Source: Blastocatellia bacterium
GTDB taxonomy: Bacteria > Acidobacteriota > Blastocatellia > Pyrinomonadales > Pyrinomonadaceae
NCBI GenBank assembly: GCA_013697915.1
Contig: JACCVY010000119.1
Coordinates: 1 to 64,000 of the forward strand
DNA: 64,000 nucleotides
Direction: 5' to 3'
Below the pieces are notes generated by a model, which saw nothing but the letters and a program-made list of their open reading frames with translations, made no database searches and was not told the origin of the DNA. The translations under genes and the position numbers were made by a program. How positions within the stretch are numbered: the first letter of the stretch is position 1; each line of letters begins with the position of its first letter. Below, in pieces: positions 1-64,000 of the stretch.

Positions 1-6
1 TGATAC

Positions 7-54
7 ATGCCACGACATCGTTTACACGAGGAAGTGCCATGCCATCGTTTACAG
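7..54 (+). repeat. Left IS end, two transposase-site motifs
   Basis: Two imperfect copies of the 21-bp end motif lie at 7-27 and 34-54. They share the core CATCGTTTACA and are separated by 27 bp start to start, mirroring the right end. These are presumably transposase binding sites (inference). Confidence 0.7.
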
Positions 55-133
55 TTCTTTGAAAGTTTAGTTTATTTAACGGCTGCAGCGGACTTGTTTC
101 ATTATCTGGGCCTTTCTCTTTTAGGAGGAAGGC

Positions 134-1309
134 ATGAAGAAGAAACAAGAGCGCGACAGGGAGCATGCGATCAAGTCCTACTTGAAAGGCGAATCGATCA
201 CGGCGATTGCCAGGAAGCTGGGTTACTCGCGGCCCTGGGTTTACAAATGGGTTGAGCGTTATCAAGCCAGCAGCGCAGGACATGAGTGGCAGGAAGACGA
301 GCCCAGATGTCCTCATAGTAATCCGCGGCAGATGCCGGGCGAGGTTGTCGAAGCAGTCAAACTTGCGCGACTGCATCTCTACAACCAAGGCCTGTTCTGC
401 GGGGCCCAGGCGATTAGCTGGGAACTGGAAACAATGCAAGTCTCGCCGCTGCCGAGTCTGCGCACAATCAGCCGGATAGTTCAGCGCGAAGGGCTGACGC
501 ATCGCCGCACCGGACGTTATGAGCCGAAGGGGAAGCGCTATCCGCAATTGAGTGGTCAGCACGCTAATGACGTACATCAGAGCGACTATGTCGGGCCCTG
601 TTATCTCAGTGGGCCGCTGCGCTTTTACAGTATGAACAGCGTGGACCTCGCGACTGGCCGCTGTGCGGTGACGCCGGTTTTGAACAAGGCTGCGCAGTCG
701 GCGATCGATGCTTTTTGGTCTAACTGGTGGCGTTTGGGCATACCAAAGCATCAGCAGGTAGATAACGAATTGGTGTTCTATGGCAGCCATCGACACCCGC
801 GCGGCATGGGTTGTCTGATTCGCCTTTGTCTGGCCAATGGAGTCGAACCATGGTTCATTCCGATGGCTGAGCCCTGGCGCAACGGCGTGGTAGAAAAGTT
901 CAATGACCACTACCGCGGAGGTTTTCTGAGAAGAGTGGTCATGAGGGGAGTCGACGACCTGGAGCGGGAATCGTTGCTCTTTGAACAAAAACATAACACG
1001 CGATATCGCTACACCAAGTTGCGAGGCCGCACTCCGCAGATGGCTCTGGAACAACAAAAACAGCAGCTCCGTTTGCCGGCATCGCCAACGGCGCCGAAAC
1101 ACCCATTGCCGAAGCCAGAGAGTGGCTGTTATCACCTGGTCCGTTTCATTCGCAGCCACGCCGTGTTGGATATCTTCGGCGAGAAGTTCCGCGTGCCTCC
1201 AGAAGCCGTTTACGAGTATTTGATTGCCACCATCGATGTGGCCGCGCAAAAGCTCAGAGTCACGATGAATGAAGTGGTTATTGATGAACACGATTATGAG
1301 CTGAGATGA
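134..1309 (+). CDS. IS481-like DDE transposase
   Basis: Transposase of 391 residues. Residues 8-45 form a helix-turn-helix (SITAIARKLGYSRPWVYKW), followed by a second DNA-binding segment and an integrase core. Likely catalytic acids are D151 (in HQSDYVGP), D210 (in QVDNEL) and E254 (in VVEKFNDHY). The ATG is preceded by a strong AGGAGG at 123-128. The frame is intact, so the copy may be functional. At 391 residues it is somewhat longer than many IS481 transposases, with about 60 residues after the core. Confidence 0.88.
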   Translation: MKKKQERDREHAIKSYLKGESITAIARKLGYSRPWVYKWVERYQASSAGHEWQEDEPRCPHSNPRQMPGEVVEAVKLARLHLYNQGLFCGAQAISWELETMQVSPLPSLRTISRIVQREGLTHRRTGRYEPKGKRYPQLSGQHANDVHQSDYVGPCYLSGPLRFYSMNSVDLATGRCAVTPVLNKAAQSAIDAFWSNWWRLGIPKHQQVDNELVFYGSHRHPRGMGCLIRLCLANGVEPWFIPMAEPWRNGVVEKFNDHYRGGFLRRVVMRGVDDLERESLLFEQKHNTRYRYTKLRGRTPQMALEQQKQQLRLPASPTAPKHPLPKPESGCYHLVRFIRSHAVLDIFGEKFRVPPEAVYEYLIATIDVAAQKLRVTMNEVVIDEHDYELR

Positions 1310-1312
1310 ATT

Positions 1313-1365
1313 GTTCCTTTGACTGCTTCAGTCGCCCTCCGGGCTCCTTCAGCAGCCAAAGGAAC
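1313..1365 (+). terminator. Hairpin after the transposase gene
   Basis: GTTCCTTTG (1313-1321) pairs with CAAAGGAAC (1357-1365), and the stem can extend through CTGC/GCAG. It starts three bases after the stop codon and lies inside the IS. No T-run follows, so rho-independent termination is uncertain; it may instead shield the transposase from outside transcription. Confidence 0.4.
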
Positions 1366-1382
1366 AGGAACTAAATAACTTT

Positions 1383-1430
1383 CTGTAAATGATGTCATGG
1401 CACTTTTCGGTGTAAACGATGTCATGGCAC
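1383..1430 (-). repeat. Right IS end, two transposase-site motifs
   Basis: Inverted counterparts of the left-end motif lie at 1383-1403 and 1410-1430 with the same 27-bp spacing. The outer copy (core GTAAACGATGTCATGGCA) is closer to consensus than the inner one. The spacer from 1431 to 1831 holds no gene that I can support. Confidence 0.7.
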
Positions 1431-1640
1431 TTGAGAAGTAGAAACTAACTGGCGGTAGAACGAGGATCGGAGAAACTTCTTGCGTAGTGAGATGGCAATA
1501 ATGAAAAACTAGTTGGACGTGGCGAGGGGCGGAAGCAATTTAGGTGCGCTAAGGTTTAGCCCTCATTGCTAGCGCTTTGGACTGACCGCCGTTCATCGCA
1601 CGGCCAGTTGTTTATTTCTCTCTGATCTATCGCTGGATGC

Positions 1641-1646
1641 TATAAT
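1641..1646 (+). promoter_or_regulatory. Possible -10 box for the downstream surface-protein gene
   Basis: A perfect TATAAT occurs 185 bp upstream of the GTG start at 1832, in an otherwise gene-free spacer. No good -35 lies at the expected distance, so this is a weak prediction. Confidence 0.25.
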
Positions 1647-1831
1647 CCGCGCACAGTTCAGTTCAGTCTTCGCCTACACGAGTGCTAAACGGCCGCTTCG
1701 GCCCACGCAAAGCTTGCACCAAGGGCATCCGCCAAAACGTCGCTGATCTGCATCACACTCTCTGGGCTGCTTCTTTGAGAGTTATCTTCCAACTCCACGT
1801 CTGATATGGGCACACGATCAAGGAGGTCTTT

Positions 1832-4800
1832 GTGAAATTCGCACGCTTACCTAGGTACATAGTTGCTCTGGTTTTTCCGTTCTGTTTTCTCGCCTCGCTC
1901 TCTCCTTGCAAGGCAAAGGTACTGTTGAGAAACGAGAATGCTCATTTCGAGCAGCAGGATGCGACGGTTTCCACCCTCAAACAGGGAGACCGGCTTGAAC
2001 GCGAGGTCAAAGCCGGTGAAGTACAAACCTATCAAATTCCGCTGTCTGCTGGAGACTACGTTCAGGCGCTGGTTGAGCAGCGCAGTGTGAATATTGCTCT
2101 AACGCTCTTTGGGCCTGATCGCAAAAAGCTCGCCGAGATCGACTATCAGAAATTCCGTCAGGGAATCGAGCGGTTGTACTGGGTCGCTAACCTACCAGGT
2201 AATTTCGAACTTGAGGTTCGCTCATTGGAGAAGGAAGCCGGAGGAGTTTATGAGATCCGGCTCGCAGAATTACGCACGGCAAGCAACACAGATCGGCTAC
2301 AAGTCCAAGCCCTTCAGCTCTATTGGGAAGGCTCGCGGTTGGGAACACAGAGGGATGCAGAGTCGCAAAGCAAGCCAATCGAAACATATCAGCATGCCGC
2401 AAAATTATTTAAGGAAGCTGGGGACAAGTCCGGCGAAGGCGCGGCATTGCACAGAATTGGGCGAATGTATTCAGAAACACATCAATCACAGAAAGCTCTC
2501 GCCTATTTTGATCAGGCTATTCCGTTATACATCCTTGCCGGCGACCGACAGGGCGAGGGCAGCGCGTTGATTGACAAGGGTACGTTATATGGTGACGACG
2601 GCAATGCAGAGCTATTTGACGTGGCCAAAGCTTCCGAGCTATACGAACGCGCTTTGCCTATCGCGCGCGCGATCGGCGATAAGGAGTTGGAAGCAAGAAC
2701 TATCTTCAACACTGCGAAGTTGTACGGTCGTCCGTCAGGTGACTGGCGCAAGGCGATCGATTTGTATCACAGCGCGGTGGCGCCGGGACGGGCTTCCGGA
2801 AACCTCAAGATTGTTGCCGGCGCCTTGAACAATATGGGGATGGCCTACTTCGATAGTGGGGAGCCGTACAAAGCCCTCGAAATCTTTGATCAAGCACTTA
2901 CCACGGTTCGAAGTCTCGGCGATCGACAGAACGAAGCGGGTTACCTTCATAACATCGCCATGGCGTTGTATAGCGTCGGCGACGTTCAGAAGTCGTTGGA
3001 TGTTCTCGACGGGGCCGAAGCAATCGTTCGCACCGAGAAGCTCTCCTTCATCGAACCTTACACGCGCCATCTCAAAGGTCTGATGTTCAGCGCGTTGGGA
3101 GAACATGAACGAGCGATCGAATCTTACCAACAAGGTCTGCTGCTGGCGCGCCAATTTGGGATGCGTAATGGCGAGCGCTCTTTTCTCATGAACATAGGTG
3201 AGGCGCAACTTAGAGCAGGCGATGTAATCGCGAATGATGGCACGGCGGAGAGCTTTTTTGGCCAACTCGTTGCAATTAGCGGCGATACGGCAATCGTGGG
3301 TGCGTTGGTAAATAACGGTAATAACGGTCTCTTTTATGTCTTTGTTCGCTCCGGCAACACGTGGACACAACAAGCCAAACTAATACCAAGTGACGGTGTC
3401 GCTGTGAATTTCCACAGCGGGCTAAGGGCGGCCATCAGTGGCGATAGGGTAGTTATTAACGGGCCAGCCGCCACAATCAATTCAAACATTAATCAAGGTG
3501 CTGCATATGTTTTTGTCAGAAACGGCACGACCTGGACTGAGCAGCAAAGACTTACGGCCAGCGATGGCGCGGCTGAGGACCAATTTGGTTCCGTCGTTTC
3601 CATTGATGGCGACTCAATCGTCGTTGGTGCGGTGCGAGACGACGTAGGTTCAAACACCGATCAGGGTTCAGCTTACGTCTATATCAGACAGGGGGCGGTA
3701 TGGACGGAGCAGGCGAAGTTGGTCGCGAATGATGGTGCAGCAAATGGGCTCCTTGGTTCAAAAGTTTCTATTAGCGGCGATACGGTCGCTGTCAGCACGG
3801 GTGTTTTTAGTCCCAGCTCGGTGAGCAAGGCTTATGTGTTCTTTCGAAGTGGAACGAGCTGGTCGCAACAAGCAAACGTCTCGGTTTGCGGACCACATAA
3901 CCCAAACAGTCCCTGTGGGATTCAAAGTGTTGCCGTCAATGGCGATACGTTTATCTTTGGCGATATAGGCGTCAACGTTGGTAATAACACCTTTCAGGGC
4001 GCAGCCTACGTATTTATTCGCTCCGGAACAACCTGGTCACAGCAGCAACGACTGACAGCCAGTGATGGAAAAACGGATGACTCTTTTGGGTTTTCTGCGA
4101 TTGAAGGAAACACGATAGTCGTTGGCGCGCGCGATTCTGCTTATGTTTTCACCCGCTCAGGAAATGTTTGGACTGAGCAGCAGAAGCTTCAACTCAGCCG
4201 TGCAAACTCAATGGCCTTCAGCGGTAATACAATCCTTCTCGGAGTTCCCGGCGAAACGATTAATGGAAACACGAACCAAGGTTCGGTCTATGTTTTTGTC
4301 AGCCCTACTTCGACGCCGAGTGTCATCCAATTCGACGCCACGAATTATCCGGCTGCTGAGAACATCGGCAGCGTGCCGATTGTCGTTACACGCGCCGGCG
4401 ATACTTCTGGAATAGCCTCTGTTGGTTATGCAACGAGTGACAGTGCAGGTTTGAACAACTGCAACGTGCTTAACACTGGAGTTGCTTCGTCACGCTGTGA
4501 TTATGAAACGACCGTGGGGACGTTGCACTTTGCTGCAGGCGAAACTTCCAAAACGATTTCTATTCCACTTATCGATGACTCTTATGCCGAAGGCAACGAG
4601 AGTTTTGTTGCGACGTTGAGCAATGCAACGGGCGCTACTCTTGGGTCGCCAACCACGGCAACCATTACTATCAACGATAACGACGCGACGACGGGAACAA
4701 ATCCAATTGATCAGGCCGGCTCCTTCGTACGTCAGCACTACATCGACTTCCTCAACCGCGAGCCTGATGGCAGTGGTCTGGCGTTCTGGAGCGATCAGAT

Positions 4801-5497
4801 CACGTCCTGCGGCACGGACACAGCTTGCACAGAGATCAGGCGCATCAACGTCTCGGCAGCATTCTTCTTATCGATTGAGTTTCAGGAAACAGGCTATCTG
4901 GTGGAACGGCTCTATAAAGCTTCATACGGCAAAGGTGCGGGAACGTCTACGTTTGGCGGAACGCATCAACTCGCAGTTCCGATTGTCCGCCTTATCGAAT
5001 TCTTGCCGGACACGCAGCAGATTGGACGAGGCGTAGTAGTCGGAGAGCCGGGCTGGGAGACGGTGTTGGAAAATAATAAGCAGGCATTCACGGCAGAGTT
5101 TGTGCAACGCCTGCGGTTTACGACGGCGTTTCCGACATCGATGATAGCAGCACAGTTTGTAGACACTCTGAACGCGAATGCCGACAATCCTCTGTCGCAG
5201 TCAGAACGCGATCAGCTCGTCAATAGTCTAACTTCCGGCGCAATGACCCGCGCTCAGGTGTTGCGAGCAGTAGCGGAAGATCCGGATCTTAAGAGTGCCG
5301 AGTTCAACCGCGCGTTTGTCTTGATGCAATATTTTGGCTATCTGCGTCGCAACCCGAACGACACGCCTGACTCAGATTACAGCGGCTACGACTTCTGGCT
5401 GACGAAGTTGAACCAGTTCAACGGAAACTTCGTCAACGCCGAAATGGTCAAAGCTTTCATTGTATCCGGCGAGTACAGACAAAGATTTGGTCCGTAA
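1832..5497 (+). CDS. Secreted TPR / FG-GAP propeller / Calx-beta / DUF4214 protein
   Basis: Protein of 1221 residues with a GTG start after AGGAGG (1821-1826). A signal peptide (about 1-28) is followed by a pre-peptidase-like beta domain (about 45-130) and TPR repeats (about 160-450, e.g. AAKLFKEAGDKSGEGAALHRIG). From about 465 to 825 there are seven or so FG-GAP-like propeller blades of the form ISGDTAIVGA...YVFVRSGTTW. A Calx-beta domain (about 830-945) and a C-terminal DUF4214 domain (about 960-1220, FLNREPDGSGLAFW) follow. The N-terminal half resembles acidobacterial TPR proteins that normally end in a CHAT peptidase domain; here a surface-adhesion type C-terminus follows instead. It is probably exported and cell-surface associated. 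Ligand and function are unknown. Confidence 0.85.
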   Translation: MKFARLPRYIVALVFPFCFLASLSPCKAKVLLRNENAHFEQQDATVSTLKQGDRLEREVKAGEVQTYQIPLSAGDYVQALVEQRSVNIALTLFGPDRKKLAEIDYQKFRQGIERLYWVANLPGNFELEVRSLEKEAGGVYEIRLAELRTASNTDRLQVQALQLYWEGSRLGTQRDAESQSKPIETYQHAAKLFKEAGDKSGEGAALHRIGRMYSETHQSQKALAYFDQAIPLYILAGDRQGEGSALIDKGTLYGDDGNAELFDVAKASELYERALPIARAIGDKELEARTIFNTAKLYGRPSGDWRKAIDLYHSAVAPGRASGNLKIVAGALNNMGMAYFDSGEPYKALEIFDQALTTVRSLGDRQNEAGYLHNIAMALYSVGDVQKSLDVLDGAEAIVRTEKLSFIEPYTRHLKGLMFSALGEHERAIESYQQGLLLARQFGMRNGERSFLMNIGEAQLRAGDVIANDGTAESFFGQLVAISGDTAIVGALVNNGNNGLFYVFVRSGNTWTQQAKLIPSDGVAVNFHSGLRAAISGDRVVINGPAATINSNINQGAAYVFVRNGTTWTEQQRLTASDGAAEDQFGSVVSIDGDSIVVGAVRDDVGSNTDQGSAYVYIRQGAVWTEQAKLVANDGAANGLLGSKVSISGDTVAVSTGVFSPSSVSKAYVFFRSGTSWSQQANVSVCGPHNPNSPCGIQSVAVNGDTFIFGDIGVNVGNNTFQGAAYVFIRSGTTWSQQQRLTASDGKTDDSFGFSAIEGNTIVVGARDSAYVFTRSGNVWTEQQKLQLSRANSMAFSGNTILLGVPGETINGNTNQGSVYVFVSPTSTPSVIQFDATNYPAAENIGSVPIVVTRAGDTSGIASVGYATSDSAGLNNCNVLNTGVASSRCDYETTVGTLHFAAGETSKTISIPLIDDSYAEGNESFVATLSNATGATLGSPTTATITINDNDATTGTNPIDQAGSFVRQHYIDFLNREPDGSGLAFWSDQITSCGTDTACTEIRRINVSAAFFLSIEFQETGYLVERLYKASYGKGAGTSTFGGTHQLAVPIVRLIEFLPDTQQIGRGVVVGEPGWETVLENNKQAFTAEFVQRLRFTTAFPTSMIAAQFVDTLNANADNPLSQSERDQLVNSLTSGAMTRAQVLRAVAEDPDLKSAEFNRAFVLMQYFGYLRRNPNDTPDSDYSGYDFWLTKLNQFNGNFVNAEMVKAFIVSGEYRQRFGP

Positions 5498-5588
5498 CTA
5501 TCAGGTAGCTCGGCCGATGGAAATACTCGGAGGCCGGCGTCGCGGAAATACCATTCGCGCGGCCCCTTCCTGTGTTAGCGCGCTAGGT

Positions 5589-5816
5589 CTACTTTCGAGT
5601 CAAGCGAATTTCGAAGAGCTTCGGCCAGAGTTTTCCGGTCACGAAGAGTCTGCCAGTCGCATCGTTGTAGGCAATACCGTTTAAGACAGCCCCTTGGTCG
5701 CTCACTTCACCGCGCGCGAGAAATCCCGTCAAATCGATCCAGCCTACCACCGCACCGGTCTGCGGATTGATACGAGCTATCCGGTCAGCGTGCCAGATGT
5801 TGGCGTAGATTTCCCG
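5589..5816 (-). pseudogene. 3' remnant of a glutaminyl-peptide cyclotransferase gene
   Basis: The minus strand encodes about 75 residues (EIYANIWHADRIARINP through AVLNGIAYNDATGRLFVTGK) that match the C-terminal end of the glutamine cyclotransferase family, normally about 250 residues. The natural stop is present, but everything upstream is missing: the homology ends about 20 bp from the tdk stop codon, so tdk now occupies the space where the 5' part would be. It is most likely a deletion or rearrangement relic. No plausible start or ribosome-binding site is evident. Confidence 0.7.
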
Positions 5817-5836
5817 CGCGCAACTGGTCGAAGCAT

Positions 5837-6460
5837 CTAGTCCGAATGAACGGTGGGCGCGTCGGCATGAGGGACGAAGCATTTGCGGCAGCGGGCTTCG
5901 TACATGCCTTCGCCGCCGACCGCGACGCGCTCTTCGGATTCGAATGTGCGCTGCGTGTAGTTAGCCGCCTGGCCGCACTTCATGCAGATCGCGTGGGTCT
6001 TGGTAATGTACTCGGCGATGGCAAGCAACTGCGGCATTGGTTCCCAGGGCTTGCCGGTGTAGTCCTGGTCCAGGCCGGCGATGATCACGCGTATGCCGCG
6101 CTGGGCCAATTCATTCGCCACGCTCACCAGGTCGTTGTCAAAAAATTGCCCCTCATCAATACCAACTACTTCCGTGTCTGCATCAACCTTTGCCAGCACT
6201 TCAGCGGCGCTGCGGCTGTTTGCCGATTCATGTCGCATCTCGGAATGCGAAACGATGTGATCGTTTGAGAAGCGCGAATCGACTTCCGGCTTGAACACCT
6301 GCACCTTCTGCCGAGCAATTTTTGCGCGCCGCAAGCGGCGAATCAGCTCTTCCGACTTCCCCGAAAACATCGAACCGGCAATCACTTCGATCCAGCCGGT
6401 GGTGACACGCGAGTGGTGTGTCGGTTCGCCGTCATTAACTTGTGCTATCAGTTCGTCCAT
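5837..6460 (-). CDS. tdk: Thymidine kinase
   Basis: Phosphorylates thymidine to dTMP in the pyrimidine salvage pathway (type II TK family, cytosolic). The 207-residue protein has the P-loop [10 protein letters not shown] (K35), the catalytic acid in GIDEGQFF (E104) and the zinc-binding cysteines C160/C163 and C192/C195. Length is normal for the family. It is probably monocistronic: a palindromic repeat separates it from the upstream DUF84 gene, and a gene remnant lies just downstream. Confidence 0.95.
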
Positions 6461-6477
6461 ATTGGCTAATTACCCTT

Positions 6478-6536
6478 GTTTAGAGGCGGCCGTTGCCCGC
6501 CACCATATCGAACGAGGGCGACGCCCTCGTCTAAAC
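6478..6536. repeat. REP-like palindromic element overlapping a stop codon
   Basis: GTTTAGA (6478-6484) and TCTAAAC (6530-6536) bound two internal palindromes, GGCGG...CCCGCC and CGAGGGCG/CGCCCTCG. The TAG stop of the DUF84 gene (6531-6533 on the minus strand) is part of the element's right edge. It can form an extended hairpin between the DUF84 gene and tdk. Confidence 0.6.
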
Positions 6537-7151
6537 GCTTTCCGAATAGAGCTTCTGATTATAGAACGGCGCCAGCGCAGCGATTAATGCCACTTCGAAA
6601 CTCATCGAGCGCGTCACCAGATCTCGAGAGAGAATGCCCCAGGCGCCTTGCCGGCTACGCACGTCTGACACTCCGGCGACTTCATCAATCACCAGCCCGA
6701 GTTCGCGACGGCCTTCAATAACTTTCTTGGCGAGTGACGCGGGAACACTAATCGACGGCGTCGCGCCGAACGTTCCATTTTTTCCGTCAGTCGCATAAGC
6801 CCACCCGCGCAAAAACGTGTGCCAGTCGCCTTCTATCGAGATGGAATGAAAACCACCTTCCAGACCGACGTAAACGTCAGCCGACCGGCGCTGCGCCTGA
6901 AGTAAATCACGTACCGCCAGCGCTCGTTCGCGCGCGCCCTGCATTAACTGCCAATCGTTGAGCGGCATTGCCGGCACGTTTGTTTCGACCCTGCGCGCGA
7001 TGATGTTCGCTTCCGCCCATGCCGGATCTATTTCCGCTATCCGCGCAAGGCTGCCCCTGACGGCCATGATCTTGGCGGCCCGATCAGAACCTAAAGCGAT
7101 TGTTTTGGCTTCAGCCGGAGTTTGCGGATTCAAAATTGTCAGTTGGGACAA
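6531..7151 (-). CDS. DUF84-family inosine/xanthosine triphosphatase-like NTPase
   Basis: The 206-residue protein matches the DUF84 (YjjX-type) fold. Visible motifs are IALGSDRAAKIMAV near the N-terminus, YVGLEGGF in the middle and the C-terminal QGAWGILSRDLVTRSMSFE. Characterised relatives hydrolyse non-canonical purine triphosphates (ITP/XTP), cleaning the nucleotide pool; that activity here is inferred from family. It is transcribed toward tdk, and both act on nucleotides. Confidence 0.75.
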   Translation of the reverse strand: MSQLTILNPQTPAEAKTIALGSDRAAKIMAVRGSLARIAEIDPAWAEANIIARRVETNVPAMPLNDWQLMQGARERALAVRDLLQAQRRSADVYVGLEGGFHSISIEGDWHTFLRGWAYATDGKNGTFGATPSISVPASLAKKVIEGRRELGLVIDEVAGVSDVRSRQGAWGILSRDLVTRSMSFEVALIAALAPFYNQKLYSESV

Positions 7152-7381
7152 AGCACTGCCGGATAAACGTGTCAGAGGCTATAACACAGCGGCGCTTTCG
7201 GTCAAAAGCAGCGCGCCGAATGCGTCGCTTGACATTAACTATAGCCGATTGCTGTAATCGAATTATTCCGCGCGAGTAGTTTAGAGTACAAGCTTTAGCT
7301 TGGCGCTTATCAACGAAAGACAACCCAAAGGTTGGACTCTAAACCGCTTGAAGTTGTTGTAATGTTTGGAGGGTTTCGCGC

Positions 7382-8596
7382 GTGTCGCTCGAAGAATTAG
7401 TTTACGACTGGAACACGGTCGATCCGGCGCTGCTGCCGCCGAAACGTCACATCGGCTTTGACGACGAGACGCTGCGCGACGGTTTGCAGTCGCCTTCGGT
7501 TTGCGAGCCCCCCGTCGAGAAGAAGATCGAGTTGGTTCACTTGATGAACGCGCTTGGCATCGACACGGTAGACATCGGCTTGCCTGGAGCGGGCGGCACA
7601 CACGCCGCGGGCGTCGAATTGATGGCGCGCGAAATTGCCGAAAAAAAATTAAAGATCCGCCCGAATTGCGCGGCCCGAACGCATCGCAACGACATCATCC
7701 CCATCGTTGAGATTTCACAGCGCGCCGGCATTCCCATCGAAGCCTGCACCTTCATCGGCTCGTCGGCAATACGTTTCTTCGCCGAAGACTGGACGCTGGA
7801 TAAGCTACTTAAAATGACCGAAGACGCGGTCACGTTTGCGGTTGGCGAAGGCGTGCCGGTGATGTACGTTACCGAAGATACGACGCGCGCGAATCCGGAA
7901 ACGATCCGGGCTTTATATACGACTGCGATTCAATGTGGCGCGAAAGCTGTCTGCGTCTGCGACACCGTTGGACATTCAACTCCCGATGGCGCCCACGCTG
8001 TGGTTAAATTTGTCAAAAGCATCATCGATGAGCAGGGCGGCGGCATCCGGCTTGACTGGCATGGGCATCAGGATCGTGGGCTGGGTGTCATTAACTCTAT
8101 CGCCGCAATTCAGGCCGGCGCGGATCAGGTCCATGGTTCGGCGCTGGGTATGGGCGAGCGCGTCGGCAACACGCCGATGGACCAGCTGCTTGTCAATCTA
8201 AAACTGATGGGCTGGATTGAAAACGATTTGTCACGGCTGGGTGAATACTGCGCGCTGGCATCGAGCGCTTGCGAGTGGGCCATCCCGCATAACTATCCCG
8301 TTTTTGGTCGCGATGCGTTTCGCACCGCCACCGGAGTGCATGCAGCGGCGGTGATAAAAAGCTATCGAAAAGGTGATAAAGAACTCGCTGATCTCGTCTA
8401 CTCCGGCGTGCCTGCCGGCCAATTTGGACTAGAGCAGGTTGTGGAGGTCGGGCCGATGAGCGGCAAGTCAAATGTCATCTACTGGCTCGAGAAGCGCGGC
8501 ATTCAGGCAAGCGAAGATCGCGTGACGCGCATCTACGAACATGCAAAACAAGCGTCTGCCGTACTGCCGGAAGAGGAAATAATGCGTCTCGTGTGA
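7382..8596 (+). CDS. 2-isopropylmalate/homocitrate synthase-like aldolase
   Basis: HMGL-like TIM-barrel enzyme of 404 residues that condenses acetyl-CoA with a 2-oxo acid. The N-terminal FDDETLRDGLQSPSV holds the metal and catalytic residues, and the HxH metal site is H227/H229 (WHGHQDRG). The later GMGERVGNTPMDQL motif is typical. The C-terminal LeuA regulatory domain is absent, so it is shorter than classical LeuA and probably not leucine-inhibited. Substrate (2-oxoisovalerate, 2-oxoglutarate or pyruvate) cannot be told from sequence. GTG start with GGAGGG at 7368-7373. Confidence 0.8.
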   Translation: MSLEELVYDWNTVDPALLPPKRHIGFDDETLRDGLQSPSVCEPPVEKKIELVHLMNALGIDTVDIGLPGAGGTHAAGVELMAREIAEKKLKIRPNCAARTHRNDIIPIVEISQRAGIPIEACTFIGSSAIRFFAEDWTLDKLLKMTEDAVTFAVGEGVPVMYVTEDTTRANPETIRALYTTAIQCGAKAVCVCDTVGHSTPDGAHAVVKFVKSIIDEQGGGIRLDWHGHQDRGLGVINSIAAIQAGADQVHGSALGMGERVGNTPMDQLLVNLKLMGWIENDLSRLGEYCALASSACEWAIPHNYPVFGRDAFRTATGVHAAAVIKSYRKGDKELADLVYSGVPAGQFGLEQVVEVGPMSGKSNVIYWLEKRGIQASEDRVTRIYEHAKQASAVLPEEEIMRLV

Positions 8597-8604
8597 ACGA
8601 ATTG

Positions 8605-8780
8605 GTAAATCGTGAATCGTAACGTAAATGGTGCGTCGGAAGAAACTCGTGACTCAGTTTCACTGTTTCTTACAGATTTCGAAAACACCGCGTGGAATCT
8701 TCCAGTTATTCCTTAGCAGCGTTTTTTTTGAACCGCGTTTCTTCCGATTTACGATTCACGATTTACGCTTTACGATTGAC
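8605..8780. repeat. Inverted pair of heptanucleotide repeats
   Basis: The right arm reads GATTTAC-GATTCAC-GATTTAC-GCTTTAC-GATTGAC, five heptads at 8746-8780. The left arm GTAAATC-GTGAATC-GTAACG (8605 onward) is its reverse complement, so the two arms can pair. About 115 bp of non-coding DNA lies between the arms. It fills the spacer between the synthase and peptidase genes. Confidence 0.65.
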
Positions 8781-8791
8781 CTTTGAGCGTT

Positions 8792-10021
8792 ATGTCTACC
8801 ATTTTGCCATCGGTGGCTGATCAGGGAATCGGCAGCCTGCTCGAATCGACCACTGTTCAGCGAGCTTTCTCATATTTCGATTCACGCGCCGAGGCCATTA
8901 CCAAAGAACAAACTCAAATCAATTCCATTCCATCGCCTCCCTTCGGCGAAAGGAAACGCGCAGATTATCTGCGCCAAACCTTTTCGGCACTCGCTCTCAC
9001 CAACGCACACCTTGATGACGAGGGAAACTGTGTCGCACTTCGGCGTGGCGCTTCAGACCGGCCCCTCTTAGTTGCCAGTGCGCATCTCGATACCGTTTTT
9101 CCGGCTGACACTGATTTAACGCTGCGACGCGTGGGCGCGAAATTGTTCGCCCCAGGCATAGCTGACGATGCTTGCGGTTTGGCAGGCCTGGTCGCTATCG
9201 CGGGCGCATTGCAATCATGTGAAATTGAAACGGCAGGATCGATTCTGTTCGTCGCTACGGTTGGCGAAGAAGGCGAAGGGAACCTGCGCGGCGTCAGGCA
9301 TTTGTTTACAAAAAGTGAATGGGCTGGACGCATCGACGCCTTTATCAGTTTTGATGGCGCGGGCCTCGATGGCATCACTAACGGCGCGCTTGGTTCTCGG
9401 CGCTACCGCGTAGAGTTTCGGGGGCCCGGCGGACATTCCTGGAGTGATTTCGGTACCGCGAACCCGGTTCACGCGTTAGCCTGTGCCGTTGCCAGGCTGG
9501 CGTCCTATCCGGCGCCGACGGATCCTCGCACCACATTCAATGTCGGGCGTATAGAAGGTGGGCAGGGCGTAAACGCCGTTCCCCGGCAAGCGGCCATGGA
9601 TGTCGATCTGCGATCAACAAGCGCCGATGAATTGCTAAAACTCGATGCGTTTTTCCGTCGTTCAGTGCGCGAGGCCGCAGATGACGAGAATTTCAGAAGG
9701 AGCAGCGGAACAGAACCACTAGCTGTGGTAACTGAAATGATCGGCGAACGGCCAGGCGGCGAAACATCAGCGGAAGATCCGCTCGTGCAGTTGGCTTGGG
9801 CGGCCACTGAAGCGGTGGGAGGTAAACCCTCACTCAATCGAGCATCAACCGATTCCAACTTACCAATCTCTTTAGGCGTTCCCGCAATTACCTTAGGAGG
9901 TGGAGGCACATCAGCAAACTCGCACACTCCCGATGAATGGTACGATCCGAGGGGTCGCGCGGTCGCACTCAAGCGTGCGCTGCTGGTGATCTTGGGAACA
10001 GTCGGCCTTGAGGGCAAATAG
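8792..10021 (+). CDS. M20-family metallopeptidase
   Basis: Zinc exopeptidase of the M20/M25/M40 clan, probably a cytosolic di- or tripeptide aminopeptidase-like enzyme. Motifs: SAHLDTVFP (first zinc His and the Asp), APGIADDACGLAGL (bridging Asp), VGEEGEGNLRG (catalytic Glu pair) and GGGGTSANSHTPDEW near the C-terminus (zinc His). A dimerisation insert follows FRGPGGHSW. The ATG at 8792 is preferred; an in-frame TTG lies nine bases upstream. No signal peptide. Substrate not predictable. Confidence 0.88.
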   Translation: MSTILPSVADQGIGSLLESTTVQRAFSYFDSRAEAITKEQTQINSIPSPPFGERKRADYLRQTFSALALTNAHLDDEGNCVALRRGASDRPLLVASAHLDTVFPADTDLTLRRVGAKLFAPGIADDACGLAGLVAIAGALQSCEIETAGSILFVATVGEEGEGNLRGVRHLFTKSEWAGRIDAFISFDGAGLDGITNGALGSRRYRVEFRGPGGHSWSDFGTANPVHALACAVARLASYPAPTDPRTTFNVGRIEGGQGVNAVPRQAAMDVDLRSTSADELLKLDAFFRRSVREAADDENFRRSSGTEPLAVVTEMIGERPGGETSAEDPLVQLAWAATEAVGGKPSLNRASTDSNLPISLGVPAITLGGGGTSANSHTPDEWYDPRGRAVALKRALLVILGTVGLEGK

Positions 10022-10026
10022 TAAAA

Positions 10027-10107
10027 AGTGCTGAGTGCTGAGTAGAAAGCTTTTCTACTCTCAACACTCTCTCAACACTCAGCACTCAGTACTGGTACTC
10101 AGTACCT
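10027..10107. repeat. Heptad repeats, inverted arms, abutting a stop codon
   Basis: AGTGCTG-AGTGCTG-AGTAGAA begins five bases after the M20 peptidase stop codon. The complementary arm, with CAACACT and CAGCACT units, runs from about 10050 to 10107. It ends immediately before the stop codon of the convergent DUF4388 gene, so it forms a hairpin between convergent genes. Confidence 0.6.
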
Positions 10108-10110
10108 TTT

Positions 10111-11058
10111 TTAGTTGATGGGAATCGTAATCGTCGTCGAGCCGGCTTTCCCCGCGGGAAATCGTTTTTGTCGCGCGATGCGCAGCGCGGTGGCATCGCC
10201 ACCCGACGCCTGAGTCACGCGACCTGATTCATCGTACGTTACTGTCACCGCAACTCTTTTCGGCCCGGGTTTACTTACGTCCGATGCAATACTGACAGGC
10301 GCAGCCGGCACGGAAGTGGCAGGTGCCTTGTTCAGCAGGGCTGCCGCCTTTTCTTCACGCAGTTTAGCTTTCACTTTGTCATGTTGTCGTTTGGCCGCGA
10401 GTGCCGCCTCGTTGTTCTGATCCGTTGGCGCCTCGGCAGGTGCCGGTTCAGAAAGAGTGGGAGCCGTAGCTTGTGGCGCCGGAGTCGTATTTACTTCGCT
10501 GCTCGCAACCACCGCTTTCGACCGGTTATACCAACCGGCGGGAACTCCTATAACAGCAACGCTGGCTATCAATGCAAAAGCCACTGCCCCGCCGATCAAT
10601 ACCTTGCGCTTGCCTAAAGCTTCTGTGCCCGCGAATGACAAAAACGACGGCACACGCAAACTCTCCAACTCTTTATTTGAACCCTCATCGTCATAGTCTT
10701 CCGTGATTGCCTCCGGCGCGTCATCAACCGAAAAGCCCGACGCGGGAGGAATGCCCTCATCCAATCGACGTAAGCCTTCGAGCACGACTTGTGTCCAGGG
10801 TTGATTAATGGTGCGCTCAGGGGCCTCAACTGATCCACTAAACTCAAATTTGGCGTTAGGCAAGGTTAACGCGAAATAAACTGCGTCAATTCCGCGCAAT
10901 ACGCCAACCCGCGCATCGACCACCGAACCTTGCTGCAGATAGAAGTGGCCGGGCCCCTGCGGATAAAGCACTTTGAGCAAACCCGTCTTTCGTTGATTGC
11001 AGAAGAATTCGATCAATTCGGAAAGCGAAAGATCGCTGAGGTGCCCTGTTAGTGCCAT
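10111..11058 (-). CDS. DUF4388 membrane protein with TonB-like C-terminus
   Basis: 315 residues. Residues 1-100 are a DUF4388 (PatA N-terminal-like) domain, beginning MALTGHLSDLSLSELIEFF. One membrane helix lies at about 153-176, then a Pro/Ala-rich and charged linker. The last 50 residues (VAVTVTYDESGRVTQASGG) look like part of a TonB C-terminal fold. The domain order suggests a cytosolic sensor linked through the membrane to a periplasmic tip. DUF4388 proteins are often linked to signalling or motility, but no partner is obvious apart from the TonB-type gene upstream. Confidence 0.7.
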   Translation of the reverse strand: MALTGHLSDLSLSELIEFFCNQRKTGLLKVLYPQGPGHFYLQQGSVVDARVGVLRGIDAVYFALTLPNAKFEFSGSVEAPERTINQPWTQVVLEGLRRLDEGIPPASGFSVDDAPEAITEDYDDEGSNKELESLRVPSFLSFAGTEALGKRKVLIGGAVAFALIASVAVIGVPAGWYNRSKAVVASSEVNTTPAPQATAPTLSEPAPAEAPTDQNNEAALAAKRQHDKVKAKLREEKAAALLNKAPATSVPAAPVSIASDVSKPGPKRVAVTVTYDESGRVTQASGGDATALRIARQKRFPAGKAGSTTITIPIN

Positions 11059-11139
11059 CGGTGTTTGCTCCTGTATTGGCGGAATTCCCCGCGGATCGAG
11101 ACGCGCAACTAAAGGCCGCGGTTGTTGCCGAAGAGAAAA

Positions 11140-12243
11140 TTATTGGAAGAGTGAAAATTTGTAGTTGATAAGGCCAGATACTTTCACTGGCTGTCCTGAA
11201 AGTTTCGTCGGGGAGAAGCGTGCTCTCAAAGCCGCTTGCACCGCTACATCGCGAAGAGCGGCAGGCCCGGTGGTGGCCTGTGCGGAAAGAACTTTCCCGG
11301 TCTCGTCCACAATGACTTGAACGGAAACGATACCGGCCACTCTCATCCGTTTCGCGGCTTCAGGATAGGTAGGCGGCGGCAAACTAACTGCAGTGCCATT
11401 AAGTACGCCCCCCGATACTGGTCGCAACATTGGTTTAGGAGTTGCGGGCGGTGGCTCAGAATCAAGTCTCACGCTTACGGATTGAGCACCCGACTCCACG
11501 TGATTATTTGCGAGCTCGAGCGAGCTCGTGCTCATCAGTTTGTCCGAACTCATCGCGACAGGTAAAGACTGCGCGGTCTTCGGCGCCTTCACCGAGTTGC
11601 TGCTCACCGAATTCGGCGAAGCTGAAACAGGATTATTGTCTGCAGTCACTGGAGCAGCGGCACCAGGCGCAGCCGCTGGTTGGGACATGCGCAGAATATT
11701 GGCGTCGAGGTAGTACATGATCGATCGATACGTCACTTCCGTTGGTTCGAATGACAATTTGCCACCTTCGACTACCGCGACCGAGGTCGTCATCTTGTTC
11801 CAGTTGCCTGCAAAGTCAAATTCGTATTTATAGGTTTCCTTGCTCAACATCGAACCATCAGCATTCACCAATGTCATCTCGCTGATGTTTCCCTTGTCGT
11901 CGTACTTATAGCTTTCCTTGCCGGTAAGATTCGCGCCCGCAATCGGGAAGTACTGGTTCTCGACCTTGTTGCCGCCGACGTCGTAAGCGATCACTTCGAT
12001 GACAGCGTGTTTTGCCTCGGTTACTTTGCCATTCTCATTTAGCAGTTTCGCAACTTCCGTTCGCACTCTGCGCACTGGTCCCACCAGTCCATCTCTCACG
12101 CGATCACTCTCGGGAACTACCGCCGCCGGCACCGGCTGAGGCACCGTTGCTTTTGCCGTTAGATTTGTCTGCGCGAAAGTACTCGAGGCTACAAGGGTCA
12201 AAGTGCTTGCAACGAAAGCTAGAGTTCCGAACCGTCTTAACAT
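11140..12243 (-). CDS. TonB-family C-terminal domain protein
   Basis: 367 residues with a signal peptide (MLRRFGTLAFVASTLTLVASSTFAQ). A middle region of beta-rich YKYDDKGNISEMTLV type repeats is followed by a Ser/Pro-rich linker. The C-terminal TonB domain covers about the last 85 residues (YPEAAKRMRVAGIVSVQVIV). It lacks the N-terminal membrane anchor of classical TonB, so it is probably a periplasmic or outer-membrane-associated relative rather than an ExbBD partner. It lies upstream of the DUF4388 gene on the same strand (81 bp apart) and may be co-transcribed with it. Confidence 0.78.
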   Translation of the reverse strand: MLRRFGTLAFVASTLTLVASSTFAQTNLTAKATVPQPVPAAVVPESDRVRDGLVGPVRRVRTEVAKLLNENGKVTEAKHAVIEVIAYDVGGNKVENQYFPIAGANLTGKESYKYDDKGNISEMTLVNADGSMLSKETYKYEFDFAGNWNKMTTSVAVVEGGKLSFEPTEVTYRSIMYYLDANILRMSQPAAAPGAAAPVTADNNPVSASPNSVSSNSVKAPKTAQSLPVAMSSDKLMSTSSLELANNHVESGAQSVSVRLDSEPPPATPKPMLRPVSGGVLNGTAVSLPPPTYPEAAKRMRVAGIVSVQVIVDETGKVLSAQATTGPAALRDVAVQAALRARFSPTKLSGQPVKVSGLINYKFSLFQ

Positions 12244-12401
12244 TTTGATTCACTCCTGAATGACGAGGGATAGCGTTTTGCTTTAATGAGCGTGAGGCTT
12301 ACTGCGAGGTGAAAATCCCGCCGCAGCAGGCGGCAGAGGCAATAATACGCAGTTTAACGATGTTTGTCTAGGGGCAACATTGGTTGTGGCCGACGATCTT
12401 G

Positions 12402-14027
12402 CTAAGGTTTTGCGGGTTTTTCGGCTGAGGCGGTGCCACTCCCGCCAATAAGGCCGAGGATTTCATCTATAAGCCGGGTGCTGGCATTTCGACTGGTTTG
12501 GTCGTTGCACATGATAGAAAACGCAAGAGTTTCTCCTTTTGCTGTGGTCAGGTAACCAGATAAAGAGTTGTCGTAAGTAAGTGATCCCGTCTTTGCCCAC
12601 ACTCGATCGGTCAAACTTTTAAGGCGTCCCGCCAGGGTGCCATCGCGTCCCGCTATCGGAAGCGACTCTTTGAAGACCGCTGCCGATCCGGTCTTGGACA
12701 TCGCTACCAACAAGCGCGCGCTGGTCTCAGGAGTCACCAAATCCAGCCGCGACAAACCGGAACCATCGTGCAGCGCAATATGCGATGCGGGTACCGCGGC
12801 ACGCGATAACCACAGGCGCACAACAGCGAGACCTGTCTCGTCATCTCCACGTTCTCTACCGGCCGGCTCAGGCCCGGCAGTCATCTCTCCTCGCTCTCGG
12901 CCAAGCGTACGCAAGATAAGTTCAGCATTGAGATTCACACTTTCCTTATTTGTCTTTTTCGCAATCTCGCTCAACGGCTGACTGGTTACGAAAGCGAGCT
13001 CGCTCGCCTTAGCGGGATCGAACCTCATATTCTGCGGCGCGCGCGCGTTACGAGACTGAGCTTCACCGCCAACAGCAATGCCGCGAGCTTTAAGTGCTTC
13101 AACAAATAGTCGCGCCGCCCACAATGCCGGGTTATGAACTGAAAGACGGGCGCCGAAGCCTTTGCTAGCTGGCGTAAATTCTCCCCACACTTCAAGATTG
13201 TTGTCAGAAAGGCCTCGATTTAAGCCGACCGTCGGACGTCCTTCTTTGTCAGCCAGCCCCATGCGGTTTTGCACGACGACATTTGCCTGCGCGTTGCTGA
13301 CTCTTACAACCGGCTGCTCCGTCCCCTTTTCGGGAGGCACAACATTGACGTCAACTTCGTTGCCGTTGATTGAAAGCGCGCTCGCTTCCGCACCGAAGTA
13401 CCATTGCAGGTCTGTCCACTGCCAACCGTCTCCCAGCGGATCGCCGCGGAAATAACTTTCTTCTCCGATTACATTGCCATCAATGTGCCTGATTCCCTTT
13501 TGATAAAGCTGGTCGGCGAGACCTGCCAGTGATCCTTTGCTGCTGTCGTTGCTGTTCGCCACCAGGTCGGGGGCACCGCGTCCATACAAAATCAAATCGC
13601 CATGAATCTCTCCGCCAGTTTCGGGTTGAGCACTCGCATACACTGAGGTGCGCCAGCGATAGTCAACGCCCAACAGATCAAGCGCGACGCCGGTTGTGTA
13701 GATCTTCATATTCGACGCCGGGGTAAAAAGCTTGTCGGCGTCGCGCTGATAGATTACGGCACCATCCGCAAGAGAGATGACACAGATACCCCAGCGAGCA
13801 TAAGCAAACTCGCTGTGATCAATCGTATCGCTAATTTGCTTTGCCAATTCGCTCGGCGCAATAACACTGTCTTTCGTTGCCGAAACTGATGATGACTTTG
13901 GCGGCTGTTTATTTGAATCCTTCGCGCCCGTCATGATCGGCCGCGCCAGCGGAATTACCGCAAGCGCGACGAGAAGGCCAAAAAGACCTTTTGCTACCAG
14001 TGCCTGGTTTTTTGAAATGCGATTCAT
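12402..14027 (-). CDS. dacB: D-alanyl-D-alanine carboxypeptidase/endopeptidase (PBP4 type, S13)
   Basis: Peptidoglycan-trimming serine peptidase of the periplasm, 541 residues. An N-terminal membrane helix (about 11-30) acts as signal or anchor. The SxxK tetrad is S105-N-M-K108 in FTPASNMKIY, and the KTG triad is at K479 (VWAKTGSLT). The large insert between the first two motifs is typical of class C low-molecular-weight PBPs. DGSGLSRLDL is the region of the second motif. It removes terminal D-Ala and may cleave cross-links. Confidence 0.9.
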   Translation of the reverse strand: MNRISKNQALVAKGLFGLLVALAVIPLARPIMTGAKDSNKQPPKSSSVSATKDSVIAPSELAKQISDTIDHSEFAYARWGICVISLADGAVIYQRDADKLFTPASNMKIYTTGVALDLLGVDYRWRTSVYASAQPETGGEIHGDLILYGRGAPDLVANSNDSSKGSLAGLADQLYQKGIRHIDGNVIGEESYFRGDPLGDGWQWTDLQWYFGAEASALSINGNEVDVNVVPPEKGTEQPVVRVSNAQANVVVQNRMGLADKEGRPTVGLNRGLSDNNLEVWGEFTPASKGFGARLSVHNPALWAARLFVEALKARGIAVGGEAQSRNARAPQNMRFDPAKASELAFVTSQPLSEIAKKTNKESVNLNAELILRTLGRERGEMTAGPEPAGRERGDDETGLAVVRLWLSRAAVPASHIALHDGSGLSRLDLVTPETSARLLVAMSKTGSAAVFKESLPIAGRDGTLAGRLKSLTDRVWAKTGSLTYDNSLSGYLTTAKGETLAFSIMCNDQTSRNASTRLIDEILGLIGGSGTASAEKPAKP

Positions 14028-14072
14028 TGTTTTCTCGGTTATGGAAGAAATTTGAACGGAGGCTGGAAAACT

Positions 14073-15107
14073 CTAACGCGCAAACAGAGCGCTTGTCCTG
14101 CAGGAAGCGAGAATCGATCGAGTCGCAACATAAACCTCGTCAACGGAAATATCGCTGATGATGTTGTTGTAAATGACGCGATGGCGATCGCCCTGAGGCA
14201 GATAACTCGTGGGGGCTCGTTTGTCTAATAATAACACCACGGGCGTGCCAACCGCTGCTGCAACGTGCATGGGGCCAGTGTCATTGGACACGAAGGCGGC
14301 GAGCCGGGTAGCGGCCGCGGCAAGTTGGGGTAACGTCAGTTGATCGAGCAGCATTGATGACGAGGGAAACAGCCGTCGCATGTCTTTGATGAAGGGTTGT
14401 TCTTCAGGACCGACAAACACCAGAACCTTCACGCTGTCGTTTCTGATCAAGTAATCTGCCAACTCGGCAAATTGTTCCAATGGCCAACGGCGGCTGGAGT
14501 GACCCGCGCCCGGGAACAGCCCAATCAACGGCACGCCTGCGTCTGCTCTTGCTTTCCTTAATATTTTCTCAACGGCCGCATCGTCGCTGGGTCGCGTTTT
14601 GAGTTTCGGAAAGCGCTCCGCCGTTTTTATCTCCAGGGGAATCAAAACATCAAGATAGCGATCGATCAAATGGCGCTGGCGATGGTCGGTTTCGACGGGC
14701 GGGGCGGGCCGAAAATTTGCGAGGTAGTCCAAAGATCTTCCCGGCCGGCGGGCGTAGAGTCGCTTAGGCGCACCGGAGAGAAAGCCCAGCAGATTTGTTT
14801 CGGAAAGACTGTGAAGATCGATGACGAAATCAAACTTTCGTCGCCTTACATCTTTGACGATGCCGAAAACTCGCATGATAGACAGGGGTGTAAAACCATC
14901 GCGCAAGCCGACGCGGTCAACAACCAGCGTCTCGTTCGCGTATCCGGACATGTCGACAATCTCGGCCCCTGGCTTTCCCACCGCGACTGTAATTCGCGCC
15001 GCCGGGAATCGCTTTCGAATCGCCTGCAAAGCCGGCAAGCTCAACACAACATCGCCGAGCTGACCGAAATCGATAACCAGAATATTACGCGGATCAAACA
15101 CTCCCAA
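14073..15107 (-). CDS. Glycosyltransferase family 9 (heptosyltransferase-like)
   Basis: 344 residues matching ADP-heptose:LPS heptosyltransferases. The N-terminal Rossmann half starts ILVIDFGQLGDVVLSLPALQ. The C-terminal half holds the nucleotide-sugar motif GLFPGAGHSSRRWP and FVSNDTGPMHVAAAVGTPVV. It likely adds a sugar to the lipopolysaccharide core or another envelope glycan at the cytoplasmic face. Donor and acceptor are not predictable. It lies between gpmI and the PBP4 gene on the same strand. Confidence 0.85.
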   Translation of the reverse strand: MGVFDPRNILVIDFGQLGDVVLSLPALQAIRKRFPAARITVAVGKPGAEIVDMSGYANETLVVDRVGLRDGFTPLSIMRVFGIVKDVRRRKFDFVIDLHSLSETNLLGFLSGAPKRLYARRPGRSLDYLANFRPAPPVETDHRQRHLIDRYLDVLIPLEIKTAERFPKLKTRPSDDAAVEKILRKARADAGVPLIGLFPGAGHSSRRWPLEQFAELADYLIRNDSVKVLVFVGPEEQPFIKDMRRLFPSSSMLLDQLTLPQLAAAATRLAAFVSNDTGPMHVAAAVGTPVVLLLDKRAPTSYLPQGDRHRVIYNNIISDISVDEVYVATRSILASCRTSALFAR

Positions 15108-15135
15108 GTCTTCCTATTCAAGCTCTTTACTTTGA

Positions 15136-16683
15136 TCAATTTGGCTGGCGCAGATCACGTCCCGTCATCTCCTCCGGTTTTTGTGCTCCCAGCAAAGCCA
15201 GCATTGTTGGCGCCACATCTTCGAGTGCGCCTTCCTCGCGTAGTTTCACGCCCTTGGATTCGTCATCAACCAGGTGAAATGGAACTGGATTACTCGTGTG
15301 CGCGGTGTGCGGGCCTCCCGTTTTCGGATCGATCATTAATTCAGCGTTACCGTGATCTGCAGTTATCAGGCTGATGCCCCGCTTCGATTGGATTGCTTTC
15401 GTAATCTTCCCCAGGCAAGTGTCGACATACTGGCAGGCCTCAATCGTCTTATCGAGCATGCCGGTATGGCCCACCATATCGGGGTTCGCCAAGTTCACGA
15501 TGAATACGTCGGTCTCCTCTTCTTCGATCGCACCCAATAGTTTGTCGGTGAGTTTGAACGCCGACATTTCGGGTGCCAGATCGTAGGTCGCGATTTTTGG
15601 CGACGGCACCAGCAGTCGTCTCTCGTAAGGAAACTCGCGCTCACTGCCGCCATTGAAGAAGTAAGTGACGTGCGCATATTTTTCCGTCTCGGCCATGCGA
15701 TAGTTGCGAATGCCCAAACTTGCAAACACATCGGCAAGAATATTGACAGGCTGGTCTGGCGGGAACGCCACCGGCAAGGGGTAAGTCTTGTCGTAAACGG
15801 CAAAGCACACAAAATGCACGTGCGGGCGATTAGTAACCGTAAACGCATCGAAGCCGGGAACAGCCAACGCGCTGGTAATCTGGCGCGCGCGATCGGCACG
15901 AAAGTTAAAGAAGATGACGGAGTCGCCATCTTCAATGGCCGCAACCGGTTCACCGCTTTCGCGAGTTACAACAATCGGCTCGACAAATTCATCTGTGATG
16001 CCATGCTCGTAAGACTGTCTAATCGCCGCTAATGGATCCGAAGTGCGCAGGCCTTCGCTTTTCACCAACAAGTTAAAAGCGCGTTCGGTGCGTTCCCAAC
16101 GTTTGTCGCGGTCCATCGCAAAGTAGCGTCCAACCACCGTCGCAATTTTGCCGATGCCAATCTCGTTCAGTTTGTCCTGCATGGCGGCGACGTACTTTTC
16201 AGCGGACGACGGCGGCGTGTCCCGCCCATCCAAAAAGCAATGGACGAACAGTCGTCGCACTTCGCGTTCTTTCGCCAGACGCAAAAGCGCATAGGCATGC
16301 TCTTGTGAAGAGTGGACCAACCCATCGGAAACCAGGCCCATCACGTGCAGGGCGCGGTCGTGTTTCACGGCACTGTCAATCGCAGCATTCAATGACAGGT
16401 TATTAAAGAACTCGCCTGTCTTGATTTCATGGTTAATGCGTTCAACATCGGTGCGCAAAATGCGTCCGGCACCCAGGCAAAGATGGCCAACGTTGGAATT
16501 TCCCATCACGCCATGCGGCAAGCCCACACATTCGCCTGACGCTTGAATCAGCGTGTGTGGATAACTTTCGGTGAGTTCGCGGTAATGCGGCATTTCAGCC
16601 AGCGCGATCGCATTGCCCTCGCGCTCCGCGCGATAGCCAAACCCGTCAAGTACGATGAGCGCGAGCGGACCTTTCTTATTCAA
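15136..16683 (-). CDS. gpmI: 2,3-bisphosphoglycerate-independent phosphoglycerate mutase
   Basis: Glycolytic enzyme interconverting 3- and 2-phosphoglycerate, Mn-dependent, 515 residues as usual. Seen: IVLDGFGYRAEREGNAI at the N-terminus, the phospho-serine segment GVMGNSNVGHL, FLDGRDTPPSSA, FNFRADRARQ and LITADHGNAE with metal ligands. The active-site segment reads NSN where most homologues read NSE. The start is a TTG 22 bp after the GNAT gene, preceded by GGAG. Enolase, the next glycolytic step, lies two genes upstream on the same strand. Confidence 0.93.
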   Translation of the reverse strand: MNKKGPLALIVLDGFGYRAEREGNAIALAEMPHYRELTESYPHTLIQASGECVGLPHGVMGNSNVGHLCLGAGRILRTDVERINHEIKTGEFFNNLSLNAAIDSAVKHDRALHVMGLVSDGLVHSSQEHAYALLRLAKEREVRRLFVHCFLDGRDTPPSSAEKYVAAMQDKLNEIGIGKIATVVGRYFAMDRDKRWERTERAFNLLVKSEGLRTSDPLAAIRQSYEHGITDEFVEPIVVTRESGEPVAAIEDGDSVIFFNFRADRARQITSALAVPGFDAFTVTNRPHVHFVCFAVYDKTYPLPVAFPPDQPVNILADVFASLGIRNYRMAETEKYAHVTYFFNGGSEREFPYERRLLVPSPKIATYDLAPEMSAFKLTDKLLGAIEEEETDVFIVNLANPDMVGHTGMLDKTIEACQYVDTCLGKITKAIQSKRGISLITADHGNAELMIDPKTGGPHTAHTSNPVPFHLVDDESKGVKLREEGALEDVAPTMLALLGAQKPEEMTGRDLRQPN

Positions 16684-16704
16684 ACGACAGCTCCATCCTT
16701 GATT

Positions 16705-17178
16705 TCACTTTTCAGCATTTGGTTTCCAGTAATCCGGGCTTTCCTGCATGTTCGGATCGGGCCGTTCCATCCACCGTTCGGGCCGGTGAAGCGGAATGAA
16801 ACCGAATTGCGCATATAAACTGTGCGCATCTTTTGTCGCCAGGACCCAGCGGCGAAAGCCCTGCAACTCAGGATGCGCCAGTATCACTGCCATTAACCAT
16901 TTCGCCAAACCACGGCCACGGTGTTCCGGAACTACAAACACATCGGCGAGCCATGCAAAGGTTGCAAAGTCTGTGACCACGCGAGCGAAACCAACCTGCT
17001 CAGTTTCTCTGTAGATGCCGAAACAGAGTGAGTTATCAAGCGAGCGTTTTACAACTGCAACGCTGCGGCCAACCGCCCAGTAAGTCTCTGTGGAAAGAAA
17101 TTTATGAATGAGAGCGACGTTGAGGCGCAAACGGTCTGTCGTAATGAAATACTCGCCGCGTTCCCAGGATTCGACCAT
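16705..17178 (-). CDS. GNAT-family N-acetyltransferase
   Basis: 157 residues from the ATG at 17178 (MVESWERGEYFITTDRL). A longer reading from 17250 would overlap the DinB gene and adds unconserved residues. The acetyl-CoA site is VFVVPEHRGRGLAKWLM (R/Q-x-x-G-x-G/A), followed by the C-terminal LYAQFGFIPL typical of the family. Substrate is unknown. It is in a same-strand run eno-DinB-GNAT-gpmI with tiny gaps or overlaps, consistent with one operon. Confidence 0.82.
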   Translation of the reverse strand: MVESWERGEYFITTDRLRLNVALIHKFLSTETYWAVGRSVAVVKRSLDNSLCFGIYRETEQVGFARVVTDFATFAWLADVFVVPEHRGRGLAKWLMAVILAHPELQGFRRWVLATKDAHSLYAQFGFIPLHRPERWMERPDPNMQESPDYWKPNAEK

Positions 17179-17194
17179 GTTCTTGGATGGACTG

Positions 17195-19004
<1,810 letters not shown>

Positions 19005-19095
19005 CTATCCATTCCATGAAGCTCTGCAATCGCGGCTCTGAAGCGCGAACACTTTATCACCAGGCCGGCCGGTAATCGAAGCATCGTAAAGCGAC

Positions 19096-20454
19096 TTACC
19101 CGGCCGCGCGCGCGTCTTCGACATTTGCGTCGGCTGAAGATTCAGTTTCGGCAGCCGGCAGGTCCAGGCGCACCCTAATCACGCGACGTCGCTCAACGCG
19201 ATCGATTTCAAACTTTAAGCCATTGTATTCAATTTTTTCACCCGGCTTGAGCACATGACCTGCTTCAGTCATCAGAAAACCGGCAATAGTTGTATAACCT
19301 TCCGACTCGGGCAGATTCAACTTTAGCCTCCGATTCAAATCCCGCACCGCCAGGCCACCTGCAAGGATATATTTCCTATCTCCGGCTGGAGTGATTTGTT
19401 CGTTGACTTCTTCATCATGTTCGTCAGAGATATCGCCAACAATTTCTTCCAACAAATCTTCAAGCGTGATTACGCCCTCCAGGCCGCCGTGCTCGTCTAC
19501 GACGAAACCGAAATGCGCCTTGGCTTTTTGCATTTGCCTGAGCACGTCTTCCAGTCGGGCGGTATCGACGACATACAAGGAGGGTTGCAGCACGTCCTCA
19601 AGGCGAAACCTTTCCGGACTCAGCAGGTAAGGCATTATGTCTTTGCTATGAATAAAGCCGATCACGTCATCGAGCGACTCGCGATAAACAGGCAGACGCG
19701 AGTAACGATATTGATCGAAAGCTTTTGTGATCTGGGCCAGCGAACAATCGCTGGGGATGGCAGCCATCTCCGTCCGCGGGACCATCGCCTCACGCACCAG
19801 GGTGTCGGAAAACTCAAAAACGCGATGAATCAAGCGTCTTTCTTCGGCGCGCAGATAACCACTCTCACGCGCTACATCCACCAGTTGCCGCAGTTCTGTT
19901 TCCGTGTAAACCGAAGCGTGGTCCAAACTAGATCTAAGACCAATCAATCTTCCCAGCTTGCTGCCGACGGCATTGAACAACCAAAGCGGCGCGCTAAAGA
20001 TCCGCGCGAATAGCTCCAACGGGCCGGAGGTAAACATCGCCACGCGCTCGGCACGTTCCAAAGCAATCATTTTCGGCATTAGCTCGCCAAGCACGATATG
20101 CAGAAAACTGATGATAGAGAACGCAATTACGATCGCCATTATGTGCGTCAGGTAGCCGGCGCGTCCTTCGGACGCAATACTCAATGCCAAAGGGTAAAGC
20201 AAATCGGCAATGGTCGGTTCACCAATCCAACCAAGTGCGAGTGACGCGAGCGTGATTCCAAGCTGCACGGCGGAAATAAACGTAGTCGGATTGTTCAAAA
20301 GACGCAGTGCTGCTCGCGCGTTTTTGCTGCCTGCGGCTGCACGAGCTTCGACACGAGCGCGCCGCACCGAAACCAGCGCAAACTCAGAAGCTACAAAGAA
20401 GCCGTTCGTCGCCACCAGCAGTACGACGCCGATCAGTTTTAGAAAAATCATCAT
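19096..20454 (-). CDS. CNNM/CorC-type membrane protein (DUF21-CBS-CorC_HlyC)
   Basis: 452 residues. The DUF21 transmembrane domain covers about 1-200 (LIGVVLLVATNGFFVASEFALVSV). A CBS pair follows (about 215-335, VPRTEMAAIPSD and VVDEHGGLEGVITLEDLLEE). The C-terminal CorC_HlyC domain spans about 350-435. Relatives are implicated in magnesium or sodium transport and are often annotated as hemolysin-like; transport substrate here is inferred only. Monocistronic. Confidence 0.88.
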   Translation of the reverse strand: MMIFLKLIGVVLLVATNGFFVASEFALVSVRRARVEARAAAGSKNARAALRLLNNPTTFISAVQLGITLASLALGWIGEPTIADLLYPLALSIASEGRAGYLTHIMAIVIAFSIISFLHIVLGELMPKMIALERAERVAMFTSGPLELFARIFSAPLWLFNAVGSKLGRLIGLRSSLDHASVYTETELRQLVDVARESGYLRAEERRLIHRVFEFSDTLVREAMVPRTEMAAIPSDCSLAQITKAFDQYRYSRLPVYRESLDDVIGFIHSKDIMPYLLSPERFRLEDVLQPSLYVVDTARLEDVLRQMQKAKAHFGFVVDEHGGLEGVITLEDLLEEIVGDISDEHDEEVNEQITPAGDRKYILAGGLAVRDLNRRLKLNLPESEGYTTIAGFLMTEAGHVLKPGEKIEYNGLKFEIDRVERRRVIRVRLDLPAAETESSADANVEDARAAG

Positions 20455-20665
20455 AGAAGCAGCGCGGGTGGTAAAACTTTCCGCTGAAAATTACAGGTGA
20501 GATTACTGCCAGGTTCGTCCATCGATAAAGGCGGAACTGATTCGATAGGGAAGTATACCACGTGAGCCAGGGCCGGCTGAGTACGCGCCGAGAACGCCCT
20601 CATGCTAATACGCGGAAAGCGCGGATTTTATTGAAGTCGAAAGGTTTTTTGAACAATATGCGCCG

Positions 20666-21211
20666 TCAGTGGCCGGCCGATGCGGCAGCGGCGCGGGCGC
20701 GCGCTGGCCGACGATCGTGTTTCGCACAGGCGCGTGTCAACGCTTCTTCCACGCGCGGTTCGATGTTGCATTCGGGCTGGCGGCAAACCGCGGCAAGTTC
20801 GGAAATCACCAGATAGCGTGAGCGCTCGAGCATGCGTTGTTCGCGAAATGAGAGTGGCTTTAGATGATTGAGGTAGGTCAGATGCTTTAAGACGTCGGCA
20901 GCTTCAAAGACGTCGCCGGTCCTCATCTTCTCTGAGAAGTCTTTGAAACGATCTTTCCAGTCGTGGGCGGGAAAAGAGAAATCATCCGCCAATAACTTGA
21001 AAAGCATTTCGCATTCGCCTGAGGAAATGGGCGAGCGCAAACCGACTTCAGAAGCGTTTGAAACAGGCACGAGCACAAGCGAATTGTTCGCTGCAAGCCG
21101 CAGCGTATAGAAAGGGAGTGAGCTGGCGCCTATTTGCTTCTGTTCAATCTGTTCAATGGTTCCGATTCCGTGGTTCGGATAAACGACTTTCTGGCCGACT
21201 TTGAAGCCCAC
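20666..21211 (-). CDS. carD: CarD-family transcription regulator
   Basis: 181 residues. The N-terminal RNA-polymerase-interacting Tudor-like domain (FKVGQKVVYPNHGIGTIEQI) binds the beta subunit. A helical C-terminal domain stabilises open promoter complexes at sigma-70 promoters. The C-terminus ends in an Arg/Ala-rich basic tail (DRRPARARAAAASAGH) that is unusual and may contact nucleic acid. Acts globally, often on rRNA promoters. Flanking spacers of about 200 bp show no other gene. Confidence 0.9.
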   Translation of the reverse strand: MGFKVGQKVVYPNHGIGTIEQIEQKQIGASSLPFYTLRLAANNSLVLVPVSNASEVGLRSPISSGECEMLFKLLADDFSFPAHDWKDRFKDFSEKMRTGDVFEAADVLKHLTYLNHLKPLSFREQRMLERSRYLVISELAAVCRQPECNIEPRVEEALTRACAKHDRRPARARAAAASAGH

Positions 21212-21399
21212 CGCAACACCTCCATTGATTTAGAAAAATCAGACTGCGCCGCACGCGCGGGTCTGGGGAAATCCGAGCGACGCAGTTAACAGCGCCGGGC
21301 CCTATTTGGTAAGTGGTTCGAGTCTAGCAAGCGGTCTTACGTAGCGTCAAGCCATTCCCGATCATCTCTTCCAAGTGAAAAGCGGAACAAACTCCGCTG

Positions 21400-22800
21400 C
21401 TAATTTTTTTGCGACGCCGGCGAAACCGGCAATTGATAGTCAGCCACATTCTGGCAAGGCTTAAATTCAACCAAAAGTTTTCCAGCTTCCGCCGCGCGCC
21501 GTAGCTGTGCGCGCGTTTCCGCCTCAGCGGGAAATCGCAGTTTGATCTCAGATCGTGTTTCGTTATTCCGCGTAACTTGCCCAAGGGCCCAATAACGGCC
21601 GGGTGGCAAATTGTTCAAGGCAAACGCTCCATCCGATCCAACTTCGCTTGCAAAAAACCTCAACACATCTTCTGCGCTCTCTTTTTCTTCGGGAACCAGA
21701 TAGACAAGTAGCTTTGGTGGCACACTCTGTCCTCTCTCAAGCTTGACGCTCCCGCGAAGCGATGCGGCTCCTTCCGCGCATCGTACGTACGACGAGTCCG
21801 GTAACGTCCTGATCGACTAACTGAAACTCCAAAGCGTCTGCGCGAAGTTCAGAGTTATCCTGTGACGTCAGGTAGATTGAATACTTTCCCGGAGGTATGT
21901 TTTCGAGTCGGAATTCGCCTTTCTGATTCGAGATAGCAGAAATCGGTACAAAGGAGTTGCGTTCGTCGTTCATTTTCTGCAGAGCAACGCGCAGGCCGTT
22001 GATTGGTTGGTTCGTCTCGCCATTGACTATTATTCCCGTGGCAACAAAACCGGGCAGCGCGCGAGTCACGACGATATCGATATTAGTCGCTTGGTCGCCT
22101 TCCGCCAGCTCAACAATCTTCGCTTGATCCGCGTTCGTGATGTTGGGATAAAAAACTGGCTGGTACCCAGTTTCACCCGGAGGTCGGCCTCCCATAAAAC
22201 CGTCGTCTGTCTGACCAACAGCAACTTTGTAACGTCCAGCCCGCAGTCCAAACATTCGGTAACTCCACGATCATCCGTTTGAAACAACATTCGAGTCGGA
22301 TAAAACGATCGTTGATTCGGCTGGTCCACAAAGATCGCGCTTACGCGCTGTTCTATGACGGGACGACCGTCGGCCTCGGTGACCTTCCCGGTAATTACGC
22401 AACTACGCACCATCGTAAAGTTGATGTCGTCTACACTCTCGCCTTCTGACAGAAGCAACGGGGTGCCCATTTGGCTAATCGGATTGGAATCGGTCAGCAC
22501 GAACAACGACGACATCGGTGCAACGTAGTAAGTGCCGGGCGGCAAATCAACGATCCGGTAATTACCGTCGGAATCCGTCACCGCTTTATGAGGGCGCATT
22601 GAGGCTGAGTAAAAATTCTTTGGGTTGCGCAAACCCACAAGAATCCCGCCTCTTCCCTTGCCACCCACCGTAACGCGTCCCGAAACACTAGCTGTTGAAG
22701 TCTTCTTTGCGGTTTTCGTTTGGGAGTACGAGAGCGAAGGTAGGCCGACACAACAAGAGAGCATTACCAGAACGATTGTATTTCGAGTGAGGGAACTCAT
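21400..22800 (-). pseudogene. Secreted carboxypeptidase-regulatory-like domain protein, two frameshifts
   Basis: Three minus-strand frames together encode one protein. It has a signal peptide (MSSLTRNTIVLVMLSCCVGL, start 22800) and at least three CnaB/carboxypeptidase-regulatory-like beta domains (GRVTVGGKGRGGILVGL, GKVTEADGRPV, GIIVNGETNQPING). A single-base loss at about 22261 breaks DDRGV, whose continuation YRMFGLRAGRYKVAV lies in the next frame. An extra base at about 21770 separates VVRTMRG from its continuation ASLRGSVKLERGQSVPPK. Sequence beyond each break is still well conserved, so this is either a young pseudogene or sequencing error. Confidence 0.7.
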
Positions 22801-23014
22801 AAGACTAGTCTTGCCGGTTTGCACTTGCGCGAAGGTCTGCATTATACGGGAATCAGGCAACCCATGTCTGCAAGCAAGACAATGCAGTTGTCACTTTACA
22901 GATCATCCTGCTAGGATCGACTGCCGAACCGGTACTAACTGATGTCAGCGTCATCACTCGGTCAGGCATTCGCATACTGATAGTTTTCTTCCTGAGCTTT
23001 CGTTTTCAGACGCA

Positions 23015-24703
23015 ATGGCCTTCCTAAAAATTACCGATGCAAGTGGCAGGCAGTGGCAATACGATTTTGTGCCATCGACTGTGTGCTCGATAGGCCGTGC
23101 ACCCGACAACACCGTCGTGCTGGATGATCCGCGCGCGTCGCGTTATCACGCGCACATAAAAACGGGCGACGACGGTTCGTTTACGGTGGTTGACGGGGCG
23201 CTGATCAACGGACAGTTGCGGCGCAGTGCAAATAAAGTTTTCGTCAACGGCGGGCCTCACCTCGAGCACCAGTTAAAGAATGGCGATCGCATAACTATTG
23301 GCGCCAGCACTCTGCGTTTTGAACAACAGGCAGAAGAGCGCACCACGGACGTGCGTTACGACGACAAACCGCTCGGGCACACGCAACTTCTCATCTCTGC
23401 CAATGATGTCATGCACACCGTGCTTCACGGCAAGACCGAGATTCCGTCCACCTCGCAGGCTGCATCATCACCGGAGCGGGACAAGGTACTGGAAGCGTTA
23501 CAGCGAAAGGCAAACATACTTAGCGCGCTGTATGAGATGAGTAAGACGCTTGGTTCAGTTTTCGATTTGGAAACGATCTTTGCTAAAGCCACCGACATTA
23601 TCTTTCGTTCAACTCCAGCTGACCGTGTGGTTGCCCTGCTCGCTGAAGGCACCGGGAAAGAAAATCCCGAAGACGTGGTTTTAAACCCGATAGCGACGCG
23701 AGCGCGCGATGAAAGTTTGAATAATCACGCGCGCAAGCTGACCATTGGCCGCACCATAACTCGAAAAGTGATGAGGGATCGGGTCGCTTTGCTCTCCCAG
23801 GACGCTGCCTCTGACGAACAATTTGCCGGCGTTGATTCAATCGTTTCCCAGGGCGTTCGTTCCACCATTTGCGCGCCGCTGGTTGGCGAGTCGCGGGTTC
23901 ATGGCGCCATCTACGCGGACCGGCTGGATCCATTTGCGGCTTTCAAACCAGACGATCTGGAGCTGATTAGCGCGGTTGCGGCGCAGACCGCGATCGCCGT
24001 CGAAAATGCACGCGCGCACGAACGCCTGGCGCGCGAAGAAGTTGCCCGGGCAAACTATAGCCGGTTCCTGCCTGAATACGTTGTGAAGCAGATGCTCGAG
24101 AATCCCGAGTCGTTCAAGCTCGGCGGCGTCAATCAAACGATCACGATTTTGTTTGCCGACATTCGTGGTTTCACGCGTATCTCGGAACACGCGCCGCCTG
24201 AAAAAATTGTCAACCTGCTCAACCGTTATTTCTCTGCCATGACCGATATCATCTTTGCACACGGCGGCACGCTCGATAAATATTTGGGTGATGGCTTGAT
24301 GTCACTTTTCGGTGCCCCTACGACAACTCCGGAAGACGCTTCGAACGCTCTCAACGCTGCGGTCGCAATGCAGCGCCGCATTCTCGGCATCAACATGGAA
24401 CTGCGTCAGGAGGGGTTACATGAAATCGGCGTCGGCATTGGCCTACACACCGGCGAAGTGACGGTGGGCTACATCGGATCTGAACGTCGATCGGAGTACA
24501 CCGCAATCGGCGATGCCGTCAACACGGCTTCTCGTTTGGAATCGAATGCGAAAGGCGGCGAGATTCTGGTGAGCGATGCTACCGCGAAAGCCGCCCGCAG
24601 TAGATACAAACTAAAACCTCGCGAACCCATCAGCGTTAAGAATCGCCAGCAGCCCGTCATTTTGTGGGAAGTTGATTGGCAAAAGGCGAGCGGCGCATTT
24701 TAA
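23015..24703 (+). CDS. FHA-GAF class III adenylate cyclase
   Basis: 562 residues. The FHA phosphothreonine-binding domain is at about 20-105 (CSIGRAPDNTVVLDDPRASRYHAHI), a GAF domain at about 165-340 and a class III cyclase at about 370-545. Metal aspartates lie in LFADIRGFT and LDKYLGDGLMSLFG. The purine-specifying pair appears to be Lys (DKYLGD) and Thr (YTAIGDAVNTASRLE), which favours ATP over GTP. It therefore probably makes cAMP in response to a GAF ligand and a phosphorylated partner bound by FHA. The site-2 protease gene follows 20 bp downstream. Confidence 0.9.
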   Translation: MAFLKITDASGRQWQYDFVPSTVCSIGRAPDNTVVLDDPRASRYHAHIKTGDDGSFTVVDGALINGQLRRSANKVFVNGGPHLEHQLKNGDRITIGASTLRFEQQAEERTTDVRYDDKPLGHTQLLISANDVMHTVLHGKTEIPSTSQAASSPERDKVLEALQRKANILSALYEMSKTLGSVFDLETIFAKATDIIFRSTPADRVVALLAEGTGKENPEDVVLNPIATRARDESLNNHARKLTIGRTITRKVMRDRVALLSQDAASDEQFAGVDSIVSQGVRSTICAPLVGESRVHGAIYADRLDPFAAFKPDDLELISAVAAQTAIAVENARAHERLAREEVARANYSRFLPEYVVKQMLENPESFKLGGVNQTITILFADIRGFTRISEHAPPEKIVNLLNRYFSAMTDIIFAHGGTLDKYLGDGLMSLFGAPTTTPEDASNALNAAVAMQRRILGINMELRQEGLHEIGVGIGLHTGEVTVGYIGSERRSEYTAIGDAVNTASRLESNAKGGEILVSDATAKAARSRYKLKPREPISVKNRQQPVILWEVDWQKASGAF

Positions 24704-24722
24704 TTTTGTCTTACCTGCCGTT

Positions 24723-25901
24723 ATGCCGCTCGGTCAGTTATTCACCCGCCGCATCACGATAGCCCGCATCTACGGCATTCCTGTGCGCATCGACTATCGC
24801 TGGTTTGCAGTTGTAGCGCTGAGCATTTGGCTGATAACGAGCAATCTGCAAAGCCACTTTATTCAACTAAGCAACGTTCGTTTGCTTCCGCTTGCTCCCC
24901 TTTCTGCCTGGGTGCTCGGCTTCATTACCACCACCGGTCTGTTTCTTTCGGTCTTCGGCCACGAACTCTCGCACGCTTTAATGGCGCGAGCCGAAGGAAT
25001 TGAAATCGAAGAGATTGTGCTGCATCCGTTTGGCGGTTTAGCCCGGCTGAAAACAGAGCCGCAAAACCCTCGTGCGGAATTGCGCATTGCAGTTGCCGGC
25101 CCAGCGGCTAGTTTTCTTTTTGCCTTGCTCGCTTTTGTGGGAACGAAGATCGCGGCATTGGGAAACTACAATGCAACGGTCGTGGTTTTCTTTTTGATTG
25201 CCTGGGGAAATCTGCTGCTGGCCGTCTTCAATCTTTTTCCCGGTTATCCGCTGGATGGTGGTCGCGTGTTGCGCGCGCTGTTGTGGCACAGAAGCGGCAG
25301 CATTAAGGAAGCCACGCGCATGGCGGGGATCTGCGGCATTCTAATTGGCGGCATGCTGATTCTGTTTGGTGTTTACATAATGATTGCGCCGAGCTGGAGA
25401 CCCTCGCAACCTTACTTTATGGGTGGCTGGTCCATCCTCGTCGGTTTGTTTCTGCTCGATACCGCTGCGAAAGTCGTTAGAGGCGCGCAAAACACGCGAC
25501 TGTTAACGGCCGGCGATGTTATGTCGCCTCCAATCGCGATCGATCCGGAAATGACTGTTACAAGACTGATCGACGAAGTGTTGCCGCTGCATCGACAAAC
25601 AAGTTTTCCGGTGGCGGTGAATGGTCGTGCACACGGGATTCTGGCGCTGGAAGCTCTAAAGTCTCTGCCAAAAGAAAAATGGCATACGACGCAAGTGAAA
25701 GATGCTATGCGCGGCATCAACCCGCAGTTGTTTGTTGAGACTTCGGTAATACTCGAGTCTGCGAAAGAGATGATGATAGACAACGGAATCGGCTCTTTGG
25801 TGGTGGTCAACAATCAAGGGGAGCTGGTAGGTTTTCTGCAAAGCGGAAAGATTATCAAGCGCTCGAAAAAAATCGTCCGCAGCAGCGTCAGGCGTTCTTA
25901 G
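24723..25901 (+). CDS. M50 site-2 protease-like membrane metallopeptidase with CBS pair
   Basis: 392 residues from the ATG at 24723; an upstream in-frame ATG at 24672 would overlap the cyclase gene. Multi-spanning membrane protein with HExxH at H80-E81-x-x-H84 (FGHELSHALM) and the third ligand D178 in FPGYPLDGGRVLRA. A CBS domain pair occupies about 265-385, as in the rip3/SpoIVFB-like group. It probably performs regulated intramembrane proteolysis gated by nucleotide binding to CBS. Close spacing after the cyclase gene suggests co-transcription. Confidence 0.9.
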   Translation: MPLGQLFTRRITIARIYGIPVRIDYRWFAVVALSIWLITSNLQSHFIQLSNVRLLPLAPLSAWVLGFITTTGLFLSVFGHELSHALMARAEGIEIEEIVLHPFGGLARLKTEPQNPRAELRIAVAGPAASFLFALLAFVGTKIAALGNYNATVVVFFLIAWGNLLLAVFNLFPGYPLDGGRVLRALLWHRSGSIKEATRMAGICGILIGGMLILFGVYIMIAPSWRPSQPYFMGGWSILVGLFLLDTAAKVVRGAQNTRLLTAGDVMSPPIAIDPEMTVTRLIDEVLPLHRQTSFPVAVNGRAHGILALEALKSLPKEKWHTTQVKDAMRGINPQLFVETSVILESAKEMMIDNGIGSLVVVNNQGELVGFLQSGKIIKRSKKIVRSSVRRS

Positions 25902-25991
25902 TCGCCTTCGTTCCTCGGCTGTTCAACTTCTTCCTGACTAACTCAATCCATTCGACACCTTGACCGGCACGAATTCGTAACCGAAACGCCA

Positions 25992-26020
25992 TTGCCACGC
26001 CTTTCGTTTTTCGCGATAAT
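25992..26020 (+). promoter_or_regulatory. Sigma-70-like promoter for the CDF gene
   Basis: TTGCCA (25992-25997) and GATAAT (26015-26020) are separated by 17 bp, 38 bp upstream of the ATG at 26059, with AAAGGAA as the ribosome-binding site between them. The spacing is optimal and each hexamer differs from consensus by one or two bases. Confidence 0.45.
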
Positions 26021-26058
26021 CCAGCGGGGCTATTATTTCATAGCTAAAGGAATCATCG

Positions 26059-27012
26059 ATGCTGGCAGTAGTTGGAGCGCTCTTTGCAAATGCGCTGATT
26101 GCGGTCATGAAGCTCGCGGCAGCATTCATCACCGGCTCGTCGGGGATGATGGCCGAGGCGCTACATTCCATAGCGGACACGACCAATCAAGTTTTCTTGT
26201 TGCTTGGGTTGCGTTTTTACCAAAGGCCGGCTTCCAAGAAACATCCTTTTGGCTACGGGAAGGAACGTTTTTTCTGGTCGTTCATCGCCGCTATCTTCAT
26301 TTTTGGGGTGGGTTCGACTTATGCCATTTATGAAGGCGTGGTGAAACTGAAACACCCGCATGCTCCCGAAAATCTGTTTTGGGCGTATCTGGTCCTGGGG
26401 CTTTCGTTCTTGTTGGAATCGGGGTCGATAAGTCTCGCCATATATCAGGAAGTGAAAGAGGCGCGCGCCGAAGAGTTATCGTTCTTTCAATATTTGCGCG
26501 AGTCGAAAGACCCGACCGCCAAGACAGTGCTCTTTGAAGATTCCGCGGCCTTACTCGGTATCTTGATTGCCGCGACCGGGTTATTTCTGACTGAGCATCA
26601 CGCCGGACCAGGCGCCGGTTCGTATTGGGATGGGCTCGCCTCAATTCTGATCGGCATCGTGCTGGCAATCGTAGCTTTTGGGTTGGCGCGCACCTCTCGC
26701 GCTTTGTTGCTTGGTGAAGCCGCAAGCGCGAAAACCGTGCAAGCGATAAGGAAAGCGATCGAAAGTCATCCGAACGTAGTTAAAGTGGTTGAGATTCTAA
26801 CTATGCACCTGGCTCCCAAACAGATCTTAATCAATGCGCATGTAAACCTGCGTGACGACCTGGTGACGGACGATATCGAAAGAACTAATGAAGAGATAGA
26901 AGGTTTAATCATGAAAGCCGAGCCGAAGGTTGCATTGATCTTTCTCGAGACGGCGCACAAGGGCCATAAGGTCGGTGCGAAGAGAAAAGTTGTTCCTGAG
27001 CCTGTTGCCTAG
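26059..27012 (+). CDS. Cation diffusion facilitator transporter
   Basis: 317 residues. Divalent metal/proton antiporter of the inner membrane that exports Zn, Co, Fe or Mn. The metal site motif is H36-x-x-x-D40 in AEALHSIADTTNQ, and a second expected site lies in the helix around DGLASILIG. A cytoplasmic ferredoxin-like domain forms the C-terminus (VVKVVEILTMHLAPKQILI). The KHPFGYGKERFFW signature is clear. Metal is not predictable. Confidence 0.92.
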   Translation: MLAVVGALFANALIAVMKLAAAFITGSSGMMAEALHSIADTTNQVFLLLGLRFYQRPASKKHPFGYGKERFFWSFIAAIFIFGVGSTYAIYEGVVKLKHPHAPENLFWAYLVLGLSFLLESGSISLAIYQEVKEARAEELSFFQYLRESKDPTAKTVLFEDSAALLGILIAATGLFLTEHHAGPGAGSYWDGLASILIGIVLAIVAFGLARTSRALLLGEAASAKTVQAIRKAIESHPNVVKVVEILTMHLAPKQILINAHVNLRDDLVTDDIERTNEEIEGLIMKAEPKVALIFLETAHKGHKVGAKRKVVPEPVA

Positions 27013-27098
27013 ATGTAGAGGATTTCGATTACGGTTTGGTAAAACTAAATTGTCGCTGCTGAATCGAAAAAATCAAATCCGGGGTTTTAAACCAACTA

Positions 27099-27959
27099 AT
27101 GCTTTTACTACTGCCATACATGGAGTATCTGGGAAGACTTGCTGAGCCGCGCAACCTCGCGGATATCGTGCTCGTCTTCTTGCTTGTGTATGCAGTTTTA
27201 AAGCTCGTTCGCGGAACTCGCGCCGCCCCGATGGCCGCCGCCCTAGGCGCTTTCGCCCTCCTTTACTGGCTCGCTGTAAAAGAAGATCTGGCAACTCTGG
27301 AATTTGTGCTGCGCAGTGGCTTGCTCTACATCGGCGTAGCCATCATCGTGCTCTTCCAGGCAGAAATCCGGCAAGCGCTGATTTCTTTTGGGAATCGTTT
27401 TCGCATGCCTTTCACCCAAAGACATCTGGGACAGTTTGGCGAAGGTGTCTACGATGAAGTTATTCTTGCGGCCACGACTCTCGCTTCGACCAAGACCGGC
27501 GCCCTGATCGTAATTGAACGCAACGTAGGACTGAAGAACATCATTGATGGCGGCGTGAAGCTCGACGCCGAACTGAGCTACGATCTGTTGATCAGTATCT
27601 TTCATACTGAATCGCCACTGCACGATGGCGCCGTGATCGTGCGCCGGCATCGGGTAGCGGCGGCTTCGTGCTTTCTGCCACTGACACTCAACCCGCGTCT
27701 TTCTCGCGATCTGGGCACGCGACATCGGGCGGCGCTCGGTGTCACGGAAGATACGGATGCTGTGGCAGTGGTTGTCTCAGAAGAGTCGGGTCTGATTTCA
27801 TTCGTACAGCACGGTGAAATCAAGCGCGGCCTGGATGCGCCAAAATTGCGTGCTGTCATCTCGCAGGCGCTGGAAATCTCGACGAAACGCGAGAAAGCAC
27901 GAGAGCCGAACAAATCGCCAAACCCGGACGCTGAGACTGAAGAAGTACCTTTAGTTTGA
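27099..27959 (+). CDS. cdaA: Diadenylate cyclase CdaA
   Basis: Makes c-di-AMP from two ATP. 286 residues: three membrane helices in the first 90 residues, then a DAC (DisA_N) domain with D176-G-A (SPLHDGAVIV) and R208-H-R (GTRHRAALGVTE), both essential motifs and both intact. The gene order cdaA-ybbR-glmM is the conserved cluster in which YbbR/CdaR and GlmM modulate the cyclase, so c-di-AMP is likely tied to cell-wall precursor supply here too. Confidence 0.95.
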   Translation: MLLLLPYMEYLGRLAEPRNLADIVLVFLLVYAVLKLVRGTRAAPMAAALGAFALLYWLAVKEDLATLEFVLRSGLLYIGVAIIVLFQAEIRQALISFGNRFRMPFTQRHLGQFGEGVYDEVILAATTLASTKTGALIVIERNVGLKNIIDGGVKLDAELSYDLLISIFHTESPLHDGAVIVRRHRVAAASCFLPLTLNPRLSRDLGTRHRAALGVTEDTDAVAVVVSEESGLISFVQHGEIKRGLDAPKLRAVISQALEISTKREKAREPNKSPNPDAETEEVPLV

Positions 27960-28018
27960 TCTCTCGATCGAACAGTTCCGTAAAGTTGCGTTCCCAACTT
28001 CGTAATCCGAAGCCGGTT

Positions 28019-28828
28019 ATGCCTTTTCAAGACATTGACGACGAAGTCGAAGTAACCCCGATCTCAAGAGCGCCGTCGGCCCTTGAGAGAGGTTTGCGCA
28101 AGACGTTTCTTGAGGACTGGGGTCTGAAATTGTTGGCCCTGGTTATTACGCTGGCTCTTTGGCTGGCCGTGACCGGGCAGAACAAGCCGGTCACGCTGCG
28201 CGTTTCCGGCGTGCAACTAAATTTTCTAAGACACGAAGGGTTGGAAATCAGCAACGAACTGCCCTCCACGATTGAAGTCGTGCTGACGGGCAGTCCAGCC
28301 AAACTTGATCAGATTCGCCCACGCGATCTGATGGCGACCGTGGACATCAGCGATCAGAAGCCGGGCGAACGAATCGTGCGCCTGTCGCGGGATCGAGTGC
28401 AAATGGATTTGCCCGAGGGGGTCAGCTTGCAGGGATTTCATCCGGCAACACTTCCAATCCGGCTCGAGCCAAGAGTCGAGGCACAGCTAGAGGTGGAGGT
28501 TAAATTTGAGGGGACGTTGCCGGAAGGCTATGAAGTCGGTGCCGTTACGACAAACCCGGCTAAAGTTCGGCTACGCGGGCCGGCCGATCGCGTAAACGCA
28601 CTGCACAAGGCGATGACCGAAACTGTTTGGCTCGACGGAAAAAAGGAGAGTTTTAACCTGTCAAATGTGGCGATAAACATTCCCGACCCGAGGGTTGACG
28701 TGATCGATCCAACGGTCGACGTCCGGGTGGAAATCGTCGAGAAAAAACGCAGCGACACTCATCTCACCTTTGTCACCGCATCCGAAAGCGTTTCGTGGCC
28801 CAGTTCGCTGCGCCCACTCAACAATTAG
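28019..28828 (+). CDS. ybbR: YbbR/CdaR-like c-di-AMP cyclase regulator
   Basis: 269 residues from the ATG at 28019; an in-frame TTG at 27956 overlaps the cdaA stop codon and would add 21 residues. One N-terminal membrane helix (LKLLALVITLALWLAVTG) is followed by two or three extracytoplasmic YbbR beta domains (e.g. VEVKFEGTLPEGYEVGAV, KVRLRGPADRVN). It is expected to sit outside the membrane and modulate CdaA. It lies between cdaA and glmM as in many bacteria. Confidence 0.87.
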   Translation: MPFQDIDDEVEVTPISRAPSALERGLRKTFLEDWGLKLLALVITLALWLAVTGQNKPVTLRVSGVQLNFLRHEGLEISNELPSTIEVVLTGSPAKLDQIRPRDLMATVDISDQKPGERIVRLSRDRVQMDLPEGVSLQGFHPATLPIRLEPRVEAQLEVEVKFEGTLPEGYEVGAVTTNPAKVRLRGPADRVNALHKAMTETVWLDGKKESFNLSNVAINIPDPRVDVIDPTVDVRVEIVEKKRSDTHLTFVTASESVSWPSSLRPLNN

Positions 28829-28858
28829 TCCCACAGTTATTCTCTCATTCGGCAACCG

Positions 28859-30229
28859 ATGAAAAAACTTTTCGGCACTGACGGTATGCGCGGCGAAGCT
28901 GGAAAGTTTCCACTCGATGCTACCACCGTCGAAATTGTGGGCACGTCGCTCGCGAATCATCTGCGAGAAAAACTCGGCCGCGCACCATTGATTGTCGTCG
29001 GACGTGACACGCGCGAGTCCGGGCCTTGGCTGGAGCAGGCACTCGCCCGCGGCGCAACCGCGGCGAGTGCTGACTTGCAATCTGGAGGCGTCATCACGAC
29101 GCCCGGTGTTGCTTATCTGGTGCGTTCACTTTCTGCCGACGCCGGCGTTGTGATCAGCGCTTCCCACAATCCCTATCAGGACAATGGTCTGAAAATTTTT
29201 GTGCCGCAGGGAAGCAAGTTGGACGAAGAGACTGAGCGACTAATTGAGAAAGATATTTTTGCCAATACAAAAGCACTGGCCGCGGAGGGCAGCGACGGAT
29301 CCGGGTCAACGCCTGTCTCTACAACTGTAAATGAAACTGGGCCCTTGCAGTCACGTTATCTCGATTACCTCGCAGACGAAATTGGTCGCGGTCTTTCGCT
29401 GGTGGGGATCAAACTCGTAGTTGATTGCGCCAACGGCGCGGCTTCTGCGCTTGCGCCCGCTCTACTTGAACGGCTTGGCGGGACTGTTGTCGCCATCAAC
29501 AACACGCCGGATGGACGCAATATAAACTTGAACTGCGGATCGCTTCATACGGAGCGGCTGCAAGTGGAAGTGCTGAAGGAACATGCCGATTTGGGCGTAG
29601 CGTTTGACGGCGACGCTGATCGTTCGCTTTTTGTTGATGCCAAAGGCCAACTCGTAAACGGAGATGGTACTTTGTGGGTACTGGCGCAATATTTGCACCA
29701 ACGCCATGGGCTGGCCCACGAAACGGTAGTTGCTACCGTGATGAGTAACGTAGGTCTGGAGCTCGCGTTGAAATCGCTGGGTTTAACTTTGACCCGCACA
29801 GACGTGGGCGACAAATATGTCCTGGAGGAACTATTGCGAAGTGGAGCGACGTTGGGAGGCGAACAGTCGGGACATATCATCCTGCCAGAACTAAGCCTGG
29901 CGGGCGATGGACTGATTACCACACTCTCCTTACTGCGCGTCATCACCGAAGAAAGCAAATCCTTACATCAGTTGACCGAAGGCTTTGAGGTATTTCCGCA
30001 AGTACTTGTCAACGTGAAGGTAAAGCAAAAGCATTCGTTCGTTGAGGTTCCGTCAATTAGCAAAGTCGCCCGCGAGATCGAAAATGAACTCGGCTCGCGG
30101 GGACGCTTGCTGTTGCGTTACTCCGGCACCGAACCACTGGCACGCGTAATGATCGAAGGCGAGAGCCAATCGCAAATTGAAGCTTTTGCGGACCGGCTAG
30201 CGGCTGTGATCAACGAAACTCTGGGCTGA
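28859..30229 (+). CDS. glmM: Phosphoglucosamine mutase
   Basis: Converts glucosamine-6-phosphate to glucosamine-1-phosphate for UDP-GlcNAc synthesis. 456 residues. The phosphoserine is S102 in VISASHNPYQDNG, the Mg loop is AFDGDADRSLF, the sugar loop is GGEQSGHI and the phosphate loop is LLRYSGTEPLARVM, all intact. It ends the cdaA-ybbR-glmM operon with a 30-bp gap after ybbR. GlmM of other bacteria binds and inhibits CdaA. Confidence 0.96.
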   Translation: MKKLFGTDGMRGEAGKFPLDATTVEIVGTSLANHLREKLGRAPLIVVGRDTRESGPWLEQALARGATAASADLQSGGVITTPGVAYLVRSLSADAGVVISASHNPYQDNGLKIFVPQGSKLDEETERLIEKDIFANTKALAAEGSDGSGSTPVSTTVNETGPLQSRYLDYLADEIGRGLSLVGIKLVVDCANGAASALAPALLERLGGTVVAINNTPDGRNINLNCGSLHTERLQVEVLKEHADLGVAFDGDADRSLFVDAKGQLVNGDGTLWVLAQYLHQRHGLAHETVVATVMSNVGLELALKSLGLTLTRTDVGDKYVLEELLRSGATLGGEQSGHIILPELSLAGDGLITTLSLLRVITEESKSLHQLTEGFEVFPQVLVNVKVKQKHSFVEVPSISKVAREIENELGSRGRLLLRYSGTEPLARVMIEGESQSQIEAFADRLAAVINETLG

Positions 30230-30384
30230 CTTTCGTCCGTCTGATCGTACAATTTTTACTCGCAAACCCTGCAACAATTACACTCTCGATCGGCAGAGTT
30301 CAGGTCGCGGTTTTTACCGTTTTCCTAAGAATTATCAAGACTCTCTGCAAACAAGCGCCTTCCACTTTCTCAAAGATAACCCTC

Positions 30385-30414
30385 TTGCACGGCATGCATG
30401 TTGCGATGTATATT
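30385..30414 (+). promoter_or_regulatory. Sigma-70-like promoter for a candidate small RNA
   Basis: TTGCAC (30385-30390) and TATATT (30409-30414) are 18 bp apart in the spacer after glmM. The transcript would start near 30421 and run into the structured region ending in a terminator at 30535. No open reading frame with a ribosome-binding site follows within that interval. Confidence 0.45.
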
Positions 30415-30420
30415 GTGGGG

Positions 30421-30537
30421 CAAGAGAGACGGTTGGTGAATCCTCCGTCTCAAGTGGTTGCTGGGGTGAGGACAGTGACCACGAATATGGATGGGCGCGA
30501 CGTACTCCCACGTTTGTCGCGCCCATTCGCTTTTTGA
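30421..30537 (+). ncRNA. Candidate small structured RNA between glmM and aroB
   Basis: About 115 nt with promoter, two stems and a terminator. Stem 1 pairs GAGACGG (30426-30432) with CCGTCTC (30445-30451). Its 12-nt loop ends in CCT, which continues into CCTCC, so the loop and stem edge carry an anti-Shine-Dalgarno-like string. Stem 2 pairs GTGGT (30454-30458) with ACCAC (30478-30482) around a purine-rich loop containing GGGGTGAGGA. Stem 3 is the terminator. I recognise no known family: it lacks signature sequences of SRP, RNase P or tmRNA, and I could not fit it to 6S RNA. Confidence 0.45.
30492..30535 (+). terminator. Rho-independent terminator of the candidate small RNA
   Basis: TGGGCGCGAC (30492-30501) pairs perfectly with GTCGCGCCCA (30516-30525), followed by TTCGCTTTTT. 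It would also terminate read-through from glmM and insulate aroB. Confidence 0.7.
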
Positions 30538-30644
30538 TCCCACGTTTCCCAAAAAATTTCCCAACAAAAGCTGCGTGCTAGAATGCACACTCCCAATTGC
30601 GCGCTGGTTGGTCCACAGCGACTACAGGCAACAGGAGTTTGGCA

Positions 30645-31790
30645 TTGCAGCGATTGCAAATAAGCGTCCCGGCGCAACCCTTTAAATACGAAATTCTGGT
30701 CGGCCGAGGAATTCTTTCTGCGGCTGGAAGAGAAATCCGCCGCCGCCTTGGACGCCAGGTTCAGCGTCTTGCGCTTATCTCGAACAAGAAAGTTTCAAAC
30801 CTCTACGGTCCGCTCGTTGTCGAAAGCCTGGAAGCAAGCGGGTTTCAGATTTCATCCTGGTTGATGGGTGATGGCGAACGCTACAAATCTCTCAAAACAG
30901 TGGAAACAGCATTACAGTTTTTGAGTGAGCATGGCATTGAACGGACGGATGGACTGGTTGGCCTGGGTGGAGGGGTGACAGGCGACCTCGCCGGTTTTGC
31001 AGCCGCGATGTACTTGCGCGGCATCTCTTTCGTGCAAATTCCCACCACGCTGGTGTCGCAAGTCGATGCTTCCATCGGCGGCAAAGTGGGCGTCAATCTA
31101 TCTAGCGGAAAAAATCGCGCCGGCGCGTTTCATCAGCCAGATGTGGTCATTGCCGACCTCGAAACTCTTAAGACGCTGCCTGCTCGCGAGCTGACGGCGG
31201 GCTGGTGCGAATGCATAAAGCAGGGTGCGATCGGCAGCCGGAAACTTTTCAAACAGACGGTGGACTATCTTTCGCAGACTGAAGGTGAGCGAATGGCAGT
31301 CTCTTCGCAGCTCGAACACCTTATCGCGGCTCACGGTGCATTTAAGGCTTCAATTGTCAGGGCGGATGTGCGAGAAAGTCCTGAACGCACCGATCCACGT
31401 TCGCGACGAATTCTGAATTTCGGGCATACGGTTGGACATGCGTTGGAGGAATTGACTGGCTATCGACGCTTTCGTCATGGTGAAGCGGTGGGATGGGGAA
31501 TGTTGTTGGCCGGCGAGCTTTCAAAAAACCTGGGCCTACTCGATCAATCGGAGTTAGAATTGCTGCGAGCGGGCATTCGCCTTTGTGGCCCATTGCCCGC
31601 AGCAGAGGATATTGATGTCGACGCGATCCTCAGCGCAGTGACACGCGATAAGAAAAGGGCTCGCGGCCAGGTGCAATGGGTTCTACTGGAGCGAATCGGC
31701 CGTCCCCGAATGGTCAATGGCAAGGAAATCGATGTCAACAGTTTGAGGACATCCATTCGGGACATCCTACAAAAGAGGAATGACGAATGA
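30645..31790 (+). CDS. aroB: 3-dehydroquinate synthase
   Basis: Second shikimate-pathway step, DAHP to 3-dehydroquinate, NAD and metal dependent. 381 residues from a TTG at 30645, chosen because AGGAG sits seven bases upstream (30633-30637) and residues before it are not conserved; further in-frame TTGs at 30639 and 30597 are alternatives. Motifs: VGLGGGVTGDLAGFAAAMYLRG, PTTLVSQVDASIGGKVGVN and the metal-binding FGHTVGHALEE. The stop codon overlaps the next gene by four bases (ATGA). Confidence 0.93.
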   Translation: MQRLQISVPAQPFKYEILVGRGILSAAGREIRRRLGRQVQRLALISNKKVSNLYGPLVVESLEASGFQISSWLMGDGERYKSLKTVETALQFLSEHGIERTDGLVGLGGGVTGDLAGFAAAMYLRGISFVQIPTTLVSQVDASIGGKVGVNLSSGKNRAGAFHQPDVVIADLETLKTLPARELTAGWCECIKQGAIGSRKLFKQTVDYLSQTEGERMAVSSQLEHLIAAHGAFKASIVRADVRESPERTDPRSRRILNFGHTVGHALEELTGYRRFRHGEAVGWGMLLAGELSKNLGLLDQSELELLRAGIRLCGPLPAAEDIDVDAILSAVTRDKKRARGQVQWVLLERIGRPRMVNGKEIDVNSLRTSIRDILQKRNDE

Positions 31791-32170
31791 ATACGAATGG
31801 GAGAACAACCGAGCGCGGCAGTGCGCGCTTGAAGTTCATTCTCGTCATCGCGGTCATTGGCGTCCTGGCATATATCGGTTACATGTTTCTCCCAATCGCC
31901 TACCAGGCTTACCTATTTAAGGACTTGATGCAGCACGACGTCGACGTCGCCTCCTCACAAGGCTATCCGGCAACCTGGGTAAAAGATCAGTTGCTGAAGA
32001 GCGCCCCCGAATTTGGCGTGCCCGCGGACGCAGTTATTAATCCAGTTCAACGCGATAACCGCATCGAAGTGACTGTGCAATATGCAATACCGATTGAGTT
32101 TCCCGGCTATACCTACCAGTACAATTTTGATCACACAGTCAAGAGCACGGCGTTTCTTACTATTAAATAA
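31787..32170 (+). CDS. Small membrane-anchored protein, DUF4845-like
   Basis: 127 residues with an overlapping ATGA start after aroB, so it is translationally coupled. One N-terminal membrane helix (LKFILVIAVIGVLAYIGYMFL) is followed by a roughly 95-residue domain likely outside the membrane (TWVKDQLLKSAPEFGVPADAV, then beta-rich IEVTVQYAIPIEF). It resembles DUF4845-type small proteins, but I could not confirm this. Function unknown. A strong terminator follows. Confidence 0.7.
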   Translation: MNTNGRTTERGSARLKFILVIAVIGVLAYIGYMFLPIAYQAYLFKDLMQHDVDVASSQGYPATWVKDQLLKSAPEFGVPADAVINPVQRDNRIEVTVQYAIPIEFPGYTYQYNFDHTVKSTAFLTIK

Positions 32171-32197
32171 CCCTGACGCGCTTTCTGCTAATTATCG

Positions 32198-32236
32198 AAA
32201 ATGCCGCGACAGTAAAAGTCGCGGCATTTGTTTTTA
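32198..32236 (+). terminator. Rho-independent terminator after aroB operon
   Basis: AAATGCCGCGAC pairs with GTCGCGGCATTT across a 7-nt loop and is followed by GTTTTT. It ends about 60 bp after the small membrane protein gene. Confidence 0.85.
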
Positions 32237-32274
32237 TGATGGTTCAGCGGCGCTTTGCACAAAAAAGTAACGAC

Positions 32275-32320
32275 CAGACAAAAAGACGCCCGAATGGTGA
32301 TCCGCAGCGTCTTTCACTTT
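32275..32320 (-). terminator. Terminator of the mutS2-dnaG-rpoD operon
   Basis: On the minus strand AAAGACGC (32307-32314) pairs with GCGTCTTTTT (32280-32289), giving a stem with an in-stem T-run continuing TTTTTGT. It sits 20 bp past the rpoD stop codon. Confidence 0.65.
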
Positions 32321-32335
32321 TGTACCCCGGGAAAA

Positions 32336-34063
32336 TTATAGCTGCGTATGTTCAAGGAACGCTTTGAGCTTGCGTGAACGTGATGGATGACGCAACTTGC
32401 GCAGCGCCTTGGCTTCGATCTGACGGATGCGCTCGCGCGTAACGGCAAAATGCTGGCCTACTTCCTCGAGCGTGTGTTCCGAACCGGTAGTGCCCAAACC
32501 AAAACGCATCTTGATAACTTTTTCTTCCCGCGGCGTAAGCGTGGCCAGAACTTCGTCGGTAATCTCGCGCAGGTTGGAAGCAACCACCGCATCCGCTGGA
32601 TTCAAAATTGACTTATCCTCGATGAAGTCGCCGAGATGCGAGTCTTCTTCTTCACCTATCGGTGTTTCAAGCGAGATGGGCTCCTGGGCAATCTTCAAAA
32701 CCTTGCGGACTTTTGAAACCGGGATGTCCATCTTGAATGCAATCTCTTCGCTCGTCGGCTCGTGCCCCAGTTCCTGTACCAGCGCGCGCGATGTCCGGAT
32801 CAGCTTGTTGATGGTTTCAATCATGTGCACCGGGATGCGAATGGTGCGCGCCTGATCGGCAATGGCGCGGGTGATCGCCTGCCGGATCCACCAGGTTGCA
32901 TAAGTCGAAAATTTGTAGCCACGCCGCCATTCAAATTTATCGACCGCCTTCATCAGCCCAATATTGCCCTCCTGAATCAGGTCGAGAAACTGCAGGCCTC
33001 GATTCGTGTATTTCTTGGCTATGGATACAACCAGACGCAGGTTCGCTTCCACCAATTCGCGCTTTGCCTGGCCGGTTTGTTGTTCACCGATAACGATCGA
33101 CTGCAAGGCCCGTTTGATTTCAACCGGACTAACGTTGTGCGCGCTTTCAATCTGCTGCAAATGTTTTCTTGCCGAGGTTATGCGACGCTTAAACTCTTTT
33201 TGATCGTCGGCTTTGATGCGCTTGCGATTTAGTTTCTCGGTAAAGCTTTCAATCTCTCGCTCGGCATCCCGCACTTCTTTCTGGACGGCCCGAATAGCAT
33301 TGATCAAACGCTGGCGGGCGCGCTCGGTGACGTTAAGGCGCCCTATTTCCTGAGCAATCTCCAACCGCATGCGCGCGACCTTGCGCCGCAATCGCATCAG
33401 TTTTTTGCTTTTCTTGCCGCGCATCGCCTGCTGCTCTTCGCGCAGCTTGTCCCAATCTTTCAACCCCTGCTTAAAAACCCTGCGAATGTTCTCGATGCCT
33501 TCGATGGTCCAGGCTTTGTACTCTTCGGCCTTGTCTTCGTCGCCAGTCAGTTCTGCCTGTTCTGAGAAAATAACAATTTCACGAATGTTCGCAGCGTCCG
33601 ACTCAAGCTCGTCTCCGATTTTTAATAGTTCTTTGACCGCGATGGGCGAACGCGAAATTGCTTTTCGAGTTTTTAGCTGGCCGCGTTCAATTCTTTTCGC
33701 AATGGCCACCTCGCCTTCACGGGTCAACAGGGCCACCACGCCCATTTCGCGCAGATACAGGCGAACTGGATCGTTTGTTTTCTCGAGCGAGCCCGCGGAA
33801 AGATCGAGTTCTACATCCTGATCGGGGGATTCCTCATCATCAGTCGCGATGGCGGCCGCCTGCTCAAGCAGTCTTTCATCCGAATCCCCCACCGGAATGT
33901 TTGAGCCTTCGAGTTTTTCCAGGACATCTTCGATGTCGTCAGGAGAAACGACGTTGTCAGGCAGTTCGCGGTTGAGATCGTCGAAGGTGAGATATTTTTT
34001 TTCACCGCCCAGTTCGAGCAGACGCTCCATTACATCATCACGATCTTTTTCTTCAGTACTCAA
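32336..34063 (-). CDS. rpoD: RNA polymerase primary sigma factor
   Basis: 575 residues, the main vegetative sigma factor. An acidic region 1.1 (about 1-90) precedes region 1.2 ([21 protein letters not shown]) and a charged nonconserved region (about 165-315). Region 2 holds the -10-binding [19 protein letters not shown], and region 3 follows. Region 4 has the helix-turn-helix [20 protein letters not shown]. The C-terminal [15 protein letters not shown] is typical. It is the last gene of mutS2-dnaG-rpoD, a variant of the macromolecular synthesis operon. Confidence 0.96.
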
Positions 34064-34151
34064 TGTCTAACCCCGGGAACAAAAATGCTACCTGCGTGGT
34101 TGGTGAGAAAGTCCGTCTTTAAAACTTAATCCAACGGGCGCCCAGGCAAAC

Positions 34152-35975
34152 TCAATGTCCCGTTTGCACTGCCTGGGCCTGAGGCAATAGCGTGCTGCGC
34201 CGTCGTGCCAGCTCAAGACGCTCAGTCGAAAGCTTATCCAGAAGCTCGGTTGCGCCGTTTCGCTCGGCCGCCCCCATCTCCGCCATTAAATCGCTGATCC
34301 GCCGATCCACTTGCATCAATCGCAGAGCGTCTATGCACTTTTGCGCAGTTGACTCGCGTGTCTCCGTTTGCTCCGCGTCCGAATCTTCGGGCGTACTCAT
34401 CAGCAGTGCCGGCAGAAAATCAGCGATCGGGTCTCCTTCGGTGCTCCGGCTGAGAAAATCGAAATCGACTTTTACACCTGCGCGTTCACTCTCAACCAGT
34501 GCCTGGAAGATGCCGGCGGTAGGCAGGTCATCATAATCTGCCGGCTCCAGGCGAGAAAGAAACTTGTGACGTAGCTCTTCATCCGCAAGCAGCAGTTCCA
34601 GCAGTTGCTCTTCCGCGACCGTCGGCTTGACCTGAGTCCGGCGCGCGATCTTCTGTTCGGTACGCGTGGTATCTGGTCCAAGTCTCAGCGAATGCCACAA
34701 CTCCCGCCGCAATGCTGCGTCCGAAATCCGCAACGAGTCCATTGCAATGTCAAAATACTCGCGCTTCTGAATGCGGCTACGAACAGCGCGAATGTAAGGA
34801 AGCACTTCCTCGACAGCATCGGCTTTCTCAGCGGGCCGATGAAGATTGCGATTGCGAACGGCCTGGTCGATTACAAATTGAATGTGCGACTGGGCCTCGC
34901 CGCGCTGCCGTTGATATTCAGTCAGGCCGACCTTTCGAATGAACTCATCCGGATCGGCGCCGTCCGGAAGTACCAGAACTTTTACTTCCAAATCTTCCAC
35001 CAGCAGAATTTCAATCGCTTTTTTTGCGGCCTGCACACCCGCCGAGTCGCCATCATAATTGACCACAACTTTACGGGCAAACCGTCCTATTAATTTCACC
35101 TGATCCGCTGTCAGCGCCGTCCCCAAACTCGCCACCACATTGCGAATTCCAAACTGATACGGCACCACGAGATCCAAAAAACCTTCAACGAGAATTGCGA
35201 ATCCCTGACGCCGGATCTCATCGCGCGTCAGGTTTAGTCCAAAAAGATTTCGACCCTTTACGTAAGCCGCAGTTTCAGGCGAGTTGATATATTTAGCATC
35301 TTCGTCTTTCAGCGTGCGTCCACCGAATGCGATGGGCCGTCCCTGAATATCCATCACCGGAAAAATCAACCGGCCACGAAAACGATCGTACGAGCCGCCT
35401 TCGTCCTTCTTGACGACAAGCCCGCTCTTGTCGATTTGTTCCTGCGTCGCACCTTTCTGTCGCAGATAAATCGAGAGCGCGTCCCAACTGTCGGGCGCAT
35501 AAGCCAGGCGAAATGTTTGTCGCATCTCATCGGTAATCTCACGGCGCTTGAGATAATCGCGCGCGATCTTGGCTTCGGCGCTCGACTCAAGCTGCTTTTC
35601 CCACCATTCAAGCGCCCATTTGTTTAATTCAATAACCTGATCCGATTCGGCCTTCTTCGCTTCAAAGCGGCTGTCGTCGATCAATTTGGGCAAGGGCATG
35701 CCGCTTTTCTCGGCAACGATCTTGATGGCTTCCGGAAACGCAACCCGTTCCATCTCCATTACAAAATTGAAAACCGAGCCGCCCTTGTGACAGCCAAAGC
35801 AGTAAAAAATTTCCTTTGCGGGACTGACAGAAAATGAGGGCGTCTTTTCTTTATGAAAAGGGCAGCAGGCCATCCAGTTTGCGCCCTTCTTTTTTAGCTG
35901 GACGTAATCCTGGATGACGCGAACGATGTCTGCCTGGCGTTTGAGATCGTCAATGAATGTTTGGGGGTAACGCAT
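34152..35975 (-). CDS. dnaG: DNA primase
   Basis: 607 residues; synthesises RNA primers for replication. The N-terminal zinc finger has C38-x-x-H41 and C59-x-x-C62 (CPFHKEKTPSFSV, YCFGCHKGG). The Toprim core follows, with VEGFLDLVVPYQFG and the DGDSAG metal cluster (VVNYDGDSAGVQAAKKA). A helicase-binding C-terminal region spans about 430-600. The start lies four bases after the mutS2 stop and rpoD follows after 88 bp, so it is mid-operon. Confidence 0.96.
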   Translation of the reverse strand: MRYPQTFIDDLKRQADIVRVIQDYVQLKKKGANWMACCPFHKEKTPSFSVSPAKEIFYCFGCHKGGSVFNFVMEMERVAFPEAIKIVAEKSGMPLPKLIDDSRFEAKKAESDQVIELNKWALEWWEKQLESSAEAKIARDYLKRREITDEMRQTFRLAYAPDSWDALSIYLRQKGATQEQIDKSGLVVKKDEGGSYDRFRGRLIFPVMDIQGRPIAFGGRTLKDEDAKYINSPETAAYVKGRNLFGLNLTRDEIRRQGFAILVEGFLDLVVPYQFGIRNVVASLGTALTADQVKLIGRFARKVVVNYDGDSAGVQAAKKAIEILLVEDLEVKVLVLPDGADPDEFIRKVGLTEYQRQRGEAQSHIQFVIDQAVRNRNLHRPAEKADAVEEVLPYIRAVRSRIQKREYFDIAMDSLRISDAALRRELWHSLRLGPDTTRTEQKIARRTQVKPTVAEEQLLELLLADEELRHKFLSRLEPADYDDLPTAGIFQALVESERAGVKVDFDFLSRSTEGDPIADFLPALLMSTPEDSDAEQTETRESTAQKCIDALRLMQVDRRISDLMAEMGAAERNGATELLDKLSTERLELARRRSTLLPQAQAVQTGH

Positions 35976-35979
35976 TGAA

Positions 35980-38532
35980 TTACTGTTTTAACTCGACGAG
36001 CGTTGCTCCGGAACCACCCTGCTCCTGCGGCGCCGCGGTGAAGCGTGCAACGTGCGGATGATCTTTTAACAATTCAGTGATTACGCGGCGCAACGCGCCC
36101 GTGCCGTGGCCGTGAATTATCCGCACCTGGCTCAAACTTGCAAGCGAAGCTTCGTCCAAAAACTTATCAACCGCGTCAACTGCTTCGTCCGTTGTTCGCC
36201 CAATGACATTTAGTTCTGAACGGCCGTTTTCCTGCGCAGCTTTTAGGTGTAGTTCAGTACCGGGTGACTCGCGCAGGCTCGCAAACTTTCCGGTTTTCGA
36301 CTTTGCCGGCGACGACAACTCCACCCGTTCAAGATTCTCCAGCTTTTCTCGGAAGCGAAGAGACTTCACACGCACTTCCGCTTCGTCTCCTTTAAGACTG
36401 TCGACAATTCCTATCGAACCAAACGAGCGCAGTTTCACTCGGTCGCCAACCGCAATCTCGCCGCGCGCCGTCGGCTTATATTCATCTTCGGTGATTCGAT
36501 TTTCCTCAAACTCTTTCTCTTTCTTAACTACCAGACCATCGCGCATCACACGTACACCGCGGCCGCTCGTGCTGGCCGGCGCGGCAGACGCCGCTTCCCT
36601 TTTGCAGCCCGCGCTGGTCGCGCGTTGCGCTTCGCGTTTCAGTTCCGATACGCGCCGCTGAGCCTCGCGGTCGACCTTCAAGCGCTCCGAGCGATCCTGG
36701 ATGGTGGCAACAAACTCGCGCGAGCGCTTTTCAAATTCGCGAACGATTGTATCCAAAGCTTTTTGAAAAACTTCTTGTCGCTCGCGCTCATGGCGTTCGG
36801 CTTTTTTGTCGAGCATCGCAAATTTTTCAGCCACCGCGGCGCGTTCTTCCTCAAGCGCCGCGCGCAAACTTTCGGCATCTTCCGCTTCGCGCTTGATGCG
36901 GCGCAAATATTCGACTGCCTGCCGCGTCGAATCCTTCACCGATACCAAAGCCAGATCAATGACCTTGTTGGGAATGCCAAAACGCCGCGCAATCTCGAGT
37001 CCTGAAGACGAACCGGCAACACCCACGATCAAGCGGTAAGTTGGCTGCAACGTCTTTTCATCAAACTCGACGCTCGCATTCAGCACACCTGCTCCATTGC
37101 CGGCGTACATCTTCAAGCCGCTGTAATGCGTCGTGGCCATCACCTGCGCGCCACAAGCTTTGCGAAAATGATCGACTACGGCGACACCGAGCGCGGATCC
37201 TTCTTCGGGATCGGTGCCCGTTCCGACTTCATCCAACAGAACGAGTGCCGGCGCTTTGCACAGTTCGATCATGTGCGAAATGTTGGCGACGTGCGACGTG
37301 AAGGTCGACAGGTTCGCGGCCAGCGATTGATGGTCGCCGATATCCGCCAGCACCGAGGCGTAAAACGGTACGCGCGCTACACGTGCGGGCACCGGCAAAC
37401 CGGACAGGGCCATCAACGAAAGCAATCCTGCAGTTTTTAATACGACTGTTTTGCCGCCGGCGTTAGCACCGGAGATAACTATGGTGTTGTTGTCGCCATC
37501 GAGAGAAAAGGTAACCGGAACAACGGGGCTACCCGCTGCGCGCAGATTCTCTTCGAGCAAGGGATGTCGTGCCTCGACAAATTCGAGAATTGAAGTGGCA
37601 CAGACTTGAGTCTGTGTTTGCCCGGAATCACAGACTGAAGTCTGTGCAACTTCGACCTGTGGAATCACGCACGCAAACTTTTTGTGAAAAATCGCTTTCG
37701 CGTTTATGAAATCAAGCTCGGTGATCGCCGCGGCAGCCGCCTCAATCGCCGGGAGTTGCGCGCGCAATTCTTCTGTAAGCGCAAACAGAATCTTTGCGAT
37801 CTCGCGCGCTTCTTCTTCATGCAGCGCCTGCAATTCGTTGTTTGCATCAATGGTTTCCAGCGGCTCTACAAAAGCCGTTGCACCCGATGACGAGTAACCA
37901 TGGGCGACGCCGGCCACGCGCGCACGGTGATCGGATTTCACTGGAATGACAAAGCGATCGTTGCGCAACGTCACGAGTTCATCCTGAATAGCCTCGCCTG
38001 AACGGCGCATCACGTTTTCCAGCGTGCGGGCAATGCGCGAACGCAGGACGGTGATCTCATGGCGGATGCGACCCAACTCCGGGCTCGCGCGATCGTCGAT
38101 TTCGCCGCTCGGCAAAATCTTGTTCGCGATGCGGGCGTTGAGCCGATTTAACTCGGTAGGGATTTTCTCGACCAGACTCCAGAGCACTGGTGAGGCATTG
38201 CGTTCGGCGAGAATTGAAGCCCGCGCAGACATCGTCTGTTCGCACAAAACGGAAAGCGCGAGTATTGCCGACGGCTCAAGCCCGACGCCTTCGATTCGCA
38301 ACAATCCGATTCGTTCGGCCGGATCTTCCAGCTCACTGAAGCTCCAGACCACGCCGCGTTTTCTGAGTTCAATGCATTCCGCCAATGCTTCCAGCGCTTT
38401 TCGCAGTATCGCGATATCATCGAGCGGCGCCAATGTTTCCAAGCGCACTCGTCCCATCGGCGTTTGCGTGCCGCGTTTTACCAGCGCCAGCAGCTCTTGA
38501 TACTCCAGAATGGTGAATGCTTGATCGTGCAT
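35980..38532 (-). CDS. mutS2: Endonuclease MutS2
   Basis: 850 residues. A MutS-like core and clamp is followed by an ATPase with Walker A G355-ANAGGK-T362 and Walker B ALVLLDEVGTGTDPEEG. A long coiled coil (about 530-640) precedes a KOW-like stretch and a C-terminal Smr domain with HGHGTGALRR. The Smr start reads LNVIGRTTDEA where LDLRG is usual, so the LDxR motif is lost. Known MutS2 proteins suppress recombination or rescue collided ribosomes. Residues near 300 (AQTSVC...QTQVCATS) are encoded by an inserted palindrome pair. First gene of the dnaG-rpoD operon. Confidence 0.93.
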   Translation of the reverse strand: MHDQAFTILEYQELLALVKRGTQTPMGRVRLETLAPLDDIAILRKALEALAECIELRKRGVVWSFSELEDPAERIGLLRIEGVGLEPSAILALSVLCEQTMSARASILAERNASPVLWSLVEKIPTELNRLNARIANKILPSGEIDDRASPELGRIRHEITVLRSRIARTLENVMRRSGEAIQDELVTLRNDRFVIPVKSDHRARVAGVAHGYSSSGATAFVEPLETIDANNELQALHEEEAREIAKILFALTEELRAQLPAIEAAAAAITELDFINAKAIFHKKFACVIPQVEVAQTSVCDSGQTQTQVCATSILEFVEARHPLLEENLRAAGSPVVPVTFSLDGDNNTIVISGANAGGKTVVLKTAGLLSLMALSGLPVPARVARVPFYASVLADIGDHQSLAANLSTFTSHVANISHMIELCKAPALVLLDEVGTGTDPEEGSALGVAVVDHFRKACGAQVMATTHYSGLKMYAGNGAGVLNASVEFDEKTLQPTYRLIVGVAGSSSGLEIARRFGIPNKVIDLALVSVKDSTRQAVEYLRRIKREAEDAESLRAALEEERAAVAEKFAMLDKKAERHERERQEVFQKALDTIVREFEKRSREFVATIQDRSERLKVDREAQRRVSELKREAQRATSAGCKREAASAAPASTSGRGVRVMRDGLVVKKEKEFEENRITEDEYKPTARGEIAVGDRVKLRSFGSIGIVDSLKGDEAEVRVKSLRFREKLENLERVELSSPAKSKTGKFASLRESPGTELHLKAAQENGRSELNVIGRTTDEAVDAVDKFLDEASLASLSQVRIIHGHGTGALRRVITELLKDHPHVARFTAAPQEQGGSGATLVELKQ
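37599..37646. repeat. REP-like palindrome doublet inside mutS2
   Basis: Two perfect-arm 18-bp palindromes, CACAGACTTGAGTCTGTG (37599-37616) and CACAGACTGAAGTCTGTG (37629-37646), are 12 bp apart. They keep the reading frame of mutS2 and add about 20 residues just before the conserved FVEARHPLLEEN segment. Confidence 0.75.
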
Positions 38533-38672
38533 CTCGATTACGAAAAGGGTGTATGTGATGGCTCGCGTGGAAACAAATCAATGCTGCTCGCATCATCAAA
38601 ACTCGTTAAATATTTTTCGATTTACGATTCTAGCACTCAGGCAGGATTTTCACATTCAAGCGCATATTGGGC

Positions 38673-38766
38673 GGCGGATTCACGCGGATAAGGGCGGATC
38701 AGATCAAAATTTTAGTCATGCTGTTAACGCTTTCTCAGAATCGTGTAATCCGCGTTAATCCGCGGC
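38673..38766. repeat. Intergenic palindromic repeat, GGATTCACGCGGATAAG type
   Basis: The left arm contains GGATTCACGCGGATAAG (38676-38692) and the right arm ATCCGCGTTAATCCGCGG (38748-38765), which can pair. The 17-bp core recurs exactly at 39811-39827. It occupies most of the spacer between cheW and mutS2, which hosts no gene. Confidence 0.55.
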
Positions 38767-38781
38767 TGATGGTTCTGGAGC

Positions 38782-39243
38782 TTAGAAGCGGCGGCGGCGG
38801 CGGCGCTCGCGGCCCTGAATGGCGCTGGGGAAAAGTTCCTTTACGTTGATAATCTTAATATCGTAGCCGTTGTAATCGATCACTCCGGCAATCAGTTTGC
38901 CGTTGGCTTGCGGTCCGGCTTCGATATCGCTATTGGTATTCGCAGCGCCAATCTCGATCGTTTCGCTTGGGGCATCTATCGCCAGTGCCAATTGCTCGTC
39001 ACCAAGCAAGGCCAGAATATGCGATGGACCAGCGGAGCGTCGTTGTAGTTCCAACAATTGCGATAGATCCAACACGGTCAACATCCGTCCCTGGATACTA
39101 ACAACACCTAAGACTGAAGCCGGCGCGCGCGGCAGTACTGCCGGCTTGCGCCATTCGGCTATAGTCATCACTTCGTGAGCAAACACGGCAAACTGCGCTC
39201 CGCCAGAACTGAATAACTGTAACGTTCGCAGTTGTTGTTCCAT
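38782..39243 (-). CDS. cheW: CheW-like adaptor protein
   Basis: 153 residues with one CheW (SH3-like) domain. It starts LQLFSSGGAQFAVFAHEVMTI, has the central VLGVVSIQGRMLTVLDLSQLL and ends in IIDYNG-type strands before KELFP. CheW couples CheA kinases to receptors. The C-terminus is an unusual run of eight arginines within GRERRRRRRF. No receptor, CheR, CheB or CheY gene is nearby; a CheA-like gene lies 8.7 kb away. Confidence 0.85.
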   Translation of the reverse strand: MEQQLRTLQLFSSGGAQFAVFAHEVMTIAEWRKPAVLPRAPASVLGVVSIQGRMLTVLDLSQLLELQRRSAGPSHILALLGDEQLALAIDAPSETIEIGAANTNSDIEAGPQANGKLIAGVIDYNGYDIKIINVKELFPSAIQGRERRRRRRF

Positions 39244-39433
39244 CAGTTCAGCATTATACCGTTACGACTTGAAATCGGCCCATTTCCAACCAAAGCTCAG
39301 CACAGAAAACCCTCCGCTCGTGGCAGGCAAACTAACCGCAGGATACAATGCCCGGGAAGCTTCTTATATCCAACTCTTTTACACGCTGCGCTGTATAAGA
39401 AGAACACGCAGCTGAAACGAAAGGGCTGATTCG

Positions 39434-39799
39434 ATGGATGAATTCGATCGTTATCGAGCCGACATGAATGAAAAGTTGCTCGCCAGCAATCACCTTGGCA
39501 TCAAGCGATTTTTTGCGCTCGACACGCAGGCGTACGAAGACGGCGCGCTGGACAAGCGCACCAAGGAACTTCTCGGCCTGGTCGCTTCAATCGTGTTGCG
39601 TTGCGATGATTGCATCACCTATCACATCAAACAATGCGTCGCGGCGGGAGTAACACGGCCGGAGTTTCTGGACACGTTCAACGTCGCGCTGGTAGTTGGC
39701 GGCTCGATCACAATTCCGCATTTGCGCCGCGCAATCGATCGTCTCGATCAGGCTCTCGCCGGGACGACCGATGATGCGAAGCCGCACACACACGAATAA
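39434..39799 (+). CDS. Carboxymuconolactone decarboxylase / AhpD-like protein
   Basis: 121 residues. The AhpD-like redox motif is C57-D-D-C60 followed by H64 (RCDDCITYHIKQC), in the all-helical CMD fold; the TKELLGLVASIVL helix precedes it. Members are alkylhydroperoxidases or lactone decarboxylases; the CxxC-x3-H arrangement favours peroxide reduction. No dedicated operon partner, though the next gene downstream is a thioredoxin-fold protein. Confidence 0.85.
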   Translation: MDEFDRYRADMNEKLLASNHLGIKRFFALDTQAYEDGALDKRTKELLGLVASIVLRCDDCITYHIKQCVAAGVTRPEFLDTFNVALVVGGSITIPHLRRAIDRLDQALAGTTDDAKPHTHE

Positions 39800-39805
39800 G
39801 TTTTT

Positions 39806-39932
39806 GCCGCGGATTCACGCGGATAAGAGAGATCTGAAAAAAAGAGAGAGAAACATGCCAACGGTATGATGTTTAATTCATCGCGTCCGCACTTAAGTTC
39901 TGATCGGCGTCTATCCGCGAAAATCCACGGCC
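39806..39932. repeat. Intergenic palindromic repeat, second GGATTCACGCGGATAAG copy
   Basis: GCCGCGGATT... at 39806 pairs with the arm ending AATCCACGGC at 39931. The 17-bp core GGATTCACGCGGATAAG equals that at 38676. It lies six bases after the AhpD-like stop codon and runs to just before the next gene's start. Confidence 0.55.
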
Positions 39933-39945
39933 AATTATTCCTATT

Positions 39946-42009
39946 TTGAAAACCGGTCTACACAGCAGGCGTTTGATTCCGGCGATGGCGCTAGCAGTAT
40001 CTTTGTCGTTATCGTTTTTTGCGAACACAAACGTCACGAAAGGTCAGGACATGTCGGCACAGGAAACGACGCGCGTGCGCGCGCCCGAGATTACCGGCGG
40101 TCGCGGTTGGCTGAATACTGACAAACCGCTTTCGCTCGCTGCGCTAAAAGGCAGAGTTGTGTTGCTGGACTTCTGGACCTACGGCTGCATCAACTGCATT
40201 CATATCATTCCTGATCTCAAAAGGCTCGAACATAAATACGCCAATCAGCTCGTCGTTATTGGTGTGCACTCGGCAAAGTTTGAAAACGAAAAGGACACCG
40301 AGAACATCCGCAGAATTATTTTACGTTATGAGATAGAGCATCCCGTTTACAACGATGCGGAATTCAAGGTCTGGCAAAACTACGCCGTGCGCGCCTGGCC
40401 CACGCAATACCTAATCGACCCGGCGGGTTATGTAATCGGAAAGGTTGAAGGCGAAGGCAACGGCGACATTCTGGATCAAACGATCGCGAAAACCGTCGCT
40501 GAGTTTCGTAAGCGCGGCGAGCTGAATGAAGAGCCTTTAAAATTGACGCTTGAGCGCGCGAAGGTTGGCGACTTGCCGCTGGCGTTTCCCGGAAAAATTC
40601 TCGCCGACGCCAAAAGCGATCGGCTGTTCATTGCCGACTCAAATCACAATCGCATCGTCATTACAAAACTGGACGGCACGTTGCTGGAAACCATTGGCAC
40701 CGGCGAGCGCGGCTCGGCCGACGGTGCTTTTGACAAAGCTACGTTCTACCGGCCGCAGGGAATGGCGCTTGACGGGGATAGCCTTTATGTTGCGGACACC
40801 GAAAATCACTTAATCAGATTAGTAAATCTCAAGACGAACACAGTCCAAACTGCAGCCGGTACAGGGCAACAATCGCGTGATTACTTTTTGAAAGGCGCGG
40901 CGCGGACCATCAGTCTTAGTTCGCCCTGGGACTTGCAACTGCTCGGTCGTCAACTTTTCATCACCATGGCCGGCATGCATCAGATTTGGAAACTGGATCT
41001 CGACAAGAACGTGGTTTCAACCTTTGCCGGCTCGGGACGCGAAGCACGTCTGGATGGACCACTCGTCGACGCAGGATTCGCACAACCGTCAGGCATCACG
41101 ACAGACGGCAAGCAACTTTACATTGCCGACAGCGAGTCAAACATCATTCGCGCGGTTGATCCAACTGCCGGCACGGTTGAGACGCTGGTCGGCGGCGACT
41201 TGTTTGAGTTTGGCGATGTGGATGGCAGCGGCGATGAGGTCCGCTTGCAACATCCGCTGGGCGTCGTTGCATACGGCGATAAAGTGCTCGTCGCGGACAC
41301 TTACAATCACAAAATCAAGGAACTCGATCCACAAACGCGAACAGTCAAAACTTTTCTTGGGACTGGTAAGCCAGGACAAATGGATGGCTCAACCGCGGCC
41401 TTTTATGAACCCGGCGGCTTGAGCGTGGCCAATGGCAAACTTTATATCGCCGACACAAACAACCATGCCGTACGCGTTGTCGACTTAAAAACAAAACAAA
41501 CTTCAACGCTAAACGTCAAAGAACTTCAACCACCTGCAGCGAATGGGGCAAATGGATTGAATGGAAGCGAAACGGGCCCTGATGCTGAAGAGACTAAATT
41601 GCCGACGCAAACCTTGCGCGCCGGCAGCGATAGCGCGCTCGTGATTCAGGTGGAATTACCCGCTGGCTATCATCTCAACCCCTCAGCGCCGCAACGTTAT
41701 CGAGTCTCAGTCGAAACTGGAGAAAAGCAACTCGGGCTGATGTCCGAATCGCATCTCGGCGTAATCGGTCGCGAAAAAGTTGTCACTGCTTCCGCTAGGT
41801 CGCTAACGCTGCCTTTGCGAATTCCCTTTCGCACTCACGAACCGGGCCCGGCCGCGCTGCGCGTGCAACTCACACTTTTCTATTGCCGCGAAGACAACAC
41901 CGGCGTCTGCCGCATCAAGACGCTGATTTGGACCGTTCCAGTTGAAGTGGCGAATAATTCCGGCAACTCAACTGAGATAAAACTCCAAGGCAAGCTGGCT
42001 ACGGAATAA
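39946..42009 (+). CDS. Secreted thioredoxin-fold / NHL-repeat protein
   Basis: 687 residues (TTG start at 39946). A signal peptide (about 1-33) is followed by a TlpA-like thioredoxin domain with C81-I-N-C84 in FWTYGCINCIHIIPDL. A six-bladed NHL propeller covers about 200-520 (e.g. LFIADSNHNRIVIT, LYVADTENHLIRLV, LYIADTNNHAVRVV). A C-terminal beta domain (about 545-680) resembles the DsbD N-terminal fold (LFYCREDNTGVCRI). The architecture matches NHLRC2-like proteins. It is likely a periplasmic or surface redox protein; the partner is unknown. Confidence 0.87.
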   Translation: MKTGLHSRRLIPAMALAVSLSLSFFANTNVTKGQDMSAQETTRVRAPEITGGRGWLNTDKPLSLAALKGRVVLLDFWTYGCINCIHIIPDLKRLEHKYANQLVVIGVHSAKFENEKDTENIRRIILRYEIEHPVYNDAEFKVWQNYAVRAWPTQYLIDPAGYVIGKVEGEGNGDILDQTIAKTVAEFRKRGELNEEPLKLTLERAKVGDLPLAFPGKILADAKSDRLFIADSNHNRIVITKLDGTLLETIGTGERGSADGAFDKATFYRPQGMALDGDSLYVADTENHLIRLVNLKTNTVQTAAGTGQQSRDYFLKGAARTISLSSPWDLQLLGRQLFITMAGMHQIWKLDLDKNVVSTFAGSGREARLDGPLVDAGFAQPSGITTDGKQLYIADSESNIIRAVDPTAGTVETLVGGDLFEFGDVDGSGDEVRLQHPLGVVAYGDKVLVADTYNHKIKELDPQTRTVKTFLGTGKPGQMDGSTAAFYEPGGLSVANGKLYIADTNNHAVRVVDLKTKQTSTLNVKELQPPAANGANGLNGSETGPDAEETKLPTQTLRAGSDSALVIQVELPAGYHLNPSAPQRYRVSVETGEKQLGLMSESHLGVIGREKVVTASARSLTLPLRIPFRTHEPGPAALRVQLTLFYCREDNTGVCRIKTLIWTVPVEVANNSGNSTEIKLQGKLATE

Positions 42010-42025
42010 GGGAAGCTGACTGTGA

Positions 42026-42069
42026 TTGCGGCTCTGCCGCCTTCCGTGCGGAAAGGCTTTGCCTTTCCG
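42026..42069 (+). repeat. 44-bp double-hairpin repeat, copy 1
   Basis: Begins TTGCGGCTCTGCCGCC and ends GGCTTTGCCTTTCCG, encoding two adjacent small hairpins. An inverted copy with three mismatches in 44 bp lies at 58171-58214. The rest of this 190-bp spacer (42070-42199) holds further GC-rich palindromes (GAGGCGACGCCTC, GGAGGCGTAGCCTC) and no gene. Confidence 0.65.
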
Positions 42070-42256
42070 GTCAGTTCCAATATCTGATGAGGCGACGCCT
42101 CGAACGGAGGCGTAGCCTCAAAAACGATAAGGCGCGGCGCCGAAAGCCGCAGGCAAGCCGCACGAGCTTGTATTTCCGCGCGCCGCTTGCCCGCTTGTCG
42201 TGACGCGAGTACCATCACTCTTCCCCCGAAATTCGATTTTCATAGGAGTCAAAACC

Positions 42257-42823
42257 GTGGCTGATCAATCAGGAGCTAAAGCCGTGACCGACAAACCATT
42301 TCTTACAGACATCAAGACACTGCGCGAACGCGCCCGCAGGCATATTGAACAAGGCGCGGTTACTGAGGGTTACAGCGCCGACCGCGACACCGTCGTCAAA
42401 ATATTGAACGAAGCGCTGGCGACAGAAATCGTTTGTGTGCTGCGCTACAAGCGTCACTATTTCATGGCTTCGGGAATCAACGCTGAGAGTGTCGCGGCCG
42501 AGTTTCTGCAACACGCTAACGAAGAGCAGGGCCATGCGGATCTAATTGCGCAGCGTATTGTGCAACTCGGCGGCGAACCAAACTTCAATCCCGACGGCCT
42601 GACCACGCGGAGTCACGCCGAATATGTAGAAGGCGAAACCCTCATCGACATGATCAAGGAAGACCTGGTCGCTGAGCGCATCGCCATCGACAGTTATCGC
42701 GAGATGATCAACTACGTGAACACCGACGATCCGACCACGCGCCGCATGCTGGAAGGAATTCTGGCGATGGAAGAAGAACATGCAGACGATTTGAACAGTC
42801 TGCTGGAGAAGATTGGTCGTTAA
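42257..42823 (+). CDS. Ferritin-like diiron protein (bacterioferritin/Dps-like)
   Basis: 188 residues from the GTG at 42257, chosen because AGGAG lies eight bases upstream (42244-42248). Four-helix bundle with diiron ligands E57, E90-x-x-H93 (ANEEQGHADL), E140 and E172-x-x-H175 (MEEEHADDL). It probably oxidises and stores iron, as in bacterioferritin; the haem-ligand methionine position is not obvious. It may protect against peroxide stress along with the AhpD-like protein nearby. Confidence 0.85.
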   Translation: MADQSGAKAVTDKPFLTDIKTLRERARRHIEQGAVTEGYSADRDTVVKILNEALATEIVCVLRYKRHYFMASGINAESVAAEFLQHANEEQGHADLIAQRIVQLGGEPNFNPDGLTTRSHAEYVEGETLIDMIKEDLVAERIAIDSYREMINYVNTDDPTTRRMLEGILAMEEEHADDLNSLLEKIGR

Positions 42824-42906
42824 TACATTTCAGTGCGGCAGAAATATTTTTGTGCTGCGCGGCACGGAAATTTTTCATACTGACAAGCACCTTCCCTAAA
42901 CATCTA

Positions 42907-42940
42907 GAGCGTGATGCTTCTGAAAAAAAGCATCACGCTC
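42907..42940. terminator. Perfect 13-bp-stem hairpin between ferritin-like and rhomboid genes
   Basis: GAGCGTGATGCTT (42907-42919) pairs perfectly with AAGCATCACGCTC (42928-42940) around an A-rich 8-nt loop. No U-tract follows on the plus strand. It may act as a bidirectional terminator or mRNA 3' end stabiliser for the ferritin-like transcript. Confidence 0.45.
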
Positions 42941-43000
42941 GTCAGCGTAAAGACTCTCTTGCTCAAGAAAACAAACAATGGAAATGCGGGACGGCCAACA

Positions 43001-44305
43001 ATGTGTCGCGGTTGCGGGTCGATCGTTGGCGCCGGACAGCAGCAGTGCGCAGTTTGCGGCGCTGCGGTAACAACTCAAGCAACCACACGCAACGCGAGTG
43101 CAGCGCCTGACAACGAGACGCTGCGATTCGCCAGAGCAGTTCTCGATCGACCTTACAAGTTCACCATCATCCTGCTGGTGGCGAATTTTTTTGTTTTCCT
43201 TTTGATGTGGCAGTCAAGCGGGCTGACATCGCAGGCGTTGTGGGAGTTTCCCGAGCCAGTGCTGCTGGCTTATGGCGCGAAACTGAACAGTCTTATCAAC
43301 GAACAACATCAATGGTGGCGATTTGTGACGCCCATGTTTGTGCATGTCAACCTGCCCCATGTACTCATCAACATGTACAGCCTGTGGGTGGTTGGTCCAT
43401 ACGTGGAAAAGCTTTACGGTTCGGCGAAGTTCATCGTGTTCTGGGTGTTGACTGGAATTGCGGGCGTGCTCGCGAGTTATCTGACTGTCCGCCCGGCGCT
43501 CGCCATTGGACCGGGCCGTTTTTTATTTAAGAGTTCCGATGTTTTGTCCGCAGGCGCGTCTGGTGCTTTGTTTGGTTTGGTAGGCGTGCTTTTCGTTTTC
43601 GGCATCAAGTTTCGTCGAGAACTACCCGAAGGTTTCAAACGCGCCTTCGGTACCGGCATGCTGCCGATTATTTTTATCAATCTATTCATCGGCTATCTTG
43701 GGCGCGGGTTCATTGACAACGCCGCGCATCTCGGCGGCATGGCGTCGGGGGCGATTCTGGCTCTGGCCGTCGACTATCGCCGGCCCGGTGAAAAGTCGGT
43801 GGTTGCGACTGCCTGGCGCGTTTTGCAGGTCGCGGCGATTGCGCTCGTTGCTCTAGGTTTTCTAAAAACCGTGCAGCACTTTAGAGATGGATTGCCCGAA
43901 TCCACGCCGCCGCAAGCCGCGGCGGTGGTTGATGAGAAGACGCAGCAATTTGTTGCTTATGCAAAGGCCATGAATGATGCTCATGACGCCTTTGCGCTCA
44001 TTGTGAAAGATGGAGACACTTCAAAGGCAGATGAGGCGATCAAAGAATTGGAGGCGGCGCCTGCGCTTGATCCAAAAGCTAACGAGCTGCGAGAAAAATT
44101 TAAGCTGATACTGACGAATGCAAAGTTGCTTGAGTTGTCCATGGCCGTTCCACGGAACTCGGCGACGGGCAACAACCAGCGGGGACTGGAAGAGCTGACT
44201 GCGAACTATGAGGCCTGGACCAAAGAGTACGGGGCCTGGCTGAAAACCACCGGCCGAAGTTACGGACTGGTGGAAGTGACTCAGCCGCAGGGATCGCCAA
44301 AATAA
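43001..44305 (+). CDS. Rhomboid-family intramembrane serine protease with zinc ribbon
   Basis: 434 residues from the ATG at 43001; earlier in-frame codons fall inside a hairpin. An N-terminal zinc ribbon has C2-x-x-C5 and C16-x-x-C19. Six membrane helices follow, with the serine in SAGASGALFGLVG, the histidine in NAAHLGGMASG and HVNLPHVLINMYSLW. A C-terminal helical domain (about 310-434) is soluble. It cleaves membrane proteins within the bilayer; substrates are unknown. The zinc ribbon may bind client proteins. Confidence 0.9.
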   Translation: MCRGCGSIVGAGQQQCAVCGAAVTTQATTRNASAAPDNETLRFARAVLDRPYKFTIILLVANFFVFLLMWQSSGLTSQALWEFPEPVLLAYGAKLNSLINEQHQWWRFVTPMFVHVNLPHVLINMYSLWVVGPYVEKLYGSAKFIVFWVLTGIAGVLASYLTVRPALAIGPGRFLFKSSDVLSAGASGALFGLVGVLFVFGIKFRRELPEGFKRAFGTGMLPIIFINLFIGYLGRGFIDNAAHLGGMASGAILALAVDYRRPGEKSVVATAWRVLQVAAIALVALGFLKTVQHFRDGLPESTPPQAAAVVDEKTQQFVAYAKAMNDAHDAFALIVKDGDTSKADEAIKELEAAPALDPKANELREKFKLILTNAKLLELSMAVPRNSATGNNQRGLEELTANYEAWTKEYGAWLKTTGRSYGLVEVTQPQGSPK

Positions 44306-44411
44306 TCCTCCGATTTGCAAACAACTAATTTGTAAAGCGTCGTAAGACGAGAAGCAGTCAAGGAGTCGCAAACTAACGGTTTGAATTATTAAGACAGGAG
44401 AATGAGAAGCG

Positions 44412-45302
44412 ATGGAAATTAAGAAAGTTGGAGTATTGGGTTGCGGCTTGATGGGTTCCGGAATTGCGCAGACAGCCGCCAGCGCCGGCTTTGAAACAAT
44501 CGTGCGCGAAGTTTCTGACGATCTAATCAATAAAGGATTTGCCGGGATTGAAAAGTCGCTGGCTAAGTTTGCTGAAAAAGGCGCCATTACAGCCGAGCAG
44601 CAAAAGGCTACTCGAGATCGTTTGTCGGGCACTACCTCGTTCGACGACATGGCAGACTGTGACATCATCATCGAAGCGATCATTGAGAACATAGAACAAA
44701 AAAGATCGACCTACGAGCAACTCGATCGCATTTGTAAACCGGAAACAATTTTTGCGTCGAATACATCGTCAATCTCGATTACGGAAATGATGACTGCGAC
44801 TTCGCCCCAGCGGCAGCAGCGTTTTGTTGGGCTGCATTTCTTCAATCCCGTGCCGCTAATGAAACTGGTGGAAGTGGTGCGCACGATTCTGACGGACGAG
44901 CAGATTTACGAGCAGGCCATCGAGTTTGGCAAAAAACTAGGCAAGGTTCCGGTGCGCGCCGGCGACCGGACCGGCTTCATCGTCAATCGCCTGCTGGTTC
45001 CCTACATGCTTGACGCCATTCGCACGCTTGAGGAGGGTGTCGGCTCGATAGTCGACATCGACACTTCAATGAAGCTGGGGTTGGGCTATCCGATGGGACC
45101 GTTCACCTTGGGCGACTTCGTTGGCCTTGATACGACTTACTACATCGCTGAGATTATGTTCAATGAGTTTCGCGAGAAGCGCTTTGCGCCGCCGCCACTC
45201 TTGAAGCGAATGGTGATGGCGGGTTTGTATGGGCGAAAGTCGGGCCGTGGTTTTTATGACTACGCCGATCCAAAGAATCCCACCCCAATGAAATTGGTGT
45301 GA
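44412..45302 (+). CDS. 3-hydroxybutyryl-CoA dehydrogenase
   Basis: 296 residues. NAD(P)-binding GVLGCGLMGSGIAQ at the N-terminus, the catalytic HFFNPVPLMKLVE histidine and the C-terminal dimer domain with GDRTGFIVNRLLVPY and YGRKSGRGFYDY. It oxidises or reduces 3-hydroxyacyl-CoA. With the enoyl-CoA hydratase downstream it forms two consecutive steps of beta-oxidation or butyryl-CoA metabolism. The pair is separated by a 145-bp palindromic element. Confidence 0.93.
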   Translation: MEIKKVGVLGCGLMGSGIAQTAASAGFETIVREVSDDLINKGFAGIEKSLAKFAEKGAITAEQQKATRDRLSGTTSFDDMADCDIIIEAIIENIEQKRSTYEQLDRICKPETIFASNTSSISITEMMTATSPQRQQRFVGLHFFNPVPLMKLVEVVRTILTDEQIYEQAIEFGKKLGKVPVRAGDRTGFIVNRLLVPYMLDAIRTLEEGVGSIVDIDTSMKLGLGYPMGPFTLGDFVGLDTTYYIAEIMFNEFREKRFAPPPLLKRMVMAGLYGRKSGRGFYDYADPKNPTPMKLV

Positions 45303-45310
45303 AAGTTTGA

Positions 45311-45454
45311 AAAGAGCGGGGGCATGCCCGCCTTCCTGACCTGTGAGACGGCTGATTCAGTTGGTTGATTTCACGTTGAAAGCCTTCCAAACAAGAATGA
45401 ATGATTCAACAATAATCAGCTCAAGGTTGGGAAGGCGGGCATGCCCCCGCCGCT
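45311..45454 (+). mobile_element. MITE-like palindromic element, copy A
   Basis: About 144 bp bounded by near-perfect inverted repeats (GGGGGCATGCCCGCCTTCC on the left, its complement at 45430-45448). The interior carries TTTCACGTTGAAAGCCTT and TCAGCTCAAGGTT, also found in copy B at 49993-50137 in the same orientation. It starts eight bases after the hbd stop codon. No coding capacity. Confidence 0.7.
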
Positions 45455-45488
45455 TGGCTGGTAACCGGACTGGAGACTAATAGTCACA

Positions 45489-46271
45489 ATGAGTTCGGAT
45501 TCCATAATTGAAGAACGCCGCGAATCGGTTGCGATAGTTACTCTGAACCGGCCGGAAAAGCTCAATGCGCTAGCGCCCGAGACAATCGCGGCGCTGAGTG
45601 CAACGTTCAAAAGTTTTGCGAACGACGCTGAACTGCGCGCCGTGATTCTTACTGGCGCAGGCGACCGCGCATTCTCAGCCGGTACGGATTTGAGCGAGCT
45701 AATTCATGTGAAGGCGGATGCGGCCAGGACCGTGGCCGATCTCGGCCAGCAGTTGTGCAATCAGATCGAGCAAAGTCAGGTGCCGGTGATAGCTGCAATC
45801 AACGGCATTGCCGCGGGCGGTGGCTGCGAGTTGGCGCTGGCTTGCCATTTGCGCATTGCGGCCCCAAACGCGCGATTCAGTTTGCCGGAAACAAAACTGG
45901 GGATCATTCCCGGTTACGGCGGCACGCAGCGCATGACGCGCGAGTTGGGCCGCGCGCGCGCGCTGGAGTTGATCCTGACATCCTCGTCCATTAACGCTGA
46001 AGACGCGTTGCGATTAGGCCTGGTCAATCGCGTGGTCGCGGCTGCTGAACTCTTACCGGCCGCGGAAGAATTGGCCCGCGAGATTGCGCAGCTCGCGCCC
46101 CTCGCAATCAGCGCCTGTCTGAAAGCCGTCGTTCGCGGAACAGAGCTGCCATTGGCAGAAGGCCTAGCGCTGGAAGCGAAACTATTCGCGAGCTTGTTTG
46201 CTACCGAAGACATGCGCGAAGGGACACGTGCGTTTCTGGAAAAGCGAAAACCAGTCTTCAAAGGAAAGTAG
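45489..46271 (+). CDS. Enoyl-CoA hydratase/isomerase
   Basis: 260-residue crotonase-fold enzyme. The oxyanion-hole and CoA-binding segments are AFSAGTDLSEL and NGIAAGGGCELALACHLRIA. The catalytic glutamates lie in LPETKLGIIPGYGGTQR. It hydrates enoyl-CoA to 3-hydroxyacyl-CoA, the step before the dehydrogenase encoded just upstream. Its TAG stop codon is directly followed by the hairpin GGACAGACA-TCCT-TGTCTGTCC. Confidence 0.92.
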   Translation: MSSDSIIEERRESVAIVTLNRPEKLNALAPETIAALSATFKSFANDAELRAVILTGAGDRAFSAGTDLSELIHVKADAARTVADLGQQLCNQIEQSQVPVIAAINGIAAGGGCELALACHLRIAAPNARFSLPETKLGIIPGYGGTQRMTRELGRARALELILTSSSINAEDALRLGLVNRVVAAAELLPAAEELAREIAQLAPLAISACLKAVVRGTELPLAEGLALEAKLFASLFATEDMREGTRAFLEKRKPVFKGK

Positions 46272-46705
46272 GACAGACATCCTTGTCTGTCCCGCTGATA
46301 AATAGATTTTCCATTTCTCATTTTCCATTTGCGAATTCAGATTGGAAGTGCAACAGAGCGATGTTTGTCGCTTCGCCCCAGAGGAGCGAGATGTTTACAG
46401 CCTGGCGATTGTTTCTTTACTCTTTAGCTCCGTCGGAGCGCAATGGCTTTGCCGGCTCATCGATTGTTACGCTGATAGGTATCGCTCTTAAGGAGCGAAG
46501 ACATTGCGTGCGCGCTCTTAGCTATAAACTTCTCGCTCCGCTGGAGCGAAAGCGAATCCCACTTGTAAGTTGAATTCACCATTTGCTGTTGGTTCGCTAA
46601 CCTCGAACTTGCAAATCAAGAGAAAAGTACAAAATTGGATCATGGACTGCCATGGCGCGGCGCAAATGAAAAATGATAGATGAAAAATGACGAATGGAAA
46701 ATCTT
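46271..46705. repeat. Palindrome-rich spacer before ribH
   Basis: This 557-bp gap (46272-46828) has no gene. It holds the hairpin GGACAGACA/TGTCTGTCC (46271-46292) and heptads CCATTTC-TCATTTT-CCATTTG-CGAATTC (46311-46338). Palindromes of GCTCC/GGAGC type follow (46427-46439, 46482-46498, 46533-46549). A second heptad run, AAATGAA-AAATGAT-AGATGAA-AAATGAC-GAATGGA (46664-46698), is inverted relative to the first. The palindrome cluster is therefore framed by the two heptad arms. Confidence 0.65.
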
Positions 46706-46828
46706 CCTTTTTCTTTCAACTAGCTGTGAAAAGAATGAACAGCCGAATGCCAGTCTCTTGCCCCTCCTAAATCCTTCACCTATACTCAAAATGGCTTTTC
46801 ATCCGCTTGAAAATGGAGCAGTTCAATC

Positions 46829-47308
46829 TTGCAGCCCGTAGTTCACGAGGGACAGCTCAACGGTCGGGGATTTCGTTTTGCGATTGTTGTCAGTCGCTGG
46901 AACGACTTCATAAGTTCGCGTTTGGTCGACGGCGCCCTTGATGCATTCGAGCGTTTGGGAGTCGCTGAGCAGGACATCGAGATCTACAAAGTTCCCGGCG
47001 CTTTTGAGATTCCACTGCTGGCACAGACCCTGGCTGTTTCAGGAAAGTTTGCGGCTGTAGTGTGTGCCGGTACAATTATTCGCGGGCAAACTCCGCATTT
47101 TGAATACATCGCCGGCGAGGTGGCCCGTGGCATTGGTCAGGCTGCCTTGCAAACGGGCGTGCCGGTGGTTTTTGGAGTTATAACTGCCGACAACATGGAC
47201 CAGGCGATCGAACGTGCCGGTGTCAAGCTGGGTAACAAGGGTTTTGAAGCCGCCACGACGGCGGTGGAATTAGCAAATCTTTATAAGGCAGTAAAGAGTG
47301 AAAAGTAA
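46829..47308 (+). CDS. ribH: 6,7-dimethyl-8-ribityllumazine synthase
   Basis: Penultimate riboflavin step, joining the butanone phosphate and ribitylamino-uracil. 159 residues, TTG start after GGAG. Motifs: FAIVVSRWNDFIS, VPGAFEIPLLAQ, the flexible loop GTIIRGQTPHFEYIAGEV with the catalytic His, and VVFGVITADNMDQAIERAG. The last five residues (VKSEK) and stop codon are written in heptad repeat sequence that continues downstream. nusB follows, a frequent ribH-nusB pairing. Confidence 0.94.
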   Translation: MQPVVHEGQLNGRGFRFAIVVSRWNDFISSRLVDGALDAFERLGVAEQDIEIYKVPGAFEIPLLAQTLAVSGKFAAVVCAGTIIRGQTPHFEYIAGEVARGIGQAALQTGVPVVFGVITADNMDQAIERAGVKLGNKGFEAATTAVELANLYKAVKSEK

Positions 47309-47372
47309 AAAGTAAGCTGTCAACAGTTGACGCTCTCTTCATACTTGTCACTCTTCACTTATTACGTTTCAC
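47291..47372. repeat. Heptad repeats invading the ribH 3' end
   Basis: GTAAAGA-GTGAAAA-GTAAAAA-GTAAGCT-GTCAACA-GTTGACG (47291-47332) runs through the ribH stop codon. The inverted arm TTGTCAC-TCTTCAC-TTATTAC-GTTTCAC (47345-47372) ends 13 bp before nusB. Each unit is seven bases and keeps GT at the start (AC at the end in the other arm). Confidence 0.65.
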
Positions 47373-47385
47373 TGGTGTTTGTTTT

Positions 47386-47898
47386 ATGGGCTCGCGACGT
47401 AAGGCGCGTGAATGCGCCTTGCAAATGCTCTTTGCGGCTGACATTGCCGAAGCCAATCCCGCTGAAGTGCTGCGCACTTACTGGGCGGAGTTGGGCGAAG
47501 CCGACACCGAAGACGCAACGCGTGATTTTGCGACTCGTCTTGCGGCTGGCACGCTTGCGAATCTGGACACGCTCGACGAGCGCATCCGGTCGCGAGCGGA
47601 GCACTGGCGCATTCCGCGCATGGCGATCGTCGATCGCAATATTCTGCGGCTCGCGGTTTATGAATTTCTGTACGAGTCTACGCCGCGCACCGTCGCAATC
47701 AATGAAGCACTTGAAATTGCCCGCCGCTTTTCAACTTACGAAGCCACGCAATTCATTAACGGTATCCTTGACGCCATAAAGCGCGATCTCGACGAGCAGC
47801 AACCTCAGCAGCATATCGACACAACAGAGATTGAATCCGAGTCTGAGACGGAGACAGAATCCGAAGAATCCTCGGACGAGCATTCCGCTTCCGCTTGA
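47386..47898 (+). CDS. nusB: Transcription antitermination protein NusB
   Basis: 170 residues. All-helical NusB fold starting RRKARECALQMLFAADI, with VDRNILRLAVYEFLY and NEALEIARRFSTYEATQFINGILD. It binds boxA RNA with S10 in rRNA antitermination. The C-terminal 35 residues are a very acidic Ser/Glu tail (ESESETETESEESSDE) not found in the core family. Located after ribH, as in many bacteria. Confidence 0.94.
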   Translation: MGSRRKARECALQMLFAADIAEANPAEVLRTYWAELGEADTEDATRDFATRLAAGTLANLDTLDERIRSRAEHWRIPRMAIVDRNILRLAVYEFLYESTPRTVAINEALEIARRFSTYEATQFINGILDAIKRDLDEQQPQQHIDTTEIESESETETESEESSDEHSASA

Positions 47899-47927
47899 TG
47901 CCTGCTCGATTTCTTTTCCGCGTCTTC

Positions 47928-47962
47928 CATTTACCATTTACGATTCACCATTTACTATCTGC
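47928..47962. repeat. Heptad repeats upstream of cheA
   Basis: CATTTAC-CATTTAC-GATTCAC-CATTTAC-TATCTGC, five heptads ending three bases before the cheA GTG. No inverted partner arm is evident in the 66-bp spacer. The repeat takes the place where a ribosome-binding site would lie. Confidence 0.55.
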
Positions 47963-47964
47963 TT

Positions 47965-49950
47965 GTGGACCAAAACCGCGGCGAATTCTTAATAGAGATT
48001 GAGGAGCTGATTGAAAAGGTTTTTTCCGACCTTGATCAGCTGCGCGAAAACTCTGCCAACCAAAACAGTCGCCGCCAATCAATCGATCAGCTCTTCCGGC
48101 ACGTTCATAGCGTTAAGGGTTTATCTGCCGCGGTCGGCCTGGAAGCCGTCAGCCACATCGCCCATGAGCTTGAAACTCTGCTGGACGGTTTACGACTGGG
48201 TCGGGTCGCGGTTGACGAACAAGTTTTGCAGATATCCGAAAACGCCGTGGACGCGCTGGCTGAAAGCCTGGGCCTCGCGGCGAGCGGCATTGTCGAGCCG
48301 TCGCGCCGCGCGCTGTTCGATCAACTCCAATCTGCTGCCCGCGGTGGTGAATCGAGTGCCCATCCTGACGCACTTCTGGAAAACATTCCTTCCGACATTT
48401 GGCAATCGTTAAGCGAAGCCGAGAAGCAACGGCTGGTGAGCGTTGCTCGAGAAGGCACTCCCCTTTTTGTGGTGGTTGCGAGTTTCGCGATTACAAGTTT
48501 TGACGAAGAGTTTTTCCGGCTAAAAGAAGCACTGGCGCAAATCGGAGAAGTGATTGCGACTTCGCCAACCGTCGATGCCGAGCATTCAGATCGAGTCAAC
48601 TTCCGCATTCTATATGCGAGCTCGGCAACTACCGCCGATCTACAGAACTGTATCGCCGGATGCGCCGGAGAGATTACGAAAGTCGAGCGCAGTGAACTTT
48701 CCGGGCCAGTCGCAGGACAACAGCAACCCATCACGCCAGCGGCCGGCACAGTCTCGGCTTCCGCGCTCGCCAATTTTGTGCGCACCGATCTGGCGAAACT
48801 TGATCATCTTATTTCCTCAACACACGAACTGTTTCGCGCCACGGCAAACGCTTTAGGGATAGCTGTTGCGCAAAAACAGACGAGCAAAAAGACGCGCGAA
48901 CAACTGCAATCGCTCGATGAAACCATTCGTGCATCTTTCATGGACCTTGAAAATGAGCTGATAAACTTGCGCCTGGTTTCGCTCGGTCCCACTTTGCAAA
49001 GGGCCATGCGCTCGGGCCGAACGGCGGCGCGATCGACCGGAAAAGAGATCGATTTTGAGATTACCGGAAAAGATTTGCGAGTGGACAAGGTGCTTGCTGA
49101 CGCCCTGGCGGATCCGCTCATTCACATGATCCGCAATGCAGTTGATCATGGAATCGAGCCGGCGGATGAACGAAGGCGACTCGGTAAGGAAGGTCGCGGC
49201 CGGATTAGCATCGAGGCAATTAGCGAAGGCGCTCAGTCGCGCATTCGCATTAACGACGATGGCCGCGGCATCGATCCTGCGGTGGTTTCAGCGGCGGCTA
49301 CTCGCCTGGGAATTGTAAGCGAACCGGCGGAGCTGGATTTCGAGCGCAGTGTGCGCCTCATCTTTCGGGCCGGCTTCTCCACGCTTGCGTCGGCCAGCGA
49401 CGTGTCCGGACGCGGCGTCGGTCTTGATGTGGTGGAGACAGCCGTAGAGCAAGTCGGCGGGGAGTTAAGAGTATCCAGCAAGCCGGGCGCGGGAACGACT
49501 TTCGAGATTCGCCTGCCGGTAACGTTGGGATTGTTATCGGCCGCGGTGCTGGTTGCGAACGGTAGTCGTTACTGCATTCCGGCAAACCAGATCGTGAACA
49601 TCGGCGGCGCCGTTCGCGAAAAGAAGCGCATTAAGAACGCGCAAACTGACGGCGACGACGAGCCAGTGAATCTGAGTGAACTGCTGGGACAATCTTCCGC
49701 GCCTAAGCGTTCGAAAAAGAGCGCGCAGCAAGTTACTTGTCAGCTTTCAGAATCGCAGCAGCAAGCGAACGGGGATTCGAGAAGAGACGTGCGGCTGGTC
49801 GTTGATGAGGTTGCAGGGACCGAGGAAGTTTTAGTGCGGAGTCTCGGCCGACACAGCGGGCGCTGGTATGGCGTGGCCGGCGCTACTGAATTGCGCGATG
49901 GAACAATTGCGTTGGTGCTGGATCTGTCGCGTCTGTTAAGTGCCACTTGA
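47965..49950 (+). CDS. cheA: CheA-type histidine kinase
   Basis: 661 residues, GTG start. The N-terminal Hpt domain has phosphoryl histidine H48 in RHVHSVKGLSA. A variable region is followed by a dimerisation helix pair (about 270-345). The HATPase domain (about 350-510) has the N-box HMIRNAVDHGIEPADERR, DDGRGIDP, SDVSGRGVGLDVV and GAGTTFEIRLPVTLGLL. A C-terminal CheW-like domain spans about 515-655. No response regulator, receptor or methyltransferase gene is adjacent, so it may serve a non-flagellar or scattered chemosensory pathway. Confidence 0.9.
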   Translation: MDQNRGEFLIEIEELIEKVFSDLDQLRENSANQNSRRQSIDQLFRHVHSVKGLSAAVGLEAVSHIAHELETLLDGLRLGRVAVDEQVLQISENAVDALAESLGLAASGIVEPSRRALFDQLQSAARGGESSAHPDALLENIPSDIWQSLSEAEKQRLVSVAREGTPLFVVVASFAITSFDEEFFRLKEALAQIGEVIATSPTVDAEHSDRVNFRILYASSATTADLQNCIAGCAGEITKVERSELSGPVAGQQQPITPAAGTVSASALANFVRTDLAKLDHLISSTHELFRATANALGIAVAQKQTSKKTREQLQSLDETIRASFMDLENELINLRLVSLGPTLQRAMRSGRTAARSTGKEIDFEITGKDLRVDKVLADALADPLIHMIRNAVDHGIEPADERRRLGKEGRGRISIEAISEGAQSRIRINDDGRGIDPAVVSAAATRLGIVSEPAELDFERSVRLIFRAGFSTLASASDVSGRGVGLDVVETAVEQVGGELRVSSKPGAGTTFEIRLPVTLGLLSAAVLVANGSRYCIPANQIVNIGGAVREKKRIKNAQTDGDDEPVNLSELLGQSSAPKRSKKSAQQVTCQLSESQQQANGDSRRDVRLVVDEVAGTEEVLVRSLGRHSGRWYGVAGATELRDGTIALVLDLSRLLSAT

Positions 49951-49992
49951 CGGCCCCAATGTTCACACCGGCTTTGCAAAGCTGAGTCGACC

Positions 49993-50137
49993 AAAGAGCG
50001 GGGGCAAGCCCACCTTCCCGACCTCGAGACCCTTAGGACTTGCGCGATTAATTTCACGTTGAGAGCCTTTCAGGCGCAATCAAAACCTCACCTCCTATCA
50101 GCTCGAGGTTAGGAAGGTGGGCTTGCCCCCGCTCTTT
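49993..50137 (+). mobile_element. MITE-like palindromic element, copy B
   Basis: 145 bp with 26-bp perfect inverted ends (49993-50018 and 50112-50137; left end begins AAAGAGCGGGGGCAAGCCC). The interior matches copy A (45311-45454), including TTTCACGTTGA and TCAGCTCGAGGTT. The stems differ from copy A at paired positions. It sits between the convergent cheA and amidase genes and ends in a T-run, so it might also terminate transcription. Confidence 0.72.
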
Positions 50138-50166
50138 TTCTGCGGCCTAACACTTTTTGTGCCAAG

Positions 50167-51960
50167 TCACACCCAATCCATTTTTGGATGCATCGTGTGC
50201 CACTGCGTGGCTTTCTCAAAAGCCAGCGCCACTCGCAGCGGCGCACCTTCGTCGTACAGTCCACCCGTAAACATGATTGATTGCGGCAAGCCTTTGGGAA
50301 AACCGCAGGGCACGCAAACCGCTGGATGGCCGGTCAGGTTTGTAATCAGCAAACTGAGACTTCCCGGCGCGGGCGAAACGAAAACGTCCCAATGCGACAT
50401 CAGCTCATCCATCTGCTGCATCAAGAGCCGGCGCGCGCGTTGCGCCCGGATGTATTCGACGGCAGGAATGAAACGCGAACTGCGAAATGTGTTGGGCCAA
50501 TCAGACGGATCTTGTCCGGAAAGCTGATTGATGGCGCCGCTGCGCGTGATGTCGTCAAAAGCAGTAGCTGCTTCCGCGACCAGAATGATCCGCAACGCGC
50601 CAATGGGAAACTTAGGTAACTCGATAGGCTGTAGGTTCGCGCCGGCAGCTTTCAAAGCGTCGATTGACTGTTGATAGATCGTTTTTCGTTCGGCGTCAGT
50701 TTGCTGATCGAACTCTGTTTTCAAATACCCGATGCGCATGGCCGCGAGCGGCCGGTCCGGTTGCCAGTTGAATGGCACATCGCCCACCGTCAGATCGCGT
50801 CCGTCTGGTCCATACGCCGCGTTGAGAGCTGCGGCGCAGTCTTCAACACTGCGACAGATTGGACCAATCTTGTCCATGGTCCAACTGAGGCCCATTGCGC
50901 CGTACCGGCTGATGCGCCCATAAGTCGGCCGCAGCCCAACAACGCCGCAGCGCGAAGACGGCGAAATGATCGATCCTAAAGTTTCCGTGCCGATCGAAAA
51001 GCCTACGAGCCCAGCGGCCGTGGCAGCGGCCGGCCCGGCCGATGAACCGCTCGAGCCGGTCTTTTCTTCATCAACTTGCCACGGATTTCTGGTCATGCCG
51101 GCAAACCAGCGGCCACCCTGCGCCAGCGCCCCCATCGATAGTTTCGCTACCAGCACGGCGCCCGCGTCGCGCAGACGTTCGACTACGGTTGCGTCATAGT
51201 CGATCACTTGATCGCGATACGGTTCTGCGCCCCAGGTCGTTTTGATTCCTTTGGTGGCGAACAGATCTTTTGCGCCCCAGGGAATGCCGTGCAGCGGCCC
51301 GCGGTATTTCCCCGCCTTAATTTCGCGCTCAGTTTCCGTGGCCTGCGCGAGCGCAAGCTCTTCTGTCAGCGTGACTACGCAATTGAGTTTTGGGCCATAC
51401 TTTTTTAGACGCGCCAAATACATCTTCGTCAACTCAACCGGCGAAACTTTGCGAGCTCGAATCAAGGCAGCAAGCTGCGGCACTGTAGCGAACGCCAGAT
51501 CTTCAATGGCGTTGAATGCCGTAACGTCAACGTGGCTGAATTTGATTTTGGTCGCTTTTGAGTTGAACTTTTTGCCGGGCAGCGCCGGATGAAACAGCGT
51601 CGCGGGTTCGGTATCAAGCGGGATGTCGATTTTGCGCAGCGCTTCATAGCGATCGAGGTTGGTGCTGACGTTTTGCAGCGCCATCGCTTCTTGTGCATCT
51701 GTCAATTCAATGCCGATCAGCTTCTCGGTCTGCTGCAACATCTCTTTCGTCACGCGCAACGGCGTAGGCGAAGGTGATGGTGAAGGGAGCGGCGTTGCTG
51801 TGGGCGACGGTGTCTGCGCCAACGTGCTAATCGGCAGATGCGGCGCGACTATCATTGCCGCGCCGAGGGCCGGAACGAGTTTGACAAACGACCGGCGGTT
51901 GAGAGAGTTGGATCCGCGATCTTCTGGTTGCGACTTTGACTTGGGTTTATTTCTGCTCAT
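50167..51960 (-). CDS. Tat-exported amidase (amidase signature family)
   Basis: 597 residues. A twin-arginine signal (NRRSFVKLVPALGAAMIVA) is followed by a Pro/Ser/Thr linker (about 50-70). The amidase signature domain has the catalytic lysine in GIPWGAKDLFATKG and the Gly/Ser-rich SSGSSAGPAAATAAG with GTETLGSIISPSSRCGVVG. GatA-like fold, but export argues against tRNA amidotransfer. It probably hydrolyses an amide in the periplasm; the substrate is unknown. Confidence 0.9.
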   Translation of the reverse strand: MSRNKPKSKSQPEDRGSNSLNRRSFVKLVPALGAAMIVAPHLPISTLAQTPSPTATPLPSPSPSPTPLRVTKEMLQQTEKLIGIELTDAQEAMALQNVSTNLDRYEALRKIDIPLDTEPATLFHPALPGKKFNSKATKIKFSHVDVTAFNAIEDLAFATVPQLAALIRARKVSPVELTKMYLARLKKYGPKLNCVVTLTEELALAQATETEREIKAGKYRGPLHGIPWGAKDLFATKGIKTTWGAEPYRDQVIDYDATVVERLRDAGAVLVAKLSMGALAQGGRWFAGMTRNPWQVDEEKTGSSGSSAGPAAATAAGLVGFSIGTETLGSIISPSSRCGVVGLRPTYGRISRYGAMGLSWTMDKIGPICRSVEDCAAALNAAYGPDGRDLTVGDVPFNWQPDRPLAAMRIGYLKTEFDQQTDAERKTIYQQSIDALKAAGANLQPIELPKFPIGALRIILVAEAATAFDDITRSGAINQLSGQDPSDWPNTFRSSRFIPAVEYIRAQRARRLLMQQMDELMSHWDVFVSPAPGSLSLLITNLTGHPAVCVPCGFPKGLPQSIMFTGGLYDEGAPLRVALAFEKATQWHTMHPKMDWV

Positions 51961-52074
51961 CGCTTTTCCGACCTTTTCATAAGCCCTCCCTGATTGTCGG
52001 GCTACTACTCCGCGCCCACCTATTCTCGGGAGGGGTTGTCACCAAACTGCGCACTTTTCGCGCTGCGCGCTCAT

Positions 52075-52106
52075 TGCGGGCGAGACGCCCGCGGTCCCAG
52101 TATTCA
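52075..52106 (-). repeat. Stop-codon-linked palindrome, copy 1
   Basis: On the minus strand the TGA of the histidine phosphatase gene is followed directly by ATACTGGGACCGCGGGCG and then CGCCCGCA. The same 32-bp unit follows the stop codon of the PD40 gene at 58096-58126 on the plus strand. Confidence 0.65.
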
Positions 52107-52637
52107 CTGCGTCATTCCCTGTCCACTCGCAGGCATCGGACTGCCATATTTCATCTTTAGCAACTTCGCCTTACCGACTCGGTAAATGGTAACGATATAT
52201 AGATTGTCAAATTCAGTTTCCGGAATGATCGGAAGTTGTGGGCCACCGAGCGCGGCAATAATTTCCGGGACCATGTTGTCGTGCCCGGCAACGAATACGA
52301 CGTCGCCATTGTGTTGCGCGCGAATCTGTTTCACTAGCTCAGCGGTGTTTTTCGCATCGACAGTTGTGGGCGCTAGTCCAAGCTTGTCCGCGAGTGTTTT
52401 CACAGTCTGCTGCGTGCGTTTGTATTGAGTCGCGTAGACTGCCTTGATGCCGGCGTCGCCAAACATGCGCGCCAGTTCCTGCGCTCGTGCTTGTCCGGCG
52501 GGACTCAAATCCGGATTGGGATTAGCCGGTTCAATATTTTTCTCCGCGTGGCGAACCAGAATGATCGTCGTCATTGGCCGTTCAAAAGTTGAAAAGTATG
52601 CAAATAGCACCACCGCCCCCAGCACGGCAAACAGCAT
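52104..52637 (-). CDS. Membrane-anchored histidine phosphatase
   Basis: 177 residues. An N-terminal membrane helix (MLFAVLGAVVLFAYF) is followed by the phosphoglycerate-mutase-like fold. The active-site RH is R29-H30 (LVRHAEK), with R74 (QYKRTQQT) and H119 (FVAGHDNMVPE) completing the pocket. It is likely a broad phosphatase of SixA/GpmB type; the substrate is unknown. An internal methionine (MTTIILVRHAE) could give a soluble form. Confidence 0.83.
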   Translation of the reverse strand: MLFAVLGAVVLFAYFSTFERPMTTIILVRHAEKNIEPANPNPDLSPAGQARAQELARMFGDAGIKAVYATQYKRTQQTVKTLADKLGLAPTTVDAKNTAELVKQIRAQHNGDVVFVAGHDNMVPEIIAALGGPQLPIIPETEFDNLYIVTIYRVGKAKLLKMKYGSPMPASGQGMTQ

Positions 52638-52886
52638 GATGAAGACCAGTGCGGTGCGAAGCCGTGGTCGTGGTTCGGGATTATCTTGAGCCAGAATTAG
52701 CCTGCTTTCACTGCGCTAAGGTTGGTCGAACGGTCGCTTAAGATAACACTCGCGTCCCCGGAATTCGAAATTTTTCGCTCTGCCTTAGTTATGGCTGACC
52801 GTCGCAAAGGCCAGATGCAAACCGCTCGCGAAGATGTTAGTCTATGAGCAAAAGCACACCGCCAGCAGGTCAACCCTGTCGCAGTT

Positions 52887-55800
52887 TTGTCCTTAGCAGA
52901 GGTGAAAGAATTGGTTCAGACCAGCACGGATTTATCAGAAATTATTGCCGAAAATTTTGGGGCTAACGCCACTTACGTCGAGGGTCTGCTCAGTCGTTTC
53001 CGCAGCAATCCGGAATTGGTTGATGAGTCGTGGCGGGCGTACTTCACAGAGTTATTAGGGGATGGCGCCGGCAACGAAGCCGCAACCGTGATCAGCACAG
53101 CCCGCGATGCGCGCGAAGCGCAGTCAACAGATAACGGCGCCGGCGAGACTGCGGCCGCGAAAGCTCCGGCGAGAGCGGCGGAAGCGACTGCACCGGCAAA
53201 AGCAGCAACGACACCGGGAACCAAACCCGCCGTTGCATCTACGACCGAACAAGTTGACGTGATTCCGATTCGCGGCGCGGCGCTGAAGATTGTCGAGAAC
53301 ATGGACGCCAGCCTGGCGGTGCCGACGGCAACTTCACAACGCCGCATTCCGGTAAAACTTCTCGACGAAAATCGCCGCATAATCAATGAGTATCTTCAGG
53401 AAAACGATCGCGGCAAAGTTTCCTACACGCACCTGATCGCCTGGGCATCGCTGCGCGCGCTCGATGAGTTTCCGCAACTCAACGATGGCTACGAAACCGT
53501 TGCTGGCGCGCCCGCACGCATCCGTCGCGTGCAAGTCAATCTCGGCGTCGCAATCGATTTAACTAAAAAGGACGGGACGCGCACTTTGCTCGTTCCCAAT
53601 ATCAAGGATGCAGGCAAACTGCGGTTTCCCGAGTTTGTTAAGGCTTATGACGATGTCATCAAGCGCGCGCGTGAAGGCAAGCTTCAGATTGCCGACTTTC
53701 AAGGCACAACCATTTCGCTTACGAACCCGGGCACGATCGGCACCGTTGCTTCTACGCCGCGTTTGATGGTGGGCCAATCGCTGATCATCGCCACCGGCGC
53801 TATTGAATACCCCGCCGAATATCAGGCCATGGCGCCCGAAGCGCTGTCGCAACTGGGTATTTCAAAAGCAATCACCATCAGCAGCACCTACGATCACCGC
53901 ATCGTCCAGGGCGCAGAATCAGGCGCGTTTCTGGCGCAGGTCCACGAGCTGATTCTCGGCCAGCATAAATTCTACGACGATATTTTTACCTCCCTGGGCA
54001 TTGCGCATGTGCCTTTCCGTTGGAGCACGGATAGGAATCCTTTGCTCCTGCCCGGAGACCAAACGCGCGAGCAAACGATCAAAGAAGCGCGGGTGATGGA
54101 ACTAATCAACTCCTACCGCGTGCGTGGCCATCTGCTTGCCGATATCGATCCGCTGCATGCGATGCCGGTGCTCTATCATCCGGAACTCGACATTCAAACT
54201 TACGGGTTGACGATTTGGGATCTCGACCGCGAGTTCATCACTGGCGGATTGGCAGGCACCGAAAGCGCAACCCTGCGCGAGATCCTTGGGATTCTCCAAC
54301 GCGCCTATTGCGGCAAAGTCGGCATCGAATATCGTCACATTCAAAGCAAAGAAGAAAAGGTTTGGCTGCGTGAACAAATCCGTCGCGAGCTGGTGCAGCC
54401 GGAACCAATCACTGTCGAAATCAAGAAGCAGTTGCTTTGGAAACTGATCTCAGCCGAGCAGTTCGAACGCTTTCTGCACACAAAATATCTGGGGCAGAAA
54501 CGCTTTTCCCTTGAAGGCAGCGAAACGATTATTCCACTGCTTGATCAGTTGATCCTGGGCGCTGCGGCGCGCGGCGTCGAAGACATTACATTGGGCATGG
54601 CCCATCGCGGGCGTCTTAACGTGCTGGCAAATGTGATCGGAAATTTCTGTGAACGCATTTTTGCTTCATTTGAAGGTTCAGTGCATCCGTCATTTCCGGC
54701 CGACGAAGGTGACGTGAAATATCACCAGGGCGCAGTGGGCGAACGAGACACCCCCGATGGCAAGAAAGTTAAGTTGACCTTGTCACCGAATCCCAGCCAT
54801 CTCGAGGCTGTCGATCCGGTGGTCGAAGGAATGGTGCGAGCCAAACAGGACGAGTTGCGCGGGCGGCTCGGAATGCCGCGTGAAGAAGCGATCGATCGCG
54901 CGTTGCCCGTGCTACTGCATGGTGACGCTGCGTTTGCCGGCCAGGGCGTGGTGATGGAAACGCTCAACCTCGCCAGTCTCAAGGGCTACCGCACTGGCGG
55001 CACGATTCACATCATCATCAATAACCAGATCGGTTTCACAACTTCTCCGGAAGCCGGGCGCTCCACAATTTATTCAACCGACGTCGCGCGCATGACACAG
55101 TTGCCGATCTTTCACATCAATGGTGACGATCCGGAAGCCGTTTATCGCGCGTTGCGCATCGCACTCGATTATCGTCAGGAGTTTAATAAAGACGTTGTGC
55201 TCGACGTGGTCGGTTTTCGTAAGCTGGGGCATAACGAAACTGACGAGCCAAGCTATACCCAGCCGCTGATGTACCAGCGCGTGAAGGCCCATCCGGGCGT
55301 TCGCACAATTTATTCTCGTCGCTTGATCAAGGAAGGCGTCATAAGTGAAGTTGAATTAGACGCGCTGATAGCGGAACGCATCGGCCGCTACGAAGAAGCG
55401 CTCGCACGCGCCAAGGAAGTTGTGGTGAAGCAGGATAAAACCGCGACCGTCAGGATCATCGAGGAACGCGACGGTTCAGAAATTGTCGAAACGGCAGTGA
55501 GCGCGGATGTTATCAACACCATCGGCCAGAAGATTGCCGTTGTGCCCCAGGACTTTCATGTCAATCCAAAAATGGTGGGCCAACTCGCGCGGCGCGCCAA
55601 AATGGGGTCGGGTGAGTTGCCGATTGATTGGGCGTTCGCCGAAGCGGTTGCCTTTGGTTCGGTGGTTATTGACGGCACACGCGTGCGCTTGAGTGGTCAA
55701 GATTCCGGACGCGGCACTTTCAGTCAACGCCATGCTGTCTTATACGACACGCAAACTGGACGGTCATGGGCACCGCTGTCTGAACTAAAATCCTCGTCGT

Positions 55801-56663
55801 CCGAGAACGCGCGTTTTGAAGTTTTTGATAGTTCGCTTTCTGAAGAAGGCGTGCTTGGATTTGAGTACGGCTATTCGGTTATCTCGCGCGAAGCATTGGT
55901 GCTGTGGGAAGCGCAGTTTGGCGATTTTGGCAACGGGGCGCAGACGATCATCGATCAGTACATCGCCGCCTCCGAAGATAAATGGAAACAGACATCACGC
56001 TTAACGATGCTGTTGCCGCACGGTTATGAAGGACAGGGGCCGGAACATTCCAGCGCGCGGCTCGAGCGTTATCTGCAGTTATGCGCCGAGAATAATTTGC
56101 AGGTTTGTTATCCGACCACGCCCGCGCAGTATTTTCATTTGCTGCGCAGACAAGTGAAGCCGGGAATGGAGCAACCGCTAATCGTCATCACTCCCAAGAG
56201 CCTGCTGCGTCTGCCGGCGGCGGCGTCAGCAATCGCAGACTTCACCAGCGGCGGCTTCCAACCGGTGATTGACGACAAAGAAATAACCGAGGCCGGTGCG
56301 GTCAAGCGCGTGGTGCTGTGCAGCGGCAAGGTCTATTACGATCTTATTGAGGCGCGGAAGAAAACTGAAGCCGCCGGCGTTGCCATAGTTCGGGTCGAGC
56401 AGTTTTACCCGTTTCCGCTGGCGCGCTTGCGTGAAGTGTTAGCGCGTTACCCGCAAGCGAAACAACTTGTATGGGCGCAGGAAGAGCCGAAGAACATGGG
56501 CGGCTGGACCTTTGTCGAGCCGCGGCTGGAGAAGCTTGTTCCCGTCTGCGAGCGTCCAATTTATGTTGGCCGTGCGGCTTCGGCGAGTCCGGCAACTGGC
56601 TCGTATCACATTCATCAGGCGGAGCAGGCGAAGTTGGTGTCGGAAGCACTGACCATTGGCTAG
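52887..56663 (+). CDS. kgd: Multifunctional 2-oxoglutarate dehydrogenase (E2-E1 fusion)
   Basis: 1258 residues, TTG start. The N-terminal SucA segment (YVEGLLSRFRSNPELVDESW) is followed by an Ala/Pro linker (about 75-125). An E2-type acyltransferase domain comes next (about 140-345, ending in STYDHRIVQGAESG). The thiamine-dependent E1 occupies about 400-1250 (GMAHRGRLNVLAN, HGDAAFAGQGVVMETL, GHNETDEPSYTQP, LPHGYEGQGPEHSSAR). No lipoyl domain. This is the Kgd/OdhA arrangement best known from Actinobacteria, producing succinyl-CoA with a separate lipoylated E2. It works in the TCA cycle after icd. Confidence 0.95.
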   Translation: MSLAEVKELVQTSTDLSEIIAENFGANATYVEGLLSRFRSNPELVDESWRAYFTELLGDGAGNEAATVISTARDAREAQSTDNGAGETAAAKAPARAAEATAPAKAATTPGTKPAVASTTEQVDVIPIRGAALKIVENMDASLAVPTATSQRRIPVKLLDENRRIINEYLQENDRGKVSYTHLIAWASLRALDEFPQLNDGYETVAGAPARIRRVQVNLGVAIDLTKKDGTRTLLVPNIKDAGKLRFPEFVKAYDDVIKRAREGKLQIADFQGTTISLTNPGTIGTVASTPRLMVGQSLIIATGAIEYPAEYQAMAPEALSQLGISKAITISSTYDHRIVQGAESGAFLAQVHELILGQHKFYDDIFTSLGIAHVPFRWSTDRNPLLLPGDQTREQTIKEARVMELINSYRVRGHLLADIDPLHAMPVLYHPELDIQTYGLTIWDLDREFITGGLAGTESATLREILGILQRAYCGKVGIEYRHIQSKEEKVWLREQIRRELVQPEPITVEIKKQLLWKLISAEQFERFLHTKYLGQKRFSLEGSETIIPLLDQLILGAAARGVEDITLGMAHRGRLNVLANVIGNFCERIFASFEGSVHPSFPADEGDVKYHQGAVGERDTPDGKKVKLTLSPNPSHLEAVDPVVEGMVRAKQDELRGRLGMPREEAIDRALPVLLHGDAAFAGQGVVMETLNLASLKGYRTGGTIHIIINNQIGFTTSPEAGRSTIYSTDVARMTQLPIFHINGDDPEAVYRALRIALDYRQEFNKDVVLDVVGFRKLGHNETDEPSYTQPLMYQRVKAHPGVRTIYSRRLIKEGVISEVELDALIAERIGRYEEALARAKEVVVKQDKTATVRIIEERDGSEIVETAVSADVINTIGQKIAVVPQDFHVNPKMVGQLARRAKMGSGELPIDWAFAEAVAFGSVVIDGTRVRLSGQDSGRGTFSQRHAVLYDTQTGRSWAPLSELKSSSSENARFEVFDSSLSEEGVLGFEYGYSVISREALVLWEAQFGDFGNGAQTIIDQYIAASEDKWKQTSRLTMLLPHGYEGQGPEHSSARLERYLQLCAENNLQVCYPTTPAQYFHLLRRQVKPGMEQPLIVITPKSLLRLPAAASAIADFTSGGFQPVIDDKEITEAGAVKRVVLCSGKVYYDLIEARKKTEAAGVAIVRVEQFYPFPLARLREVLARYPQAKQLVWAQEEPKNMGGWTFVEPRLEKLVPVCERPIYVGRAASASPATGSYHIHQAEQAKLVSEALTIG

Positions 56664-56718
56664 GTGTCTTTTTGCGCCAGCAATAACAGCTTGACCCAAA
56701 AGTCCTTTGTTGGTTCGC

Positions 56719-56913
56719 TTCGGCTTTGCCGCCTGATGTGCGGCGGTGGCTATGACCCGCCGGAGATAGGCACTTACATTTTTGGGCTATGCCCTTGTGC
56801 GGCCTTTGGGCCAATAACTCGAAGGGCTAAGCCCAGACCAAGGGCGCAGCCCGGGATAATCTAGCTGCTTTCGGCGGGGCATAGCCCGCCGCACATCCGG
56901 CGGCAGAGCCGAA
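56719..56913. repeat. 195-bp palindromic element between kgd and PD40 gene
   Basis: The left arm starts TTCGGCTTTGCCGCC (56719) and the right arm ends GGCGGCAGAGCCGAA (56913); about 44 bp at each end are inverted copies with a few mismatches. Inner short hairpins read GGGCTATGCCC and GGGCTAAGCCC. The arm has the same double-hairpin plan as the repeat at 42026. AGCTATAAACTTCT (56953-56966) after it equals 46520-46533. The 349-bp gap 56664-57012 holds no gene. Confidence 0.6.
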
Positions 56914-57012
56914 CTTGACATGGCCCATGATATTTAAGGTAAACCTCCACCAAGCTATAAACTTCTGCCCCACTGGAGCGAAGCAACGAGCATATTCTGC
57001 TGCAGTTCCCAC

Positions 57013-58098
57013 ATGAATTCACGACTGACAAACAAACCAGTGAAAACAATTCTTAGTTTATCAACTCTCGTTCTTCTTTTATGCGTACTGGGATCGCTCG
57101 CAATTTCGCGTCCGAATCTAGCCCAGGACCCACTCCAGCTACCCGCCGAGAAACATCTCGCGAACATCAAGCAGCTAACGTTCGGCGGCGAGAATGCTGA
57201 AGCTTACTTTTCAGCGGACGGCAAACAGCTGATTTTCCAGTCGACGCGTGATAGCCGCGAATGCGATCAGATTTACACGATGACTCTGGACGGCTCGAAC
57301 ATCCGCATGGTTTCCACGGGCAACGGCCGCACGACCTGTTCCTACTTCTATCCAAATGGGCAGAAGATTCTTTACTCATCGACGCACCTTGGCGCGAAGG
57401 AATGTCCGCCGCGCCCGGATTTCTCGAAAGGCTACGTCTGGGCCATCTACCCTTCGTTTGATATTTTCACGGTGCGCCCTAATGGTTCGGATCTGAAACA
57501 ACTAACCAGCACGCCGGGCTATGACGCCGAAACCACGATTTCGAAACAAGGCAAGCTGGTGTTCACTTCAATGCGCGACGGCGATCTTGATATCTACACG
57601 ATGGACGGAAACGGCAAGCACGTTCGGCGTTTGACGACTGAGCTTGGCTACGACGGTGGTCCCTTCTGGTCGTATGACGGCAAGCAGATTGTCTATCGCG
57701 CCTATCATCCGCAAACGGAAAAAGAAAAGTCCGATTACCTGGCTTTGCTAAAACAAAACCTGATTCGGCCCACGACATTGGAAATTTGGCTAATGAATGC
57801 GGATGGCTCGAACAAGCGCCAGGTAACGCACAACGGCAAAGCGAACTTCGCGCCTTATTTCTTTCCCGACGGCAAACGCATCATCTTCGCTTCGAACATG
57901 GACGATCCGAAAGGGCGCAATTTCGATCTCTACAAGATCAATGTTGACGGGTCGGGTTTGGACCGCATTACTTTCAACGACACGTTCGACGGCTTCCCGA
58001 TGTTTTCGCCGGATGGCAAGAAACTGGTCTTCGCTTCAAACCGCAACGCGAAAACCCGCGGCGACACCAACATCTTCATCGCCGATTGGGTTGAGTAA
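57013..58098 (+). CDS. Secreted PD40/TolB-like beta-propeller protein
   Basis: 361 residues. A signal peptide or anchor (TILSLSTLVLLLCVLGSLAIS) is followed by six propeller blades of the WD40-like PD40 type (AEAYFSADGKQLIFQSTRD, DIYTMDGNGKHVRRLT, FPMFSPDGKKLVFASNR). TolB-like fold. It may be a periplasmic scaffold or peptidase-associated protein; no enzyme domain. The M28 peptidase gene follows on the same strand. Confidence 0.88.
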   Translation: MNSRLTNKPVKTILSLSTLVLLLCVLGSLAISRPNLAQDPLQLPAEKHLANIKQLTFGGENAEAYFSADGKQLIFQSTRDSRECDQIYTMTLDGSNIRMVSTGNGRTTCSYFYPNGQKILYSSTHLGAKECPPRPDFSKGYVWAIYPSFDIFTVRPNGSDLKQLTSTPGYDAETTISKQGKLVFTSMRDGDLDIYTMDGNGKHVRRLTTELGYDGGPFWSYDGKQIVYRAYHPQTEKEKSDYLALLKQNLIRPTTLEIWLMNADGSNKRQVTHNGKANFAPYFFPDGKRIIFASNMDDPKGRNFDLYKINVDGSGLDRITFNDTFDGFPMFSPDGKKLVFASNRNAKTRGDTNIFIADWVE

Positions 58099-58126
58099 AT
58101 ACTGGGACCGCGGGCGTCCCGCCCGC
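58096..58126 (+). repeat. Stop-codon-linked palindrome, copy 2
   Basis: The TAA stop of the PD40 gene (58096-58098) is followed at once by ATACTGGGACCGCGGGCG and CGCCCGCA, the same unit as at 52075-52106. A GGCGAGGC/GCCTCGCC hairpin follows at about 58130. Confidence 0.65.
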
Positions 58127-58170
58127 AGCGGCGAGGCGCAGCCTCGCCGAAGGATTTGATAAATGGCATG

Positions 58171-58214
58171 CGGAAAGGCACAGCCTTTCCGCACGGGAGG
58201 CGGCAAAGCCGCAA
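58171..58214 (-). repeat. 44-bp double-hairpin repeat, copy 2
   Basis: Inverted copy of the 42026-42069 repeat with three mismatches. It lies 43 bp upstream of the M28 peptidase start, in its likely leader. Confidence 0.65.
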
Positions 58215-58257
58215 CCGCTCAGTCATTTGCAAAAACGCAGTTATTAAAGAGGTCATC

Positions 58258-60321
58258 ATGCATCGCAAATTTTTCAATCTAGCCCTAATCATTTCGCTGG
58301 CTATTGGTACTGTATTCGCCCAACAGATGGCGACCCGGCAGGACGTCCCCAGCGTCGAGCGGTTGCGCGCGCACATCAACTATCTGGCCTCAGACAAACT
58401 GGAAGGACGCCGCACCGGCAGCGAAGGCGCGAATCTCGCCGCGGAATATATTGCCCGCGAATTTTCTCGTTATGGTTTGCAGCGCAGTATTGGCTGGGAC
58501 ACATCGGGCATGTCGATTCTCGAAGCTGATTCGCCAAACCGTTATTTGCAAAAATTTCCGTACGTTGCCGGGGTTGAACTTGGCAATGGCAACACACTTC
58601 GCCTAACGCCTCAAAATCCGAACTCGCCAACTGGGCGACGCACTATCTCTGAACCGATGGATTTTCGTGTTGGCGAGGACTGGATGCCGCTGGGATTTTC
58701 ATCGAATGCCCACGTTGAATTGGCACCCGCAGCTTTCGTCCACTACGGCATTACCGCAACAGACTTGAACTATGACGACTATAAAGAACGGTCGGTCAAA
58801 GGCGACATTGTCGTCGCACTACAAGGAACGCCTGACGGCGATAATCCACACGGTCAATTCGCTCGCTATGAAGACGTTCGCTGGAAGGCAATCGCCGCCC
58901 GCAATGCGGGAGCGAAAGCGCTACTGGTAATTTCACGCGAAGTGAATTTCAAAGACGAACGGCTAGCACGACTCAGATACGACAACAGCGCGGGGGATGC
59001 GGGCTTGCCGGTAGCGGTGATTTCAAGACAGGCCGCGCGAAATATTCTGCTGGCGGGCGGCGAACAAGTAGACCTCGCAAATATCGAAAAGTTTCTAATC
59101 GAAACGGTGGCTCGGAAGGTAGAGTTCGGACCACCTGGCCAGGGAAACAAATCGCCGGGTGTTACTTTGCATAACCGGCCTGTGCTCAGTCTGCAAACCA
59201 GCATCGCGCGTCGCGAAGTGGAGGCCGCCAACGTCGTCGGCATCGTCAACGGCTTCGATCCGGTTTTGAAGAACGAAACGATCGTCATCGGCGCACACTA
59301 CGATCACCTCGGACGCGGCGGCGAAGGCAGTCTGGTGCCGCGCGAAGGCGACATCCATCATGGCGCTGACGACAACGCTTCCGGGACCGCAGGTTTGCTT
59401 GAACTGGCTCGCATCTTTGCGTCTTCAGGATCGCCACGACCGCGTCGCACAATCGTGTTCATCGCCTTCAGCGGCGAAGAAGAAGGCTTGCTCGGTTCAA
59501 GTTATTACGTAAACCATCCGCTCAAGCCGCTCGAGAACACGGTGGCCATGATCAATATGGACATGATTGGCCGAATGAAAAACAACAAGCTGATCGTCGG
59601 CGGCGTGGGTACGGCTGACGGCTGGCGCAAGGTTATCGACTCCTCAGCAAAGTTTTGGGGAATCGGAGTCACTCCCACGCCGGACTCGTACGGCGGCGTA
59701 TTGCCGGGCACATTAACCGCGAATCCATCTCGCTCCGGAACTGCGACGACCAGCAACGTGGGGACAACTGCCGCGCTGGATAGTATTCGTAGTCTTGATC
59801 TCACACTCAGCGAAGACGGCTATGGCCCAAGCGATCATTCGTCATTCTATGCGAAGAAAGTCCCGGTCCTGTTTCTCTGGACCGGCACTCATGAGGACTA
59901 TCACAAACCTTCTGACACTGCCGACAAGATTAATTACGAAGACGAATCACACATACTTAGTTTCGTTGCCCGCATTATCCAAAGCATTGACGCCAACAGT
60001 GCACGACCCGCTTACACGGTTGCTAAGAGCGAATCGCAGGGCCGCACGATGGGCTTTCGCGTTTACCTCGGCACAATTCCAAACTATTCCGACTCAGGCG
60101 ATGGATTGTTGCTGGATGGGGTGCGCGATGATTCACCGGCAGCGAAGGCCGGTATAAAAGCCGGCGACCGGATCGTTAGGTTAGCTGGCCGCGAGGTGCA
60201 CAACGTTTACGATTACACCTATGCGTTGGGAGAAATGAAAGCCGGGCAGGAATACGAAGTTGAACTGCTGCGCGGCACCGAGCGAATGAAGTTGACGATT
60301 ACGCCGGCAGCAAGAAAATAG
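58258..60321 (+). CDS. Secreted M28 aminopeptidase with PA and PDZ domains
   Basis: 687 residues from the ATG at 58258; an upstream in-frame ATG at 58156 lies in palindromic repeats. Signal peptide MHRKFFNLALIISLAIGTVFA. A PA-type insert covers about 110-250. The M28 catalytic domain (about 265-525) has zinc ligands in GAHYDHLG, ADDNASG, SGEEEG and MINMDMIG, and the last His in HEDYHKPSDT. A C-terminal PDZ domain spans about 580-680 (GVRDDSPAAKAGIKAGDRIV). It likely degrades extracellular peptides. Confidence 0.93.
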   Translation: MHRKFFNLALIISLAIGTVFAQQMATRQDVPSVERLRAHINYLASDKLEGRRTGSEGANLAAEYIAREFSRYGLQRSIGWDTSGMSILEADSPNRYLQKFPYVAGVELGNGNTLRLTPQNPNSPTGRRTISEPMDFRVGEDWMPLGFSSNAHVELAPAAFVHYGITATDLNYDDYKERSVKGDIVVALQGTPDGDNPHGQFARYEDVRWKAIAARNAGAKALLVISREVNFKDERLARLRYDNSAGDAGLPVAVISRQAARNILLAGGEQVDLANIEKFLIETVARKVEFGPPGQGNKSPGVTLHNRPVLSLQTSIARREVEAANVVGIVNGFDPVLKNETIVIGAHYDHLGRGGEGSLVPREGDIHHGADDNASGTAGLLELARIFASSGSPRPRRTIVFIAFSGEEEGLLGSSYYVNHPLKPLENTVAMINMDMIGRMKNNKLIVGGVGTADGWRKVIDSSAKFWGIGVTPTPDSYGGVLPGTLTANPSRSGTATTSNVGTTAALDSIRSLDLTLSEDGYGPSDHSSFYAKKVPVLFLWTGTHEDYHKPSDTADKINYEDESHILSFVARIIQSIDANSARPAYTVAKSESQGRTMGFRVYLGTIPNYSDSGDGLLLDGVRDDSPAAKAGIKAGDRIVRLAGREVHNVYDYTYALGEMKAGQEYEVELLRGTERMKLTITPAARK

Positions 60322-60407
60322 TGATGAGTAATGAGTGATGAGTTAAAGCGATAGCAAGCGGATTAAGACCCGCTTACTCATCACTCATTACTCATCACTC
60401 ATCACTT
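60320..60407. repeat. Inverted heptad repeats after the M28 gene
   Basis: GTGATGA-GTAATGA-GTGATGA-GTTAAAG starts on the last base of the M28 stop codon (60321). The inverted arm CTTACTC-ATCACTC-ATTACTC-ATCACTC-ATCACTT runs 60373-60407 and ends seven bases before the convergent RRM gene's stop codon. The arms are complementary over about 25 bp. Confidence 0.7.
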
Positions 60408-60413
60408 TTTAGT

Positions 60414-60776
60414 TTACCAGCGCGGCTCGCGTTCGTAGCCACCGCGGTCACCGCCGCTATCGCCGCCACCACGACCACCGCCGCCGCCACCGCCATAACC
60501 ACCGCGACCGCCACCACCGCCGCGATCGGCGCGCGGTTTGGCTTCGTTGACCGTCAAATTGCGACCGCCAAAGTCCTTGCCGTTAAACTGTTCGATGGCC
60601 GCTGCCGCCTCTTCCGCTGTCGCCATTTCCACAAAAGCAAAACCGCGTGAGCGGCCCGTGTCGCGGTCTTCGATTACGGAAGCTGATTCTACTGTGCCTG
60701 CTACCGCGAAAGCGTCGCGGAGCTCCTCGCTCGTCGTACGGAACGAAAGGTTTCCGACATAAAGTTTGGTACCCAT
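60414..60776 (-). CDS. RRM RNA-binding protein with glycine-rich tail
   Basis: 120 residues. A single RRM (3-80) with RNP2 LYVGNL and RNP1 RGFAFVEM is followed by an Arg/Gly-rich tail (GGGGRGGYGGGGGGG). Bacterial relatives in cyanobacteria and others act as cold-induced RNA chaperones. A good AAGGA lies before the ATG. The 450-bp upstream region has no gene and may contain a long leader. Confidence 0.92.
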   Translation of the reverse strand: MGTKLYVGNLSFRTTSEELRDAFAVAGTVESASVIEDRDTGRSRGFAFVEMATAEEAAAAIEQFNGKDFGGRNLTVNEAKPRADRGGGGGRGGYGGGGGGGRGGGDSGGDRGGYEREPRW

Positions 60777-61049
60777 TTTGTCCTTCTCTATCCTTTTGAT
60801 CGAGTGAAGCGCGGGTAAAAATCAGATCGCAGACTCAAGCAGGGAGTTACTTGACCTTCAGGCGAACGCGACGCACCCGTTGCTCTAAACTGCGAGAGCG
60901 GCTTCTAACAAGTTGACAATTATCTCACTCTCTCCTCAGCCGAACGCGGGTCGCATCACGAACACGGACAGGCGCAATCACCACTGACGCGCGAGAGCAG
61001 GAACAACGGGCCAAGTATGCCTTAGGCCCGGTTTGAAGTTCAAGCCTGC

Positions 61050-61144
61050 AGCTAGTCAGTTGTCAGTAGTTCGTTGTAAGTCGCAAAGGGTTCCCGTCTG
61101 CTAAATGTGATGAGCAACTGACTACTGACTACCGCTACTGACTA
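61050..61144. repeat. Inverted heptad repeats in the RRM-icd spacer
   Basis: AGCTAGT-CAGTTGT-CAGTAGT-TCGTTGT-AAGTCGC (61050-61084) is mirrored by GCAACTG-ACTACTG-ACTACCG-CTACTGA-CTAGTCG near 61114-61148. The arms can pair. The remainder of the 60777-61226 gap shows no gene. Confidence 0.65.
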
Positions 61145-61152
61145 GTCGCCAA

Positions 61153-61182
61153 TTGCCTGCGTTGAGCTCGATCGAATATAGT
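61153..61182 (+). promoter_or_regulatory. Sigma-70-like promoter for icd
   Basis: TTGCCT (61153-61158) and TATAGT (61177-61182) with an 18-bp spacer lie 45 bp upstream of the icd ATG, immediately downstream of the heptad repeats. Confidence 0.4.
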
Positions 61183-61226
61183 GCTTCGAACACAATATTA
61201 TTTTCGCGAAAGGCCTGTTTTGGGAA

Positions 61227-62681
61227 ATGTCCAACTTTGTTCCTATCACTGTGGCGCACGGCGACGGCATCGGTCCCGAGATCATGGCGGCCACGTTACA
61301 CATCCTGAAAGAAGCGGGCGCCAATCTAGATATTGAAACCATCGACATCGGCGAAAAAGTTTATCTGGCCGGCAATAGTTCCGGCATCGAGCCGAGCGCC
61401 TGGGATTCTTTGCGGCGCACTAAAGTTTTTCTCAAAGCGCCTATCACCACCCCGCAGGGTGGCGGTTATAAAAGTCTGAACGTGACCGTGCGGAAAACAC
61501 TGGGCTTGTACGCCAACGTGCGACCCTGCGTTTCCTATCATCCGTTTGTTGAAACAAAACATCCGAACATGGATGTCGTGATCGTTCGTGAAAACGAAGA
61601 AGACCTTTACGCCGGAATCGAGCACCGTCAGACCCAGCAGGTCTATCAATGTCTGAAACTAATTTCGCGGCCCGGTTCGGAAAAGATTGTGCGCTACGCG
61701 TTCGAGTACGCGCGACGAAACAATCGCAAGAAAGTCACCTGCTTCACCAAAGACAACATCATGAAGTTCACCGACGGCTTGTTTCATAAAGTTTTTGATG
61801 AAATCGCCGCCGAGTACTCCGACATCGAGAACGAACATTGGATTGTGGACATTGGCGCCGCGAAACTTGCCGACACGCCTGAAGTTTTCGATGTGCTTGT
61901 CATGCCCAATCTTTATGGTGACGTGCTGTCGGACGTGGCAGCACAGATCGCGGGTTCAGTCGGTCTCGCTGGTTCGGCAAATATTGGCGAGCACGTGTCG
62001 ATGTTTGAAGCGATTCACGGATCGGCGCCACGGCGCGCTGGGCAAAATTTAGCAAACCCGTCGGGTTTACTTTTAGGCGCCGTAATGATGCTGGTTCACA
62101 TCGGTGAAACAGAAGTAGCCGAGCGCGTCCACAATGCCTGGCTGCGAACGATCGAAGACGGAATTCATACCTACGACATTTACGAAGAGGGCCATAGCAA
62201 GCAGAAGGTTGGCACAAGAGAATTCGCCGAGGCAGTAGCAGCGCGCGTGGGCCAAAAGCCGGAAACGTTGAAAGCCGCGAGCTACAAAGCCGTTGCTGAA
62301 ACGAGCGATAAACCGCGCGGAGGCCGGCCAAGGCAAGCGGCGAAAAAGGACCTGGTTGGCGTCGATGTGTTTCTCGACTGGACGAAGGGCACGGCAAACG
62401 ATCTTGGCGACTCGTTAGGTAAACTCAATGGCGACGGCATCAAGCTGGAGATGATGAGCAATCGGGGAGTGAAAGTTTGGCCGGGCGGTCATGCAGAAAC
62501 CTTTTGTTCCGACCATTGGCGCTGCCGCTTTCTGGCGGCGACGGACGGTAGCGACGTTTCGCATCCGCAGATCATCTCTTTGCTCAAGCGCATTGCGGAC
62601 GCCGGGTTCGATTTCATAAAAACCGAGAATCTGTATAACTTCGACGGAGAACGCGGATACTCACTCGATCAGGGCGCGTGA
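61227..62681 (+). CDS. icd: Isocitrate dehydrogenase (NADP-type)
   Basis: Oxidative decarboxylation of isocitrate to 2-oxoglutarate. 484 residues. HGDGIGPEI at the start; the substrate-binding SLNVTVRKTLGLYANVRP and the YDVLVMPN-like region read here as FDVLVMPNLYGDVLSD. The cofactor segment is EAIHGSAPRRAG. A C-terminal extension of about 140 residues (after QKPETLK) resembles the longer Thermus-type IDH. It supplies the substrate of Kgd encoded 5 kb upstream. Confidence 0.92.
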   Translation: MSNFVPITVAHGDGIGPEIMAATLHILKEAGANLDIETIDIGEKVYLAGNSSGIEPSAWDSLRRTKVFLKAPITTPQGGGYKSLNVTVRKTLGLYANVRPCVSYHPFVETKHPNMDVVIVRENEEDLYAGIEHRQTQQVYQCLKLISRPGSEKIVRYAFEYARRNNRKKVTCFTKDNIMKFTDGLFHKVFDEIAAEYSDIENEHWIVDIGAAKLADTPEVFDVLVMPNLYGDVLSDVAAQIAGSVGLAGSANIGEHVSMFEAIHGSAPRRAGQNLANPSGLLLGAVMMLVHIGETEVAERVHNAWLRTIEDGIHTYDIYEEGHSKQKVGTREFAEAVAARVGQKPETLKAASYKAVAETSDKPRGGRPRQAAKKDLVGVDVFLDWTKGTANDLGDSLGKLNGDGIKLEMMSNRGVKVWPGGHAETFCSDHWRCRFLAATDGSDVSHPQIISLLKRIADAGFDFIKTENLYNFDGERGYSLDQGA

Positions 62682-62715
62682 ATTTCGAATTGCGGATTTC
62701 GGATTTCGTTAAACG
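62681..62715. repeat. Heptad repeats after icd
   Basis: AATTTCG-AATTGCG-GATTTCG-GATTTCG-TTAAACG, five heptads that start on the final base of the icd stop codon. No complementary arm is evident here. Confidence 0.6.
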
Positions 62716-62742
62716 ATGAACTGTTAAAGAACGGAGAAGATC

Positions 62743-62919
62743 ATGCAGAACACAGTCAACCAACCTATCGCCGGTGACGACGAGGGCCCAACCGAGAAAC
62801 TGCGCGACGAGGAAAAGTCTGAAACCGGCGAGATTGTGCCGGGAGCCGAGGGAGTGCCGGGTGCGCAGAAACCGGATAACGAAGACATCAAAGATGAGAA
62901 GGGATTGAATACGGAATAG
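62743..62919 (+). CDS. Small acidic, probably disordered protein
   Basis: 58 residues from an ATG with GGAG eight bases before it (about 62732-62735), ending two bases before the purE ATG. It contains 16 Asp/Glu and six Lys/Arg, many Gly/Pro, and no Phe, Tyr, Trp, Cys or His, so it is likely unstructured. I recognise no family. Position and spacing suggest co-transcription with purE. Confidence 0.6.
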   Translation: MQNTVNQPIAGDDEGPTEKLRDEEKSETGEIVPGAEGVPGAQKPDNEDIKDEKGLNTE

Positions 62920-62921
62920 TC

Positions 62922-63425
62922 ATGAGTGTTGACATACCCCAAACCTACCCGCTTGTCGCTGTAATCATGGGCAGCAAATCCGACTGGGAAACGATGAGCC
63001 ATGCGGACTCAACTCTAACTGAGTTTGGCGTCACTCATGAATGTCACGTGATGTCGGCGCATCGCACGCCCCAACTCGCTACGGAGTTTGCCTCCAGCGC
63101 TGCTGATCGCGGATTGCAAATCATCATTGCTGCTGCCGGCGGCGCCGCGCATCTTGCCGGCGTGATTGCCGCCCACACCACTCTTCCGGTGCTCGGCGTG
63201 CCCATGAAAAGCGACGCGCTTAACGGCATGGACTCGCTGCTTTCAACTGTGCAAATGCCGGCAGGCATACCAGTCGCCACGCTGGCAATTGGAAAGCCCG
63301 GTGCTATAAACGCCGCTTTGTTTGCGGTCGCCATCCTGGCAACTACCCGTCCCGACCTCGCGACAAAGTTAAAGGAATTCCGCCGGAATCAGGAACAGAA
63401 AATTCGCAGCACAACCCTTCCTTAA
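62922..63425 (+). CDS. purE: N5-carboxyaminoimidazole ribonucleotide mutase
   Basis: Class I PurE of purine synthesis, converting N5-CAIR to CAIR. 167 residues. VAVIMGSKSDWETM, the catalytic-histidine segment VMSAHRTPQ, IAAAGGAAHLAGVIAAHT and the active-site loop VPMKSDALNGMDSLLSTVQMP. The partner purK is not in the window. It follows the small acidic protein by two bases. Confidence 0.94.
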   Translation: MSVDIPQTYPLVAVIMGSKSDWETMSHADSTLTEFGVTHECHVMSAHRTPQLATEFASSAADRGLQIIIAAAGGAAHLAGVIAAHTTLPVLGVPMKSDALNGMDSLLSTVQMPAGIPVATLAIGKPGAINAALFAVAILATTRPDLATKLKEFRRNQEQKIRSTTLP

Positions 63426-63575
63426 TTCGTTCTATCTGAAGTTATTCTTGAAATATCTCAGACGTTGGAGCAGAATGCGTGCACTGAAGAGCTGCGCCGC
63501 TGACGAAGCGTGATCCCCCGTTGTCTTCGATTGTTTTTCACGTTCTTACCTGTCTCGCTGGGTTAACCCTGAAAC

Positions 63576-64000
63576 ATGATTGGCGAAACCATCTCCCACT
63601 ATCGGATCACCGTCAAGCTCGGGGAAGGCGGCATGGGAGTCGTTTATCTCGCTGAAGACACAACGCTCGGACGCCGCGTTGCCATAAAGTTTCTCTCTTC
63701 GACCGCCAAAGAATATCGCGCCAGGTTCCTTCGCGAAGCGCGGGCTGTCTCTGCCCTGACCCACCCGAACATCGCCGCTGTTTTCGATTACGGTGAAACA
63801 GATGACGGCCAGCCTTACATTGTGATGGAGCTGATAAAGGGCGAGCCGCTAAGCGACAAGCTGCTCGCCGGCTCGCTGCCTCTGCCTGAAGCCGTGCGCA
63901 TTGTTTCGTTGATTGCTGAAGCGCTCGGCGAAGCGCACCACATGGGCGTAGTTCACCGCGACGTCAAACCATCTAACGTCGTAATCAATGAGCGCGGCCA
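63576..64000 (+). CDS. Serine/threonine protein kinase, N-terminal part
   Basis: Open at the window edge; 141 residues visible from the ATG. Hanks-type kinase: glycine loop LGEGGMGVVYLAED, catalytic lysine K38 (VAIKFL), C-helix REARAVSAL and the catalytic HRDVKPSN (D129). The activation loop and any C-terminal sensor domains lie beyond 64000. It may phosphorylate FHA-domain proteins such as the FHA cyclase in this window, which is only a possibility. Confidence 0.88.
   Translation, partial: MIGETISHYRITVKLGEGGMGVVYLAEDTTLGRRVAIKFLSSTAKEYRARFLREARAVSALTHPNIAAVFDYGETDDGQPYIVMELIKGEPLSDKLLAGSLPLPEAVRIVSLIAEALGEAHHMGVVHRDVKPSNVVINERG

Follow-up and report, generated by a model that had tools for sequence, protein, structure and literature searches.

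The Qrr small RNAs of Vibrio have sigma-54 promoters, occur in several copies, work with Hfq and pair through an exposed linear stretch. In E. coli, the small RNA GlmY has an overlapping promoter of the same kind as the one described below (PMC6075780). The rhizobial RFMSmelA075/A099 RNAs are multi-copy sRNAs that display invariant loops on variable stems (PMC3927594). For Acidobacteria, Acido-1 (RF01686) and Acido-Lenti-1 (RF01687) were described as structured RNA candidates (PMC2864571); their models matched neither the 64-kb stretch of DNA analysed here (the window) nor the sampled loci. Acidobacteriota are a dominant soil phylum, and the small RNA literature that we searched for this phylum is sparse. 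Here we describe a conserved, previously unlisted small RNA family of a class of soil Acidobacteria, the Blastocatellia.

A conserved RNA gene between glmM and aroB

The genes surrounding the small RNA in the window are cdaA (DAC domain), ybbR, glmM (28859-30229, +; Pfam PGM_PMM domains) and aroB (30597-31790, +; Pfam DHQ_synthase; likely start near 30643 after an AGGAG). The glmM-aroB gap holds a predicted RNA gene of ~121 nt (about 30416-30536, +; 131.6 bits with model R1), composed of two hairpins and a terminator; its end is given by the T-run, and its start is inferred from the -12 and -10 spacing. The 5' end GGGGCAAGA (30417-30425, +) includes GGGGCAA, invariant in alignment A5 across four families. 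Hairpin 1 (30426-30451, +) pairs 30426-30432 with 30445-30451 and has an inner GG-UGAAU-CC. Hairpin 2 (30454-30482, +) consists of a 10-bp stem and a loop at 30464-30472; its exposed motif GGGGTGAGGA (30463-30472) is invariant in 42/42 sequences. In the intrinsic terminator (30489-30536, +), 30489-30502 pair with 30515-30528 around a UCCCAC loop (30506-30511), and T5 follows (30531-30535). The predicted fold has -59.7 kcal/mol (z -5.5), equalled by none of 200 shuffles. The original prediction had proposed an unrecognised small RNA gene of ~115 nt with two hairpins, a strong terminator and no ORF with a ribosome-binding site. All of this holds: the gene measures about 115-121 nt, is not in Rfam and has covarying stems, and the three structural elements lie where they had been placed. 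The short ATG frames across it have no ribosome-binding site and are not conserved in relatives; for a small ORF over the terminator, conservation was not found either.

At the DNA level, blastn matches were obtained in 51 of 59 relatives, many of them at 1e-30 to 1e-80, the weakest, mostly in non-family genomes, being at chance level. The RNA is conserved far more than its flanking genes. In some species of the same genus, for example, it is 95-97% identical, versus 66% for the neighbouring GlmM. Alignment A2, with 42 sequences, has 92.8% of its cells paired, and none of 500 shuffles matched its whole-structure measures. Stem covariation in relatives, proposed as a check in the original prediction, is present, with changes on both sides in 26 of 35 pairs. 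All three helices covary; compensatory changes affect 6/9 pairs of hairpin 1 and 8/10 pairs of hairpin 2, the latter with 100% of cells paired in the 42 sequences. The loop of hairpin 2, GGGGUGAGGA, is the same in 42/42 sequences (mean column identity 1.0, versus 0.90 in the stem), and the UCCCAC terminator loop is kept in 20/21 rows from four families. Hairpin 1 varies freely among relatives and is replaced in several genera, whereas the hairpin-2 loop is constant. Conservation and covariation together exclude chance.

Rfam returned no match, either at gathering score or with E values relaxed to 5. This includes 6S RNA, raised beforehand as an alternative: 6S RNAs fold into a single long hairpin that opens into a large bubble at its centre, whereas three separate hairpins are found here.

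The CCTCC string of hairpin 1 (30442-30446) had been read as an anti-Shine-Dalgarno-like loop string. As it is mostly paired within hairpin 1 (four of five bases, with U30444 alone bulged), it is not a free loop, and it is not conserved. It had further been suggested to form a switch with GGGGTGAGGA, by pairing with GAGGA in the hairpin-2 loop. Many sequences would indeed allow five pairs (88.6% of cells), but 0 compensatory changes occur in the 42 sequences, CCTCC is already engaged, and a hairpin free to change would have to partner a constant loop; such a switch is highly improbable. Two further pairings of the hairpin-2 loop were discarded: with the terminator loop (UGGGG/UCCCA), only one-sided changes are seen; with the 16S anti-SD, judged by eye, the conserved GGA is left unexplained and some families break the pairing.

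The RNA is conserved in the Pyrinomonadaceae and in three other Blastocatellia families (f2, f6 and f8). Model R1 detects it in 91/156 class genomes, these families among them. Other Acidobacteriota classes yielded no convincing homologue; the weak R1 matches there resembled coding DNA or fortuitous terminators. When 84,980 species genomes were scanned with a pattern, 74 stretches emerged; those that R1 confirmed at high score come from Acidobacteriota, named Pyrinomonadaceae and Blastocatellia among them. Phage and plasmid records gave no match.

In the Pyrinomonadaceae the gene usually follows glmM and precedes either aroB or an M3-like gene. The glmM neighbourhood is restricted to this family, and elsewhere the gene adjoins rdgB, aroB or mtgA: in f2 its neighbours are rdgB and either aroB or the M3-like gene, and in f8 it is convergent to mtgA. 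The link to envelope control that the original prediction drew from the preceding c-di-AMP operon is therefore speculative. As glmM is missing beside it in the other families, the RNA travels without glmM; since the neighbours vary by family and are convergent in f8, it stands alone. These arrangements also bear on the alternative that the RNA acts in cis, as a leader or attenuator for the gene that follows (aroB in the window). Most loci do have an aroB or M3-like gene downstream in the same orientation, and the RNA does end in a terminator. However, the downstream gene is not fixed across clades, mtgA in f8 is convergent, and no competing antiterminator was seen, so that we consider a leader very unlikely.

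Overlapping sigma-54-type and sigma-70-like promoter elements

A promoter TTGCAC-18-TATATT had been proposed for the gene. The sigma-70-like TTGCAC-N18-TATATT is present (30385-30414, +; TTGCAC 30385-30390, TATATT 30409-30414), and the sole match of TTG-N21-TATATT in the window is this promoter (0.14 expected). A pattern scanner with narrow rules had listed neither this promoter nor the terminator. The reading as a plain sigma-70 promoter is, however, not supported: overlying it is a sigma-54-type -24/-12 element, GGCAT-N5-TTGC (30391-30404, +). That this element matches once in 64 kb is unremarkable on its own (1.8 expected). Judged by sequence architecture, the element common to all four families is this predicted sigma-54 -24/-12. 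One Pyrinomonadaceae clade, to which the window belongs, has GGCAY-N5-TTGC in 27/27 loci, mostly overlapping TTGC-N18-TATATT. In families f2, f6 and f8, TGGCAY-N5-TTGC[A/T], the classic sigma-54 -24/-12 form, lies upstream without a -10 hexamer (exact in 14/17 loci). The distance from the -12 element to the invariant GGGGCAA is fixed at 12 nt (13 in f8).

The sigma-70-like promoter is kept in most Pyrinomonadaceae and absent from the other families. In the remaining Pyrinomonadaceae loci, which come from several genera, the sigma-54 element has been lost and the sigma-70 form alone is left, so sigma-54 control would not be universal. A promoter switch through rpoN loss was ruled out, as rpoN is kept (146/156 class genomes). 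Across relatives the promoter can thus be followed from sigma-54 only through overlapping to sigma-70 only, a traceable case of sRNA rewiring.

A candidate enhancer-binding-protein site lies upstream, the dyad TGCAACAATTACA (30270-30282, +), a degenerate copy of TGTAA-N3-TTACA. With one base of its GTA changed, the window dyad is weak by itself. Counted from the -24 GG, the exact GTA-N5-TAC is found between -99 and -144 in 12/27 loci of the Pyrinomonadaceae and 15/17 loci of the other families, versus shuffle means of 1.7 and 1.5, respectively (maximum 7). We also searched class-wide with dyad and -24/-12 alone, using no RNA sequence: 21 of 29 matches precede the small RNA, and paralogues left out of the pattern design were recovered. 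The reversed pattern gave about 10 matches (tallies by hand). The E. coli-type UAS TGTN12ACA was found at 1 locus in each group. Second sigma-54-type copies exist in f2 (L328 and L329), with a terminator loop that does not contain UCCCAC; in the window's genome, one sigma-54-type copy was found.

A hairpin loop shared with other small RNAs

The hairpin-2 loop is not confined to the RNA described so far, here termed type A. The sequence GGGGTGAGGAC occurs 4 times in the window's genome versus 0 times reversed, and about 265 versus about 66 times (hand sum) in 80 family genomes. Among 67 distinct loop sites retrieved, a closing stem of 8 bp or more is present in 49, as compared with 0.7% of random positions, and 14 different closing sequences are used. 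The motif is found in several RNA types, namely B, C, D and terminator-loop RNAs. Type B has two hairpins and a CCAACTAGATGG start. Type C has a TTGAC promoter and hairpin 2 in first position; at L033, L038-L040, L043 and L104 the promoter is TTGAC/TA-rich, a GCUGAAUG or GAAA hairpin and then the terminator come after hairpin 2, and some genomes have several copies. L066 and L113 bear GGGGUGAGGA in the terminator loop and its complement CUCACCCC on an upstream hairpin strand, with Ku-domain genes alongside L066. Related sRNAs are also seen on two viral-collection contigs (L338:10124-10244 and L337:2161-2293; 71 and 69 bits); one adjoins an endolysin-like gene, and the other belongs to an element carrying genes for integrase and replication.

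Multiple copies, copies on mobile contigs and the break of contigs at the element would fit a mobile repeat spread by duplication and devoid of regulatory function. Several metagenome contigs do stop inside the small RNA, as would be expected of a short sequence common to co-occurring relatives. Compensatory changes, an own promoter and terminator, a loop more conserved than its stems and the fixed site after glmM in Pyrinomonadaceae all argue against a repeat of this kind, which we hold to be scarcely credible.

The recurrence of a single loop on many different stems and in RNAs of several types would suit a protein site or a pairing seed alike, so the invariant hairpin-2 loop could equally well be bound by a protein. 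Such a loop-binding protein is the main rival to Hfq-dependent base-pairing. In its specific version, the GGUGAGGA hairpin would bind an RNA-binding protein titrated by many sRNAs, in the style of CsrB/RsmZ and CsrA, and the GGA within the loop accords with this. Against this version, the terminator loop is conserved as well and each RNA offers one site, whereas known RNA sponges carry many. CsrA, moreover, is nearly absent (2/58 genomes searched, 0 in the window's own genome), by which a CsrA sponge proper is ruled out. We therefore regard a protein-binding decoy as rather improbable.

Type D forms a second widespread family, detected by model R2 in 93/156 class genomes, nearly all Pyrinomonadaceae. 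It covaries and has the loops UCCCC, GGGGUGAGGA and GUGGGAG (helix 2 is misregistered in R2, and type D pair counts were taken from alignment A4). The type D gene L034:1394-1514 (-), in G000:C153, lies upstream of a permease-like gene with no Pfam match. Some loci (L296, L298 and L297) contain two or three tandem shorter D-like RNAs with the terminator loop GUGUGGGAGAC (or GAGUGGGAGAC). In part of genus g9 (L286-L289, L292 and L294), the D hairpin-2 motif has given way to tetraloop-like loops (UUCG, GNRA and others), and the hairpin-1 loop is shortened from UCCCC to UCCC.

The D terminator loop GUGGGAG complements CUCCCAC of type A exactly (predicted duplex -14.6 kcal/mol). One clade of genera, in which the A loop is CCCCAAG or similar instead, yielded no type D; this counts as one event. 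As D occurs in genomes without A, and A in genomes without D, an interaction of the two is only suggested. A broader model, speculative and on balance unlikely, would make the UGAGGA-loop hairpin a portable module of a class-wide sRNA superfamily with one shared partner; type D, from its sigma-70-like promoter, might then oppose the sigma-54 type A via complementary terminator loops, and the copies on mobile elements might join the network.

Proposed mode of action and comparison with known sRNAs

Gene, structure, conservation, promoter architecture and paralogues are established by computation. Taken together, they make it probable that the RNA is a free-standing trans-acting sRNA, the type member of a new Blastocatellia family, sigma-54-activated, suited to Hfq and acting through its loops. 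A trans-acting regulator had already been envisaged, and it is still the best reading. Transcription, sigma-54 dependence, Hfq binding and base-pairing are what we infer from these features. Activation of sigma-54 RNA polymerase would come from an enhancer-binding protein sitting some 110-120 bp upstream; in the Pyrinomonadaceae, the overlapping sigma-70 promoter probably contributes basal transcription. The transcript of ~121 nt would stop at the intrinsic terminator, leaving a U-tail suited to Hfq. It may then contact other RNAs via its exposed loops, GGGGUGAGGA in hairpin 2 and UCCCAC in the terminator, and perhaps via the 5' GGGGCAAGA. Hfq is encoded in 54/58 genomes and, together with the U-tailed intrinsic terminator, supplies the features of an Hfq-dependent sRNA. 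Because an intrinsic terminator is combined with invariant exposed loops on variable stems, Hfq-dependent base-pairing is the most likely mode of action. In the window, a 7-mer complement search for targets gave nothing convincing, and no obvious RBS is complementary to either loop.

The promoter type predicts how the sRNA is switched on and the invariant loops predict its mode of action; with the covarying structure, this makes the family directly testable in a cultured Blastocatellia strain.

Like GlmY/GlmZ of the Enterobacteriaceae, the RNA has, by sequence architecture, an overlapping sigma-54/sigma-70 promoter, and in the Pyrinomonadaceae it adjoins a glucosamine-pathway gene. RapZ-like_N occurs in 54/58 genomes, the window's own included, a weak parallel as the RapZ family is widespread. 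On the other hand, there is no sequence or Rfam match to GlmY/GlmZ, the link to glmM is absent from the other families, the dyad is TGTAA-N3-TTACA rather than TGTN12ACA, and no evidence points to glmS as a target here. With Qrr, the RNA shares the sigma-54-type promoter, an encoded Hfq and, in family f6, several copies per genome; it differs in having no Rfam match and in that its conserved parts are hairpin loops. With RFMSmelA075/A099 it has in common the multi-copy occurrence and the invariant loops on variable stems, although there is no homology. The rhizobial anti-SD CCUCCUCCC loops sit in three or four hairpins; here the loops are UGRAU, GGGUGAGGA and UCCCAC rather than CCUCCUCCC, and one G-rich loop, GGGGUGAGGA, is combined with the UCCCAC terminator loop.
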